Below are positions 1 to 55,177 of a DNA stretch of 55,177 nucleotides, one piece after another; the stretch's first letter is position 1; every line of letters starts with the position of its first letter. Both the position numbers and the translations under genes were made by a program. Source of the DNA: a virus; the IMG/VR virus record IMGVR_UViG_3300023175_000047, positions 1 through 55,177 of that record, one strand, 5' to 3'. The notes under the pieces were generated by a model that was not told the origin of the DNA, did not search any database, and worked only from the letters and a program-made list of their open reading frames with translations.

Positions 1-51
1 ATTACAATAAACGAGACCCTTGTCAATATATGTTTGAATTTGTTCAAGCAT
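1..51 (-). CDS. Leftward gene, 5' end only (17 codons in window)
   Basis: The complement reads ATG at 51-49 followed by an open frame to the left edge (MLEQIQTYIDKGLVYCN). It is preceded by a clear Shine-Dalgarno sequence (AGGAG, six bases before the ATG) and by a near-consensus sigma70 promoter at 73-101. The start is therefore well supported although only 17 residues are visible. The product cannot be recognised from so short a piece. The sigma70-type promoter suggests an early or middle gene, in contrast to the structural genes to the right. Confidence 0.75.
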   Translation of the reverse strand, partial: MLEQIQTYIDKGLVYCN

Positions 52-63
52 TTTATTCTCCTA

Positions 64-71
64 TATAAATA
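64..71 (+). promoter_or_regulatory. T4-type late promoter octamer TATAAATA
   Basis: Exact match to the T4 late-promoter element TATAAATA. It faces right, with a predicted start near 77, 18 bases before the ATG of the small ORF at 95. It lies inside the leader/start region of the opposing sigma70 promoter at 73-101, so the two would interfere. It could be a chance match in AT-rich DNA. Confidence 0.45.
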
Positions 72-72
72 C

Positions 73-101
73 ATCATACACAATTTCACCGAAAATGTCA
101 A
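73..101 (-). promoter_or_regulatory. Sigma70-type promoter for the leftward gene at 1-51
   Basis: On the complement, TTGACA (101-96) is followed by exactly 17 bases and TATGAT (78-73). The -35 is perfect and the -10 has one mismatch to TATAAT. A T-run (complement of 105-110) lies just upstream of the -35. The predicted start is near 66, giving a leader of about 15 bases that contains the AGGAG ribosome site. It closely resembles the promoter at 1264-1291 (same TTGACATTT and TATGAT). Confidence 0.75.
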
Positions 102-301
102 GCGAAAAAACGAATATGAAATACTTTGAAACTTCAATGCAACTAGCAAAAAGTTTGCTATATAACATGCCAAAGGAGCAGTTTGAAAATGAGTTCGACT
201 CAGACGCCGTCGAAGTTCTACAATTTTGTGTTTTCGGAGTTGAGCCTAAAACAGAGGACACTCCAAAGTTAGAGTATAAAGATATAAAATATATTGAGTG
301 A
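95..301 (+). CDS. Small acidic protein, unknown function
   Basis: A 68-residue product, acidic and largely helical in appearance, with two Met-rich/Glu-rich segments; no family recognised. In favour: a TATAAATA octamer 24 bases upstream of the start, a stop only two bases from the convergent stop of the gene at 304-708, and natural amino-acid use. Against: no Shine-Dalgarno before the ATG at 95 (or before the in-frame ATG at 116), and the start overlaps the -35 box of the leftward sigma70 promoter. The competing minus-strand ORF over 61-261 has Ser/Cys/Phe-rich shadow composition and would contain that promoter, so this strand is preferred. Confidence 0.5.
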   Translation: MSSEKTNMKYFETSMQLAKSLLYNMPKEQFENEFDSDAVEVLQFCVFGVEPKTEDTPKLEYKDIKYIE

Positions 302-303
302 GA

Positions 304-708
304 TTATTCTCGGTGTTCGTGGAACCAGCCGAGGGATGCGAAGTCTTTACGAATTTCGTTTGAAACATATCCTTCTGAGATGGGTGTAGGCACACCATCT
401 ATCATCACTGTATCATCGTCCATATAGCAGTAGAAATTTAAATAATCTTCGCCTTTTCCTCTCAAATCAGCCACAACACCACCTGCTTCACGGAACGACC
501 AGGTCGCTTCTTGACTATTCTTTTTCCACACGTTATTGCAAAGTGCCAAATAAAAGTAGTCGGCATATTTCTGATCCTCAAGTTTCTTTGAGATGCTAAC
601 GGAGTTATAAAAATCAACCATAAATTGTCTCTTTGCTCCAGCAGTTTGCGAAGCTTTATAATTTGACACGTCGATACCTGATCCCATGGGACCACCATTT
701 GATGACAT
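304..708 (-). CDS. Conserved-looking hypothetical phage protein (134 aa)
   Basis: The start is fixed by a perfect AAGGAGG (719-713 on the complement) four bases before the ATG. Upstream is a late-promoter-like octamer (TCTAAATA, 742-735). The 134-residue product has a flexible Gly/Ser/Asn-rich N-terminus (MSSNGGPMGSG), a helical centre with many Tyr/Phe, and an acidic turn YMDDDTVMIDG near residues 95-105. No signal peptide or membrane segment is visible. I do not recognise the family. The late-type promoter and position next to neck and tail genes suggest a minor virion or assembly role, but this is inference. Confidence 0.75.
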   Translation of the reverse strand: MSSNGGPMGSGIDVSNYKASQTAGAKRQFMVDFYNSVSISKKLEDQKYADYFYLALCNNVWKKNSQEATWSFREAGGVVADLRGKGEDYLNFYCYMDDDTVMIDGVPTPISEGYVSNEIRKDFASLGWFHEHRE

Positions 709-734
709 AATTCCTCCTTCAAATAATTTTCTTA

Positions 735-742
735 TATTTAGA
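735..742 (-). promoter_or_regulatory. Probable late promoter (TCTAAATA) for 304-708
   Basis: On the complement, TCTAAATA differs from the T4 late element TATAAATA at one base. The predicted start near 729 would give a leader of about 20 bases holding the strong AAGGAGG ribosome site. Spacing fits the other late octamers in the window. Confidence 0.4.
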
Positions 743-755
743 CTTTAACCAGAAA

Positions 756-779
756 CGCCCTGGGATTTCTCCCAAGGCG
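756..779 (-). terminator. Stem-loop terminator after gene 787-1197
   Basis: Arms 756-765 and 770-779 form a 10-base-pair G+C-rich stem (one G-U pair on the leftward transcript) with a GAAA tetraloop on the complement. It begins seven bases after the stop of the 787-1197 gene and is followed by TTTCT. The GAAA loop and position suggest a leftward terminator that insulates the next gene, although the U-run is weak. Confidence 0.65.
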
Positions 780-786
780 CATTCAC

Positions 787-1197
787 TCAGACTTCAACAG
801 AGTCTTCCACCCGCCGATTGATATGAGATGTGTGAAACTCACCACTGTCAAAGCGAACAAGCAACTCAGCCAGAGCATCGTTTGAATTTGAACGAATCTC
901 TTCTAAGGTTGCGTCCAAATCAGCAGCAGCCTTTGAGCGCAGATTGCGAAGATTCGCCTCAAGGTCAGACGATTTCATGGCTTGCTCAGTTGTCTCACCC
1001 GCAGCACGGTTCAGAATCGCATTTCGAAACTTCGTGCGAGCCGCAATGATTTCAACATCAAGAATGTTGCGACTGTCTTGCCGAGCCTCACGAATCTTGT
1101 TGTTCAAGCGAACACGAACAACCTTCAGAATATGGCGCTCAGTGACCTTCTTGACATTCAGGACATCAGCAAGCAATGATTTTGAAACAGATGACAT
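787..1197 (-). CDS. Helical/coiled-coil protein, unknown function, moron-like unit
   Basis: The 136-residue product is almost entirely charged helix (alternating Arg/Glu/Ala/Leu, few aromatics) and probably forms a coiled coil or bundle; it has no signal or membrane segment. The start follows a strong ribosome site (AAAGGAG, complement of 1204-1210). The gene has its own near-perfect sigma70 promoter (1264-1291), an A-tract-rich upstream region and its own stem-loop terminator (756-779). Its base composition is unlike the neighbours: two 60-base lines counted by hand give 27 and 31 G+C, against 18 in a typical line of the DUF4815 gene. These are marks of a recently acquired, independently transcribed gene. 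I do not recognise a family; a DNA-binding or inhibitor role is possible but unproven. Confidence 0.8.
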   Translation of the reverse strand: MSSVSKSLLADVLNVKKVTERHILKVVRVRLNNKIREARQDSRNILDVEIIAARTKFRNAILNRAAGETTEQAMKSSDLEANLRNLRSKAAADLDATLEEIRSNSNDALAELLVRFDSGEFHTSHINRRVEDSVEV

Positions 1198-1255
1198 AGT
1201 GTGTCTCCTTTGGAGATTGTTTTCTCATGAGTCGCTGAATTGCTTCTCACTCAAC

Positions 1256-1268
1256 ATGATCAGATCAT
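1256..1268. promoter_or_regulatory. Palindromic operator-like site over -10 and start of the 1264-1291 promoter
   Basis: ATGATC-A-GATCAT is a perfect 6-1-6 inverted repeat. It covers most of the -10 hexamer (1264-1269) and the predicted transcription start (about 1257), where a repressor would block the polymerase. It also holds two GATC sites that a Dam-type methylase could modify. No nearby repressor gene is evident, so a host regulator would be needed. Confidence 0.4.
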
Positions 1269-1291
1269 AGCACACTGGTCAGAAATGTCAA
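1264..1291 (-). promoter_or_regulatory. Strong sigma70 promoter for gene 787-1197
   Basis: On the complement, TTGACA (1291-1286), a 16-base spacer and TATGAT (1269-1264). The -10 is preceded by TGC, an extended -10. Directly upstream are two A-runs (1294-1301 and 1303-1310 as T-runs on the plus strand), which look like an UP element. Leader of about 60 bases to the ATG at 1197. Confidence 0.8.
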
Positions 1292-1380
1292 GGGTTTTTT
1301 TTATTTTTTTTCGAGAATGCTCGACGGTTTTTCGTCTTCGGTCGGTTTTTCCGGCGTCGACGGTTTTTTCGGCGGGGGTC
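1292..1380 (-). promoter_or_regulatory. A-tract upstream (UP-element-like, probably curved) region
   Basis: Read leftward this stretch has five A-runs of 5 to 8 bases, with starts at offsets of roughly 0, 19, 37, 58 and 67. Several are embedded in a repeated GAAAAACCG(A/T)C context. A-runs about two helix turns apart bend DNA, and the two nearest the -35 are placed like an UP element. No gene is seen here; the rightward ORF covering it is judged a shadow. Together with 1198-1291 and 1381-1564 this accounts for the only gene-free stretch longer than 300 bases in the window. Confidence 0.5.
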
Positions 1381-1434
1381 CTGAGACAAATTCACCGCCT
1401 GTCCTCTGCCAAGCATCTGAATTTTCTTGGGGAT

Positions 1435-1462
1435 TTGGTCTTCTTGGGTCTTGTGGTATCAT
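1435..1462 (+). promoter_or_regulatory. Possible sigma70 promoter for the HNH endonuclease gene
   Basis: TTGGTC (1435-1440), 16 bases, TATCAT (1457-1462), with TGG before the -10 as an extended -10. Both hexamers are imperfect. It points toward the endonuclease gene at 1565 and is the best candidate in the leader. Confidence 0.3.
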
Positions 1463-1506
1463 AATTCAGCCGATCTAAATTTGATATATATGCATTAACA
1501 AGAACA

Positions 1507-1527
1507 GAGAATGTTGGTAGCATTCTC
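1507..1527 (+). other. Stem-loop in the leader of the HNH gene
   Basis: GAGAATG (1507-1513) and CATTCTC (1521-1527) form a perfect 7-base-pair stem with a 7-base loop (TTGGTAG). It lies 27 bases before the GGAG of the endonuclease gene. There is no following T-run, so it is not a terminator. Leader structures that damp translation are known for phage homing-endonuclease genes, but this one does not cover the ribosome site. Confidence 0.4.
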
Positions 1528-1564
1528 CGCCCTCTAAACACAACCTGCTGAAAAGGAGCAAGTC

Positions 1565-2224
1565 ATGTCTGAATGTATTTATCATCGCCACCATATCATC
1601 CCTCGCCACGCTGGCGGAACTGACGATCCCTCAAACATTGTAGAACTAACCATTGAAGAACACGCCGAGGCTCATCGCTTGCTGTATGAGGAACACGGCC
1701 GTTGGCAAGACAAAGTTGCTTGGCGGGCTCTTTCTGGTCAAATTGATAAAGATGAGATTACAGCCGAAGCGAGACGAGAAGCCGGCAAAAAACGAAGAGG
1801 CAAATCAATACACTCGGAAGAATCAAGAGCAAAGATTCGTGCTGCTATGAAAGAAAGATATAAAGATAAAACAGAAAACCCAATGTATGGTAAAACTCAT
1901 TCAGAAGAAACCAAAGCAAAGATTAGTGCGTCAAATAAAGGTAGAGTTAAATCAGAAGAAGAAAGAGCAAATATAAGTGCTGCGATGACGGGAAAGAAAC
2001 TTTCAGAGGAAACTAAAGCAAAGCTTAGTGCTTTCAATAAAGGCAAGAAAAGGGGACCTCGTTCTGAAGAAACGAAAGCAAAGATTAGTGCATCTCGTAA
2101 GGGTAAAAAATTTTCAGACGAACATAAAGCAAATCTAAGTGCGGCGCATAAAGGCAAGAAAAGGGGACCGCGGTCAGAGGAAACTAAAGCAAAGATAAGT
2201 GCGGCCCGTAGGAGTCAACATTAG
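1565..2224 (+). CDS. HNH homing endonuclease with NUMOD3 repeats
   Basis: A free-standing DNA endonuclease of the HNH/NUMOD3 type. The N-terminal 45 residues carry the nuclease core: HRHHIIP (residues 7-13), GGTDD, N24 and HAEAH (33-37), giving the His-His/Asn/His metal site. Residues 80-219 are about seven copies of a 16-20-residue basic motif, S-E-E-T-K-A-K-I-S-A-x-x-K-G-K, the NUMOD3-type DNA-reading module. The start follows AAAAGGAG. The gene lies on the opposite strand to both neighbours and its stop shares four bases with the stop of the gp13 gene (2221-2224), the compact placing expected of an intron-less mobile gene that has landed at a gene boundary. Its 5' half is richer in G+C than the phage average. 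Likely role: cutting the corresponding site in competing phages and copying itself and nearby DNA. Confidence 0.9.
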   Translation: MSECIYHRHHIIPRHAGGTDDPSNIVELTIEEHAEAHRLLYEEHGRWQDKVAWRALSGQIDKDEITAEARREAGKKRRGKSIHSEESRAKIRAAMKERYKDKTENPMYGKTHSEETKAKISASNKGRVKSEEERANISAAMTGKKLSEETKAKLSAFNKGKKRGPRSEETKAKISASRKGKKFSDEHKANLSAAHKGKKRGPRSEETKAKISAARRSQH

Positions 2225-3135
2225 CCAATGACAAATCCGAGAGGCTCGTAGTAGAAATCGGACAATTCTTGTCTCATCTTCTCCATCTCCATTTGAGCTT
2301 CTTGCTTCATTTCTGAACCATTGAGTTGAACACCACCAGGTAAAGCAAGGACTCCAAACTTGCTGATATTTTGTCCCCATTGATATTTGACTTTTTGAAC
2401 ATAATACTCTTTCAACCAGCGGTCATTATAAATTCCTTTTGCTTCTTCTGGGTCTAGCAGTTTGTAAGCTTCCAAAATAATGAAATCACCGACTCTTGCA
2501 TCAGGTCTTGTTGTCTGATAACCACCATTAAGCTGTGATTCAAACTGAATATTGAAATTTTCTTGGTCATTTGGATCATCATTTTCATTCAACACTTCAC
2601 CATCAGGTAGCTCAGTTAAAATATTTGATTCAAAGAATTCTTTGGGTCCCCAGTTCCAGTCTATGTAGAGCCGATTGCTGTAACGTTTATATCGAATATC
2701 GTGCTTTGTATTTAAAAGCAAGTCAATTGTTGAAGCATATTGCCTAAATAGCACATATGACGTTAAATCTATGGGAGCAAAACCGCCTATGCCTCCATTG
2801 ACACCATTGTTCATCATCATGGTAAATATATCGAAAGGTAATTGGGAAAACGCATCATCTACTCGTCCCATCATTAGATGAGATGCGGGAATCAATTTTT
2901 CAATACCAATGATACGACTACCATCAATTGGAATCCATTGATTGTAGACATCTTCTTCAGTAATTTGATAACGCAAATAGGTTCGTTCATTTGCTTCAAG
3001 ATTAAATTCTTGAAATAATTCTAAAGAATCATCTAAGCGGTCTTCAAGTTGTTCTTCGGTAACATTCACTTGAATCATTGGATGTCCGAGTGCACGAAGA
3101 GACCAGTTTATTAAATCTTCTCTTGATTTGATCAT
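2221..3135 (-). CDS. 13: Neck protein, T4 gp13-like
   Basis: The 304-residue product is close to the 309 residues of T4 gp13, the ring protein that closes the head portal and accepts the tail. The N-terminus (LINWSLRALGHPMIQVNVTEEQ, then LEDRLDDSLELFQEF) has the helix pattern of this family. The C-terminus also fits: KYQWGQNISKFG, then GGVQLNG and a helix of Met/Gln/Glu ending YYEPLGFVIG. It runs leftward from a TATAAATA late octamer (3184-3177), as expected of a capsid/neck gene, and diverges from the DUF4815 gene. The ribosome site is weak (AGCTCC before the ATG). In T4 gene 14 follows gene 13; here the HNH gene lies at that border and no gp14 is visible in the window. Confidence 0.8.
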   Translation of the reverse strand: MIKSREDLINWSLRALGHPMIQVNVTEEQLEDRLDDSLELFQEFNLEANERTYLRYQITEEDVYNQWIPIDGSRIIGIEKLIPASHLMMGRVDDAFSQLPFDIFTMMMNNGVNGGIGGFAPIDLTSYVLFRQYASTIDLLLNTKHDIRYKRYSNRLYIDWNWGPKEFFESNILTELPDGEVLNENDDPNDQENFNIQFESQLNGGYQTTRPDARVGDFIILEAYKLLDPEEAKGIYNDRWLKEYYVQKVKYQWGQNISKFGVLALPGGVQLNGSEMKQEAQMEMEKMRQELSDFYYEPLGFVIG

Positions 3136-3176
3136 GGAGCTATTTGTAGTAGAATGTTTTAATCATTTGTTTTCTA

Positions 3177-3184
3177 TATTTATA
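3177..3184 (-). promoter_or_regulatory. T4-type late promoter for the gp13-like gene
   Basis: TATAAATA on the complement, an exact match to the T4 late element. The predicted start near 3171 gives a leader of about 36 bases to the ATG at 3135. Confidence 0.65.
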
Positions 3185-3196
3185 CTAAATTTGTTT

Positions 3197-3204
3197 CATA
3201 AATA
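3197..3204 (+). promoter_or_regulatory. Probable late promoter for the DUF4815 gene and the rightward operon
   Basis: CATAAATA, one base from the T4 late element, facing right with a predicted start near 3210 and a leader of about 47 bases to the ATG at 3257. It stands back to back with the leftward octamer at 3177-3184, separated by 12 bases. Confidence 0.5.
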
Positions 3205-3256
3205 AAAAGAACCCCCTCATATCCGATTGCTATATTCTGAATAAAGGAACTTTTAG

Positions 3257-6200
3257 ATGGCTAACTATAAAACTTTAGAAAATGAAATTGGGAATAGTCC
3301 TTATTTTATCAAAGATCCAGGACTTGCTTTTTCTCAGATTTTATTCAAACCAGGATATCCTCTTCAGTCCGCAGAACTCATTACTCTTCAAAATATAATC
3401 AATGAACAAATTCGAAGATTTGGTCGGCATATTTTCAAAGAAGGTTCAATTGTTCATTTAGAGAAAGGATTGAGTAGTGAATCTGAATGTTTATTATTTG
3501 AGTTAGATGACCTTGCTCAAGGTATTAAAGTTAAGAATGGGGATCGAATTACTTTTCGTGTTAATGGAACTAATTTATTGAACAGTTTCGGTTCAGCAGA
3601 TTTCACAGCCGTCGAACTCAAAAATTCTTTTATAGATCAAGATGATGGAGGAAATAACATTGTATATCCTAATCTCTTAGCAATTGAAGAAAACGTAGCA
3701 TTTCCTGATCCTGGTCCTGGTGTTACTGTTGAAGTTTATGTAGGGTATGGTGCTGGAACACTGCTTGGAACATTATTACAAAATCAGCCAAAAATAGGAA
3801 GATTCTGTTCAATTGGTAATGGTACTTTTTTTGTAGGTGGTTATTTTACGAACATCGCTGAACAATCAATGATTTATTGGTATGATGACCAACGAGAAAT
3901 CAATTGTGAACTTGGTGTTCAACTCACTTGGGAAATTGCTGATATTTCTCATCCTACTTTTGGTCAATTCTTATTTGATCCAGCAGAAAATGCTTTCAAT
4001 GAAAACTCTCCAGGTGCTGACCGACTAATCTTAAAGTTAGAACTTGCTCGTAAACCCTTGGGTTATAATCAATTAGAAAGCGATTGGAAGTTTATACCAC
4101 TTGTCAAGTATCAAGAAAATAAATTAATTTATCGTATCAAGTATCCAATTTATGCTGAACTTGGAGAAACACTCGCAAGAAGAACCTACGAAATCAATGG
4201 TAACTTTGTTGTTGATGAATTTCGTATGGAAACAGTTGAAGATGCTGCTCTAAAGGGCATACATCAAATATCAAATCGCAATGTGATTACACCAAATGAA
4301 GAAATATATTGGACAATCAATGGTCAAGGAACAAATTACAAAGATAAATTAGAAGTCGGAAACTATTTACTTTTTGGTGATTCAATTCGTTATAATCGTT
4401 TACTTCGAATCGAACAGATTGATGACAATTATAATATGATTGTCAGTGATATACATTATGATGACTATGATGATGAAGTCACGGGCGAACAAACACTTCA
4501 ACAAATGTGGGATTACTCAAATCCTTTTGAAATTTCTTTACGAGATGAAAGCAAACTCAACTACACAATTTTTGAAGGTCTTGCTTATGTCAAAGGTTGG
4601 CGTTATGAGAAAGAGTTTATTACAAAACTTCGTGACAACAAGGCAAGAGAAACTAAAATAGTTCCTGAAACAGTCTCACCAAATCGACACTATTTTGTTC
4701 TCAATTATGATGAGCATGGTTCATTTATACCAAATCAATATATCAATACAGAACATTTTATTGATTTTGAGAGACTCGAAGAAGTCGATTTACACTGTAC
4801 AGAAAATAAAGAATACTACGAACTCGACATCACAGACTTTGGATTTAACAGTTGGCTTCCTGGTTATTATACTGAAGACCATTTAGTTGAAATTGATAAT
4901 GCAGCATTTCGTTGTGTTGAAACTGGCACACACAAATATGAAATTTTAAAATATACAAAAAATGAATTGACTGGTATACCAAAAGATACCAGAGTTCATA
5001 CAATGAAAAGAACTGTAGGTCTAACAAACTATACAGCACAATATGAACTTGACCGTATTGAAAAGACTTTAGAAACACCATACACTATTGATGCGCCTTC
5101 AAATTATATGCCATCAATTAGTTCGACAAATAAAGCGAACACAACATTTGACGTAACAAAATCAATTGTTGAGTTTTCAAGAACAAGTGGTCGCTATGAC
5201 CTTGATTTTGCGAACAATGATTTTGTTGTTATTTCAAATTCAACGTTTTCAACATTTGGTCAAGTTGCAAATACACTTCCATTAACTGCAACAAATATTG
5301 AAATACGTACCTTCCCAGGTCTTTTTGAAGATGGTGGAGATTACCAAATCAAAAAACCAAGTGAAGAAGATTATCATAATTACCAATATAATTCAACAAA
5401 GATTGGAACTATTCGTTCAAACTCTGTAAGTTCAAATCATCCAGATCGATTCTATTTTTCTCATTTCAATTTATTCAAGGGTGATGTTACAAATGCTTTT
5501 GTTTTTAAAGTTGAAAATACAAATGAAGTGACTGTTCTTGACCTTCGCATTTCTTTTGCGAGTGATGTTTATAACAATATGACTTTGACTCATGCTTCAC
5601 AGGAATGGCCAATTACAGATTACAATGGTGATACTCAAACATTCACTCTTGGTAATGTAACTCTTTCAAATCCAATCAACTTTAGTCAAGGTGCTGTGAT
5701 TGGTATACGAGCAGAATTTAAAGATGTTCGCTCAATTGTGAAGACAAGATATCCTGATGGTAAGGAGTTCAAGGCAAATATTCGCCGAGATATGATAGAT
5801 TATCCAATGGTGAAAACACCAAATGGAACACAACAGAAATTCCGTCTATTGCTCAATGAAGGTGAGGGTGAAGTCAAAAGTGTAATGGTAGATTCAAATG
5901 CGTATGATATATTCCGTCAACATCTACTTACAGCAGGCTCACAAACGGATACATTTCATATCAATCTAACAACAGCAAATGTAGCAAATAATAATTTAGG
6001 AACTAAAACTCAAGTATATGCTGCGGATAATATACCTGACCCAGCTAACCTATCGAATATACTATACGCCAAAGGTGAAAATATTCCGATTGATTCTTCT
6101 ATAATCTCGGGTGGAAATCTTACACTTGTACTTAGAAAAGAAATTCCAGTTGGTTCAAAAATTATTGTTCATCTTGAAGTTACAGTCCAACAACCTCAGC

Positions 6201-9200
6201 TTCGTACAAAAGATTTACAAGAAGCATATGAAGATCGTTTTGATGTCGATGTTGATACAGCTACAGGTCTTTTCAGTACATCAAGCCGTAATCAATCGCT
6301 TCGTTCTTTTGAACTTACTCATAGTGACATCTATCGTGTAAGAAAAATTGAAATTGCTGCTGGTAAATCGGTAGTTGGTCTTGGTGCTGGTCAAGCAGTT
6401 GATATGACTCATTACTTTGACCTTGATACAGGTCAGAGAGAAACGCATTATGACCATGGAAGAATTAATCTAAAACCAAATTTAGAACTACCATCAATTG
6501 TTGGTGGAAGTTCAGTATATGGTTTTATTGTTACATATGATTATTTTAAACCTTCTGCTGGTCATTATTTTACTGTAAACAGTTACAAAGATATTCACTA
6601 TCGTAAAATTCCAACCTTCGTTGATCCAACAAATAAAAAGTTTCCTTTAAGAAATGTAATTGATTTCCGTCCTGTGAGACAACCCGCAGGCTCAACCTTT
6701 GAATATGATCAAGAAGTTGATTTCACAAGTGATAGTATTGATTTAGAATATGAATACTATTTGAATGAAGAAAAAATTATTTCAATTGAGGGGAACGGCT
6801 CAACAGAAATTGAAGTACAATTTGCTGACAAGAAAAATCATACTGAATCAGATTATCATATAAAACTTTATGATGTGAAAATACCAGCATACACATTTGA
6901 TTTCAATGATGTTGAATATAAAATGATTGACAATCGTAATTTTGAAATGTCAGATATCGCAAGACTTCAAAAGAGAATTGAAAATCTTGAAGACATTGCT
7001 CAATTGAATTCACTTGAACTTCAAACAATTCAAACAAAGCTTGTGAATTCAAATGGAGATCCAAGATATAAAAATGGCATGATTGTTGATATGTTTGCTG
7101 GATTTAACGTAGCGGATATCGATGAACCTGGGTTTGCTGCTTCAATTGATTTGTATAATATGAAAATGCATCCTAAATTCACATCAACAAATTTTCCATT
7201 GAAACTGGTATCAACTGTTTCATCTGCTTTCCCTACAGTCAATCGAAACATAGCTCACTTACCAATTACATCATTCAAAGAAATTGGCTCTCATGTACAG
7301 ACACATGGCAGTGCAAACCAAATAAAACTGAGTGCTGAATTTTTCTGGTATCGTGATGGTATTCTAACTCTACATCCTTTTTCTGAATCTTGGTACAGCC
7401 AAAACATTCCGGCTCAACCAAATACAAATGATGATAATCAATATAAAAATTGGAATGTACTTCAAGCAGATGCCCATGGTACTCAATGGTCAGAATGGGA
7501 TCATTATATCTTTGGACAAGAAACAGAAGATTCTACAGTCACTGTTCTCAATGCTACACTTTCTCAAAAAACTGGCCTGATGGTCAACAATAAAAATAAC
7601 ATTGAGAAAGTAATCAATCGTCGAAAAATTAACACTACATTGAATTATTATTCAAAAAACATTCGTGTAGGTTATGTCTTTCAAAGAGCATCTTCAGTAA
7701 CATCACAACATCACGCAACAGACATATATCGAATTGAATTAGGACATTCAGATACAGCCATTATACCATCTCAACATGAAGGCATGAGATTGTATTTTAA
7801 ACATTCAGGGACTTTAACTGAAGCAAAATTTAAAGCTCTGTATCAAGGCTTCGCAATTACGCAAACAATTGCTGGAACCGGAATTGCGAATGGTATTATT
7901 CAACACATTATTAAAGATACAACTGTTGCCACAAATCATTATTATCTGTATGTGACAAACATTGATGTTCATAAATTTGTTGCTGGTAGTCTCAATGAAT
8001 TAAATGGATCAATTGATGATGTTCATGATTTTTCAAATCAACTTGTTGATAATGAATTCCATGTTATATGTGGCGATTTTGAAATAGGCGAAAAAGATTA
8101 TCCTCTCAATTCTGTAATTGATGTTCGTATTGTAAATCCAGGAAACAGTACTGTTGAAGGTTCTTCAAAGTTTTATATGAGTGCACTTATTGAAACAATG
8201 ACAAGTCATTGTCAATCAATTCGTCCTGCTGTGAAAAAACTTTACAATCATGATCACGAAAGTAGTTACGCTCCTTATATTGATGATCGAACTTATAAAA
8301 TCAATAGTTCAATTCCAATACCTACAAGGTTACATCAACCTTTTGTAGTTGATCATTCAATGTTCCTTACGAGTGTATTGATACAATGTAAAAATGATTC
8401 GTCTGATATTCAAAGATTCACAGTAGCAATTCAACCAATCGTAAATGATTATGTCTCTCCTTCAATTGTTCTACCATTCAGTGAAGTTCGTGTTGATGTT
8501 CCTGCTAATTTTGATGGTATCAAAGATGTTCGTTTTGATATTCCTGTCTTTGTCACTTCAAACAAAGATTATGCTGTTGTAATTTTTTCAAATACCGGCC
8601 GTAATAGTGATGTTTTAAAGTTTTACACTGAATCAAGTTGGAATAATTCAACAGTATTTTATACCGATTGCTATACAGTTTCAAATACTGGTGTACCTCA
8701 ACAGCAAACTGATACCAAATTATCAATTAAGTTATACCACGCAGTCTTTGACACAACAAAGACTTATGAGATGTTCTTACACATGAAAGACCCAATGACT
8801 GCAGTTCATGCTGATTTGAGCCGATTGAATATGAGTACTTTAAATTTGGCAGATACAGACATTCGTTATTATTGGAAAGCTAGAAATTATGATTCACTTG
8901 TTCAAGATGCAGTTTCTGCTCCTGTATTAGCAAACAAAACAATTATTCATGATAAACGAAAAATCTTCTCTCAATTAGATTATGAAACTGTTGTTCATAT
9001 GAAGTCTTCAAATCCTTACTTCACACCAATGATTGATTTGGAAAGAGCATCAATTCTACCGATTGAACATGAAATCAACAACGGTGCGCTCAAACAAAAA
9101 CTGATATCTGGAAATGGTACAAGAACAGGAGCATTTACTGGAGATTTACGACTGATTGCTACTGAACAACCTCATTCAACATTAACTGATTATGATTATA

Positions 9201-9823
9201 ACACATCAAGACAAGCTTCTTTTCGATTTGACCTAACTGGAACTATTAGCGATATGTACAGTGATCCTAACTTTTTAGTATATAATGACCGTCTCTCTTT
9301 TGAAGTTGAAAAATGGTCTTCAGCAAATGCGATCTTTGAAGCCGATTCAACTGCCACAACAACTTATAATTCAACTTCAGATTCTTATACAATTATTGGT
9401 GATCAATATGAAATAAAAAATCTAAGAGTCATAAATGAATTTGACCATGAAGAAGTTGGTAATCCAGATTATCGTTATTATTCACCAATTGTCACACTTG
9501 CTGATGATTTTGAAGCAATGCAGTTATATGTTCAGATGGATGCGATTCTCAAAAGAAGTGGTGAGATATTTGTTTATTATCGAACTCTTGAAAGTTCATC
9601 TGCTCTTGAAGAATTGAGAAACAAAAGATTCACAAGAATGGAATTTAAAACACACCCTGCGGATAAATATTCAAATAATAATCGTTCAAAAACAATTGAG
9701 TTTGAAACAAATCGAACAGGCCAAAGATTCAAATATTTCCAAGTGAAGGTATGTTTCACAAGTTCAAATTTCATTGAAGTTCCTATTATCGAAAATATTC
9801 GTATTTTAGCATTAGATAACTAA
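3257..9823 (+). CDS. Giant DUF4815-type baseplate/tail structural protein (2188 aa)
   Basis: The N-terminus (residues about 10-75: YFIKDPGLAFSQILFKPGYPLQ, AELITLQNIINEQIRRFGRHIFKEGSIV) is the characteristic start of the DUF4815 virion proteins of T4-like marine phages: 'flawed once' segments where a chain of fibre or baseplate material is anchored by a helix rich in Gln/Asn. A later signature, LQKRIENLEDIAQLNSLE (about residues 1237-1254), matches the coiled stretch of that family. The rest is beta-rich with Asn/Asp/Tyr and no membrane segment. It starts after AAAGGA and is the first gene of the rightward late operon. The length is well above what I expect for the family, so extra receptor or decoration domains are likely in the C-terminal 900 residues. 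Location expected: baseplate or proximal tail fibre. The DUF4815 call is from memory of the family pattern. Confidence 0.75.
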   Translation: MANYKTLENEIGNSPYFIKDPGLAFSQILFKPGYPLQSAELITLQNIINEQIRRFGRHIFKEGSIVHLEKGLSSESECLLFELDDLAQGIKVKNGDRITFRVNGTNLLNSFGSADFTAVELKNSFIDQDDGGNNIVYPNLLAIEENVAFPDPGPGVTVEVYVGYGAGTLLGTLLQNQPKIGRFCSIGNGTFFVGGYFTNIAEQSMIYWYDDQREINCELGVQLTWEIADISHPTFGQFLFDPAENAFNENSPGADRLILKLELARKPLGYNQLESDWKFIPLVKYQENKLIYRIKYPIYAELGETLARRTYEINGNFVVDEFRMETVEDAALKGIHQISNRNVITPNEEIYWTINGQGTNYKDKLEVGNYLLFGDSIRYNRLLRIEQIDDNYNMIVSDIHYDDYDDEVTGEQTLQQMWDYSNPFEISLRDESKLNYTIFEGLAYVKGWRYEKEFITKLRDNKARETKIVPETVSPNRHYFVLNYDEHGSFIPNQYINTEHFIDFERLEEVDLHCTENKEYYELDITDFGFNSWLPGYYTEDHLVEIDNAAFRCVETGTHKYEILKYTKNELTGIPKDTRVHTMKRTVGLTNYTAQYELDRIEKTLETPYTIDAPSNYMPSISSTNKANTTFDVTKSIVEFSRTSGRYDLDFANNDFVVISNSTFSTFGQVANTLPLTATNIEIRTFPGLFEDGGDYQIKKPSEEDYHNYQYNSTKIGTIRSNSVSSNHPDRFYFSHFNLFKGDVTNAFVFKVENTNEVTVLDLRISFASDVYNNMTLTHASQEWPITDYNGDTQTFTLGNVTLSNPINFSQGAVIGIRAEFKDVRSIVKTRYPDGKEFKANIRRDMIDYPMVKTPNGTQQKFRLLLNEGEGEVKSVMVDSNAYDIFRQHLLTAGSQTDTFHINLTTANVANNNLGTKTQVYAADNIPDPANLSNILYAKGENIPIDSSIISGGNLTLVLRKEIPVGSKIIVHLEVTVQQPQLRTKDLQEAYEDRFDVDVDTATGLFSTSSRNQSLRSFELTHSDIYRVRKIEIAAGKSVVGLGAGQAVDMTHYFDLDTGQRETHYDHGRINLKPNLELPSIVGGSSVYGFIVTYDYFKPSAGHYFTVNSYKDIHYRKIPTFVDPTNKKFPLRNVIDFRPVRQPAGSTFEYDQEVDFTSDSIDLEYEYYLNEEKIISIEGNGSTEIEVQFADKKNHTESDYHIKLYDVKIPAYTFDFNDVEYKMIDNRNFEMSDIARLQKRIENLEDIAQLNSLELQTIQTKLVNSNGDPRYKNGMIVDMFAGFNVADIDEPGFAASIDLYNMKMHPKFTSTNFPLKLVSTVSSAFPTVNRNIAHLPITSFKEIGSHVQTHGSANQIKLSAEFFWYRDGILTLHPFSESWYSQNIPAQPNTNDDNQYKNWNVLQADAHGTQWSEWDHYIFGQETEDSTVTVLNATLSQKTGLMVNNKNNIEKVINRRKINTTLNYYSKNIRVGYVFQRASSVTSQHHATDIYRIELGHSDTAIIPSQHEGMRLYFKHSGTLTEAKFKALYQGFAITQTIAGTGIANGIIQHIIKDTTVATNHYYLYVTNIDVHKFVAGSLNELNGSIDDVHDFSNQLVDNEFHVICGDFEIGEKDYPLNSVIDVRIVNPGNSTVEGSSKFYMSALIETMTSHCQSIRPAVKKLYNHDHESSYAPYIDDRTYKINSSIPIPTRLHQPFVVDHSMFLTSVLIQCKNDSSDIQRFTVAIQPIVNDYVSPSIVLPFSEVRVDVPANFDGIKDVRFDIPVFVTSNKDYAVVIFSNTGRNSDVLKFYTESSWNNSTVFYTDCYTVSNTGVPQQQTDTKLSIKLYHAVFDTTKTYEMFLHMKDPMTAVHADLSRLNMSTLNLADTDIRYYWKARNYDSLVQDAVSAPVLANKTIIHDKRKIFSQLDYETVVHMKSSNPYFTPMIDLERASILPIEHEINNGALKQKLISGNGTRTGAFTGDLRLIATEQPHSTLTDYDYNTSRQASFRFDLTGTISDMYSDPNFLVYNDRLSFEVEKWSSANAIFEADSTATTTYNSTSDSYTIIGDQYEIKNLRVINEFDHEEVGNPDYRYYSPIVTLADDFEAMQLYVQMDAILKRSGEIFVYYRTLESSSALEELRNKRFTRMEFKTHPADKYSNNNRSKTIEFETNRTGQRFKYFQVKVCFTSSNFIEVPIIENIRILALDN

Positions 9824-9832
9824 GGAGGTATC

Positions 9833-12800
9833 TTGCCCGTACTTAATGTAAAGCCACAAAGTATTGATGTTGGTTCTTGTAAACCACCACAAAGAATTGA
9901 TGTAGGGTTAAGAGACCATCATCAAACATGGCTCGCCAATTACAATGAAATACGAACTGAAGTAAACAAAGCAACCTGTGATGCTGCGCCACGAACCATT
10001 GTCTATCGCAATCATCATGGTTCTATCGGAGCTAATGCAGTTTTTACAAGTGAACTTGTTCTTGGTTCAACAAATCCAAATGTTCCTGGAGTCGTCCCAC
10101 CCATTGTGATGAGTTCAACAGAATTCAAAACAAGCCCTGGTGTTACAACAACAATTCAAGGACCAGCTTTCTTTGGAAACACAACAACCTTTCAAGCAGG
10201 AAGCACAACATATTTTGAAGGTCCTTTATCCGCAAATGACACGGCTAACTTCAACGACCGTGTAAACTTTTATGGATACACGCATTTTCATCCATCAAGT
10301 ATTCTCAAGGTAGATGGTATCAGTTATTTTGATGAAGAGATGTTCATCAATGATAATGTTGATATGACAGGTGACCTAACATTAGTTGGTGACATTGCTC
10401 AAACTGGTAATACTGTAATTGATGGAAACTTAGATGTTGGTGATGACCTAATTGTTCGTGGAAATTTATCTGTTCTCGGTGACCATTCAACATTTGAAGT
10501 GAGTGACCTGAGAGTTGAAGATAAAAACATCATTGTCAATCACGGTGCGGTCAGTGCTGCTACAGATGCTGGTATTTGGTTTCAGCATTTTGTTGACACA
10601 AAAGCTGGTTACATGACAGTTGATGACTGGTCAACAGACTATCTCACATTCAAAGCACCAACTGCCTTTGAGATGAAAGTTGACATACCAGTTAAAGATG
10701 TTCTCTTTCGTTTAGAAGCAGACTTTGCCGCTGATCAAGAACTTCTCACAACATCAGACGTAGCACATCGTTCACTGCTTCTTGACAAATCATACACAAG
10801 ACACTTTGATGTTCCAAGTTACACACAACAACATGATCCGATAGCAAAGGATAAAGGTTGGTTGTCCACACCTTGGGTCTACACAAATGCTGTTGAATCA
10901 AATGATAATTTGACTGATGCGAATACAACTGGTCTTTACATGGGAACAACCTCATTCACAGTGCGTGATGAGGTTGCCTTGTATTCTCATGGTGAACATA
11001 AAATGTTCTTGAATCAGTTTGGTGATATTGGTTTCGGAACAAAGTTTCCAACAGCAGATTTACATTTGTTCAAAGAAGATCCTACCTTCCGTATTTCAAC
11101 AATTGATTATACTTCAAAAGCTACACTTTCATTCACAGACTTTAGTGAACGAATTGACACAGGCAGCATGTACCTTGAGTTTGATTCCTCAACAGGTGAC
11201 GGCTTACTTGAATTGACAACTCAAAGTCCTCTCAATCAATTTGCGATTTCAGTTGGAGGTTATCTAAAACAACCTGAAATCACCATCACAAATTCAACAA
11301 TCACCATTCATGATGATGTTGAAATCTATGGAAATGAATATGTCTCGAATGAATTGATTGTGGATAACACATTGTTTGTTCGTTCTCATTTAGTTGGTGT
11401 CAATCGCATTTCACCTGACGAAGCTTTAGATGTTTCAGGTAATATCAAAGGTGATAGTGATTTGATTCTCAATGGTCTTGAACCATTTGTTTTGATTGGA
11501 CCTTCAATCACTTCTCTTGAAAATATGGGAAGAAGTGGAATCGCAATTGAAGAACAAAGTCCTCTTGTTCAAATGACTGTAACAGAACCAAATTATCGAC
11601 ATGGCTCAATTCTTTATTTCAATGATTCAACTCATGATAAACATTGGGTAATGGGTACAGTCAATAATGGTTCAGCAATTGACTTAGGTAAAGCTCATGG
11701 GTCAACCATAAACACACCTGAATATGGTCTTGATGAATATCATGGTGAAACATTGATGCGAATTGATGAAACAGATCGAGTTCAATGGTATCTTGAATCA
11801 ACAGATTCCGATCCAGCAATGAGACTGAACACAAGAAATAACGGTGTTCATCTCTATCTTGGTGAACAAAATGATCTATTTGCATTAACAACTAATACCA
11901 CGTCCTACACTGCCAATTACTTCAGCTCGAGTGTGCAGTGGCACGGAGATTCTGCTACAGATACAATCGGTGAACTTACATATTTTCCAAATGGAAATGA
12001 TGATGGAGAGTTTGGTTCTTTCCGATTTTCAAGAACAGATGGTACAGTCAATCAAAGTGTTCCTTCTGCTAAAGTTGGTGCTAATCAATTCTTTGCAAAT
12101 GATAAAATTGGGATCTCACAAACAACACCTACCGCAGAACTACACATTACTAAAGACTATGCTGAAACTTTAGTTGAAACAGAAGATAGAGACACATTTG
12201 TTAAAGTTTCTGTAGATGATGCTACAAGTGAAGCAATTGTTCATGGGGAACATACTTCAGGAAGTTCATACTTTAAAATGAAAGCAACTAATCCTGCGAC
12301 TTTGGAATTAGTCTCCGACACTTATTCAATTGAACAATCAGCAGACCATTCCTCTGGAGAGTTAATTCTTAACTTGAGTGAAACTATTACTCCAGCTTCC
12401 TATATTGCAAAATCAGATACAACTGATACTGGTCATTACATAGAACGTCCACGAATGAAGTTAGCATTATCTCTTATGGATAATGCTGGTGCTCCTCAAG
12501 TGTACGAAAAAAGAAATTCAAAAACAACAGATTCTGTATTCGAACAAACAATTACAGACACTACGATCTATGAAGAATATCATGTAGATTTACAGAAAAA
12601 AGTATTAGATTTAAAAAACACATTTACAGCATATGAAGTGCTATCAGCAGGAAGTAATTACATTCAAAATTACATAGACTCTTCTACTCTTTATGCAAAT
12701 TCTACTATAAGCCTAGACAATGGATCAAGTATATCATTTGAGATAAGTGGTAATGATGTACGATGGATTAGTAGTAATCCTTTGAATAAATTTGAAATTC

Positions 12801-13834
12801 ATAATCGACAAGCTGATGGTAAATTAGACGTAGCGTTTAGTAGTGAAAGATATAAACTTGTACACACTAATCCAACAGATGTAGCGATCTATTGTGCTTA
12901 TCGTGATAAGTTTGTCATAAAGCTACCAACAACATTTGAATCACCAGTTTATTTCAATGATAAAGTAGTTGCAAATTCAAGTGTTGACATAGAAGGACCG
13001 CTTACTGTTGAGGGTCCTTCTCAATTCAATGACAGTGTAACTGTAGAAGGACCATTCACAGGAAATGGTGATGCTGTATTCAACAGCAAACTTATATCGA
13101 ATGATGAATTTATTTCAGAAGGAACAGCAGAATTCAATGAAGATGTAACATTTAATGATGAAGTAATATACTCTTCAACGTCAAATACAACATTTGATGG
13201 ACCAATTACATTCAATGAAGAGGTACATTATTCTGAAACGTCAAATACAACGTTTGATGGACCGAGCTATTTTAATGAAGATATTACTATAAATGAAGAT
13301 GCTACATTTACAGTCCATAGTGCAAATTCTAATTTTACAAATACTGTCAATTTTTATAGTAATACTATCTTCGAGGGAGATACTATTCTTGAAGGAGATA
13401 CTTATGTTGGTGGTGGTGGAATATCTTCTAATGACGATCCAGACTTCAAGTTGGCATGGAAAAAAGAAATCAGCAATGCTTCTGGTGTATCAGATGCTAT
13501 ATGCTTTTCTGGGTTCAATGCTAGTGTATTTTCTGTAATGGGTGATGTAGATATTTACATATATGATAAAGACTTTTCAAGTTCTCCATTTGGTGTAAGT
13601 TATCTTAACTTAAAAATAGCCGGTTATAAAATATCAGGACAAACTCTTAACATGACACTTCAAGAAACTCAAACCGCAATTGGTGATGATTACGCAAGTG
13701 CTTATACAAAAGTCCAGGGCAATTGTATTAAATTATACCCAGCAGTAAAAGCAAGTGACCCAACTCAAGATGCTGGAGCTTATGATTATAAAGTGATTTT
13801 TAGAGGAGTTATTAAAAACGGAGATTTGAGTTGA
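9833..13834 (+). CDS. Fibre-like virion structural protein with beta-repeat segments, TTG start
   Basis: The 1333-residue frame has no ATG near its start; it begins with TTG at 9833, five bases after a perfect AAGGAGG, so that start is convincing. Residues about 100-235 carry the motif series of T4-like marine fibre proteins (GDLTLVGDI, IDGNLDVGDDLIVRGNLSVLGD, then DLRVEDKNIIVNHG). A second series of hexapeptide-like strands (xVEGPxxFNxxVxxxG, TFDGPITFNEEV) spans about 1042-1200 and should form a trimeric beta-helix or prism. The C-terminal 120 residues form a compact, aromatic head. The last 15 residues are copied immediately downstream (13854-13886). No S74 domain is present. Likely a long tail fibre or baseplate spike component, adhesive at its C-terminus. 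Confidence 0.75.
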   Translation: MPVLNVKPQSIDVGSCKPPQRIDVGLRDHHQTWLANYNEIRTEVNKATCDAAPRTIVYRNHHGSIGANAVFTSELVLGSTNPNVPGVVPPIVMSSTEFKTSPGVTTTIQGPAFFGNTTTFQAGSTTYFEGPLSANDTANFNDRVNFYGYTHFHPSSILKVDGISYFDEEMFINDNVDMTGDLTLVGDIAQTGNTVIDGNLDVGDDLIVRGNLSVLGDHSTFEVSDLRVEDKNIIVNHGAVSAATDAGIWFQHFVDTKAGYMTVDDWSTDYLTFKAPTAFEMKVDIPVKDVLFRLEADFAADQELLTTSDVAHRSLLLDKSYTRHFDVPSYTQQHDPIAKDKGWLSTPWVYTNAVESNDNLTDANTTGLYMGTTSFTVRDEVALYSHGEHKMFLNQFGDIGFGTKFPTADLHLFKEDPTFRISTIDYTSKATLSFTDFSERIDTGSMYLEFDSSTGDGLLELTTQSPLNQFAISVGGYLKQPEITITNSTITIHDDVEIYGNEYVSNELIVDNTLFVRSHLVGVNRISPDEALDVSGNIKGDSDLILNGLEPFVLIGPSITSLENMGRSGIAIEEQSPLVQMTVTEPNYRHGSILYFNDSTHDKHWVMGTVNNGSAIDLGKAHGSTINTPEYGLDEYHGETLMRIDETDRVQWYLESTDSDPAMRLNTRNNGVHLYLGEQNDLFALTTNTTSYTANYFSSSVQWHGDSATDTIGELTYFPNGNDDGEFGSFRFSRTDGTVNQSVPSAKVGANQFFANDKIGISQTTPTAELHITKDYAETLVETEDRDTFVKVSVDDATSEAIVHGEHTSGSSYFKMKATNPATLELVSDTYSIEQSADHSSGELILNLSETITPASYIAKSDTTDTGHYIERPRMKLALSLMDNAGAPQVYEKRNSKTTDSVFEQTITDTTIYEEYHVDLQKKVLDLKNTFTAYEVLSAGSNYIQNYIDSSTLYANSTISLDNGSSISFEISGNDVRWISSNPLNKFEIHNRQADGKLDVAFSSERYKLVHTNPTDVAIYCAYRDKFVIKLPTTFESPVYFNDKVVANSSVDIEGPLTVEGPSQFNDSVTVEGPFTGNGDAVFNSKLISNDEFISEGTAEFNEDVTFNDEVIYSSTSNTTFDGPITFNEEVHYSETSNTTFDGPSYFNEDITINEDATFTVHSANSNFTNTVNFYSNTIFEGDTILEGDTYVGGGGISSNDDPDFKLAWKKEISNASGVSDAICFSGFNASVFSVMGDVDIYIYDKDFSSSPFGVSYLNLKIAGYKISGQTLNMTLQETQTAIGDDYASAYTKVQGNCIKLYPAVKASDPTQDAGAYDYKVIFRGVIKNGDLS
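13787..13819 (+). repeat. 33-base direct repeat, copy 1 (inside the fibre gene end)
   Basis: Thirty-three bases identical to 13854-13886, offset 67. This copy encodes YKVIFRGVIKN, near the C-terminus of the 9833-13834 product. Confidence 0.9.
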
Positions 13835-13847
13835 GAGGAATAAGTAG

Positions 13848-13901
13848 ATGAAATATAAAGTGATTTTTAGAGGAGTTATTAAAAACCGAGAAATGGAGTA
13901 A
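13848..13901 (+). pseudogene. 17-codon remnant repeating the C-terminus of the preceding fibre protein
   Basis: ATG at 13848 opens MKYKVIFRGVIKNREME then TAA. The central YKVIFRGVIKN is identical, in DNA as well as protein, to the end of the upstream gene, so this is a duplicated gene tail rather than an independent gene. A ribosome-like GAGAGGA precedes it, so it may be translated or may act only to couple translation to the gene at 13905, whose GGAG lies within it. Confidence 0.6.
13854..13886 (+). repeat. 33-base direct repeat, copy 2 (intergenic)
   Basis: Identical to 13787-13819. It lies in the 70-base gap before the Ig-domain gene and, with copy 1, marks a probable recombination junction. 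Confidence 0.9.
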
Positions 13902-13904
13902 ACT

Positions 13905-15536
13905 ATGTTATTTCAAGAAAATATTGTTTCAGATGGAGCTACCACAGTCTATCAATATAAAGATCCGGCGGCAATTGACTCCAATGGTAATCTTAACACT
14001 TCACATCCATCAATACATTTTAATTTAAGTTTTACTATGCGTAATTCTGATGGTATGATGAACAACTTTCAAATAGGGAATCTTATATACATAACAGAAG
14101 CTACATATGGTAGTAATTTCCATTGTATTGATCCTTCGAAATATGAAACAGATCATAGGCGATGGTATAAATTTACATTACTATTTGGTGATAATGGGAT
14201 GCTAGTTGACCCTGATGCAAAATCAAATTATACGTCGGGTGGAGTACCTATTTCGGGTGGTCTGAAGATGGATGGAAATAGCCTCGTTAAGGCCTATTAT
14301 AATACCCCGGGAATATATCCAAGTGCTGCTGAACTTGCCAGCGGACAAATATCGCTTTATGCATCTACACGAAGCGGACTTTTAAGACAGGCCGATGATC
14401 CTGTAGCTGATTGGGTGGCAGGTACGGGCGCTTGTGATTGGACTATTAATTGTATTCATAACTTTACTCTTCCAGACCTAACAGCACCTACAATTACAGG
14501 CCCGAATTATCCTGCTTCTGATATTGTTATAGTAGGCTCAGAAAAGTATGTCAAATCAAATTCGATCACAGTTTCTTATTCAGCAACTGATACCGAATCT
14601 GGTGTTGCTGGAATTTGGATTGATGGAGTTCAAGCAAGTTCATCTGGAAGCGCATCAAAAACATATACAGGACCTACTCCTTTTACAACTGAAGCATACG
14701 CTGAAGACGTTGCGGGAAATCAATCAGCACCAACAAGTTCTGAATCTTTTAAATTTGATAATAATCCACCAACAGTTGCGATACAGGCTCAAAATCCAAA
14801 AGTAATTGGTGGTAAAGATTATTATAACGGTACTGTAGATATTCAAATAGACACGGATGATAATGAATCAGGTTTAGATAATGGTGACTTAATTATTAAT
14901 GGCACAACTACATCATTTACTACAACAACAGGACAGACAACTTATACAAAAACAATTGGTCCTGCTGATGGGATTATCGAAGGTGTAAATGCTGTTGAGT
15001 ATGTATCAAAAGATAAGGTAGGTAATCAAGATTCTGATACTGTAGTTTTTTATGTTGATAAGACTAAACCCGATGGATACATTATATTTTCAGCAGGAAA
15101 TAAAATACGCTCACGGGGTGGAACTTTATATACTAAAGAAACAAATGTTGATGTTGATTTACATTTTGGAGATGCTGGCGCCGATCCATCTGGTGTGACT
15201 AAAGGACTCATTCAAATTAACAACAGTGCTACACCTTCTGTTGGTAGTTTTGCAAGTGGTATAAGTTTATCTTCTTCACCAAAAACTTCACATAATGTCA
15301 CTGGACTTGTAAGTGGTCAAGTAAACACATTAACTTTTTTTGTAATAGATGCTGTTGATAACATATCAACAGGTGATACTATATCAGTAACTGTAGAGCA
15401 AGTAGATCCTTCGGGTTCAATACAAATTTCAAGCGCAGAAACACCGAAAATAACAAAATCAACTACAAATTATATTAACGATGGCGTTGTGGAACTAAAT
15501 GTAACTCATTCAGATTCAGAATCTGATTTATTTTAA
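13905..15536 (+). CDS. Ig-like domain adhesin, apparently truncated
   Basis: Residues 1-190 form a unique, mixed alpha/beta N-terminal domain. From about 196 come Ig-like domains opened by the linker D-x-x-x-P (DLTAPTITGP 196, DNNPPTVAIQ 285, DKTKPDGYIIF 385, DPSGSIQIS 500), each with a central S-G turn after D-x-E-S (DTESGVAG, DNESGLDN) and a DxxGNQ loop near its end. The fourth domain stops after about 43 residues, exactly in the DSES turn, so the protein ends in mid-fold. This suggests truncation by recombination or a stop mutation. GGAG lies seven bases before the ATG. Likely a surface-exposed virion adhesin. Confidence 0.7.
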   Translation: MLFQENIVSDGATTVYQYKDPAAIDSNGNLNTSHPSIHFNLSFTMRNSDGMMNNFQIGNLIYITEATYGSNFHCIDPSKYETDHRRWYKFTLLFGDNGMLVDPDAKSNYTSGGVPISGGLKMDGNSLVKAYYNTPGIYPSAAELASGQISLYASTRSGLLRQADDPVADWVAGTGACDWTINCIHNFTLPDLTAPTITGPNYPASDIVIVGSEKYVKSNSITVSYSATDTESGVAGIWIDGVQASSSGSASKTYTGPTPFTTEAYAEDVAGNQSAPTSSESFKFDNNPPTVAIQAQNPKVIGGKDYYNGTVDIQIDTDDNESGLDNGDLIINGTTTSFTTTTGQTTYTKTIGPADGIIEGVNAVEYVSKDKVGNQDSDTVVFYVDKTKPDGYIIFSAGNKIRSRGGTLYTKETNVDVDLHFGDAGADPSGVTKGLIQINNSATPSVGSFASGISLSSSPKTSHNVTGLVSGQVNTLTFFVIDAVDNISTGDTISVTVEQVDPSGSIQISSAETPKITKSTTNYINDGVVELNVTHSDSESDLF

Positions 15537-15568
15537 GCTATCTCACACAATTATTTAAGGATTTTTGA

Positions 15569-18500
15569 ATGCCAACCGAAGTTTTACCTGTTGTTTATGG
15601 GGTTAGTAGTTGGTCTGTTAATTATATAACAGGCCATCCAATGTATCCTAAACCTTGGAATGTTATAGTTTGGCTTGAAGGTAATCTAACAGTAATAAAA
15701 GGATTTGATAGTGAAGCAGAGGCGATGGCTGTTACAGAAATTACCAAAGACACTTCATTCTTTCCCACTTTCACTGGGACTAAAGTAACAAGAGGTTCTA
15801 CAGAAATCCCGGCAGAAGCTACTAGTGTAAAAATTTATTCTGTAATTCATGATATGGGTGGAGGTGGAGGTGGATCTTCATGTGGAGATGGAACTCCAGA
15901 ACCACCATCGGGACAGTTAGGCAATAATGGTGTGGATGGTTGGACTAGAACACCAGGAGAGTTTAACAATGCAACAATTCGTGTCCAAGCCATTCATTGT
16001 ACAGGTGGTCCAGGTACAACTGTAGGTTCAGATACTCTTGCTGCAAAAGAATATTGGTTTGACTTTAAAGGGAATGGAACTGCCGGTGACATTAATTTTT
16101 ATGGATATTATATTCCTAAACTTCACGAAGTTGTTGATAATGGTTGGATACCAGATAAGACATGGGTATGGGTATGGACTGGAAATGCTGCGCCAACAGA
16201 AGGTCGTTCGACAGGTGATAGTCAAATCTTGTTACATATGTCCGAAATTGATAATAGGTGGGTACAGGTTTACATTGACAAAACACAAAATATCTTTAAA
16301 GTTTGTGGTGCGGAGTTAAGTTCTGGCGAAACACTGACCACTGGAACAAACTCGGCTCTTGGATTTCATCATGTGACTTTATCTCCTATGGATGGAAGTG
16401 GAGGCGGAGGAGGTGGAGGGGGTGGTGGCTCTACTTGTGCTGGTTGGGATGAATCTCAAGGAGTAACTGATTGGGTTGCTGGTCCGATTCAGGATTTGGA
16501 ATATTATTATCTTGCGGGTGGACCTGCTGAGAATGCTGGTGGAGGGTTTTTTGGACAAGTAGGATTACAACAAGATGGAAATGGATTTTATCATGATGAA
16601 GGAGATCCTGGTCAAGCATTAACAGTATTTAAAAATTCTACTCTAGCAAATATTATTGGTGCGGTCAAGCACATGTGGGCTAAAACTCCAATAACTCATG
16701 ACCCTTATTATGTTCTTACTGAAGGATTGAATGGATTTATAGTCGAAGGTTTTGAATTATCTAAGTTAGCTGATGCAAAAGCTGCCGCTCAGGCTTATTT
16801 TGATAGTGGATGGAGAGTAGTAACTATTGGCTTCTGCGGACCCGCCGGTTCTGATATTATATCTGCAACAGATATAGGAGGAACAAATTCAAGCGGTGAT
16901 GGCGGAGGCGGCGGAGGCGGCGGAGGCGGTGGTGGTGGTGGTGCTGGAAGTGGACCACCATATAGTTATACTTATTATGGTCAATCATCAAGTTGGACTA
17001 AAATTGGTTGTGTATCATTACCAGTTCAAGCCGTGCTTGGTGCTTCTATAAACAATGGTACAACAGATCCTATACCTGCTGGTAATTATTCAAGCGGTGA
17101 TTTTGAAATAATTCTCGATTCAAGTGCGCTAGCCGATTTTAAGAAAATATATCAAAGTTTTAATCCATCTGGAGCTATACCAGATCCTGTGTGGATATTA
17201 GATGCCGCAGGTTATCCAACTCAAACTGCCAATTTCTGGAATTGGTGGTCTGAAGCCGATGGTAAAGAATATTATCCGCCACAAACAATGGGTTCAACTG
17301 GTGGTTATGCTCTTGGGGCAAGAATAAAAGGAGCAAAGCCAGGTCTGATTCAGTGGTATTGGGATCATGCGGGAACAGTATTTGGTTTAACATTAAAAGG
17401 AGATATTCAAGTTGATGTAGACATACCTTATACTGGTTGGAACCTTGATATGTGTCTGCTTAAGTTCAATGCTTTGGCGGGACCTTATCCACCTAGTGGC
17501 GGCGGAGGCGGAGGCGGAGGCGGAGGCGGAGGCGGAGGTGGTGGCGTCCCGACATCCGTTACAGTTGCTCCAATCACACCACCAACTCAACCAAGTTTCG
17601 CAACAAGCGGTGGTTCAATTATATTAAAAACTGGTACAGCACCTTCATTCTCTGTTACACCACCAACATATGCTGAATTTGAAACTAGTGGTATACCAGT
17701 ATCTGGTGCTTCTACCGATCCTCTTTCTTATGCTAGTTTAACATTAAACATACTGAATCGTGTATTTTATTATCTAAGAGACATCGCAGGAAATATAAAA
17801 AGTGTTGGTTCTATTGATGTATATCCCGATACGGATGGACCTGAAATCACTAATGTTAATCTGACATTTAATAAACCACAACCTTATACTGTTGACTTTA
17901 ATGCTCCTGAAGTAGTTACCGCATCTGCGACATTTACGTTAAGAGATGTTGGTGTGGGTATCAAAGAATGGGCTTATGATGTTGGAGATGGTGTTTTACT
18001 ATACAGAACAGACCAAGTAACTAATGCTCCAAATACACCATATAATGTATCTGCGAGTAAAAGCTTTACAATATTTCCATATGTAATCAGTTCAATTAAT
18101 GTACCTTCAATGGTCACACAATCAGATACTAATAGCACAAATGGTTTAGTAGTGCTTCACGATAATATAGTTATTGATTGGTCTGATAATTTGTATGGAT
18201 ATGAATATGCTTTAAAATTTGTATTAGAATATGAATTAGAAGGATTTCAATGGCCGCATCCTTCTGATCCTGCTGGATCAGAGTTCCCATCAATATGTAA
18301 ATTAGATATTACATATAATAATGGAAGTACAACAGATGTTATCTATAGTGACGATTTGCAAAATATCGGACCAGGTCCTGCTCAAAACCCAAGTGCTTTG
18401 ATTAAAGTAGATAATGTAAATCCTAAAGAACTTTATGTTTTTCGAACGCCTTCTGATGAGTTAACAGGAACATTAGATATCATACTTTCACTAAAAGCAG

Positions 18501-19786
18501 GACCTACACATCCAACAACTTCGAAAGCATATGGTTCTTACAAGGCAAGATTTATTGAAAAACAAGTTGCTGTTGATGATAAGTATCCAGTTTTCATACG
18601 TGCTAAAGATGAATTTGATAATTACAGTTTTTATAAAGCAACTATTGATATAGTAAAAGATCCTTTTATATATTTCTTTGATATTACAAGTGTAGAAGTA
18701 AATAATTTAGCAGGTAATTACTATACAAATTTAGTAAATTTAAATGTAAGATTGAGTTATGTATCTGGCTCAAGAATTATTAGAAAACAAATATTATTAG
18801 TTCACAGAACGAGCGGAGTAATACATAGTCTTCATAATGTAAATCCAAATAATTTCTTTATAGGCGAGGAAAATCTAACATTGAATCTTTCTGGAAAAGA
18901 AGGGCCATTTTATCTTAGATTAGAAATTGAAGATTCTGCCGGTAGAAGTTCGAGTAAAGAATTTAATTTAAATAGAAATACAGTAGCTCCATTAATAAAT
19001 CCAGCAGTAGTAAATCCTACAACTCCTAAAAATGGTTCTGGTCAAGTAACTAGTGATTATACCGATGTAAGAGTAACTGTTACAAATGAAGTTACAGCTT
19101 ATTCTCCCTTATGGAAAGCAAGAGCGACTTTATCTTCAACACCTATTACTGCAGCTTCACTAAAAACATCACCAATCGATTTAATATCGAATACAAGTAG
19201 ACCATTTTATACAAACATGGTGTGGTTTGAAGAAAAACCACAGCCTTCAATGCAGGTAATATATATTCATGTGATGGATGTATGTAATAATATCACGACG
19301 TATACTTTGAATGTTATGACTAACTCTACATCATTAGTTCCTCTTGGTGATTTAACATCAACCGCAAGAGTCTATTATAAAAGTTCTACGGATCCAATAG
19401 ACCATCAATTGATGACTAAACCCAAACCAAGATTACTTAATACAGGTGATCCTGGTTTAACAGATAATGGAAGAATATTACAGTTAAATAAGGGTAGCAT
19501 TATTTTAGCACCTTATTTTGGAGGAGTACTTGCTTCACAAGCAGCATATACTCCTGACCCGCCCGCTGTTGTAGGAACAATTGTAAATACACAAGGTATG
19601 AAATTCTATTTCAATCGGAGACCATCGAAAGTTCATGATTATATGGATACAGAATATATTGATTATGATATGTCAGACCCGAATGAAGATGTTGGTGATG
19701 TAGCAAGAATTAAAAATGATGATATTATTTTTGAAGATACTGTATCTGATGGATCTAAAACAATTACTTTGGGAGATATATCATAA
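15569..19786 (+). CDS. Modular adhesin with poly-glycine linkers and Ig-like domains (1405 aa)
   Basis: Small N-terminal globular domains are joined by pure glycine runs of 6 (residues 97-102), 10 (278-287), 14 (445-458) and 16 (644-659). The first domain and the one before the third run share a motif (VIVWLEGNLTVIKGFDS; YVLTEGLNGFIVEGFEL, then an Ala-rich helix), so these are repeated units. After the last run come Ig-like sandwiches (DIAGNIKSVGSIDVYPDTDGPEIT at about 725-750, then further D-x-x-x-(P/G) linkers) to about 1250. The C-terminal 150 residues are unlike the rest. Its stop overlaps the start of the next gene by one base, so the two are translationally coupled. Glycine-rich motifs are known in T-even tip adhesins (gp38 type), but this architecture is different. 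Likely a host-binding fibre part. Confidence 0.7.
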   Translation: MPTEVLPVVYGVSSWSVNYITGHPMYPKPWNVIVWLEGNLTVIKGFDSEAEAMAVTEITKDTSFFPTFTGTKVTRGSTEIPAEATSVKIYSVIHDMGGGGGGSSCGDGTPEPPSGQLGNNGVDGWTRTPGEFNNATIRVQAIHCTGGPGTTVGSDTLAAKEYWFDFKGNGTAGDINFYGYYIPKLHEVVDNGWIPDKTWVWVWTGNAAPTEGRSTGDSQILLHMSEIDNRWVQVYIDKTQNIFKVCGAELSSGETLTTGTNSALGFHHVTLSPMDGSGGGGGGGGGGSTCAGWDESQGVTDWVAGPIQDLEYYYLAGGPAENAGGGFFGQVGLQQDGNGFYHDEGDPGQALTVFKNSTLANIIGAVKHMWAKTPITHDPYYVLTEGLNGFIVEGFELSKLADAKAAAQAYFDSGWRVVTIGFCGPAGSDIISATDIGGTNSSGDGGGGGGGGGGGGGGAGSGPPYSYTYYGQSSSWTKIGCVSLPVQAVLGASINNGTTDPIPAGNYSSGDFEIILDSSALADFKKIYQSFNPSGAIPDPVWILDAAGYPTQTANFWNWWSEADGKEYYPPQTMGSTGGYALGARIKGAKPGLIQWYWDHAGTVFGLTLKGDIQVDVDIPYTGWNLDMCLLKFNALAGPYPPSGGGGGGGGGGGGGGGGVPTSVTVAPITPPTQPSFATSGGSIILKTGTAPSFSVTPPTYAEFETSGIPVSGASTDPLSYASLTLNILNRVFYYLRDIAGNIKSVGSIDVYPDTDGPEITNVNLTFNKPQPYTVDFNAPEVVTASATFTLRDVGVGIKEWAYDVGDGVLLYRTDQVTNAPNTPYNVSASKSFTIFPYVISSINVPSMVTQSDTNSTNGLVVLHDNIVIDWSDNLYGYEYALKFVLEYELEGFQWPHPSDPAGSEFPSICKLDITYNNGSTTDVIYSDDLQNIGPGPAQNPSALIKVDNVNPKELYVFRTPSDELTGTLDIILSLKAGPTHPTTSKAYGSYKARFIEKQVAVDDKYPVFIRAKDEFDNYSFYKATIDIVKDPFIYFFDITSVEVNNLAGNYYTNLVNLNVRLSYVSGSRIIRKQILLVHRTSGVIHSLHNVNPNNFFIGEENLTLNLSGKEGPFYLRLEIEDSAGRSSSKEFNLNRNTVAPLINPAVVNPTTPKNGSGQVTSDYTDVRVTVTNEVTAYSPLWKARATLSSTPITAASLKTSPIDLISNTSRPFYTNMVWFEEKPQPSMQVIYIHVMDVCNNITTYTLNVMTNSTSLVPLGDLTSTARVYYKSSTDPIDHQLMTKPKPRLLNTGDPGLTDNGRILQLNKGSIILAPYFGGVLASQAAYTPDPPAVVGTIVNTQGMKFYFNRRPSKVHDYMDTEYIDYDMSDPNEDVGDVARIKNDDIIFEDTVSDGSKTITLGDIS
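16901..16942 (+). repeat. In-frame glycine-codon microsatellite (14 codons)
   Basis: GGC/GGA alternation passing into GGT runs; encodes 14 consecutive Gly in the adhesin. Unit gain or loss would change linker length without breaking the frame. Confidence 0.9.
17498..17545 (+). repeat. In-frame (GGCGGA)n hexanucleotide microsatellite (16 Gly codons)
   Basis: Nearly perfect GGCGGA repeat, six units, flanked by GGC and GGT codons; encodes the longest Gly linker of the adhesin, between the small domains and the Ig-like part. Confidence 0.9.
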
Positions 19787-21297
19787 TGATTATCGGAAAT
19801 GTAACAATCAATTATAATGCTACACACATTACATCGAATCAAAATATAACTTTAGCTCCTGATGTGATCGAAAATGATCCAAAATATTATATTGGTTTTT
19901 ACGAGTACACCGTTCTTAAAAATGGATCTCCAGCATTTAGTGTAGGAAGAATAGCATTTTCAATGAACCCGATTTTATTTAATCAAAGTTCATTTATTAA
20001 TGTTTCTTCTTTAGGTTTATCACCTGGCGATACTGTTCAAGTTAATTTAAAATTTTGGGCAGTTCATAAAACTACTTCGGCTGAACTTTCATATAATTTC
20101 TCAACACAAACTGTAACTTATGATCCAAATATTCAAGCTACTAATTATATTAAAGTATCAAGAAGAAAAAGAAATATTGCTCAACTGCCTTCCGCTTCAG
20201 TTCCAGCCGGTCACCTAGATACAAATCATGGAACATACTCATCCACTAAAGATTCAGACCATGTTATAGCACCAGTTCCTGATATATTAAGAGATGACGG
20301 TTCTGTATTAAGAATTCATAAAGACCATGGACCATATTGGTCAAGAATTATCGGTGGTCTGGATATCAATTATACCTATAGATTATATTATACACATGGT
20401 TATACCTTAGGTGGATATAAAAACAGTTCAGCATTTCGAAGTGTATATAAAACTATTCATAATCAAGGTACAAATAGTGTAACATCATTTGTAGGTAATG
20501 TATTACATCAAGTAAATGCGTATGCTGGTGGTACTTGGGGAGACCGATACGCATATGTTTATAAAGCTAGAACAGATGGCTCTGATGGAGCATTTTATAG
20601 TTCAAATGGTATAACTAAATTTGATATGGCATCGGAAACAAGTGTGAGAGACCCTGCTGGGTTTAGAAGTCTATATACTCATTCAGGTGCTAGTGTAGTC
20701 AATAATTTTGGACTATTTGGTTATATTGCTTCTTCAGGTTCAGGAGGTCAAATTGAGGAACATGATTTAACAACAGATGTATTATCACCTCTTGGTTTAA
20801 CTGTTCCAACTAATGGTGTAAATTGCTCTACAGGAAAAGAAGCTGGTTATTTTTATTCAGGTAGTGGATTAAATAAACTTGTTTTTGCAACTAAAACTGT
20901 TGCTTCCATCGGTGTAGGCGTGGCGGCAGGTGCTGGTTCTAGTTCTTGTATACCTACTAAAAGATACTATCATTATCATGATGTTTCATCATCATCTCTT
21001 ATTAAATTAGATGAGTTAACAGAAACTATAACAGGTGCTGCAAGTAAAACATATGGGTTCTTTGAGGAAAGTTGGCAAATGGGTGAAGATAATGGGTTCT
21101 CAGTTGGAGTGTATGGAAATGGAGGGCAAAATCGTGAAATACATGTCATGAGTTTAGACACTAACACAATGTCACTTAGAGGATCAGCGCCTGGTAACGT
21201 TAGCGGACTGTCAACATCCGCAAATGTTTCTGCAGCTGGTTCTCTTTATGCTAGTCTATTTCCAAATTATTCGTTAACATATTTTGCATTAGTATAA
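19786..21297 (+). CDS. Propeller-like virion protein (503 aa)
   Basis: Residues 1-165 form a beta-rich attachment domain (FSVGRIAFSMNP, VNLKFWAV). From about 215 the sequence has blades of the kelch/propeller kind: Gly-Gly or Gly-Ser pairs followed by Tyr and a hydrophobic strand (YAGGTWGDRYAYVYKA, KEAGYFYSGSGLNKLVFAT, TKRYYHYHDVSSSSLIKLDELTE, KTYGFFEESWQMGED, GGQNREIHVMSLDTNTMS). That gives about six repeats of near 48 residues. The start overlaps the previous stop (TAATG), so it is coupled to the poly-Gly adhesin and may be its partner or tip. A receptor-binding propeller is the most likely role; the fold assignment is from pattern only. Confidence 0.6.
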   Translation: MIIGNVTINYNATHITSNQNITLAPDVIENDPKYYIGFYEYTVLKNGSPAFSVGRIAFSMNPILFNQSSFINVSSLGLSPGDTVQVNLKFWAVHKTTSAELSYNFSTQTVTYDPNIQATNYIKVSRRKRNIAQLPSASVPAGHLDTNHGTYSSTKDSDHVIAPVPDILRDDGSVLRIHKDHGPYWSRIIGGLDINYTYRLYYTHGYTLGGYKNSSAFRSVYKTIHNQGTNSVTSFVGNVLHQVNAYAGGTWGDRYAYVYKARTDGSDGAFYSSNGITKFDMASETSVRDPAGFRSLYTHSGASVVNNFGLFGYIASSGSGGQIEEHDLTTDVLSPLGLTVPTNGVNCSTGKEAGYFYSGSGLNKLVFATKTVASIGVGVAAGAGSSSCIPTKRYYHYHDVSSSSLIKLDELTETITGAASKTYGFFEESWQMGEDNGFSVGVYGNGGQNREIHVMSLDTNTMSLRGSAPGNVSGLSTSANVSAAGSLYASLFPNYSLTYFALV

Positions 21298-21307
21298 GGA
21301 TTATTTT

Positions 21308-21994
21308 ATGAAACATGAAGATATATTGAATTATTGCAGGCATAAAGTATTTACTCAAACAGATTATCAAAATAAATCATTTGTTATTAATACACAACTA
21401 ACGCCTCTTCGTAAATTAAAACAATGTATTATGGAAATTTCTTTACGAGAAGAAGGAGTCAGAGAAAAGGAAAGAAGTTTAAGAAAATTAGAATGGAAAA
21501 TGAAAGAACGTGAAGAAGAAATTGAAAATGAAAATTCTATTCCTAAAAAAGAAATGTTGAAAATTGAATTTGAAAAATTTGATTTTGAGCATATCAAATA
21601 TAAACATCAGTATGAAATGGCATTGGAAGATTTGAATAGTTTTGTACAGATTTTCAATGACCTTTTAGCTGAATATGATTTAGATTTAGAAAATCTTGAC
21701 CTAAATGATTTGGAAGAAGATCGAAAATATTGGCTAATTCGTATGGCTAAAAACTGTGCTGTCGATATGATCTGTACTGGTAGAATTACAACAGCCAATC
21801 TAAATGCCATTTTAGATATGAAAGAAGAAGATTACAAAGAAGTATTATTACTTGCCCATAAATATTCTAATTTTATTTCAAAGGAAATTAATAAATCTTC
21901 TGAAATAGCAAATAGTTCCATGAGAAATGAGTTGTTAAATAATGAAACAAATAGTAAAAAATTATTAGATTTTTATGAAGAGAATAATATATAA
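21308..21994 (+). CDS. Coiled-coil protein, unknown function
   Basis: The 228-residue product has a basic N-terminal helix, then a long charged coiled coil at about 36-110 (LREEGVREKERSLRKLEWKMKEREEEIE and on), and a helical, acidic C-terminal domain. Cys at 150 and 155 lie in MAKNCAVDMICTG. No signal or membrane segment. AAGGA precedes the ATG. It is the first of three genes that are not fibre-like and interrupt the adhesin run. I associate proteins of this pattern with T4-like marine phages but cannot assign a function. It may be an adaptor or a scaffold for the following enzyme. Confidence 0.65.
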   Translation: MKHEDILNYCRHKVFTQTDYQNKSFVINTQLTPLRKLKQCIMEISLREEGVREKERSLRKLEWKMKEREEEIENENSIPKKEMLKIEFEKFDFEHIKYKHQYEMALEDLNSFVQIFNDLLAEYDLDLENLDLNDLEEDRKYWLIRMAKNCAVDMICTGRITTANLNAILDMKEEDYKEVLLLAHKYSNFISKEINKSSEIANSSMRNELLNNETNSKKLLDFYEENNI

Positions 21995-22009
21995 TGGAGT
22001 TCTAAAATT

Positions 22010-23695
22010 ATGTTTTCCTTTCCCTTGAATCCAAAACTTTCAGAACAGGAGTTTTCAGAAGTAGTAATTCCTTTCTTAGTAGAACATAAAAATTTAATAA
22101 AAGATTTTTATTTTACATCAAGAATTCCCCCATTTGCGAATGATGCAATGGGAGATTATTTTTTGAATGCTTCAAATTTAGAAGGTTTGTTTAATAATGC
22201 ATTATATGTGCAAGAGAAGACTGGTGTACCAGCATCTGCTACATTTAATAATATACATATCAATCCAAGATTAGAGAATTTAAATAAATTCATCAAAAAT
22301 TTTGAGCCATTTTATGAAGCAGGTGTGCGAATAGCAACCATACCATTTACTTCTTGGGTGATGACAGGTCAGTTGCAATATGAATTTCCTGAGTTAAAAA
22401 TCAAAAATACAATTCTACAATCGATACGCAATTCTCAAGAAGTTTGGCAATTATGTGAAGCTGGTTTTGATTATATCAATCTTGAAAGAACCTTGATGAG
22501 AAATCAAGATGAGTTATTAAGAATTATCAAAGCTAGAAACAAATATTTTAGTGACACAGGAAAATATGTAGAACTTTCTTTATTGGCCAATGAAAATTGT
22601 TTGGGTTGGTGTCCAATTATGGATGAACATTATAATTATAACTCTCAACGTATATTAGAAGATCCACAATTTTTTTATAGTAGCTTGTCGAATGTATCTT
22701 GTTCAAAATGGGATTATGAAATATCTGGTGTCGAACTCAAAAGCGCAAACATACCACCATGGAAAGAAGATTGGGATGAGTTCTTAGAATTTGGCATTGA
22801 TGTTTTTAAACTTCATGGACGTGAAAATAAAGATAAAATGTATCACAGCATGAGCATAATTGAAAATTATGCAAATGATAAAGATATTCTATACAATGAC
22901 TTTGAAAGTTATAGTGAAGATATAAAGAATGTTTTGATCTCCAAATGGAGACAAAAAATAAAAACTTGTAAGAATGAATGTTGGGATTGTGGTTATTGCG
23001 ATGGTATTGGTAAATATGAATCTGAACATAAATCTTATATCAAAAAAATAAATGACAAAATACACAAATCAAATTTATATAATTCAAAATGCAGTGAAAA
23101 AACATTTTCTGTTCCAAGCTTCACATCAGATAAAATAATATGTCTTCTAAATAATTTAGTAGAAGATAGTGACATACATTTAGAAATAGGAACATTATTG
23201 GGAGGCACATTCCGAGCATCATTGGAAAATAATAATGCTGTAGGTATCGCTATTGATAATTGGAAAATTAATGAATTAAAACCCATACAACCTCACAATC
23301 CTATTATATTTTCTGACCGAATGAAGGCAGAATGTGAGATGAACTTAAGTGATTTATCGAATCAATATCATTTATTAGAATTAGATATAAAAGAAATTAC
23401 GAGTAAACATATAACAGACTGTATAGATAATCAAAAGATAACAAGTCTGTTTTATGATGGACCAATGGAATTTAAATATGTAAAGCACATTTTCAGAAAA
23501 CTGCATGATGTGCTATCAGATAAATTACTTTTTATTTTAGATGATGCTAAAAATGAAAAAATGATAAAAGAATTTGAATATTATATTAATATGAATTGGT
23601 ATGTAAATTTCACAAAGCTGATAGTTGGTACAGAAATTGAAGACGCAGAGAGTTGGTGGAATGGAGTTGGAATATATTATTTGACAAAGAGGTAG
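22010..23695 (+). CDS. U32-like Fe-S TIM-barrel fused to a class I methyltransferase
   Basis: Two domains in one 561-residue chain. Residues 60-350 resemble the U32 family (UbiU/UbiV, RlhA, TrhP): GVRIATIPFT, ELKIKNTILQSIRNSQEVWQ, AGFDYINLERTL, then LLANENCLGWCP with C197 and C201, C231 in NVSCSKWDY, a KLHGREN motif (267-273) like the KIEGR of the family, and CKNECWDCGYC (320-330). These Cys can bind a 4Fe-4S cluster. Residues 380-561 are a Rossmann methyltransferase: LEIGTLLGGTF (391-401) for S-adenosylmethionine, AIDNW (414-418), and LFYDGPMEFKY followed by FILDDAKN (508-515), like Methyltransf_24. U32 enzymes that are understood hydroxylate RNA or ubiquinone precursors, so a hydroxylate-then-methylate enzyme is plausible; the substrate is unknown. 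GGAG lies about ten bases before the ATG. Confidence 0.65.
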   Translation: MFSFPLNPKLSEQEFSEVVIPFLVEHKNLIKDFYFTSRIPPFANDAMGDYFLNASNLEGLFNNALYVQEKTGVPASATFNNIHINPRLENLNKFIKNFEPFYEAGVRIATIPFTSWVMTGQLQYEFPELKIKNTILQSIRNSQEVWQLCEAGFDYINLERTLMRNQDELLRIIKARNKYFSDTGKYVELSLLANENCLGWCPIMDEHYNYNSQRILEDPQFFYSSLSNVSCSKWDYEISGVELKSANIPPWKEDWDEFLEFGIDVFKLHGRENKDKMYHSMSIIENYANDKDILYNDFESYSEDIKNVLISKWRQKIKTCKNECWDCGYCDGIGKYESEHKSYIKKINDKIHKSNLYNSKCSEKTFSVPSFTSDKIICLLNNLVEDSDIHLEIGTLLGGTFRASLENNNAVGIAIDNWKINELKPIQPHNPIIFSDRMKAECEMNLSDLSNQYHLLELDIKEITSKHITDCIDNQKITSLFYDGPMEFKYVKHIFRKLHDVLSDKLLFILDDAKNEKMIKEFEYYINMNWYVNFTKLIVGTEIEDAESWWNGVGIYYLTKR

Positions 23696-23696
23696 A

Positions 23697-24671
23697 ATGA
23701 TTTATATTTTGTTTTTGTTTTTTATATTTTTGAATACAGCAATTATTCGTCAAAATAATATGTTTTTAGGATTTTATGATTTTTTGAAAAAGAATATAAA
23801 ATCCAATAAGTTATTAGTGTTTTTGATTTCCTTGATTTCTGGAGTGCTACCGGTATCTGGAAGAGTAAGTGTGTCTGCTTCAATGCTTGACACATTACAT
23901 CTAAAGAATAAACAGAAGCTTGGAGTTATTGATTATCTATCAACACATCATTACTATCTGTGGAGCCCATTAGAAAAAACTATTCTGATTCCTATGGCGG
24001 TTTTAGGTTTATCATACTTTCAAATAATCGAGATACTGGCACCAGCAATCATATTATACATAGGATTTTTATTATATTATTTTTTATATCAATTGAAACC
24101 GGCAGATGTAGAATTTAAAGTAGAAACTACAGAACAAGAATTTTCATTACTAACTATACTATTTTTCATTGCTCCAATTGTAGCAATGATAGCATTTCCT
24201 GATTTAGAACTCTGGATACCCTTTGCGATAGCATCACCATATTTTTTATATAAACATTATATCGCAAATGGAACTTTAAAGAATATAGAAATCAATTGGC
24301 AATTATTGGTAATCATCGGTGGAATTATAATACTTGGTCAATATGCTGCTGAATATTTTGAGGAAGCTAAAAGTTACATCAGCACAAATGAATTCTCATT
24401 ACCATTAGCAGTCGCCCTTGGATTTTTTGCTAGTTTTGCTATGGGTTCATCTGGTAAATTTGTAGCGTTGTCTACTTTTCTAACAATGATTTATGGAGTA
24501 CAATATTTTCCATTGTTTTTCTTGACAGAGTATGCTGCTTATCTGATTTCACCATCACATAAATGTTTGGCGATCGGGAAGCAATATTTTGATACACCAT
24601 TTAAAATGTATCTGAAACCGATAGGTCAATTAGCAATCATAATGTTTATCCTGGGTATAATATTAAGCTAA
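23697..24671 (+). CDS. Polytopic membrane protein resembling DUF401/IT-superfamily permeases
   Basis: About 9-10 hydrophobic segments in 324 residues (2-14, 38-54, 93-110, 112-133, 150-168, 172-186, 202-215, 234-250, 255-281, 308-323). Two halves share a motif order: GVLPVSG (49-55) then THHYYLWSPLEKTILIP (83-99) in the first, and MGSSGKF (249-255) then TEYAAYLISPSHKCLAIG (277-294) in the second. Such a double repeat with G-x-x-x-S-G hairpins and S-P turns is the pattern of ion-transporter-like permeases (GntP, CitMHS, DUF401). The start (ATG at 23697) comes one base after the stop of the enzyme gene, with GAGG inside that gene, so the two are made together. It probably acts in the host inner membrane. 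Unexpected among fibre genes. The family call is tentative; the membrane topology is clear. Confidence 0.65.
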   Translation: MIYILFLFFIFLNTAIIRQNNMFLGFYDFLKKNIKSNKLLVFLISLISGVLPVSGRVSVSASMLDTLHLKNKQKLGVIDYLSTHHYYLWSPLEKTILIPMAVLGLSYFQIIEILAPAIILYIGFLLYYFLYQLKPADVEFKVETTEQEFSLLTILFFIAPIVAMIAFPDLELWIPFAIASPYFLYKHYIANGTLKNIEINWQLLVIIGGIIILGQYAAEYFEEAKSYISTNEFSLPLAVALGFFASFAMGSSGKFVALSTFLTMIYGVQYFPLFFLTEYAAYLISPSHKCLAIGKQYFDTPFKMYLKPIGQLAIIMFILGIILS

Positions 24672-24727
24672 ATATGATTAGAAAATTCTTCACAAATACA
24701 CTAACAAAATATTTTGAATAGACAACC

Positions 24728-27700
24728 ATGGCAATTATTGGCAGTATTTCCCTTCATAGTGCAACACTTTTATCGACTACTCCCCTAGCGTATCAAGTTT
24801 GGATTAATGTAAATGCGGTAAGTGATTCGGAACTCATTCGTATGAGTACTTATTATGATTCTGCATTAGTCAACAATAATATTATACCGACTGCTCCTGT
24901 GCCAAAATATTCATATGGTACTACAGCAGTTCCTTATCTATTAGGAATTAGCTCAACTTCTACAGGATGGCATAATGTAGAAGTTGAATTTGAAAATAAT
25001 GGTGGAGAAGTTGTAAGATACATCACAAGTTTTTATCTTGATTTACAATCACCTACAATTAATAATTTTTCAAAAATAGACATTCGCAAAAATGGAGCTG
25101 GTGATTTTGTTGTATCTTGGGATGTAGACCTACATGATGATGCCGGAATTTCAAAAATCAAATTAGGAAGAGTACAAGATCCCTCATATGATAAGGTGAT
25201 TTCAATTCCTATAGGTATTCAAGATTATCATGAAACTATTCACATTATTGTACCACAAACAATACCAAATAATTCAACACATGATTTCTACATTGAAGTA
25301 ACAGATTATTCAGATAATACAATTACAAGTGCTACAGTTCCTGTTTTCTTCACAACAACACCTCCGGTGATTACAAACTATCGTCTAAATTATATTTCAC
25401 AAACAGCAACTGATTATATTTTAGACATGTATATTGATTGTGTGTTTGCGACTACTCAGAAGATTGTAGGTTACTCTTCAACATTTGCCACACCAGTAGC
25501 GTCATTTAATAATTATTTGGCCACTGGAGGAACGACTTCAATCAACACTCAAGTTGTAATTGATAAGGCTACAAATAACGCAGGAACATATAAGACATAT
25601 GCTCAAGTAAAAGATGATTTTGGAAATCTTTCACCAGTTGAAGAATATCAATTTACACTTGATACATTTGCACCAACTGGTGATTTGAATATGAGCTATG
25701 CTGAGAAAGTAGGAACGCATCCATCTCAGTTCTACTATGCGAATCTACATTTCACGGCAACTGACAGTGGATTAGTCACACACTATGCTTTTAGCGATGT
25801 AGGACCATCACACCTCACAACCTGGAATCCAATCGTTCCACCTTCTACGGTAGTCAACTTTCGACAGACCTATAACTTGGGTCAGTCGGGTTCAAAAACT
25901 GTCTATGCCAAGTATCGTGACTTCTCTGGGAATGAATCTGACGTCTATGCAGAGGCAATGACAATTGATGACTCACCACCTGCGGTAAGCTTGGGTTTTG
26001 TTCAAGGTGAAAAACGAGCAGATGGTGATTACGATGCTCTCTTTGATATCACTGCCATTGATAGTGACGCAATCAAATTCATCAAATTATATGCGGTCAA
26101 TTCAAACACGGGTAATCTTGTCTCAGGTCACACAAACAATTGGATTCAAATCACAGATACAACACATCTAATTGAAAGAAGACCAATTGTAGTCCCTGCT
26201 GCTGAACATGAAGACCTTCTTGATTTTCATTTTCAAGCAAGAGATATCTATGGTAATGAAAGCACAAAGCCTGTAGTAACTGTTCAGTTTGATAAACAAA
26301 AACCAACAATCAATAATTTTGTATTCACTGACACAACAAAAGGTGCTACAGAATATCGCATTCATACAAAATTTAATGCGATTGACAATCATGGTATTGT
26401 AGCTTATCGGTATCGTTTCGATAATGTAACATTAGCACCATGGATTTATACAACAAAAACAACTCATTTAGAAAAAGACATATATCTTGATGTACCAAAT
26501 CCTTCTGATTTAGGTGCTGCTAAGAATTTCCTTGTTCAAGTCAAAGATGCTTTTGGTAATGAAAGTAATGCAAATAGCTTGTTTGTCAAAACAAATGATA
26601 TACCACCTGAAAAAACACCAGGGACAGATGGTCTCAAATTTGCTGGTGGCGCACTCACTCCAACAGATTATGTTCTTTCATTTCAAGTAGATGTAAAAGA
26701 TATCGATCCTACTGATAATGTTTATTTCTATTCACTTGAAGTTGATAATGCTTCAACGATTAATTGGAAACAATTTTCAACACCAAATAACGCAATATCA
26801 GAAATTCTTACAATAAATTTACCTCGTACTACAACAGGTAAACATGATTTTTATCTAAGAGTAGCTGATAAGTATAAAAACATAAGCCCTGTTTATAATC
26901 TTGAATATGACCTTGATGCGATTCAAACAGTTGGTGGACTCACACTGAATAATGTTTCAAAGTCAGCTACAACTTATACAGCAAATGTTGAATTGTTTGC
27001 TGTAGACAATCGTAAAATACAATCATATTTCATTCAGAATAGTGATGGTGGACCAGAAGTTGAAGTCGCAATTGTTCCTCCTGTTCAAGTTTTCAATGAA
27101 TTCTATGAATTCCCAATTGGATTGGCAGCAGGACCAAAGTGGGCAACAGTTCGTTATAAAGATAACTTTGATAACATGTCTGATACGTATCGTATTGATT
27201 TTGATTTAGATACAACAGATCCTTATTTTGAATATTATTTTGCTGGCTCAACATCAAACGCAACGCATATCTTCTTAGATTTTGATTTAGATTTCAAAGA
27301 TAACTATCAATTACAATACTATAAATTCTGGGACAGCACAGTTCTCGAACCATCAGATTGGACTGAAATACCAAGAGCAAATAATGTCAGTGTTTCAAAA
27401 ACAGTTACAATACCAAAAGGTGTTCTAAATCCTACATTTACATGGAAAGTCTTAGACTTTTTTGGAAACGCTAACACAGGTAGCTTTTCAAAATATATAA
27501 CAACATCACCACCAACAACAACTCTTTCATTAAATTCAATTAGTTACTCTGTTGGTGATATCAATGTCGGTGTTGATTATGATATAATGGCTTCAGTTGG
27601 TTCAATGGTAGATAAGTATGAAGTTGATATCAATTCGGGTTCACACAACTATACAGTTGATTTATTTCCAAATCAATTGAATCCTAAAGGAACTTTTTAT

Positions 27701-30700
27701 CATAGCTATCCAATTACAGAAGTTCAATCTGATATCAAAGTTCACGCAACATCAGATTATGGGTACCGTGAATCCGCACCAATGACTTTGACTACTCTTT
27801 TTGATAGTACAGTGCCCATTGTTTCAAATACTACTTTCTTAGGAAGCTATGGTATTGCTGGTGATTATGTTCTTCAGTTCCGAGTAACAGCAACAGATAC
27901 TGGTAGTGGTATAAGAAAAATTATTTTCCGTGACCCAGCTGGTCATATACCAGATGTTGTATCTTTGTCTCCATTAACTCACAGTCTTGACCAAAATATC
28001 AATGTTCGTGTGGATGGTTCATATCCATTAAATTCAATTTCACCAACTATTTTCGTTGAAGACTTATTGGGCAACCGTTCAACTGGTAATACAGTTCCCT
28101 CAATCTATCTTGATAATGCTGGCGCCGCAGTCAACAATGTAATCATCAATTCAAATACAAGATATCCGTCAGTAATTCATACATCACCTGGTGTTGGCGC
28201 AAATACAAATATGATACCTGTTGAATTTGAAGCTCATGATTATTCAGAGATTACACACTATCTTTATTCGCCTCTTTTAAATGTACCTTTTAACCCAGCT
28301 ACTTGGAAAGCAGTTCCTACACCGGCGTTAGATATATCAATTAGCGAAACAATTAATTTAGATACTTTAGGATTTACCGAAGGTCATGGTGCTTTCTTCA
28401 TTCATACAAAAGATCGTTTTGATAATATCAGTGTAGCTGGTGAAGTCTTTGAATATGATAAAACAAAACCAACAGTCAGTATCGCATTTCAAAACCGTAT
28501 TGAACGAGCAAATGTAGCAGGTGTAGATCACTTTGTGGTACCATACACAATGACATATAATGATAATCATGCTGAAGTAATTCATAAAGTTGAAACAACA
28601 CGCATTGGTGGTGTGTGGTCTTCAGCAAATGTGTCAACGATTGTTCCAGAAGCTTTATCTGCGGTCAAAAATGAAGCTTATTATATACCAGTTGGAAATT
28701 ATGGTGACACAAGAATCAATGTAAGTGTAATTGACCGTTTGAAAAATCAATCAGCAAATACTGATTTTGATGTTTGGTTAGAAGACAATCCACCAGTAAT
28801 CAACTATGGTATCATCAATGGTGGTGCTGCTTATACGACAAACAAAAACGTGCTTGTTCGTATTGACATGCTCGATGACCGAGGTGTGACTGATTATCTC
28901 ATTTCAAATACAGCAAATCTTGTTTGGAATAGTCCAGGCTGGGCAACCATTCCTCTTTCGCCCGCAACAGCAATTACATCCACATTCAGCGTTGACTTAG
29001 AGGCGCTTGGTTTTGATCAGGGCACATGTAATGTTCACATGTATATTAAAGACTTCTGTCAAAATGTTTCAAACACTGTGTCAACAATCATTTATGATTA
29101 TGAACCACCTGAAGTTGTTGACTTTAAAATTGATGGTTTTGTCAGAACACCAAGCACATTTGACATCACTCTGAATGCTCATGCTTATGATGTAACATCC
29201 GGTCTTGTTGAATATTATATTTCACAAAGTAATACAGAAACAGTTTATAATCCTGTTCCTGGAACACCTCCACCAATCATCAACGATGGTTCAGCACCAA
29301 CAGAATTCAAGAAAGTAGAACAAGTTTCTGTGCGTGATGCTGGTTGGAAATGGTTCTACTTCTCAGCAATTGATGCCGCAGGTAATGTATCAGAAAAAGC
29401 AAATACAAGAATGTATATTGATTCGATTGCGCCTGTTGGTGTCACATTTGAGTCAGCAAGCCCAATCAATAAGTATTATCTAAATCCAACTCAAACAAAT
29501 TTTGATTATACTGTTACTGATGATTATGCATTATCAGTTCTTGGATATAATTTTGATGGCGGTGCTTCAACACTCTTCCGTTCTTACCCAGCACCTGTAG
29601 GTTTTGCTTTAGGAACTACAGTCGATTCAGGAACATTCAGCGCAACAACGATGGTAGCTCTTCCTGATGGACCACATACAATTTTCTTAGTTGTAAAAGA
29701 TACATTTAATAATACTGTTGAAGTACCTTACGAATTTTATTACGATAGTCAACCTCCTGAGATTACACGATTCGAAGTTTCAGAAATTCGTCCTTGGGTT
29801 GATCCTCCACCATCAACAGATTTCTGGGTAGAGTTTGACTTGGAGGTCAAAGATGCCGCAGGTATTGATCGTTACGAATTGTATGATAATGGTATTCTCA
29901 TGGCAACAGTCCCTGTGAATGATACACATGTTGCACAAACACCTAAGCTTCACACAACACTTTCAACTCTTACTCCACCAACTGGACTTGATATTCAATT
30001 TGTATTGCTTGAAGATATCTTTGGTGTAAGTTCAACAGAAGTGTTTGCTCTTGTGAATGGTTATACAGGAACACCAGCAGAAGATACCGCAATTCTAAAT
30101 GTAGCAAGCGCAAAGGGTAAAGTTTCTGTAAGTGAGTTAAGTCTTGCAGCAAGACCTGAAACAGATATTCGACAATTCCATAAAGGTTCGGCTCCAGCAC
30201 CTCAAACATTGGCTGCTGCGATTCCTACTTTCGACGATACAAATTTGATGCCAGTCGGTTATAAACTCTTCTCATTAGAACAAAGAACAAATCCTGTTTC
30301 AGATTCTCGAATGGTAGATTTCATGAAGAATGAACCAGGGCATTTTGTTTATGCGGATGAAGATATCACAGAATCATCAGTCAATCAATATACAAAAGTA
30401 GCATACACACCCATTTATACAAATGCTTCTGTTGATCGAGAAATTCATGTTTATGAAATTTATGCTTATGACTATGCTGGAAATATGGCAAGTAATACAT
30501 GTATTGAAGCATTTCATGATGGCACCTCGTTAGCGATCTCAAACATGTTAGTTGACGGTGCGGCATCGATTTCACGAACAGGTATTACAAATGAGGTGTT
30601 TACTGCTGATATGGATAGTTTAGTTGAAGTTGAGAAATATGCTCTTACAATTCAACCAACAATTGACTTTTATAATGCTTTCTGGGAAGATATTTCAACA

Positions 30701-30949
30701 CCTGCTAAATCTGTAGCATTTAGTGAGACAAGAAGCACAAATGAATTTGCTTTGTCAAACGTAGGTCCAGATAACATAGTATATCTTCACGCAAAAGATC
30801 GTAATGGTCATATAACAACAAGCAGTGTTCAATTATCTTTAGTGGTAGATAATCCAACAATTACAACGATAGCTTCACCAATTAATCTAAAGAGAGAAGG
30901 TGGTTACTATACAGGAACACTTGTCTTTGACATTGAATCAAAACCATAA
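24728..30949 (+). CDS. Giant multi-Ig-domain adhesin/fibre protein (2073 aa)
   Basis: After an N-terminal domain (1-110) the protein is about 18 Ig-like sandwiches of 95-115 residues. Each ends with D-x-(F/Y/A)-x-(N)-x-S, a strand, then D-x-x-x-P and a new strand: VKDDFGNLSPVEEYQFTLDT, ARDIYGNESTKPVV, VKDAFGNESNANSL, TKDRFDNISVAGEVFEYDK, AIDAAGNVSEKANTRMYIDS, AYDYAGNMASNTC and others. This is the plan of bacterial Ig-like adhesins. No S74 or lectin tip is seen; the last domain is cut short after a few strands. No convincing ribosome site precedes the ATG at 24728. One domain (DNA about 25670-25990) has much higher G+C than the rest. Extended, it would make a very long flexible fibre on the virion. 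Confidence 0.75.
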   Translation: MAIIGSISLHSATLLSTTPLAYQVWINVNAVSDSELIRMSTYYDSALVNNNIIPTAPVPKYSYGTTAVPYLLGISSTSTGWHNVEVEFENNGGEVVRYITSFYLDLQSPTINNFSKIDIRKNGAGDFVVSWDVDLHDDAGISKIKLGRVQDPSYDKVISIPIGIQDYHETIHIIVPQTIPNNSTHDFYIEVTDYSDNTITSATVPVFFTTTPPVITNYRLNYISQTATDYILDMYIDCVFATTQKIVGYSSTFATPVASFNNYLATGGTTSINTQVVIDKATNNAGTYKTYAQVKDDFGNLSPVEEYQFTLDTFAPTGDLNMSYAEKVGTHPSQFYYANLHFTATDSGLVTHYAFSDVGPSHLTTWNPIVPPSTVVNFRQTYNLGQSGSKTVYAKYRDFSGNESDVYAEAMTIDDSPPAVSLGFVQGEKRADGDYDALFDITAIDSDAIKFIKLYAVNSNTGNLVSGHTNNWIQITDTTHLIERRPIVVPAAEHEDLLDFHFQARDIYGNESTKPVVTVQFDKQKPTINNFVFTDTTKGATEYRIHTKFNAIDNHGIVAYRYRFDNVTLAPWIYTTKTTHLEKDIYLDVPNPSDLGAAKNFLVQVKDAFGNESNANSLFVKTNDIPPEKTPGTDGLKFAGGALTPTDYVLSFQVDVKDIDPTDNVYFYSLEVDNASTINWKQFSTPNNAISEILTINLPRTTTGKHDFYLRVADKYKNISPVYNLEYDLDAIQTVGGLTLNNVSKSATTYTANVELFAVDNRKIQSYFIQNSDGGPEVEVAIVPPVQVFNEFYEFPIGLAAGPKWATVRYKDNFDNMSDTYRIDFDLDTTDPYFEYYFAGSTSNATHIFLDFDLDFKDNYQLQYYKFWDSTVLEPSDWTEIPRANNVSVSKTVTIPKGVLNPTFTWKVLDFFGNANTGSFSKYITTSPPTTTLSLNSISYSVGDINVGVDYDIMASVGSMVDKYEVDINSGSHNYTVDLFPNQLNPKGTFYHSYPITEVQSDIKVHATSDYGYRESAPMTLTTLFDSTVPIVSNTTFLGSYGIAGDYVLQFRVTATDTGSGIRKIIFRDPAGHIPDVVSLSPLTHSLDQNINVRVDGSYPLNSISPTIFVEDLLGNRSTGNTVPSIYLDNAGAAVNNVIINSNTRYPSVIHTSPGVGANTNMIPVEFEAHDYSEITHYLYSPLLNVPFNPATWKAVPTPALDISISETINLDTLGFTEGHGAFFIHTKDRFDNISVAGEVFEYDKTKPTVSIAFQNRIERANVAGVDHFVVPYTMTYNDNHAEVIHKVETTRIGGVWSSANVSTIVPEALSAVKNEAYYIPVGNYGDTRINVSVIDRLKNQSANTDFDVWLEDNPPVINYGIINGGAAYTTNKNVLVRIDMLDDRGVTDYLISNTANLVWNSPGWATIPLSPATAITSTFSVDLEALGFDQGTCNVHMYIKDFCQNVSNTVSTIIYDYEPPEVVDFKIDGFVRTPSTFDITLNAHAYDVTSGLVEYYISQSNTETVYNPVPGTPPPIINDGSAPTEFKKVEQVSVRDAGWKWFYFSAIDAAGNVSEKANTRMYIDSIAPVGVTFESASPINKYYLNPTQTNFDYTVTDDYALSVLGYNFDGGASTLFRSYPAPVGFALGTTVDSGTFSATTMVALPDGPHTIFLVVKDTFNNTVEVPYEFYYDSQPPEITRFEVSEIRPWVDPPPSTDFWVEFDLEVKDAAGIDRYELYDNGILMATVPVNDTHVAQTPKLHTTLSTLTPPTGLDIQFVLLEDIFGVSSTEVFALVNGYTGTPAEDTAILNVASAKGKVSVSELSLAARPETDIRQFHKGSAPAPQTLAAAIPTFDDTNLMPVGYKLFSLEQRTNPVSDSRMVDFMKNEPGHFVYADEDITESSVNQYTKVAYTPIYTNASVDREIHVYEIYAYDYAGNMASNTCIEAFHDGTSLAISNMLVDGAASISRTGITNEVFTADMDSLVEVEKYALTIQPTIDFYNAFWEDISTPAKSVAFSETRSTNEFALSNVGPDNIVYLHAKDRNGHITTSSVQLSLVVDNPTITTIASPINLKREGGYYTGTLVFDIESKP

Positions 30950-30959
30950 GGAATAAAGA

Positions 30960-32729
30960 ATGGCAGCACCAGTTCTTAAGAAAATTCACTTTGCTTATCC
31001 GGGTGTATCAGGTATTTCAAAAAACCTAGGGATCATGGGCGATCCTCTTTATTATATTAATGTAGACCCTGCTAGTGATGCTTATTTCTACTTAGAGTAT
31101 GATCAAGCTCTTGATGACCATACTCTACCAAACTTGAGTAGAATAGAAGACCGAGTAGTCAATGGCGGATCTACAGTACTTGCTCTGCTTGATGTTACAG
31201 AAATCAATGGTAGCTTTCCTGGAGGTCTGAGTGCTTATTTGACAATTAGTTCTTCTCCCTGGGCAACTCAAGATGGTACATATAGTGTGATCGGACAAAC
31301 AAAGGTTACTACTGATAAACTTCATTGGGAAACTGCTAATGCAATTGATCCTGCTAACCTTGCTGATTCTACTCTTTCACATAACTGTCTTTACTTTCAA
31401 GTTCCGGCCGGACAATTAAAAGATGGTCATATATATAATATTCTTAGATATCGAGATCTAATCGACAATAAGGCTCTTGAAGCAGAGGGTGTTGGTAGGA
31501 TTCCTGGGCTTATGTGGGAGACTAATCTAGCTATTGACGCCACCGCACCTACTATTGTATCAGCAACACCTGCGCCTGCTGCTACAAATGTGCCTGTGAA
31601 TTCACAAATTATAATTGATTTTAGTGAAGAAGTTACAATACCAGCAAGCGTGACTTACAGTGTTCCAAATGATCCTGATAATTGGATTGCTGACCCTGCG
31701 GTTGTTACATATACAGCAAGCCCATCAAGAGTTACGATCACTCCGATCAATCCTTTTGGACCATTTACGACAGTTAATGTTCAGGTGCCTCTTGGATATG
31801 TTATTACAGACAATTCATCAAACCTATTAAATCCAATAGGTTGGTTTTTTACGACTGGACCACCACCGCCACCACCGCCACCACCGCCACCACCACCAGA
31901 TACTCGAGTGCCGATTGAAGCATATGCGATTGGCTTTACTAAAGATCCAGATAATTTCAAATCAATACCTTTGACAAAAAGTGGTACCATTACTCAAGAA
32001 TTTAAAATACCTGCTGTAGATATTGATGGTCCAAAAATCATGTATTTGAGATTACGAGATCAAGATGGTCTGATTTCAACAAATTATCGTATCGCTTTGA
32101 GAGTTTTAGATTTTGAATTAGAAACATTTGAAGTAGATACTCATGGTTATTGTGGAGGAACAACAAATCAAATTGATGTTTTATTCGATACAGATACAGA
32201 TCCTACTACAATGGAATATGGATTCCTTATAGATGATTCTGGTGAACCAACTGTTTGGAACCCTATAACTCCTTTGACTTTTGACAGCGTTGGTAAATAC
32301 AAATTCAATTTCAATTTAGATGTTTCAATCATTGGTAGTGGTCAACATGACTTATATGTTTGGTTGAGAACATTAGAAGGTGAAAAGAAATTCTGTAAAA
32401 CTGATTTTGTGAGTGAACCAATTCCTGCTGATCCATATGGTATACTCACAATTAAAAAATCAATGATTGACGGTGACAAGAAAAAAGTTTGGGTAGAAGC
32501 AAATATCTTTGACGCTGGTGTTGGAGTTTCAGCAATTAGTTTTGTTGAATCAATAAATCCAGCAAGTTTTGAAAGTATAAATATAATACAAAATAAACGA
32601 ATTACAAAATTATTTGAGTATGATGCTTCCGCAAACACAACAAATACGTTCAATTTAATTATCGAAGATGCTGTGGGTAGAACTTCAGCTTTAATTACAA
32701 CCTCTATTGACTTGAGCGGTGTTTACTGA
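30960..32729 (+). CDS. Ig-like (Big_5-type) virion protein with a 13-proline linker
   Basis: Residues 1-190 form an N-terminal beta domain. Residues 193-299 look like a bacterial Ig-like 'Big_5' fold: APTIVSATPAPAATNVPVN, IIIDFSEEV, and VPLGYVITDNSSNLLNP before FFTTG. Then come 13 consecutive Pro (301-313). The rest holds two or three Ig-like domains of the type in the preceding gene (IMYLRLRDQDGLISTNYRIAL, HDLYVWLRTLEGEKKF, FNLIIEDAVGRTSALIT). So this gene carries on the Ig array of its neighbour and may assemble with it. AAGGAA lies in front of the ATG. Its 3' end overlaps the next gene by 11 bases. Confidence 0.75.
   Translation: MAAPVLKKIHFAYPGVSGISKNLGIMGDPLYYINVDPASDAYFYLEYDQALDDHTLPNLSRIEDRVVNGGSTVLALLDVTEINGSFPGGLSAYLTISSSPWATQDGTYSVIGQTKVTTDKLHWETANAIDPANLADSTLSHNCLYFQVPAGQLKDGHIYNILRYRDLIDNKALEAEGVGRIPGLMWETNLAIDATAPTIVSATPAPAATNVPVNSQIIIDFSEEVTIPASVTYSVPNDPDNWIADPAVVTYTASPSRVTITPINPFGPFTTVNVQVPLGYVITDNSSNLLNPIGWFFTTGPPPPPPPPPPPPPDTRVPIEAYAIGFTKDPDNFKSIPLTKSGTITQEFKIPAVDIDGPKIMYLRLRDQDGLISTNYRIALRVLDFELETFEVDTHGYCGGTTNQIDVLFDTDTDPTTMEYGFLIDDSGEPTVWNPITPLTFDSVGKYKFNFNLDVSIIGSGQHDLYVWLRTLEGEKKFCKTDFVSEPIPADPYGILTIKKSMIDGDKKKVWVEANIFDAGVGVSAISFVESINPASFESINIIQNKRITKLFEYDASANTTNTFNLIIEDAVGRTSALITTSIDLSGVY
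31860..31898 (+). repeat. In-frame (CCACCACCG)n poly-proline microsatellite (13 codons)
   Basis: Three perfect 9-base units with flanking CCA codons, encoding Pro301-313. Read on the complement it is a glycine-codon run like those at 16901 and 17498. Confidence 0.9.
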
Positions 32730-32922
32730 AAATTATAAAAGAGACCGTCAATCGTTAGCGATTGTTGCGACAAATAAAGATGACATAAATAATCATAGAC
32801 TTAATATTTGTCAAAAAAACAAGCTCAACATTAAATTACAAAATCAAGAGAACGAGATTCTTTCTCTTCGAAATGAAATCGAAGAAATGAAAAAGATTTT
32901 ATCTCATTTAATATCCAAATAA
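32719..32922 (+). CDS. Small coiled-coil protein (67 aa), GTG start
   Basis: The frame begins with GTG at 32719, inside the end of the preceding gene (11-base overlap), with no strong ribosome site, so it should depend on coupling. The C-terminal half is a good heptad coil (KLQNQENEILSLRNEIEEMKKILSHLI), the N-terminal half is basic and polar. Small coil proteins of this kind lie between fibre genes in many T4-like phages and may act in fibre trimerisation or assembly; that is inference. Confidence 0.6.
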   Translation: MFTENYKRDRQSLAIVATNKDDINNHRLNICQKNKLNIKLQNQENEILSLRNEIEEMKKILSHLISK

Positions 32923-32936
32923 TTTAGGAAAGACGA

Positions 32937-35900
32937 ATGGCACTTATCAAAAGAATCGTAACTGGTCAAACCTTTGGTAACTGGCTTGATACCACTAACA
33001 AATTGATTGACGACCTAAATGCCGCAAACCCTACAAGAGGTGGAAATCGACTTGTAAGGTATGACAATTTCGGTAGTCTTAGTATTCGTGACATTCAAGC
33101 AAATAGTTTCTTTTTGGATACTGATACTTCAGTTAAAATCGATACTCTTTCGACTGATTATACAGTTGCTGGGCACGAAAACGATAATACGATCTTTACA
33201 GCAGCAGCAACTTATGCCGCAATTAAAGCTGAAGCAAAGAATATTATCAAGAATGCTGGAGGTCATACAGTTTCAAGTGAATATATTGAGATTGTAGATC
33301 CTACTCCGGGTTCAACTGTTTACCCTGCTATTGCTCCCTCAAGTCTCACAGAACCAATTGTTCGAACTGTTTTGGGAGGAACAGAACTAATTCGTACAAC
33401 TTCCACAGAAACAAAATTTAATCAAAATGTAATCATTGATGGAGACCTAAGTGTTTTGGGTGATTCTGTTGAATTGACCACTGAAACTCTTCAAGTTCAA
33501 GATAATAACTTAGTGTTGAATACCGGAGGAAATAGTGCTTCAGCAGAAAGAGCAGGTTTTGATGTATTCGAAACAACAGCACATTTAAGATTAGTCAATA
33601 GTGGTAATCGTTTCCCTTGGAGTTCAAAGCAAGGCACATCGGAACCTAAAAATATTCGTATTAAACTTTATGAATCAAACGAAATTCGTAATTATTTTAT
33701 TTCAAAGATTCCAGGTGACTCAGATGTTCCTCAAGAAACTTATGCTCAAGGTGAATATTTAAGTGGAAACTTTCAAGACCTTCGTAAACTATTCATAAAT
33801 CAAAAAGATAGTCTTGTTTTTGAATATCGTTTAGATTCGGCCAATATCACTTCAAATACAATTCCTTTTGCGATCGGAACGTCAGCAGGCTCTGCAAGAG
33901 AAGCAAGCGTATTAGAACCAGATCCTTCAAATCCAGGCAGTACTGCTAACTCAGAAATTATCTATAATATTGACGGTGTTGATTATAATTCTTATGAAGA
34001 GTATAAAAATGAATTTTTATCAAGAGATGTGAATGATGGGACCGTTGTCAAAGTTACATTTTCTCCAAAAAATTATACACAACCTGGACATAAGTATTTC
34101 TACTGGTCAGGAACTGTAAACTCATATTCATATGTTGCACACACAAACTACTTACAATCACCAACAGTTCAAAAAATTGAAAGTGACATTTTCACTGACG
34201 GGGCATTTACAACAGGTAACGCAAAAAATAATGATTATCTATTAGCACTTGGAGATCAACTTACTTTCACAATTGACTACGCAAGTCTAAACACAATTGA
34301 TGGTCAAAAAGAACCGATATTAATTGGAACACTACCATTTAACGCAACAGATCCTACACATACAACTCCTCATGAAGTTCGTCTTGATATCAACAAACTC
34401 GTTTTCAAACAAAATGGCTCACCCTTTCCATATGATATTAAGTATGAATTGAATGATGTTGAATATGATGGTGGAGCAGGACGAACATTAGCTGATTATA
34501 TTCAAAACTTCCGAAACAATCTAGCTGATGGAAGTGTTACAACTCCAATTCCAATCGTTACAGCAAATGTAATCTTTACTCCAAATAATCTTGCGATTGC
34601 GAGTCAATACGACTTCTATTATTTCAATGCTGCAAATAATCAGAATACTTTCAGTGGAACAAATTACGATTTTGGTGGAAGAATTAATGTAACAGCAAAC
34701 AATACGGGCATGGGTGAAGAAATCAATGTAATCTATCCTATGGGACAAGAACTCACTGAAATCATGACAGAAACAGTAGCATCAGCAAACTTAGACATTG
34801 GTGGTGTTACAAACGGTGAGCGTCCCATTAATGCTGGTGATACATTGGTTCTTGATTGTAATAATTTATCTGAAGCATTACAAATACAAAAAGATAATGG
34901 CTTCGGTCTGTGGATTGATTTAAATTATAAAGACCATGGTATAAGATATGAAGTTGATGGTAATTTTTATGAACTATGGAGTGAATTTAATAATCATTTT
35001 ACTACAAGGGCATCATCTGCTTCAATACATTTTACACCTACTGAAGTACTTCAAAATAGTACTGTTAAGTATAAAACAGCATCTCGAGATGGTGGAGATA
35101 TTATTATTCAACCGGAAAAAACACGAAAGCTTGACGCTTGGCATCTCGCTACTGATACTTCGTCTCCTGGAAACGGTGATGGTTCAGCAAGAATTGAAAA
35201 TCCAATTGGATTTAATATCACAAAGAATCATAATCATCTTCTTAAAATGGATGGTGTCACTGCGGATTTCTCAGGCACTCAATCTGGTTTAAGATTACCT
35301 GTTGAATCAATTCCAAGAGCGCATCCTCACCCAGCAGCAACAGACGGAACAATTCGTTATAATGCTGGAACAAACTTATTTGAGGGCTTCACAAATGGAA
35401 CTTGGAGAGGTTTAGGTGGTGTTATCGACTTGAATCAAGATACAGAAATCAAAGCTCATGATTCAGCCGATATTCTCCATTTCTATACAAATGGATTCAA
35501 CCTCTCAAACATGCAACAAGATCAATATTTCTTGTACTCAGCAGCTAACACATCTTGGGACGGCTTGCAACAAGGTGAAATCAAAGTTGAATCAAATATT
35601 GATACAGGTAAATATACAATCTGGTCAGAAGGTACAGGAACATCAGCACACTTTGGTAACACAATTAATGTACCAGAGTCAACTACACTTACTGTTCAAC
35701 CAAATGGTGTCAAAGTAGATAGTACTGGATTCTTTAAGTTGCCTGTTGGTACACATTCTACACGTCCAGACACACCAGAACACGGAATGCTAAGAATGAA
35801 CCGTGATGCTCTTCAACTGAATGATATGGCTAGTACAACTCTCACAGATACCGGTTCATCTGATAGAGTAGATGCTCTTGAATATTGGGACGCAACTGAA

Positions 35901-36701
35901 AATGAGTGGATTACACTATCTCATGTGAAGAATGAATTTGTTCATGAATTGCCTGCGACTCATAATCCTATGGATCCTACCGTAACATTTAAAATGATTC
36001 TTCGTCCTTTTGTAAAACATGAACTTGAAGTATACATCAACGGTATTCGTATACCTAGAAGTGATATAACTTCAATTACAACTACTCCAAATGTTACTGC
36101 TCCTTATAGTGATTGTACAATTACATTTAGTTCTGCTCGTACAGCAGGTCAGATCATTACTGTTATTCAATCACCAAAAAGATATGTGGGTGAAACTCAT
36201 TTTGGATTCTTGAGTAAAGCCGAATTTCTTAGTGGGATGAGTGATCCAGTAAACTTCTTGGGTCCTTTTAAAATTAGTTCTACAATCCAAGCATCTTCAA
36301 TCACAGACGCCGCTCTTGTAGTTTCCGGTGGTATTGGTCTCTCACATGATGCGATTGTGGGTGGTTCTGTAATTGAACTTTCTGCCTTAGCACTCAAAGA
36401 AAATATCAAGCCAATTGAATCTGCTCTTGATAAAGTAAAACAACTCAATGGTGTTGAATTTACCTGGAAAGATGAGAAGAAACAAAATACTCTTCCAGAA
36501 TATGGTTTGATTGCTGAGAATGTAGCGAATGTAGTACCTAATCTAGCTTCTTTTGAAAATAATAAAGCAAGTGGTGTAAAATATAGTAAGGTTGTTGCTC
36601 TCTTGATTGAAGCAGTAAAACAGCAGCAAGAAGAGATTGATGTATTGAAACAACAACTGCCAAAGAAAAGAACTCGCAAATCTTCTTCTACTCAAAAATA
36701 A
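32937..36701 (+). CDS. Tail fibre protein with C-terminal S74 chaperone domain (1254 aa)
   Basis: N-terminal anchor (IVTGQTFGNWLDTTNKLIDDLNA) of the T4-like marine fibre kind. At about 165-205 comes the motif series VIIDGDLSVLGDSVEL, TLQVQDNNLVLNTGG. The middle holds beta domains, including a duplicated unit (VFEYRLDSANITS...IPFAIGT and LTFTIDYASLNT...PILIGTLPF, each followed by a VDYNSYEEYKNEF- or VEYDGGAGRTLADYI-like strand-helix). Residues 1149-1254 are a peptidase S74 intramolecular chaperone: SALALKENI, FTWKDEKK, EYGLIAENVANVVPNL and the coil IEAVKQQQEEIDVLKQQ. S74 domains drive trimerisation of the fibre and then cut themselves off before the Ser. AGGAAAG precedes the ATG. Confidence 0.85.
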   Translation: MALIKRIVTGQTFGNWLDTTNKLIDDLNAANPTRGGNRLVRYDNFGSLSIRDIQANSFFLDTDTSVKIDTLSTDYTVAGHENDNTIFTAAATYAAIKAEAKNIIKNAGGHTVSSEYIEIVDPTPGSTVYPAIAPSSLTEPIVRTVLGGTELIRTTSTETKFNQNVIIDGDLSVLGDSVELTTETLQVQDNNLVLNTGGNSASAERAGFDVFETTAHLRLVNSGNRFPWSSKQGTSEPKNIRIKLYESNEIRNYFISKIPGDSDVPQETYAQGEYLSGNFQDLRKLFINQKDSLVFEYRLDSANITSNTIPFAIGTSAGSAREASVLEPDPSNPGSTANSEIIYNIDGVDYNSYEEYKNEFLSRDVNDGTVVKVTFSPKNYTQPGHKYFYWSGTVNSYSYVAHTNYLQSPTVQKIESDIFTDGAFTTGNAKNNDYLLALGDQLTFTIDYASLNTIDGQKEPILIGTLPFNATDPTHTTPHEVRLDINKLVFKQNGSPFPYDIKYELNDVEYDGGAGRTLADYIQNFRNNLADGSVTTPIPIVTANVIFTPNNLAIASQYDFYYFNAANNQNTFSGTNYDFGGRINVTANNTGMGEEINVIYPMGQELTEIMTETVASANLDIGGVTNGERPINAGDTLVLDCNNLSEALQIQKDNGFGLWIDLNYKDHGIRYEVDGNFYELWSEFNNHFTTRASSASIHFTPTEVLQNSTVKYKTASRDGGDIIIQPEKTRKLDAWHLATDTSSPGNGDGSARIENPIGFNITKNHNHLLKMDGVTADFSGTQSGLRLPVESIPRAHPHPAATDGTIRYNAGTNLFEGFTNGTWRGLGGVIDLNQDTEIKAHDSADILHFYTNGFNLSNMQQDQYFLYSAANTSWDGLQQGEIKVESNIDTGKYTIWSEGTGTSAHFGNTINVPESTTLTVQPNGVKVDSTGFFKLPVGTHSTRPDTPEHGMLRMNRDALQLNDMASTTLTDTGSSDRVDALEYWDATENEWITLSHVKNEFVHELPATHNPMDPTVTFKMILRPFVKHELEVYINGIRIPRSDITSITTTPNVTAPYSDCTITFSSARTAGQIITVIQSPKRYVGETHFGFLSKAEFLSGMSDPVNFLGPFKISSTIQASSITDAALVVSGGIGLSHDAIVGGSVIELSALALKENIKPIESALDKVKQLNGVEFTWKDEKKQNTLPEYGLIAENVANVVPNLASFENNKASGVKYSKVVALLIEAVKQQQEEIDVLKQQLPKKRTRKSSSTQK

Positions 36702-36716
36702 TATAGGAAATAAAAG

Positions 36717-38801
36717 ATGCCTACGTCAACTCTTAATTATATTGATAAAGTAGTTTCAACTTACGATTCGGGCAGCGATTCTGCTGGTTTTGCAAAACTT
36801 GATATTACAGACACCGCTACAGTTGTTGGTGCTAATATTAATACTCTCAATGTGAAAGAAAGCTTAAAACTTACAAACAGTGCTGGAAATAAAACAATTA
36901 TGTTTCCAGAAGCAGATGATATACCTACAAGTGCTTTATCTGAAGCTCATTATCTTGCTTATGAGCCAGTAGATGGTAACTTTGGTAATGTCACAATTAA
37001 AAAGTTTGAAGATGGTGGATTCACAATGTCTAAACTTGCTTCTGTGATTGATTACGGTTCAGCACAGCAAGGTATGTTGACTACTTTTAGCACAGATTCT
37101 GGCGGTAAACTAGTTATCAATCAAGATTCTGAATACAACGCATTTTCTGGAAGAACAGAAATCTTAGCAGATAAGCTAAAGATGACAGATAATATTCTTG
37201 TTGCTTCAAATCCTGCGGGTTCTGGAGCAGGAGTATATCGTTTGACACTGGGTAATCTTGTAGCCTCTGTTCAAATCTTAGCTTCAGAGATTACAACAAT
37301 TGGTAGTTTAACTTCGAACACAAAAGCAACCGCAGCCCACAATTCAATTGATTTCACCGTTGATGAGATGGATGCTTTTGGATATAATCCAACCATGAAA
37401 TTTGACATTGATGGACTCTCAACAGCCGCAGGTCACTTTTCAGTTCCAACCACACATGGATTCACATTTGGTGCTCCTTTTTCAATCACAGGAGATAGCA
37501 CACGAAAATATTATAATGGTGTGATTTCATATATTGATGAAATTGAGTCAAGTGGTGTGATTACTCAATATAGTGGATTTCTTTTTGAAACTGGTGATTA
37601 TGCTACAGAAACAACAAAAACACTTTCTCTTGAATTTGAAACAGCAACTTCGGTTATACTTACAAATAATGTTACTCAAGTAGGTCAAGATATTATTTTA
37701 ACAAACTCAGAAATTGACCTATTGAATAGCAACTTAAACTTTGCTAATAATAATATTATTTTTGATGATGGAGCAAGTCTTGATGTTCGAGGAAATATTG
37801 TTTTAGAACAAAGTTTAAGTGATGCCTCAATAGTTTGGCTTATGGCTGTAAATACATCTCAGCATATAAGAGCAAATACTGAATTTCAATTAGGTGAAGA
37901 CCCAAATCAGTTTCGAATAATAAATGAGGCTGCTGCTACAAGAATTCAAACTACGGCCGCAAATACAATTTATATTGATTCGCCAGTTAGTCTATCAGAT
38001 AACTTATCATCAACAGGTACTGTTGACTTGACTTCTGCTTCATCAACAACCTTTGGAGATTTTTCAGCACAAGTAGCTTCTGTTGATTCAGTCGATTCAA
38101 CAGGTGATATTTCATCTGATACGGCTATTGTATTACCATTAAATGGTCAAATACGAATTGTAAACGGTTCTGATACATCTTACTTAGATGATACTCAACT
38201 TTCATTACCAAATGGTTACATTGCTTGTGGTGAAGACCTTACTGTTGGAAATGGTATTCTTGTTCAAGCCGGTGGAATTAACGTAAGTGATGGTAATTTG
38301 AATGTTCAGAATGGTGACATCACTTGCGGAACTTGTGAGTTTGAAAGAAGCTCAGGTACTGTAAAAGGAACAGCATTGCGTATTACTTCTGGTGATATTG
38401 AAGTTCTATCAAACGCATATGTTCGTGATGATTTAACTGTGACTCAGGGTAATTTAACTCTGACTCAGGGTGATTTAACAGTTACAGCTGGTCTTGTTTC
38501 TTTCGATACTGCACCGACACTTACTTCTTCGGTTACTCTCAAAGAAAACATTTCAGAATACAACAGTGGGCTTTCAGCAATCATGAATATGAAGCCAGTT
38601 ACATATAATCGCAAGGCAAAACCCGGAACACAAGAATTTGGTTTCATTGCTGAAGAAATGGAAAAAGTTTTACCAACCGTTGTCTCATCACCAAATAATG
38701 TGAAATCAATTAAGTATACTGAGATCATTCCCGTTTTAGTATCAGCATTACAAGAACAACAACAGAAAATCAATGAATTAGAAAGTAAGCTTTCTAAATA
38801 A
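36717..38801 (+). CDS. Tail fibre protein with C-terminal S74 chaperone domain (694 aa)
   Basis: A second S74 protein next to the first. Residues 1-600 are beta-rich, with Ser/Thr/Asp strands and, at about 500-590, short strand repeats (VQAGGINVSDGNLNVQNGDI, then LTVTQGNLTLTQGDLTVT) likely to wind into a trimeric prism. The S74 domain starts at about 604 with SSVTLKENI, then VTYNRKAKPGTQEFGFIAEEMEKVLPTVV, an IKYTEI strand and the C-terminal coil VSALQEQQQKINELESKL. Ser and Lys of the predicted dyad are kept. The two S74 domains differ clearly in sequence, so this is not a recent duplication. AGGAAA precedes the ATG. Expected to be a self-processed fibre or spike. Confidence 0.85.
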   Translation: MPTSTLNYIDKVVSTYDSGSDSAGFAKLDITDTATVVGANINTLNVKESLKLTNSAGNKTIMFPEADDIPTSALSEAHYLAYEPVDGNFGNVTIKKFEDGGFTMSKLASVIDYGSAQQGMLTTFSTDSGGKLVINQDSEYNAFSGRTEILADKLKMTDNILVASNPAGSGAGVYRLTLGNLVASVQILASEITTIGSLTSNTKATAAHNSIDFTVDEMDAFGYNPTMKFDIDGLSTAAGHFSVPTTHGFTFGAPFSITGDSTRKYYNGVISYIDEIESSGVITQYSGFLFETGDYATETTKTLSLEFETATSVILTNNVTQVGQDIILTNSEIDLLNSNLNFANNNIIFDDGASLDVRGNIVLEQSLSDASIVWLMAVNTSQHIRANTEFQLGEDPNQFRIINEAAATRIQTTAANTIYIDSPVSLSDNLSSTGTVDLTSASSTTFGDFSAQVASVDSVDSTGDISSDTAIVLPLNGQIRIVNGSDTSYLDDTQLSLPNGYIACGEDLTVGNGILVQAGGINVSDGNLNVQNGDITCGTCEFERSSGTVKGTALRITSGDIEVLSNAYVRDDLTVTQGNLTLTQGDLTVTAGLVSFDTAPTLTSSVTLKENISEYNSGLSAIMNMKPVTYNRKAKPGTQEFGFIAEEMEKVLPTVVSSPNNVKSIKYTEIIPVLVSALQEQQQKINELESKLSK

Positions 38802-38838
38802 TATAAAGTTTTATAATCAAGTTTCTCAAAGGATAAAA

Positions 38839-40416
38839 ATGGCTTTTATTAACAATACGATTACTTCGAAAAAAGGAACTGGAGAGGACCTATTTGTTCG
38901 AACTGGAAGTTTGCTTTCGCCAACTACATTTACTTTGAGTGCGGATGCGGGAAGTACTGTTACGATTGATGGTGTGAGTCCGACTGACTTTTACACAGAC
39001 ATGTCAACAAACAACTACGATCTACTTGATAAACTTCTTGTATTTGATACTGGTCAAGTAAAATGGATTAAAGCTATTGATTCTGATATAACTTCGCTTA
39101 CCTATGGTAAACTTCTGACTGTTGAGCCAAATAATCCTGTCCCTGCTGGAACACAATTTAAAATATATACACCTTCAGTGAGCATCACTGATGATTCAAA
39201 AATGGTTTTCAATCGAGTGACACCTGATTCAATCATGACAGGAGAGCATGGTATTGATTTAGGATATGGTAAGATTCGAAATGCTGCTCTACCTGAACAT
39301 GCTCATGATGTAGCAACAAAACAATATGTGGATAGTTTGAAGATTGGAAACTGGAATCATATTGAAAAATTTGAGGGTGATGGAGCAAATACAGACTTTT
39401 TAGTTTCTGTTCCTATTTCAACATACAACGCAATTGTATCCGTTGGTGGTGTGATTCAGGATCCATTTGATTCATATCTTTTTGAATTCAACAAAAATAC
39501 CACAAAGCTTAAATTCTATGAGCCACCTCCTGAAGAGACAATTGTTACAATTCGTACAACAACTTCAACAAACCTTTCATCATCAACAGCACTTGAAGAA
39601 ATCTTTGTTGCTTCTGTAAAACAAAGCACATTTGTTCTTGAAAACGAAGTTTTTGACAAGTTTGGTTTGATTGTTACTATTGACGGTGTTGTTCAGTCAA
39701 CATTGAACTATGACATTTTGACAACACCTCCTGGTGTTCGTGAAGTTACTCTACCTGATGGAACAAAAAATAAAGTTTATTACGGAAACGAATATAAAAT
39801 TCTAAAGTTTGTTGAAGGTTTGGACTTAGGTGCTACAGTTCGTGTGCTGAATGTTCGTGGACGAGGATTCCACTCTCACAGCGGAACAACAATTCTTCTT
39901 GAAAATGATTCGTTAGTACCGAATACAGAAAGTATTATATCTGGTGATTATCAAAAAGTAATTGAAAATCATCCTTCTGCTCCTCCTCAAGAGTCAGTAT
40001 TTCGAACTTTAGCAAATAATGATTTCACATTTACTGTTACACATGACTTTATTCTAAATCGTGGAGGATTGAATCTTTACGCAAACACTACTTGTAATAA
40101 TCTGTATATCAATCTACCTGAAATGGGTGGTGAATATTCTCCAGACCAAGGTATGGAAGTTAAAGTTTCAACAAGTGTTCAAACCGCAAATGTTTTCATC
40201 AATGCTGACCCTTCAAACTATATGAACTATGAAGGAATTTTTGATGACCCAACAAAGACAGGCGATGGAGTTGTTTATAATCATCAACAGAATGTTCCGA
40301 CAGTAATTCATCTCGAGTGGGAAAGTTTTTATAAAACATGGTATATTAAATATGGTATGGGCCTTTGGAATGTTTATGGTTCAGCAATCAATTATCCAGA
40401 TAGTGAACCATCATAA
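38839..40416 (+). CDS. Virion structural / short fibre-like protein (525 aa)
   Basis: The start follows AAAGGA. Residues 155-170 (ALPEHAHDVATKQYVDS) are the anchor motif found near the start of phage fibre shafts. At about 180-250 and 260-345 lie two copies of one unit (GANTDFLVSVPISTYNAIVSVGGVIQ and KQSTFVLENEVFDKFGLIVTIDGVVQ, each with a strand pattern leading to VTIRT or VRVLNVRG). This is the T7 gp17/T4-like fibre 'VxVDGvxQ' module. The C-terminal domain ends with an aromatic sheet (HLEWESFYKTWYIKYG). No S74 domain or membrane segment. It probably forms part of the short tail fibres or baseplate rim. Its stop overlaps the start of the next gene by one base. Confidence 0.7.
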   Translation: MAFINNTITSKKGTGEDLFVRTGSLLSPTTFTLSADAGSTVTIDGVSPTDFYTDMSTNNYDLLDKLLVFDTGQVKWIKAIDSDITSLTYGKLLTVEPNNPVPAGTQFKIYTPSVSITDDSKMVFNRVTPDSIMTGEHGIDLGYGKIRNAALPEHAHDVATKQYVDSLKIGNWNHIEKFEGDGANTDFLVSVPISTYNAIVSVGGVIQDPFDSYLFEFNKNTTKLKFYEPPPEETIVTIRTTTSTNLSSSTALEEIFVASVKQSTFVLENEVFDKFGLIVTIDGVVQSTLNYDILTTPPGVREVTLPDGTKNKVYYGNEYKILKFVEGLDLGATVRVLNVRGRGFHSHSGTTILLENDSLVPNTESIISGDYQKVIENHPSAPPQESVFRTLANNDFTFTVTHDFILNRGGLNLYANTTCNNLYINLPEMGGEYSPDQGMEVKVSTSVQTANVFINADPSNYMNYEGIFDDPTKTGDGVVYNHQQNVPTVIHLEWESFYKTWYIKYGMGLWNVYGSAINYPDSEPS

Positions 40417-40757
40417 TGTTTATACATCTTGAAGACCAATTTTTTAATCTAAAAAATTGTTTATATTATGAGTATAAAGATTCAATATTAGAACTTGAAT
40501 TTTCAGGTTCACTATGCTCAAAGATAAGACAAACAACAGAAGAATATAAAGATTTTTCTTTGTTTATTGAGAAAAATATAAAAGACTTAAATATAATGAA
40601 TATTGATCCGAACATTGGTATTAATTTGAATTTAGTCTGTGGACTTTTTTATAAAGAAAAACAATTTACAGTTCATTTTGTTGATGGGTATCTAAAGAAA
40701 TTTACAGTTGAAATTGAAAAAGACATTTTGTTAAAAATTATCGAACAAGGAAAATAA
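40416..40757 (+). CDS. Small protein of unknown function (113 aa)
   Basis: Starts at the TAATG junction with the preceding gene and is directly abutted by the next ATG, so it is part of the operon. The product is acidic and alpha/beta, with FFNLKNCLYYEYKDSILELEF at the N-terminus and a Phe-rich strand pair (EKQFTVHFVDGYLKKFTVEIEKD) at the C-terminus. Three Cys, no known motif, no signal peptide. I do not recognise the family; small proteins here are usually minor virion parts or fibre-assembly helpers. Confidence 0.65.
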   Translation: MFIHLEDQFFNLKNCLYYEYKDSILELEFSGSLCSKIRQTTEEYKDFSLFIEKNIKDLNIMNIDPNIGINLNLVCGLFYKEKQFTVHFVDGYLKKFTVEIEKDILLKIIEQGK

Positions 40758-40958
40758 ATGCCACAGGTTTTTAATTTAAGAGGAGATAATGTTCAGACTC
40801 TAGCTGAACTTCGTGTAGATACAATCAAAAATCAAGACGCAAGTTTTGATATCATTACAGTTGATAATGCTAATCAAAGTGTTACTCTTCACAATGTTGA
40901 AAAGATTTTCACAAGACTTGGACGTGAACTTGATGCCGAGAAAATAAAGGTGATGTAA
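40758..40958 (+). CDS. Small structural paralogue A (66 aa)
   Basis: The product (MPQVFNLRG, TIKNQDASFDIITVDNANQSVTLHNVEKIF) aligns by eye along its whole length with the next gene (MPQIYNLGG, ALRSQDLQTPYLEVNFANNSVYLFNVEKIT), sharing the Q-D, N-N-S-V and N-V-E-K-I positions. The two are tandem duplicates. AAGGAA lies within the end of the preceding gene. Small strand-rich proteins like these probably cap or connect fibre or baseplate parts. Confidence 0.7.
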   Translation: MPQVFNLRGDNVQTLAELRVDTIKNQDASFDIITVDNANQSVTLHNVEKIFTRLGRELDAEKIKVM

Positions 40959-40959
40959 A

Positions 40960-41193
40960 ATGCCACAGATATATAATTTGGGTGGATTCACTCTTCAAAA
41001 AACACATACAATTCGACTAAGCGCATTGAGAAGTCAAGATTTACAGACTCCTTATTTGGAAGTAAACTTTGCGAATAATTCTGTATACCTCTTTAACGTA
41101 GAAAAAATTACGACTAAAAGATCAGATGGAACAGCAGGACCAACAATCACTGCTCAACAAATCGAATTAAGCCCTACTCAAATTTCACCATAA
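40960..41193 (+). CDS. Small structural paralogue B (77 aa)
   Basis: Tandem paralogue of the 40758-40958 gene, with an extra C-terminal tail of about 20 residues (TITAQQIELSPTQISP). It starts one base after the previous stop, with no clear ribosome site of its own (GTGATG precedes), so translation is probably coupled. Function unknown; likely a minor virion protein. Confidence 0.7.
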   Translation: MPQIYNLGGFTLQKTHTIRLSALRSQDLQTPYLEVNFANNSVYLFNVEKITTKRSDGTAGPTITAQQIELSPTQISP

Positions 41194-41205
41194 TACGAGG
41201 TCAGC

Positions 41206-41475
41206 GTGGCGGGAGGCGTTCTCAATTTAGCAGGTATTACAGTCTTCAAAGCAAATAATGGCGTCATTGAAATACCCAATGGGACTCAGATAAAAGGTAT
41301 TACTGATACTTCTGATACTTTTCTTGATACGGCAACATTTGATGTCAGTACAAATATATTACAATTAGTCACTACAGATGGTAATGCGGTCAATGTGGAT
41401 TTAAGTTCTCTTTCAAATAAGCTTATAGGAACAGCATCCCAAGACGCAACGGCACTTGCGATTGCCCTTGGATAA
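41206..41475 (+). CDS. Small structural protein (89 aa), GTG start
   Basis: Starts with GTG at 41206 after CGAGGT. The N-terminus (AGGVLNLAGITVFKANNGVIEIPN) is like the first strands of the two preceding paralogues, so it may be a third, divergent member. The remainder is Asp/Thr-rich strand, with a short hydrophobic Ala/Leu tail (TALAIALG). Function unknown; position suggests the baseplate or fibre. Confidence 0.65.
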   Translation: MAGGVLNLAGITVFKANNGVIEIPNGTQIKGITDTSDTFLDTATFDVSTNILQLVTTDGNAVNVDLSSLSNKLIGTASQDATALAIALG

Positions 41476-41502
41476 TTTCAAACATCAGTTTACAATAAAG
41501 AC

Positions 41503-44500
41503 ATGGCAAAACAAGATTTAGATTTAGGGGTTGTAGCAAATGATAATACTGGTGATACGCTAAGAGCCGGTGGTCAAAAGATCAATCAAAACTTTGTAGA
41601 AATCTATTCAAAGATTGGTGATGGAACTAACATCACTCTTGATGTCAACACAATGGGTTTAAGCACTCTGAATGATGTAGACACAACAGGAGTATCAGTT
41701 GACCAATATCTTCAGTATAATGGAACAAAATGGGTGCCTGTCACTCATGAAGTTGATGGTCGTGTTACAGGTCACTTAATTCCTGACGCAAATGTCACTT
41801 GGGATTTGGGTTCTTCAACACATCGCTTCCGTGATTTGTATCTTTCAAGCAGCACATTACATCTTGGTAACTTAGCAATTTCAGCTGGACCAAATGGCAT
41901 TGAACAAAAAAATGTCTTGGGTGTTTATGATTGTATGGTAGACTACAATCCTATGGGCGGTGTTGTTTATGCAAATAGTTCTATATTAGTGACATCGGCA
42001 ACTCTACCTTCTCAGCCAAATCCTTATAACAGTGGCATTGCTGAGCCAGCTTACCCAGGATTGAATATCAATACAAGAAATCCTATAATTCCTGAGGATG
42101 GTATAAAGTATACAATTAGTTACTTGACAGCAAATGGTGAAGCAAAAACATTTAGCACAATCAAAAGTGATAAAGATTATGTCAGCAATCCACCAAAAGA
42201 TACAGATAAAGCTGATGAAGATTTTATGTCTTTTGGTTCACTTAGTTCATTAGTAGTTTATAATAAAGAACCTTTAACTCATGGTGTTGCTGATGAGTTA
42301 AGAACTGCTTCTCAAGTTGTTCTTACAATTACAAAAGAATTTGTGCCCGCAGAACCTGAACCTGAGATTGAAGAAGTAGAAGCTGAGGATGTTGTTGTCG
42401 ATACAAGTGATATTAGTTTGTTCTTATATTCAGAAACACCTGTTATGACAGCCAATGGCAATTGGGATTTTAATCCTTTAGGTTCATACGAAACAACAGA
42501 AGTAGCAGGTGTAACTAAAGATCATCTTCCCGGTTTAGACACATCTCTTTTCACAGATGCTGAAGATTCAACCACAAACTTCATTGACAATTTTCCTGGG
42601 TTTCAACCTGGTATTGAAGCACAAGTAAAAATTACAAAACCTACAGGTGAGATTGTAACTTATGGTCCAATTCCAGACCATCGAAAAGCTGAGCCAGGTA
42701 TTTCAGGGTTTCAAATTACTAGTTATAAAACAATTATGTTGGTTGGTGATGCTGCTACTGATTATAGCACAGCAACAAGTTTTGCTTTTGAAATCAAACA
42801 AATTTCATTAGACAATCAAGTTACAGGATCTCTCATTCCTACAGCAGATGTTTTATATGACTTAGGATCACCATCAAAAAGATTCCGTGACCTTTACATC
42901 AGCGGTAGTTCAATTCATTTTGGTAAACAAAAGATTTCAGATGAGGGTGGTCAAATTAAGTTCAGCGCACCACTCGCTCCATTTGAAGCTGAAACAGAAG
43001 TTTACTTTACTACAGATCAATTTACAAGTTCACATCCAAGACAAATCACATTCAATGAAGAAATACCAGGAGCAGTTGTTGATGTTCCCAACATGAGAAC
43101 AACTCTTGAGCCTGAGTATGAATATAATTTGAAATTAAATGTTGCGATGGGACCAACGGTACTTCATAATGAAGTTTCAGGAAGGGCTGATGTTCGTCGA
43201 AAATCGGACAGTAATGCTTTACTTCAGGGTGATGAAATTGTTGTTTTGGGTCAACCTCATGGTATTATTGATGGTGTTGTAGCAGTCAATGTAAGAAGTC
43301 CAGAGCATCGTTTTATTGGACTTCGTAAAGGATATTACGCAAATCTAAAGTTGACTCTTTCAACTGGTCCTGATAAATTACAAGCTACAATGGACTCATA
43401 TCAAAATTGGGATATGGTTCAAACGTCAACAAATCCAGAATGCGGTATCGCAATCTTTGACAATGGTTGGCCAGCATATATGAATGGTGCTGCAATTGGT
43501 TCAGACATTTGGCTTAAAAATACAATCAAAACTTACATTCGACGACCGAATGGTGACATTGTAATGTGTCCAGGAAGAAGCGGAAAGTTTTGGGATGTTG
43601 ACACTGACAACTATACAGGAGGTGATTGTTTCTGGCAGGATAACGACTGCGGAAGTGTCTGGGTTTATAACCTTCTCAAAAAATCTGATGGCTCAAAAGT
43701 TCCCGGTAAACAATATTGGGATTATGTAAAAGAAGTTCGTGACGCTGGAATGACTTGGGTTGATAGTAATGGTGTCACACGACCATCAATTTGGGTTGAG
43801 TGGTATGAAATTTCTTCTTCTGAAGATACACTTGTAAATGTTTATCATCCATTCACAAAAGACAAGCCTGTTGAGCAAAGTGATTACTTCCAATTCACTG
43901 GTCAAAATCGTATTAAGCTTGTCAAAGGTACTCGCTCAGATGGTAAAGTTTTTGATTTTCTTGAGCAAGCAAAAAAAGATCCAATCAAAGAACTTACTTT
44001 CGCATTGACAATCAACAGACAAGACCGTCAAGAATATAATCTGACACCAACTGCTCGTTCTTTTGATGCCACAAAGTCAATCAATAATCAATTCAATGAT
44101 AAAATAGGATCAAACACATTTGTAATGGTGAACAACCGTACAATTAATATTATGAATCCTACAATTTGGAATGCTTACAAATCAAGCCGTGGACGAAGAC
44201 CACATATTTGGTTTGATCCTAAGAAAGCTTCTCTTGAGTTTAGTGTTGTCAAGAGAGACAAATCAAAACAAGGTGAAGTTCTTACTACAGAAGGTGAGCA
44301 AAACCTTGAAAATAAAACATTAGGTAAAGAAGGTTCTTCAACATTTATTGACGGAAGCTTTATCCCTAAGTCAGATATAGCTTATGATTTGGGAAGTCCA
44401 GATAAACGCTTCCGTGACCTATATTTGAGCGCAGATTCATTTCACTTAGGATCAACAAAACTTTCAACATCTGGTGGATCTCTCAAGGCACTTGATGTGG

Positions 44501-46869
44501 TATATGATCGAGGGTGGTATAAAAATTCTTCTAAGTATGGTCTTAAGAATGAGATGCAATATGATGGTAAACAAGCTCGAAGATATCAAACTGTTGAAGC
44601 ACCAAATGATCCTGTCATAGGTTTCGGAGCTTTGATTGATGCGCCAGATAGTTTTTATAAACTAGCTCCTGGCTATCAAGCGAAACTGAAAGCAAATATT
44701 CGTGAACAAATTCAAGTAGCAAAAGAATTCCCATCTCTTGAAGGTACTGAAGAACTAGATGAATGGGGAAAAATCGTTCGCAATAGTCCTCAATTTGAAC
44801 AACTCGATTGGGAAAATTCAAGAAACATTGCATCAGGACCTTTGAATGGGCTTGAATGGGCCTATAGTGATTATGGTAATAAGTTTGAAATCAATGTTTA
44901 TGAAGTCGAAGTAGACAGTAGTCAAAATCCAGTGCGTTGGAAAATTGTATATAAATTTATTCAAGAATATCCAGGACAAACATCTGAAACAACCTCTGAA
45001 TGGTTTGTTAAAAAGAGTCCTTCAACAGCCGGTCTTGTATGGGAAGCAACAAAAAATACAAGACTGTTTAATGTCAGCATGTTTGCTCAGTATGATACAT
45101 CAGTAAACTATTATAATATCAATGGAAATGCTGATGAATTTACCTTTGAAGTAAATGTTGATACAGCAAGAGATACTATGTATCTTCAAGGTGAGGGTCA
45201 ACTTCACAACTATTCATTACCTTTAGCAACCATGACACCTCACAGTAACACTGTTCCATTATACGGTGCTACTTTGGGAATGGCTTCACTTTATGCTACG
45301 AATCGTGAATTTGCAACTGGAACAACTCATTACAAATTTAACTTGGAATTAGGTGGAACAATTGCTCCTTATCATCCTGGGTTCCAGTATAATGCAAAGA
45401 AACTTGCGATTGTGATTGAACAGGGACAACGAACATACTTAAGATATTATGCTCTTCCCGCTGTTACTGATCAGTTACAACCGAGCGACTACGTTTCCTC
45501 ATATAGCGGTGATCAAACAAATCCTAATTATGAAGCAATGTCAAGAGTTCGTAATCAATACTACTTGACTGAGTTTGAGATCATAGATTGGGGACAACCG
45601 GGTATGAAACTTGTCGCAAATGAATGGACTCGTCCTATTCACCAACAAGCAGTAGCCTGGGTTGAACAAATTTCATTAAATCAATTTGGTTCCACAAGCT
45701 TTGGAGCAGATGCAACATTGATGCTTGATGTTGGTAAAACAGTTACTGTGAATAGCAAACTCGACCTTGATTGGCATGATGCGATGTATGAGTTCATGAC
45801 AAATAAGTATGGTTATGCACAACTTCAAATACCACCAAATGCTCCAGCTGGTCCGCTCTCAGCTACAACTGTGTTGCAACTCCCAAATATAATTCTATCA
45901 ACTACACAAAAAGTTACAGCAAGTTCAAAAGTAACTGTTGAGCGTTTAGTTGATCCACAAATGTCAACAGCAAACAATTTCTTGTGGCATAAAATTACTG
46001 AAATTCCAAAAATCAATACGGCAATTTATCCATATCAATTACCAGTTGATGGTAAATATGGTATTCGTTTTGATGACCGCTATGAATTTCAAATTCGTTT
46101 ATATAATGACAAAACTGCTTTAGACAATGATAAGCCTAATAAAATTTATCGTCAACTACCAAAAGATTTTTATCATTTTGAAATGACAGGTGCTATTGAG
46201 CATCAACCTAAAGATTATAATATGGAAGGTGTAGTTATTGACGGTATTGGTGGTCTTATACTTAAAGCAAGAGACCTACAAACTGTATTGATTGATTTTG
46301 ATAAAGCTTCTTCAATTCGTTTGGCTCTTGTAGCAAAATCTGGCACCCGTGAATATAAAAATTTCTCTGAAAATTTTCAAGTGGATGCTGATGCGGGTAA
46401 ACCTGTTCTTGCGTTTGAATCATTTGATAGTATTCTTGCTCTCAATGGACAGACACTTGCTGAGAATTGTGATATTGCCACAATTCTGAATAAAGCATAT
46501 AGTTACTCTCTTGAAATTTCAAAAGAAATTGCGGATCCTTCTGTAACAAATGTTCAAACATCTTTGAATGCTACAGCAAACACATTGAATGCTTCCATTG
46601 CGAACACAACAAACAACTTGAATGCTTCCATTGCGAATAGTAATCAAGCAATTGCGAACACTCAAAGTCAACTTTCACAAACAAATGCTACACTTGCGAC
46701 TACACAATCTGAGTTGATGAAGGCATTGAAGATTCAATCTGGTATGAGTGTTCCTACGTCAAACACAGCCGCTGGAACAATGGGAGATATGGTGATCGAT
46801 GGAAATATTGTTTATATTGCTGTAGCAGATGACAAATGGGGAAGAATCAATTTAGACTTTAACTTCTAA
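41503..46869 (+). CDS. Large baseplate/fibre structural protein with repeated anchor modules (1788 aa)
   Basis: The N-terminus (VANDNTGDTLRAGGQKINQNFVEIYSKIGDG) is the standard anchor of T4-like marine tail proteins. A 40-residue module occurs three times: LIPDANVTWDLGSSTHRFRDLYLS (about 90-115), LIPTADVLYDLGSPSKRFRDLYIS (about 445-470) and FIPKSDIAYDLGSPDKRFRDLYLS (about 950-975), each followed by a large beta domain. The domain after the second copy has several Trp and a pair of Cys (about 645-710), as in receptor-binding heads. The C-terminus is a polar heptad coil (LNASIANTTNNLNASIANSN and on), then a small strand-rich cap ending WGRINLDF. No clear ribosome site. Probably a trimeric fibre or baseplate spike. 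Confidence 0.8.
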   Translation: MAKQDLDLGVVANDNTGDTLRAGGQKINQNFVEIYSKIGDGTNITLDVNTMGLSTLNDVDTTGVSVDQYLQYNGTKWVPVTHEVDGRVTGHLIPDANVTWDLGSSTHRFRDLYLSSSTLHLGNLAISAGPNGIEQKNVLGVYDCMVDYNPMGGVVYANSSILVTSATLPSQPNPYNSGIAEPAYPGLNINTRNPIIPEDGIKYTISYLTANGEAKTFSTIKSDKDYVSNPPKDTDKADEDFMSFGSLSSLVVYNKEPLTHGVADELRTASQVVLTITKEFVPAEPEPEIEEVEAEDVVVDTSDISLFLYSETPVMTANGNWDFNPLGSYETTEVAGVTKDHLPGLDTSLFTDAEDSTTNFIDNFPGFQPGIEAQVKITKPTGEIVTYGPIPDHRKAEPGISGFQITSYKTIMLVGDAATDYSTATSFAFEIKQISLDNQVTGSLIPTADVLYDLGSPSKRFRDLYISGSSIHFGKQKISDEGGQIKFSAPLAPFEAETEVYFTTDQFTSSHPRQITFNEEIPGAVVDVPNMRTTLEPEYEYNLKLNVAMGPTVLHNEVSGRADVRRKSDSNALLQGDEIVVLGQPHGIIDGVVAVNVRSPEHRFIGLRKGYYANLKLTLSTGPDKLQATMDSYQNWDMVQTSTNPECGIAIFDNGWPAYMNGAAIGSDIWLKNTIKTYIRRPNGDIVMCPGRSGKFWDVDTDNYTGGDCFWQDNDCGSVWVYNLLKKSDGSKVPGKQYWDYVKEVRDAGMTWVDSNGVTRPSIWVEWYEISSSEDTLVNVYHPFTKDKPVEQSDYFQFTGQNRIKLVKGTRSDGKVFDFLEQAKKDPIKELTFALTINRQDRQEYNLTPTARSFDATKSINNQFNDKIGSNTFVMVNNRTINIMNPTIWNAYKSSRGRRPHIWFDPKKASLEFSVVKRDKSKQGEVLTTEGEQNLENKTLGKEGSSTFIDGSFIPKSDIAYDLGSPDKRFRDLYLSADSFHLGSTKLSTSGGSLKALDVVYDRGWYKNSSKYGLKNEMQYDGKQARRYQTVEAPNDPVIGFGALIDAPDSFYKLAPGYQAKLKANIREQIQVAKEFPSLEGTEELDEWGKIVRNSPQFEQLDWENSRNIASGPLNGLEWAYSDYGNKFEINVYEVEVDSSQNPVRWKIVYKFIQEYPGQTSETTSEWFVKKSPSTAGLVWEATKNTRLFNVSMFAQYDTSVNYYNINGNADEFTFEVNVDTARDTMYLQGEGQLHNYSLPLATMTPHSNTVPLYGATLGMASLYATNREFATGTTHYKFNLELGGTIAPYHPGFQYNAKKLAIVIEQGQRTYLRYYALPAVTDQLQPSDYVSSYSGDQTNPNYEAMSRVRNQYYLTEFEIIDWGQPGMKLVANEWTRPIHQQAVAWVEQISLNQFGSTSFGADATLMLDVGKTVTVNSKLDLDWHDAMYEFMTNKYGYAQLQIPPNAPAGPLSATTVLQLPNIILSTTQKVTASSKVTVERLVDPQMSTANNFLWHKITEIPKINTAIYPYQLPVDGKYGIRFDDRYEFQIRLYNDKTALDNDKPNKIYRQLPKDFYHFEMTGAIEHQPKDYNMEGVVIDGIGGLILKARDLQTVLIDFDKASSIRLALVAKSGTREYKNFSENFQVDADAGKPVLAFESFDSILALNGQTLAENCDIATILNKAYSYSLEISKEIADPSVTNVQTSLNATANTLNASIANTTNNLNASIANSNQAIANTQSQLSQTNATLATTQSELMKALKIQSGMSVPTSNTAAGTMGDMVIDGNIVYIAVADDKWGRINLDFNF

Positions 46870-46883
46870 TCAATAAGTAACAA

Positions 46884-48008
46884 ATGGCATTACCAGCAGG
46901 TAAACATGTTATAAACATCGGAGCATTTCCGAATGATAGTACAGGTGATACAATTCGTGACGGTGGTGAAAAAATCAATCACATGTTCAATGAAATCTAC
47001 AGTGCTTTGGGAGATGGCTCAACCATCTCCTTTGTAGGTTCAAGCACATTAGCACAAATCATTGATGTCTCATCCAACTTAGCATCTTATGTAGCAAATA
47101 CAGATATGCTCATGGGTCAGATGGCAAATGTGTATGCTACAATTGGTGATGGAACAAATCTACTTTTCAATGTTCACACATATCTCACTGACACAAATGT
47201 TTTTGAAAATAAAGATATCTCAGCCGCAAACAACAAAATCACAATCAGTATTGATGATCTGAGTGATGTCAATGTAACAGGTGTAACAACAGAACGAGTG
47301 CTGACATATGACCCAATCAACACTGAATGGATTGCAAAAGAACATGAAGTGAATGGTACAGTCACAAGTTCCTTGATACCAGATACAGATGCTGTTTATG
47401 ACCTGGGTTCATTGACAGAAAGATTTCGAAATCTACATCTAAGTGACACAATTCATTTGGGTTCTGAAACAATTGAAATCAATGCAAATGGTGAGATTGA
47501 ATTCAGCGCACCAATTGCTGCCGCATCAATCACATCACAAACGGTGATCACTGAAGTTCTCACTCAAAATACTGAAGCAGTTTATGTCTCAGCAATTGGT
47601 GGTTATGATTCATCAACAACTTTTGATAACAACTTAGGTGTTTGGTTACCATTTCCTTTTGATGTAATTGAATCAGAAAATCCACCAAACAATGATGATG
47701 GATTTTACATCACAAAAGGTTTTGACTTTCGAAACTTTGAATACAATGTTCCCGCAAATGGTGTTTATCGTGTTACATTAAGTATGGTTTCACCTGCAAC
47801 ATTTCCAAATGCTCAGTTTCGATTAGTTTCATCAAAACCACCACACAATAATGCCGATATAACTGAACATTTTCAAGATTGGATTTTCTTGAATGACTCA
47901 GAAAGAACAAGAGAATATTTTATACCATGCACTGTTGGTGATCGAATTTGGTGTGAATACACTAATCGCTTCTATCAAAGAAGTCAAATATCAATTTCAA
48001 GAGTCTAA
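46884..48008 (+). CDS. Fibre protein with anchor module and C1q-like head (374 aa)
   Basis: A short relative of the preceding gene: anchor INIGAFPNDSTGDTIRDGGEKINHMFNEIY, one LIPDTDAVYDLGSLTERFRNLHLS module (about 165-190), then a single jelly-roll head (about 225-374). The head has the C1q/TNF order: WLPFPFDVIE, FEYNVPANGVYRVTLSM, FRLVSSKPP, and a final ISISRV strand. Anchor plus head makes it look like an alternative tip to the long 41503-46869 protein. There is no Shine-Dalgarno before the ATG (AATAAGTAACAA), 14 bases after the preceding stop. Confidence 0.75.
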   Translation: MALPAGKHVINIGAFPNDSTGDTIRDGGEKINHMFNEIYSALGDGSTISFVGSSTLAQIIDVSSNLASYVANTDMLMGQMANVYATIGDGTNLLFNVHTYLTDTNVFENKDISAANNKITISIDDLSDVNVTGVTTERVLTYDPINTEWIAKEHEVNGTVTSSLIPDTDAVYDLGSLTERFRNLHLSDTIHLGSETIEINANGEIEFSAPIAAASITSQTVITEVLTQNTEAVYVSAIGGYDSSTTFDNNLGVWLPFPFDVIESENPPNNDDGFYITKGFDFRNFEYNVPANGVYRVTLSMVSPATFPNAQFRLVSSKPPHNNADITEHFQDWIFLNDSERTREYFIPCTVGDRIWCEYTNRFYQRSQISISRV

Positions 48009-48014
48009 TAAATC

Positions 48015-48365
48015 ATGGCAAACACTTTCAAGCTTAAAACAAAAGCGAACATTTCGACATCAAACTTTGAAAGCGTTTATGCTGTTCCACCCACCGTGGA
48101 TTCAGCAATTGTTCTTGGATTGATCTTATCAAACAAAGCAAACGCAAGTATATCTGCAAGTGTGAACCTGGAGACAAATACAAGTGATAACACTGAGATA
48201 AATGAAGATGTCACTCTTTTACATAATATCACTGTGCCTGAAGGTAGTACACTTGAGATGTTTGCTGGTCAAAAACTTGTTCTTCAAAAGTATGATTCAT
48301 TATTAGTCAAATGTGATGCTACAAATAGTTTAGACGTTGCTCTTAGTATCCTCGAAGTAGACTAA
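48015..48365 (+). CDS. Small virion structural protein (116 aa)
   Basis: A beta-sandwich-like protein of a small family seen near fibre genes of T4-like marine phages: AIVLGLILSNKANASISASV in the N-terminal half and ITVPEGSTLEMFAGQKLVLQ, then VKCDATNSLDVALSILEV in the C-terminal half. It is paralogous over its whole length with the gene at 49800-50144 (IVLGFSLSN, AAGSTLEIMNGNKMILN, VSADTSNSFDAILSLVE). It begins six bases after the previous stop, with no clear ribosome site. Probably a fibre connector or decoration. Confidence 0.75.
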   Translation: MANTFKLKTKANISTSNFESVYAVPPTVDSAIVLGLILSNKANASISASVNLETNTSDNTEINEDVTLLHNITVPEGSTLEMFAGQKLVLQKYDSLLVKCDATNSLDVALSILEVD

Positions 48366-48370
48366 AACAA

Positions 48371-49795
48371 ATGAGTAAAATACTCTCAATCGCCAAACTG
48401 TATACGGATCTCAACCGTAAATATGTTGGTGAAACCTTTCGTGGCCTTTCATTCAACAATTCATATGTGGATGCAGGAATCATCGGTGTCGATGATATCA
48501 CTCATGCAGATACAGTTGTTGATAATACCGCAGTTCGTTTTGGCTTGACAAAAGATGTGACTGAAGGTGACATCTTTATCTACAATCCAGAACAACTTAA
48601 GTTCACAAATAAAAACATTGATGAATATATCAGCACAGAATTTGAAGTTCCCTATGTGCTGACTGACCTTCAGATTTCGGATGCCTCAAACACTGGTCAA
48701 TATCTAACATCTGACGCAAATGGAAACTTCTCCTTTGCTTCTGTTAGTTACTCTTCATTGACCGACCATCCATTCATACCTGACCGCTTGACAGACCTTT
48801 CAGATTTTGAAGATGGAGACACAAGCAACACGGTTCTGCACACAGACGCAAATGGCGTTTTTTCCTTTAAATCTCTCTCATATGAGCATCTGGTTGACCA
48901 GCCGTCAATACCAGCGACCTTGACAGATTTGAGCATTCTGGACAGCACATCCAACACATACCTCACCACGAATGGTGGAGGAGTGTTCAGCTTCGAGACC
49001 ATTGACTACACTCATCTGTCAAATCAACCAAGCATTCCCTCTGTTCTGACTGACTTGAGCATTTCAGATGGGTCTGCGAACATGGTCCTGACAACAGACG
49101 GAGCAGGCTTTTTCTCATTTGAAGAAATTGACTATAATAATCTGACCAACACACCAAACATACCATCTGGTGGTTCTGATACATATGAATTTCTCACAAC
49201 AGACAGTGAAGGAAATTTATTATTAAATTCGATTAATTACAACAACGTTGTTGACACACCTTCGATACCTTCGAGTCTTCTTGATCTTGGAATTGTCGAT
49301 GGAGCAGCAAACACGGTTCTGACAACGGATGCGAATGGTAACTTCAACTTTGTTGACATTCACTTAGGAAATGACTATAATGACTTAGCAAACAAACCTA
49401 CTATACCTGTTGATTTGTTTGACTTAGGTGTTGATGTCAATGTTGTAGCAAACAGTTTTCTTTCAACGGACGGAAATGGTGAATTCTATTTTGCGAATGT
49501 TCAATACAGTCACATTCAAGGTTTACCATTCATACCAACAAAGCTGACAGAACTAAATATAGAAGACGGTGAGACTGCTAATCTTGTGTTGACAACAGAC
49601 GCAAATGGAAGTTTCACATTTAGTTCTGTGAATTATTCCGATCTTCAGAACACACCGGATGAAGAAATTGCCAACACGATTTCAAGCCTAAGTAATTCAA
49701 CAAACACAATGGTCACTTCGCTTGAAACAGATATGAACAACAAGATGGCAATTCTTGAAGAAGAAGCATTTATCAACTCAATTATATTTGGCTAA
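48371..49795 (+). CDS. Fibre shaft protein with eight ~43-residue repeats (474 aa)
   Basis: Residues 95-450 are eight repeats of the plan LTDLxIxDGxxNxVLTTDANGxFSFxxxxYxxLxxxPxIP. Copy 5 has lost its first third and copies 6 and 7 are more divergent. The final 40 residues form a heptad coil (ANTISSLSNSTNTMVTSLETDMNN). Such repeats make a trimeric beta-shaft. Similar repeats occur in the gene at 53232-54674. The N-terminal 95 residues are a separate anchor domain. There is no clear ribosome site; start is five bases after the previous stop. Repeats 2-4 (about 48780-49080) are richer in G+C than the flanks (29 of 60 in one line counted). Confidence 0.75.
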   Translation: MSKILSIAKLYTDLNRKYVGETFRGLSFNNSYVDAGIIGVDDITHADTVVDNTAVRFGLTKDVTEGDIFIYNPEQLKFTNKNIDEYISTEFEVPYVLTDLQISDASNTGQYLTSDANGNFSFASVSYSSLTDHPFIPDRLTDLSDFEDGDTSNTVLHTDANGVFSFKSLSYEHLVDQPSIPATLTDLSILDSTSNTYLTTNGGGVFSFETIDYTHLSNQPSIPSVLTDLSISDGSANMVLTTDGAGFFSFEEIDYNNLTNTPNIPSGGSDTYEFLTTDSEGNLLLNSINYNNVVDTPSIPSSLLDLGIVDGAANTVLTTDANGNFNFVDIHLGNDYNDLANKPTIPVDLFDLGVDVNVVANSFLSTDGNGEFYFANVQYSHIQGLPFIPTKLTELNIEDGETANLVLTTDANGSFTFSSVNYSDLQNTPDEEIANTISSLSNSTNTMVTSLETDMNNKMAILEEEAFINSIIFG

Positions 49796-49799
49796 TTAA

Positions 49800-50144
49800 A
49801 TGGCGAATAAATTACTTTCAAAAACATATAACGGTGACCTCAATTATTCAGTTGCTCTGGACAAGGCAAACATCTACACTGTTCCAGAAAACACAACTGC
49901 AATTGTTCTTGGCTTCTCGTTGTCAAATCTAACTGATGATATTCTGACCACTTCTGTTCATTACACCGATGATGATGCCGGACAAGAAGTTCATGTTCTG
50001 AAAGATGTTGCAATGGCTGCCGGATCAACACTCGAAATAATGAATGGAAATAAAATGATATTGAATGCGAATGATGTGATTTCTGTCAGTGCTGACACTT
50101 CAAATTCATTCGATGCTATTCTTTCACTCGTAGAACAATCATAG
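49800..50144 (+). CDS. Small virion structural protein, paralogue of 48015-48365 (114 aa)
   Basis: Same family and length as the gene two places upstream. Shared positions are TAIVLGFSLSN, GSTLEIMNGNKMILN and TSNSFDAILSLVE. The pair flanks the repeat-shaft gene, as if each shaft protein had a matching small partner. It starts four bases after the previous stop with no ribosome site, so reinitiation is likely. Confidence 0.75.
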   Translation: MANKLLSKTYNGDLNYSVALDKANIYTVPENTTAIVLGFSLSNLTDDILTTSVHYTDDDAGQEVHVLKDVAMAAGSTLEIMNGNKMILNANDVISVSADTSNSFDAILSLVEQS

Positions 50145-50151
50145 GAAAAAA

Positions 50152-50427
50152 ATGGATTATACTGTTTCACTTACAAACACTGAAGACCAAGCACTTTCTT
50201 TTGTAGCGTTGAGTCAGCAAGATTGGATTGACAATGTAGTTAAAAATCGAGCACGAATTGCAGTTGATGAAATCGTCAAGATTGCTGTTGAAAAATATAT
50301 TGAAGTGGGCGAATCAATGCCTGGCTCAAAGGATGAAATTGTTGCGGCTGCCTTTGAACGAGGCTGGATCAAAACTGCTGCCGTTCGAAACGCTGAAGCA
50401 GAGGCTGCTCGAGAAGAGATGCCATGA
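50152..50427 (+). CDS. Small helical conserved phage protein (91 aa)
   Basis: Starts after AGGAAAAA. The product (DYTVSLTNTEDQALSFVA, QDWIDNVVKNRARIAVDEIVKIAVEKYIE, PGSKDEIVAAAFERGW) fits a small helical protein that I know from the tail-fibre regions of many phages; its function is not established. Acidic C-terminus (EAEAAREEMP). Its last four bases (ATGA) overlap the next gene's start. Confidence 0.7.
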   Translation: MDYTVSLTNTEDQALSFVALSQQDWIDNVVKNRARIAVDEIVKIAVEKYIEVGESMPGSKDEIVAAAFERGWIKTAAVRNAEAEAAREEMP

Positions 50428-50780
50428 GAAGAATCGGCTCTCTTCCAAAAATCTCACCAGTTCAAGTTTCATCTGAAAGAATTTCATTGAGAGGAAGATT
50501 TGCCGACACTTCTGAACCTGAGAACTATATATTCTTTCTCAATCGTTCATACACACCTGGATTTATAAGAGTTTTTGTCAACAAAAAACAATTGACTGAA
50601 GATGAATACATTGCGGCAAATGGAAAAGACATACGAATTCCTCGCACATTTTCACTTCGCAAAAATGACTTGATTGAAATCTATACAGATGGTGTGGAAA
50701 AAATGACAAAGTTTGGAAGATATTCATCGTATCGTGTTGTTGATACAATCAATCGTTTAAGAACAATCACACAATCGTAA
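50424..50780 (+). CDS. Small structural-type protein (118 aa)
   Basis: The ATGA overlap couples it to the preceding gene. Basic N-terminus (MRRIGSLPKISPVQVSSERISLRGRF), then a beta sheet with NYIFFLNRSYTPGFIRVFVNKKQLTEDEY, DIRIPRTFSLRKNDLIEIYT. This resembles the 'VxVNGxxLtedDY' unit used in phage fibre and baseplate proteins (compare residues 42-62 of the 53232 gene product). Probably a fibre connector; family not named. Confidence 0.65.
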   Translation: MRRIGSLPKISPVQVSSERISLRGRFADTSEPENYIFFLNRSYTPGFIRVFVNKKQLTEDEYIAANGKDIRIPRTFSLRKNDLIEIYTDGVEKMTKFGRYSSYRVVDTINRLRTITQS

Positions 50781-50783
50781 GCA

Positions 50784-51407
50784 ATGGGAACATTAAGCAT
50801 TGACGGAAAAACATTATTCACAAGTGCGGAGTCAGGCTTACTTCAGCAACACTTTCGAACTACTCATCGACATTTTCGTCTTGAAGGTGTTGACGCACCC
50901 ATTTCAGGTGATGCTGAAAGAGGTCAACTAGCAATCTATGAAGGTGAGAACAATCTGTGGAGCATCACAGATCAGGGTTATGTTTCATCACCCAACATTC
51001 CTGCCTTCTATGTTTATCGGTCTGGTGGCGCAAGTATAACTTCGGGAAACTTTCCTTTTCCTGAAGTGAGATTGAACAACGGTAATCATTATAACACTTC
51101 AAATTATCGATTCAGCGCACCAATCAAAGGCATTTACTGTTTTTTGGCAAGCGCACTTCATCGACAGCATACAACAAATGGTTCAGCAGAAATAACTTTT
51201 TTCAAAAATGATGCGGCAATAAATTCAAGAGGATTTGGTTATTCTTATTTTGGTCAGACATCAGCAAATTATCATGAACAAGTCTTTATAAGTTTAACAA
51301 TTGACCTTGAACCTGGTGACTATATCACCTTTGGTATTCACGCAAATTCAGGCGATTGGTATTATGGTGATAATCTTGGATACTTTTCTGGACATCTCTT
51401 AGGATAA
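50784..51407 (+). CDS. C1q-like head protein (207 aa), paralogue 1
   Basis: N-terminal strands (TLSIDGKTLFTSAESGLLQQHF, LAIYEGENNLWSITDQGYVSSPN) followed by a C1q-fold jelly roll at about 72-207: PAFYVYRSGG, NNGNHYNTSNYRFSAPIKGIYCFLAS, AEITFFKNDAAI, SLTIDLEPGDYITFGIHANSG and a final GYFSGHLLG strand. Shares the whole plan with the gene at 52596-53222. C1q-like trimers serve as receptor-binding tips in several phages and are the likely role here. Weak ribosome site. Confidence 0.75.
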   Translation: MGTLSIDGKTLFTSAESGLLQQHFRTTHRHFRLEGVDAPISGDAERGQLAIYEGENNLWSITDQGYVSSPNIPAFYVYRSGGASITSGNFPFPEVRLNNGNHYNTSNYRFSAPIKGIYCFLASALHRQHTTNGSAEITFFKNDAAINSRGFGYSYFGQTSANYHEQVFISLTIDLEPGDYITFGIHANSGDWYYGDNLGYFSGHLLG

Positions 51408-51409
51408 TT

Positions 51410-51937
51410 ATGGCAAATATTGTATTACATAATAAGACTGTCATATCACAGCAAGGATTTGAAGAGCCAGTCATTACACCAAATGTAATTTTTCCTTCAG
51501 GTCATATTGTTTCAAATATAATGATTCGAAGCAGTGAACAAATATCAATATCTGATTCAAATACAAGAAAGTTATTTGGTGGAAATTTTGAAAAGAAAAG
51601 ACATGATACAGATATTTTTGCAACCTGTACAGTTTTTGGTGCTTATTATTATTCCGGAAACTGCGGTGTAGGACTTTGTTTAAATGATCAATGGGACCAT
51701 GGTGTTGCTTATCAATATGATGGTCAATGGAATCGAGATGACCAGACTACAATTATTGTTGGAAGTTGTCTTTGGTCAAATGTTCAAAAGGGAGATTGTC
51801 GAATTGATTTTGGGTGGAATACATATAACGGTTCTTCAGGTGATAAACCCTTTTTATATCTAAATCCAAATCATGAGCGTGATGCTCGAAATCAACAAAT
51901 GAGTTCAAGTATAATTGTTTATGAGGTAATGCCATGA
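51410..51937 (+). CDS. Virion structural protein, small fibre head type (175 aa)
   Basis: Starts after AGGATAATT. The N-terminus (VLHNKTVISQQGFEEPVITPNVIFPSGHIV) is the standard opening of a family of marine-phage fibre-tip proteins with a strand-rich domain. The head has TCTVFGAYYYSGNCGVGLCLNDQW and a repeated W/D pattern, with four Cys. It overlaps the next gene by four bases (ATGA). Likely another interchangeable receptor-binding head. Confidence 0.7.
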   Translation: MANIVLHNKTVISQQGFEEPVITPNVIFPSGHIVSNIMIRSSEQISISDSNTRKLFGGNFEKKRHDTDIFATCTVFGAYYYSGNCGVGLCLNDQWDHGVAYQYDGQWNRDDQTTIIVGSCLWSNVQKGDCRIDFGWNTYNGSSGDKPFLYLNPNHERDARNQQMSSSIIVYEVMP

Positions 51938-52314
51938 ATCTTACATATACACTTAATGAATTTTATCCTGGCCAATGGTATCCATTTCATTCACCAACAG
52001 ATACAATTGATGACTATTCATACATTCATTGGCGTATTGAAAATCCTCCATCAAAAGAAGAGGTAGAAGAAAAAATCCAAGAGATGAGAGAACAACACGC
52101 ATTTGCTTTATGCCGTGAAAAAAGAAATTCTCTTCTCACAGAAACTGATTGGGAAGTTCAAAGAAATTCTGAGCGAAATATTTCAGACCAGGCTTTGATT
52201 GACTATCGTAATGCTCTTCGTGATTTGTTTCAAGAAATTACTCAGGGTAACATTCCTGCTCCAACACTCAACGAGAAGAATGAATTAGTTTTTGACCACT
52301 GGCCAGAAAGATAG
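51934..52314 (+). CDS. Tail (fibre) assembly chaperone-like protein (126 aa)
   Basis: The central part, AFALCREKRNSLLTETDWEVQRNS, then YRNALRDLFQEI, is the 'RnxLLxxSDWxxxxD...YRxaLRdl' signature of the phage tail assembly chaperone family (Phage_tail_APC). The N-terminal 55 residues are a small aromatic domain (FYPGQWYPFHSP, YIHWRIENPP). Such proteins are encoded beside fibre genes, bind the fibre C-terminus and assist its trimerisation or attachment; they are not usually in the virion. GAGG precedes the ATG and the start overlaps the preceding stop, consistent with assembly of the head encoded just upstream. Confidence 0.75.
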   Translation: MNLTYTLNEFYPGQWYPFHSPTDTIDDYSYIHWRIENPPSKEEVEEKIQEMREQHAFALCREKRNSLLTETDWEVQRNSERNISDQALIDYRNALRDLFQEITQGNIPAPTLNEKNELVFDHWPER

Positions 52315-52321
52315 AACTTCT

Positions 52322-52329
52322 GATAAATA
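52322..52329 (+). promoter_or_regulatory. Possible internal late promoter (GATAAATA)
   Basis: One base from the T4 late octamer, in the 58-base gap after the assembly chaperone gene, which is the largest gap since 24672-24727. Predicted start near 52335, leader about 38 bases. Could be chance in AT-rich DNA. Confidence 0.3.
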
Positions 52330-52372
52330 TATAAGTTACATACATTTTTTACAAGTAAGATTATAAGGATAA

Positions 52373-52594
52373 ATGGCAGTTAGTCAAGCTAAACAGAAAT
52401 CTGTGATCGTTGGAATCAATTCAAAAACATTTTCAAATGATGTGGAAGTTCCGCTCAATTACTCTGCTATTCTCAGTGGTCCTGTTTCTGTGCCAAATGC
52501 TACAATTGAAGGCACACTCAATGTAATTGGTCAACTCGATGTTTCAGCGAATCTTGTGATAGGCGAACACGGTACACTTAACATGACAGGATGA
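52373..52594 (+). CDS. Short fibre-like protein (73 aa)
   Basis: Starts after AAGGATAA. A polar N-terminus (MAVSQAKQKSVIVGINSK) leads to short strand repeats (SGPVSVPNATIEGTLNVIGQLDVSANLVIGEHGTLNMTG), the same hexapeptide-like pattern as in the long fibre genes. So this is a free-standing piece of shaft, one base before the start of the C1q-like gene. It may supply the stalk on which that head sits, or be a shortened relic of a longer gene. Confidence 0.7.
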   Translation: MAVSQAKQKSVIVGINSKTFSNDVEVPLNYSAILSGPVSVPNATIEGTLNVIGQLDVSANLVIGEHGTLNMTG

Positions 52595-52595
52595 A

Positions 52596-53222
52596 ATGGC
52601 AGCAAATCTAACAATCGATGGAACAGAAGTATTTGTAAAAGAGAATGGTGTCATTCGTTATTTGTTTCCTGGTCCTCATCACACTTTCACAGTTCGTGCT
52701 GAACATCATCCAGTTTCTGGCGTCACAAATGCCGATTCGGATAACACAACATCAGATCAATTCACAATTTATGCTGGTGAGAATAAAGTTTGGGGAGTTT
52801 CAGATGAAGGTTATGTCTACAATCGTAGACCAGCCTTTCAAGTCGCAGGAACACAACACTTAGCAAGTGCAAATCTTCGTAACTGGCGAACAGTAATTTG
52901 TAATGATGGCGATCATTTTGATAATAAAAAAGGAATTTTTACAGCACCAATCACAGGAACTTATTACTTTATACTGTCTTTCACAGGTCAAGATAGCACC
53001 GCACCAATTTACCCAAGATTCTATATCAACAATACTGAATACTCACCTAACATGAGTCAAATGCATGTTGATGCGGGTCCAGGAGATGGTGCTGATGTTC
53101 AATCGAACATAACAATCTTCTTACTTAAAAACTTAGATGCGGGAGATTATACTTCAGTGCGAGTGCATAGTAATTCGACATTTTACCCAGATGGTATTAT
53201 TTTCGCAGGATGGTTATTCTAA
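52596..53222 (+). CDS. C1q-like head protein (208 aa), paralogue 2
   Basis: Same plan as the gene at 50784-51407: LTIDGTEVFVKENGVIRYLF, FTIYAGENKVWGVSDEGYVYNRRPAFQVAG, then the jelly roll with NDGDHFDNKKGIFTAPITGTYYFILSF, PRFYINNTEY, ITIFLLKNLDAGDYTSVRVHS and the closing FAGWLF. AGGATGAA supports the start. This head is the better match to the C1q consensus (G-x-F-x-A-P-x-x-G-x-Y-x-F). It is probably a trimeric receptor-binding tip. Confidence 0.8.
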   Translation: MAANLTIDGTEVFVKENGVIRYLFPGPHHTFTVRAEHHPVSGVTNADSDNTTSDQFTIYAGENKVWGVSDEGYVYNRRPAFQVAGTQHLASANLRNWRTVICNDGDHFDNKKGIFTAPITGTYYFILSFTGQDSTAPIYPRFYINNTEYSPNMSQMHVDAGPGDGADVQSNITIFLLKNLDAGDYTSVRVHSNSTFYPDGIIFAGWLF

Positions 53223-53231
53223 AGGCAAACT

Positions 53232-54674
53232 ATGGCATTTATTGGAGCACCTTCCCCAGCTGAAAGCAAGATTCTCACCACCATCGAACCTAATCGTCGA
53301 CAGTATTTGGGAGATGGTGAGCAAACCGTTTTTGCGGTTGACTATTACGAAAACTTTGTTCTTGTCTTTCAGAATGGTATCAAGCTCACAGAAAATTTAG
53401 ATTACGAAATAGGTCAAGACAGTAAGCACATTCGTTTTATTGTTGCTCCAGAAATGAATGATACAATTGATTTGTATGGAACAATTGATATCGCAAACAC
53501 TGAGAATCGAACCATCTATAGTAATACATCTTTTACTACCTTCACTTCTCTTACAGATGTCGATACTCTTTCAGCTACAGACAATCAAGTTCTAACAACA
53601 GATGCAAATGGCTATTTCTATTTTCGAGATACAACGCTCAATGAATTAACTGATGTCAATTCTACAGCAAACATTGATCAAGTTTTAGTTGCTGGCGCAA
53701 ATAATCATTTTCATTTTCGAGACACAACATTTAGTAAATTGACTGATGTTAATCTTTCAATGTCATCAGCACAATACTTGACAGGCGATGCAAATGGATA
53801 CTTCTTTGCGAACACTGAATTCAAAAATTTAGTTGATGTTAATTCTACAGCAAACAATGGTCAAATTTTAGTTGCGGACGGTTCTGGTAACTTCTTTTTT
53901 GAAGACAAGGTGACAAGTCTTGCTGACTTTGATATGACATCAATGGCAAATAATAGTATTGATGCGAATAAATTAGTCGATGGAAGTTTGACGAATACAA
54001 ATTTTACTGCGAATTCAATTAGCGGTGAAAACATTTCTGATACTTCAATCACTGAAAACAAAATTAGTGGAACAATCTCAGGTGTGAAACTTACAGATGC
54101 TTCCGTTCCATTGTCAAAATTGAGTGAAACCTTTTTATCTAATATATCGTCAATAGAATTTAAAGATGGTGCTAATAGCCCTGTAGGTATAAAAGCTGAT
54201 AATGACACAATGATCTTGAATGCATCTGATACCAATCGAATCATAATGGATCAAAGTGGTAATTTTTATCCTGCCGTAAATGGTGAACCATCATTAGGAC
54301 TTGTAGATAATAAATGGAACAATTTACATGTTAATCACATTTATCCATCGTATGAAAGATTTAATGATAGCTCAGGGAATATATATGCTAATGGTAGTTG
54401 GTACACAATACTAGGAGGATTGAATGGTCATCAAATCTTTGATATATCCGTTTCAGTAGCATATAGTGGTTTACATACTACTGGTGTAATTCGTGTGTCT
54501 GTTACTTATGCTCAAGGAATAATTTTTAAACAAACATCAGGAGCTGGTTGGTCCGGTGATGTTGAAGCAAGAATTACAGGAACAACATACGATTATAATA
54601 TTGAACTAAGACATACTACTAGTCAATCAAATGACAAATACATCTACTGGCGAGCTAAAAGAATAGGAACATAG
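53232..54674 (+). CDS. Fibre protein with anchor, repeat shaft and head (480 aa)
   Basis: Residues 1-90 are the phage fibre anchor (GDGEQTVFAVDYYENFVLVFQNGIKL, then DYEIGQDSKHIRF). Residues 105-225 hold four shaft repeats (LTDVDTLSATDNQVLTTDANGYFYFRDTT, LTDVNSTANIDQVLVAGANNHFHFRDTT, LTDVNLSMSSAQYLTGDANGYFFANTE, LVDVNSTANNGQILVADGSGNFFFED) related to those of the 48371 gene. Next come short strand repeats (NSISGENISDTSITENKISGTISG) and a DLGS-type module variant (GEPSLGLVDNKWNNLHVNHIYPS). The last 110 residues are a compact beta head. AAGG lies in front of the ATG. Confidence 0.8.
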   Translation: MAFIGAPSPAESKILTTIEPNRRQYLGDGEQTVFAVDYYENFVLVFQNGIKLTENLDYEIGQDSKHIRFIVAPEMNDTIDLYGTIDIANTENRTIYSNTSFTTFTSLTDVDTLSATDNQVLTTDANGYFYFRDTTLNELTDVNSTANIDQVLVAGANNHFHFRDTTFSKLTDVNLSMSSAQYLTGDANGYFFANTEFKNLVDVNSTANNGQILVADGSGNFFFEDKVTSLADFDMTSMANNSIDANKLVDGSLTNTNFTANSISGENISDTSITENKISGTISGVKLTDASVPLSKLSETFLSNISSIEFKDGANSPVGIKADNDTMILNASDTNRIIMDQSGNFYPAVNGEPSLGLVDNKWNNLHVNHIYPSYERFNDSSGNIYANGSWYTILGGLNGHQIFDISVSVAYSGLHTTGVIRVSVTYAQGIIFKQTSGAGWSGDVEARITGTTYDYNIELRHTTSQSNDKYIYWRAKRIGT

Positions 54675-54686
54675 GAGAAATACTTT

Positions 54687-54995
54687 ATGGGATTACAAGT
54701 TACTAAAAAAATAGCAGGGCGAGAACAGAGTCTTTATTTGAAGATTGATGCTTTAGTAGGTAATAAAAATCATACTGAAGTTGTAGCAAACTATTATTGG
54801 GATCGAGATGTATCTGCCTTTATGTCAAATGCTTTATCCAGTGAGAGATTTCCGATGCACTTTGAGCGAAACTCAGAGGGTAATCCTTTTGCCATTGCTT
54901 ATGAAAAATTGAAAGAATACTTAACTGTAATGAATATACCATTTAGTGATATAGATAGTCCAACAGAAGAGCCACTTTCAACACTGTCGGAGTAA
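54687..54995 (+). CDS. Small hypothetical protein (102 aa)
   Basis: Starts after GGAGAAATA. The product has a strand-rich N-terminal half (LQVTKKIAGREQSLYLKIDALVGN, EVVANYYWDRD) and a helix near the C-terminus (AIAYEKLKEYLTVM), with an acidic Thr/Ser/Pro tail. No family recognised. Its place between two fibre genes suggests a fibre-associated small protein. Confidence 0.65.
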   Translation: MGLQVTKKIAGREQSLYLKIDALVGNKNHTEVVANYYWDRDVSAFMSNALSSERFPMHFERNSEGNPFAIAYEKLKEYLTVMNIPFSDIDSPTEEPLSTLSE

Positions 54996-54996
54996 A

Positions 54997-55177
54997 ATGG
55001 CAAGTAAAGCTAGAGATTTCGCAAGATTAGCAAGAAGACTGAATGTAGCAGTTGACTTGGCAGATGAACGAGTTTATCTGAGAGATATAAACTTTGATTC
55101 ATCTTCAAGCAATGATACCATTCAAAATATGGTCACAGATAATCTGACTCTTGTGAATCTACAAGATGTCGAACCTG
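54997..55177 (+). CDS. Fibre-type protein, 5' part only
   Basis: ATG at 54997, one base after the previous stop, opens MASKARDFARLARRLNVAVDLADE and continues to the right edge (60 complete codons). An N-terminal basic helix followed by DNLTLVNLQDVEP fits the attachment end of another T4-like marine fibre protein with LxDV shaft repeats. Truncated by the window edge. Confidence 0.65.
   Translation, partial: MASKARDFARLARRLNVAVDLADERVYLRDINFDSSSSNDTIQNMVTDNLTLVNLQDVEP

What the first reader, a model, noticed from the sequence alone, without database searches (positions are those of the whole stretch)
22010..23695. Phage-encoded U32-like hydroxylase fused to a methyltransferase
One chain joins a U32-like barrel (C197, C201, C231, C320-C330; KLHGR motif) to a class I methyltransferase (LEIGTLLGGTF, FILDD). 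Characterised U32 enzymes use prephenate to hydroxylate without oxygen (TrhP on tRNA U34, RlhA on 23S rRNA, UbiU/UbiV). In Bacillus subtilis the U32 genes trhP1/trhP2 lie beside the O-methyltransferase gene trmR, giving 5-methoxyuridine at tRNA U34. A fused pair in a phage would be a compact hydroxylate-then-methylate tool, for tRNA, DNA, or a cell-surface or cofactor target. Lying amid fibre genes, it could also modify a virion or host surface glycan.
Basis: partly seen in the sequence, partly recalled or inferred. Interest (0 to 1): 0.85.

Follow-up and report, generated by a model that had tools for sequence, protein, structure and literature searches.

The report
Phage U32-like oxidase–methyltransferase in fibre operon
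A gene of ocean phages, listed everywhere as 'hypothetical', fuses a distant relative of bacterial oxygen-free hydroxylases to an O-methyltransferase; it sits in tail-fibre operons and its relatives sit beside other protein-altering enzymes, so it probably decorates the proteins the phage uses to grip its host, which is not yet tested.

Summary
The 561-aa ORF joins a U32-like TIM barrel (residues 1-344) to a class I O-methyltransferase (about 370-561). The barrel misses Pfam's cut-off but links to classical U32 proteins by profiles through bridging proteins that pass it; the U32 structure 5d88 is its best PDB match by TM-score. The methyltransferase is closest in sequence to TrmR and keeps COMT-type metal ligands. 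The gene is conserved (phrog_1458, T4-GC354): 123 cyanophage records, all unannotated, one fused clade, one split form. It has seven invariant cysteines (CX3C, C, CX3CX2CX2C) instead of the described four-cysteine U32 motifs, so a single-chain two-cluster enzyme is possible. Context points away from tRNA: the gene follows a fibre and a coiled-coil gene throughout the fused family; barrel-only phage relatives lie within about 0.6 kb of VirX1-type halogenases and near 2OG oxygenases; bacterial relatives sit in type I secretion operons. In Syn9 the same genomic slot holds a halogenase/2OG cluster. Best reading: an O2-independent hydroxylase plus O-methyltransferase that modifies a tail-fibre protein, perhaps on an aromatic side chain. 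Domain identity and context are shown; chemistry, clusters and substrate are inferred.

The parts
22010..23695 (+). U32-like barrel fused to class I O-methyltransferase (T4-GC354 / phrog_1458 family)
   Evidence: 561-aa ORF; phrog_1458 E 1.5e-150; 123 phage records; AF2 pLDDT 86.8, pTM 0.76
22010..23041 (+). N-terminal U32-like TIM-barrel domain (residues 1-344)
   Evidence: AF2 pTM 0.87; 5d88 U32 Mk0906 TMq 0.51 / TMt 0.69; profile links
22598..22612 (+). CX3C (C197, C201), proposed first Fe-S site together with C231
   Evidence: invariant in alignments A1, A2, A7
22700..22702 (+). C231, proposed third ligand of the first site
   Evidence: invariant in A1, A2, A7
22808..22822 (+). KLHGR motif (267-271), counterpart of the U32 KIEGR motif
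   Evidence: invariant K267, G270, R271; canonical K287, E289-G290-R291
22967..22999 (+). CX3CX2CX2C (C320, C324, C327, C330), proposed second Fe-S site
   Evidence: invariant in A1 and A2; C320 and C324 invariant and C327 and C330 at least 90% in A7; same pattern in bridging U32 proteins
23093..23692 (+). C-terminal O-methyltransferase domain (aligned from residue 362; core about 370-561) with proposed metal ligands D483, D511, D512
   Evidence: Methyltransf_24 in 14 of 18 homologues, best 4e-10; TrmR 5zw3 E 1.9e-4; Foldseek to TrmR and COMT
19786..21297 (+). fibre-like protein, T4-GC351 type, candidate substrate
   Evidence: phrog_1417 E 2.6e-22; same cluster in 27 loci of the fused family
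21308..21994 (+). small coiled-coil-like protein (T4-GC353 / phrog_1409), fibre-module partner
   Evidence: phrog_1409 E 1.5e-40; neighbour in 28 loci of the fused family
23697..24671 (+). DUF401-like membrane protein, 1 nt downstream; link to the module uncertain
   Evidence: phrog_14035 E 4.7e-71, TIGR00529 E 4e-8; relatives beside only a few fused loci

Best explanation
A bifunctional protein-modification enzyme of the tail-fibre module. The barrel is a divergent U32 oxidase with seven conserved cysteines, probably holding two Fe-S clusters in one chain, that adds an oxygen to a side chain of a fibre protein (GC351-type and/or the large fibres), probably without O2 and perhaps from prephenate. 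The fused Mg-dependent, TrmR/COMT-like domain then methylates the new hydroxyl. An aromatic residue, for example tyrosine to a methoxy-tyrosine, fits both chemistries best. Shown here: the two domains, their conservation, the single fused clade and the neighbourhoods. Inferred: Fe-S clusters, hydroxylation, prephenate use, fibre substrate and target residue.
For: Domain identity. Follows a fibre and a coiled-coil gene throughout the fused family. Overlaps by 4 nt a 2OG-oxygenase-like gene mis-named denV in Syn33, P-SSM4 and Syn19. VirX1-type halogenase 0-613 nt away in 28 barrel-only and 4 fused clusters; 2OG oxygenase in the flank of 11 of 17 fused clusters. The same slot between conserved flanks (fibre GC346, GC214) holds halogenases plus 2OG oxygenases in Syn9. 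Closest cellular relatives lie in type I secretion operons, beside DUF6445 plus SPASM radical SAM, or beside Trp-halogenase-like and SecA genes. Split form: adjacent barrel and methyltransferase genes. [quoted passage not shown]
Against: No direct evidence for hydroxylation, Fe-S binding or a fibre substrate. The described U32 cysteine motifs and E162 are not conserved. The fibre region is a variable region, so neighbours may share location rather than function. In the window itself no 2OG oxygenase was found and no halogenase was recognised. TrmR, the closest solved methyltransferase, acts on tRNA.
Confidence: 0.45

Rival explanations
1. tRNA or rRNA modification: the fusion is a phage TrhP-TrmR equivalent that makes 5-hydroxy then 5-methoxy pyrimidine, tuning decoding during infection.
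For: Barrel is U32-like and the methyltransferase's closest solved relative is TrmR. TrhO-TrmR fusions exist in Phytophthora and Phaeodactylum (PMC6599085).
Against: The gene lies in the fibre module. Closest cellular relatives lie in secretion operons. No tRNA gene in the window. E162 and C177 of TrhP, essential for tRNA hydroxylation (PMC6599085), are not conserved in place.
Confidence: 0.17
2. Modification of a small molecule, quinone or surface glycan: the barrel hydroxylates a cofactor or sugar-linked aromatic, as UbiU/UbiV do for ubiquinone, and the methyltransferase caps it.
For: UbiU/UbiV are U32 enzymes acting on a ring (PMC6747719); COMT-like enzymes act on small catechols. One relative lies near a carbamoyltransferase (L045).
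Against: No glycosyltransferase or quinone genes were seen in the conserved neighbourhood; the constant partners are fibre and coiled-coil genes.
Confidence: 0.15
3. Acts on the fibre but not by hydroxylation: the divergent seven-cysteine barrel performs another Fe-S-dependent reaction, for example a radical or peptide-bond reaction, and the methyltransferase methylates an existing group.
For: The canonical U32 catalytic signature is missing; one relative lies beside DUF6445 and SPASM radical-SAM genes.
Against: The characterised U32 oxidases have hydroxylase roles, and the fused domain is of the O-methyltransferase kind with metal ligands kept.
Confidence: 0.15

Closest known systems
U32 oxidases TrhP (tRNA U34), RlhA (23S rRNA), UbiU/UbiV (ubiquinone)
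   Same: TIM barrel, first Fe-S cysteine (C197 at the place of TrhP C170), R160 with R142, K..GR motif; profile link through bridging proteins
   Different: CX3C...C...CX3CX2CX2C instead of CX6CX15CX3/4C, CX6CX16CX38C or CXnCX12CX3C; E162 not kept; fused to a methyltransferase; fibre, not RNA or quinone, context
TrmR (YrrM), tRNA 5-hydroxyuridine O-methyltransferase, and COMT-like enzymes
   Same: class I fold; closest solved sequence match (E 1.9e-4); three metal-ligand positions conserved (D, D, D/N)
   Different: only 15-17% identical in the Foldseek match; fused to a barrel; different genomic setting
trhP1-trhP2-trmR genes of Bacillus subtilis and TrhO-TrmR fusions of Phytophthora/Phaeodactylum
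   Same: hydroxylase plus O-methyltransferase working in series; fused in the oomycete and diatom case
   Different: this fusion uses a single seven-cysteine U32-like barrel, is viral, and sits in a fibre operon
VirX1-type flavin halogenases of cyanophages (Syn10, Syn9)
   Same: same fibre-module slot in Syn9, near neighbours of barrel-only relatives, natural substrate not established
   Different: unrelated fold and O2-dependent halogenation

Membership tests
U32 superfamily (PF01136) | Pfam gathering score 22.4 bits | tested here: not met
   13.1 bits whole protein, 14.9 bits domain alone
U32 superfamily (PF01136) | homology by profile comparison | tested here: met
   direct 45% / E 2e-4; through bridging proteins that pass Pfam's cut-off: 98.4% / 1e-14 and 98.1% / 1e-13
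U32 superfamily (PF01136) | U32 barrel fold | tested here: met
   5d88 best TM-score among the hits shown, TMq 0.51, TMt 0.69, rmsd 4.5; MTHFR has a better E-value but TMq 0.45, rmsd 7.7
Characterised U32 oxidases | four-cysteine motif CX6CX15CX3/4C (or UbiU/UbiV variants) | tested here: not met
   CX3C, C, CX3CX2CX2C instead (motifs from PMC6747719)
Characterised U32 oxidases | essential Glu equivalent to TrhP E162 | tested here: not met
   aligns with S190, not conserved
Characterised U32 oxidases | 4Fe-4S cluster and prephenate dependence | not testable with these tools
   needs purified protein
Mg-dependent class I O-methyltransferase (COMT/TrmR) | fold and profile similarity | tested here: met
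   TrmR among the top Foldseek hits; hmmsearch E 1.9e-4; Methyltransf_24 to 4e-10 in homologues
Mg-dependent class I O-methyltransferase (COMT/TrmR) | three acidic/Asn metal ligands | tested here: met
   D483, D511, D512 invariant, aligned with TrmR Asp, Asp, Asn positions; that these bind metal in TrmR/COMT is from general knowledge
Radical SAM | CX3CX2C motif | tested here: not met
   C197-X3-C201 lacks the third cysteine at +3
TrhP-TrmR tRNA pathway | tRNA substrate | not testable with these tools
   context argues against it
T4-GC354 / phrog_1458 | full-length match | tested here: met
   E 1.5e-150 over residues 47-558; labelled GC354 in Syn33, P-SSM4, P-HM2, Syn19, S-ShM2

The most novel reading that the evidence does not exclude
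Marine phages oxidatively decorate their host-binding fibres with interchangeable enzymes (U32-methyltransferase, VirX1-type halogenase, 2OG oxygenases), so that some fibres carry O2-independently hydroxylated and O-methylated aromatic residues; this would be the first U32 enzyme acting on a protein and would give VirX1 its natural substrate.
Probability: 0.25. Interest if true: 0.88.

Novelty: new variant of a known kind. Interest (0 to 1): 0.72.

Why it matters
The characterised U32 oxidases act on RNA or quinones, and their mechanism is open. A single-chain, seven-cysteine form fused to its methyltransferase would be a simple system in which to study it. If the substrate is the fibre, a widespread cyanophage gene of unknown function becomes a host-recognition factor, and the puzzle of why cyanophages carry halogenases and arrays of 2OG oxygenases gains a testable answer.

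Tried and rejected
Single-sequence searches of PDB, Pfam and NCBIfam gave nothing significant for the barrel, so profiles and folds were used. Foldseek of the barrel alone ranks MTHFR first by E-value; rejected as kin because its TM-score and rmsd are worse and the sequence profiles point to U32. Radical SAM rejected by motif. A wider survey of bacterial genomes showed the gene is rare (1/298 Campylobacterota, 2/228 Sulfurimonadaceae, 3/258 in the Desulfocapsa order), so operon statistics in bacteria rest on few loci. The Hydrogenimonas relative lies beside CRISPR type III genes, judged coincidental. Cysteine distances could not be read, since models are not returned as coordinates. Literature searches for a cyanophage U32 gene or a U32 gene with RTX secretion found no relevant paper.

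Full report
What is there. The ORF 22010-23695 encodes 561 aa. Gaps to its neighbours are 10 (fibre to coiled-coil gene), 15 and 1 nt on the same strand, as in an operon. The window is a 55-kb virus record with T4-like structural genes; its neck protein is only about 30% identical to known phages, cyanophages among the best, so the virus is a distant T4-like phage of unknown host.

Conservation. The full chain is phrog_1458 (E 1.5e-150). In GenBank it occurs in 123 cyanophage records, below 60% identity to the window and 'hypothetical' wherever annotated; the T4-like cluster label is GC354. Eighteen full-length homologues keep seven cysteines, K267-G270-R271, the SAM motif and D483/D511/D512. 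A tree places all fused proteins in one clade (support 94/99) whose neighbours are bacterial barrel-only proteins; a second, longer barrel-only clade is mostly viral. L015 carries the two domains as adjacent, slightly overlapping genes.

Barrel. Pfam U32 is sub-threshold (14.9 bits against 22.4). A search with the family profile hit a protein of genome G009 that itself passes Pfam's U32 cut-off. Using three such bridging proteins, profile comparison gives 98.4% (E 1e-14) to this family and 98.1% (E 1e-13) to classical U32 proteins including E. coli TrhP, RlhA, UbiU and UbiV; the direct comparison is weak (E 2e-4). The AF2 model is confident, and the solved U32 domain 5d88 has the best TM-score of the hits shown. 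The bridging proteins share the CX3C, C, CX3CX2CX2C layout. None of the U32 motifs described in PMC6747719 has it. [quoted passage not shown] seven cysteines in one chain could be the single-chain solution, with a three-cysteine cluster that leaves one iron free. That is inference.

Methyltransferase. Methyltransf_24 matches 14 of 18 homologues. The best solved sequence match is TrmR, and Foldseek finds TrmR and COMTs among many class I enzymes. The metal-ligand positions of COMT-like enzymes align with D483, D511 and D512. Such enzymes methylate a hydroxyl next to another oxygen (general knowledge), which is what a hydroxylase acting on a phenol or pyrimidinone would leave.

Neighbourhood. 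In the fused family a GC351-type fibre gene and a GC353-type coiled-coil gene accompany all 17 uncultured and all 8 cultured-phage loci clustered (cluster totals 27 and 28 loci, not dereplicated). In Syn33, P-SSM4 and Syn19 the next gene, labelled denV, has a 2OG-oxygenase pattern (H-x-D, H, R), is similar to Syn9 gp51, and overlaps GC354 by 4 nt; its Pfam support is weak (E 0.0015 in Syn33, none in the other two). After dereplication at 90% identity, 11 of 17 fused clusters have a 2OG oxygenase in the fetched flank and 4 have a VirX1-type halogenase within 613 nt; of the 44 mostly viral barrel-only rows 28 have the halogenase, always within 613 nt. The halogenase of L023 matches VirX1 (6qgm) at 1e-142. 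In Syn9 the same slot, between the fibre GC346 (81% identical to P-SSM4) and GC214, holds two halogenases and a run of 2OG/JmjC/DUF6445-type genes, four of them over Pfam's cut-off. In bacteria, Desulfocapsa has an RTX protein, the barrel gene and an ABC exporter with a C39 domain; Campylobacteraceae and Sulfurimonas have the barrel gene, an outer-membrane channel, exporter and HlyD. Others lie beside DUF6445 plus a SPASM radical SAM, or beside a Trp-halogenase-like gene and a SecA. The common theme is a large secreted or fibrous protein plus oxidative tailoring enzymes.

Interpretation. The theme favours a protein substrate over tRNA. Which residue is modified is unknown; aromatic residues fit the chemistry of both domains and the neighbouring halogenase. 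What is missing is any biochemical evidence and, in silico, the cysteine geometry. A control for the clustering of tailoring genes in variable fibre regions was not run. The halogenase spacing (0-613 nt whenever one is present) is the strongest sign that the linkage is not just regional, though the flanks searched were mostly 4-6 kb, which limits that statement.

Noticed in passing
L027:11689-12198, L026:13695-14195, L029:9692-10189 (P-SSM4, Syn33, Syn19): Genes annotated 'denV, DNA endonuclease V' look like 2OG-Fe(II) oxygenases (H-x-D...H...R, similar to Syn9 gp51) and have no DenV Pfam match; probable misannotation of T4-GC100.
   Followed up: partly
L030:8001-9652 (P-SSM3): The GC354 homologue is broken by a frame change in the methyltransferase half and is not annotated as a gene; the barrel half is intact.
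   Followed up: no
L042 (Hydrogenimonas): A barrel-only relative lies directly after type III CRISPR genes (Cas10/Csm).
   Followed up: no
L043 (Arcobacter): A long barrel-only relative precedes a circularly permuted ATP-grasp gene and what look like an alpha-E protein and two succinylglutamate desuccinylase-like genes, resembling a peptide-tailoring cluster.
   Followed up: partly
L045 (Pelagibacterales MAG contig): Small proteins with CARYCSHYCARYC and GYGYGF repeats lie near a barrel-only relative, a 2OG oxygenase, a carbamoyltransferase and DUF6445: possible modified structural peptides.
   Followed up: no
L034, L035: Contigs binned as Euryarchaeota and Dehalococcoidia carry the fused-family phage operon (L034 ends within the barrel half) and are probably phage contigs placed in those MAGs.
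   Followed up: no
window 1565-2224: ORF resembling an HNH-type homing endonuclease with tandem NUMOD-like repeats, opposite in strand to the neighbouring neck-protein gene.
   Followed up: no
window 30960-32729: Fibre-like ORF with a run of about 13 prolines joining two parts.
   Followed up: no
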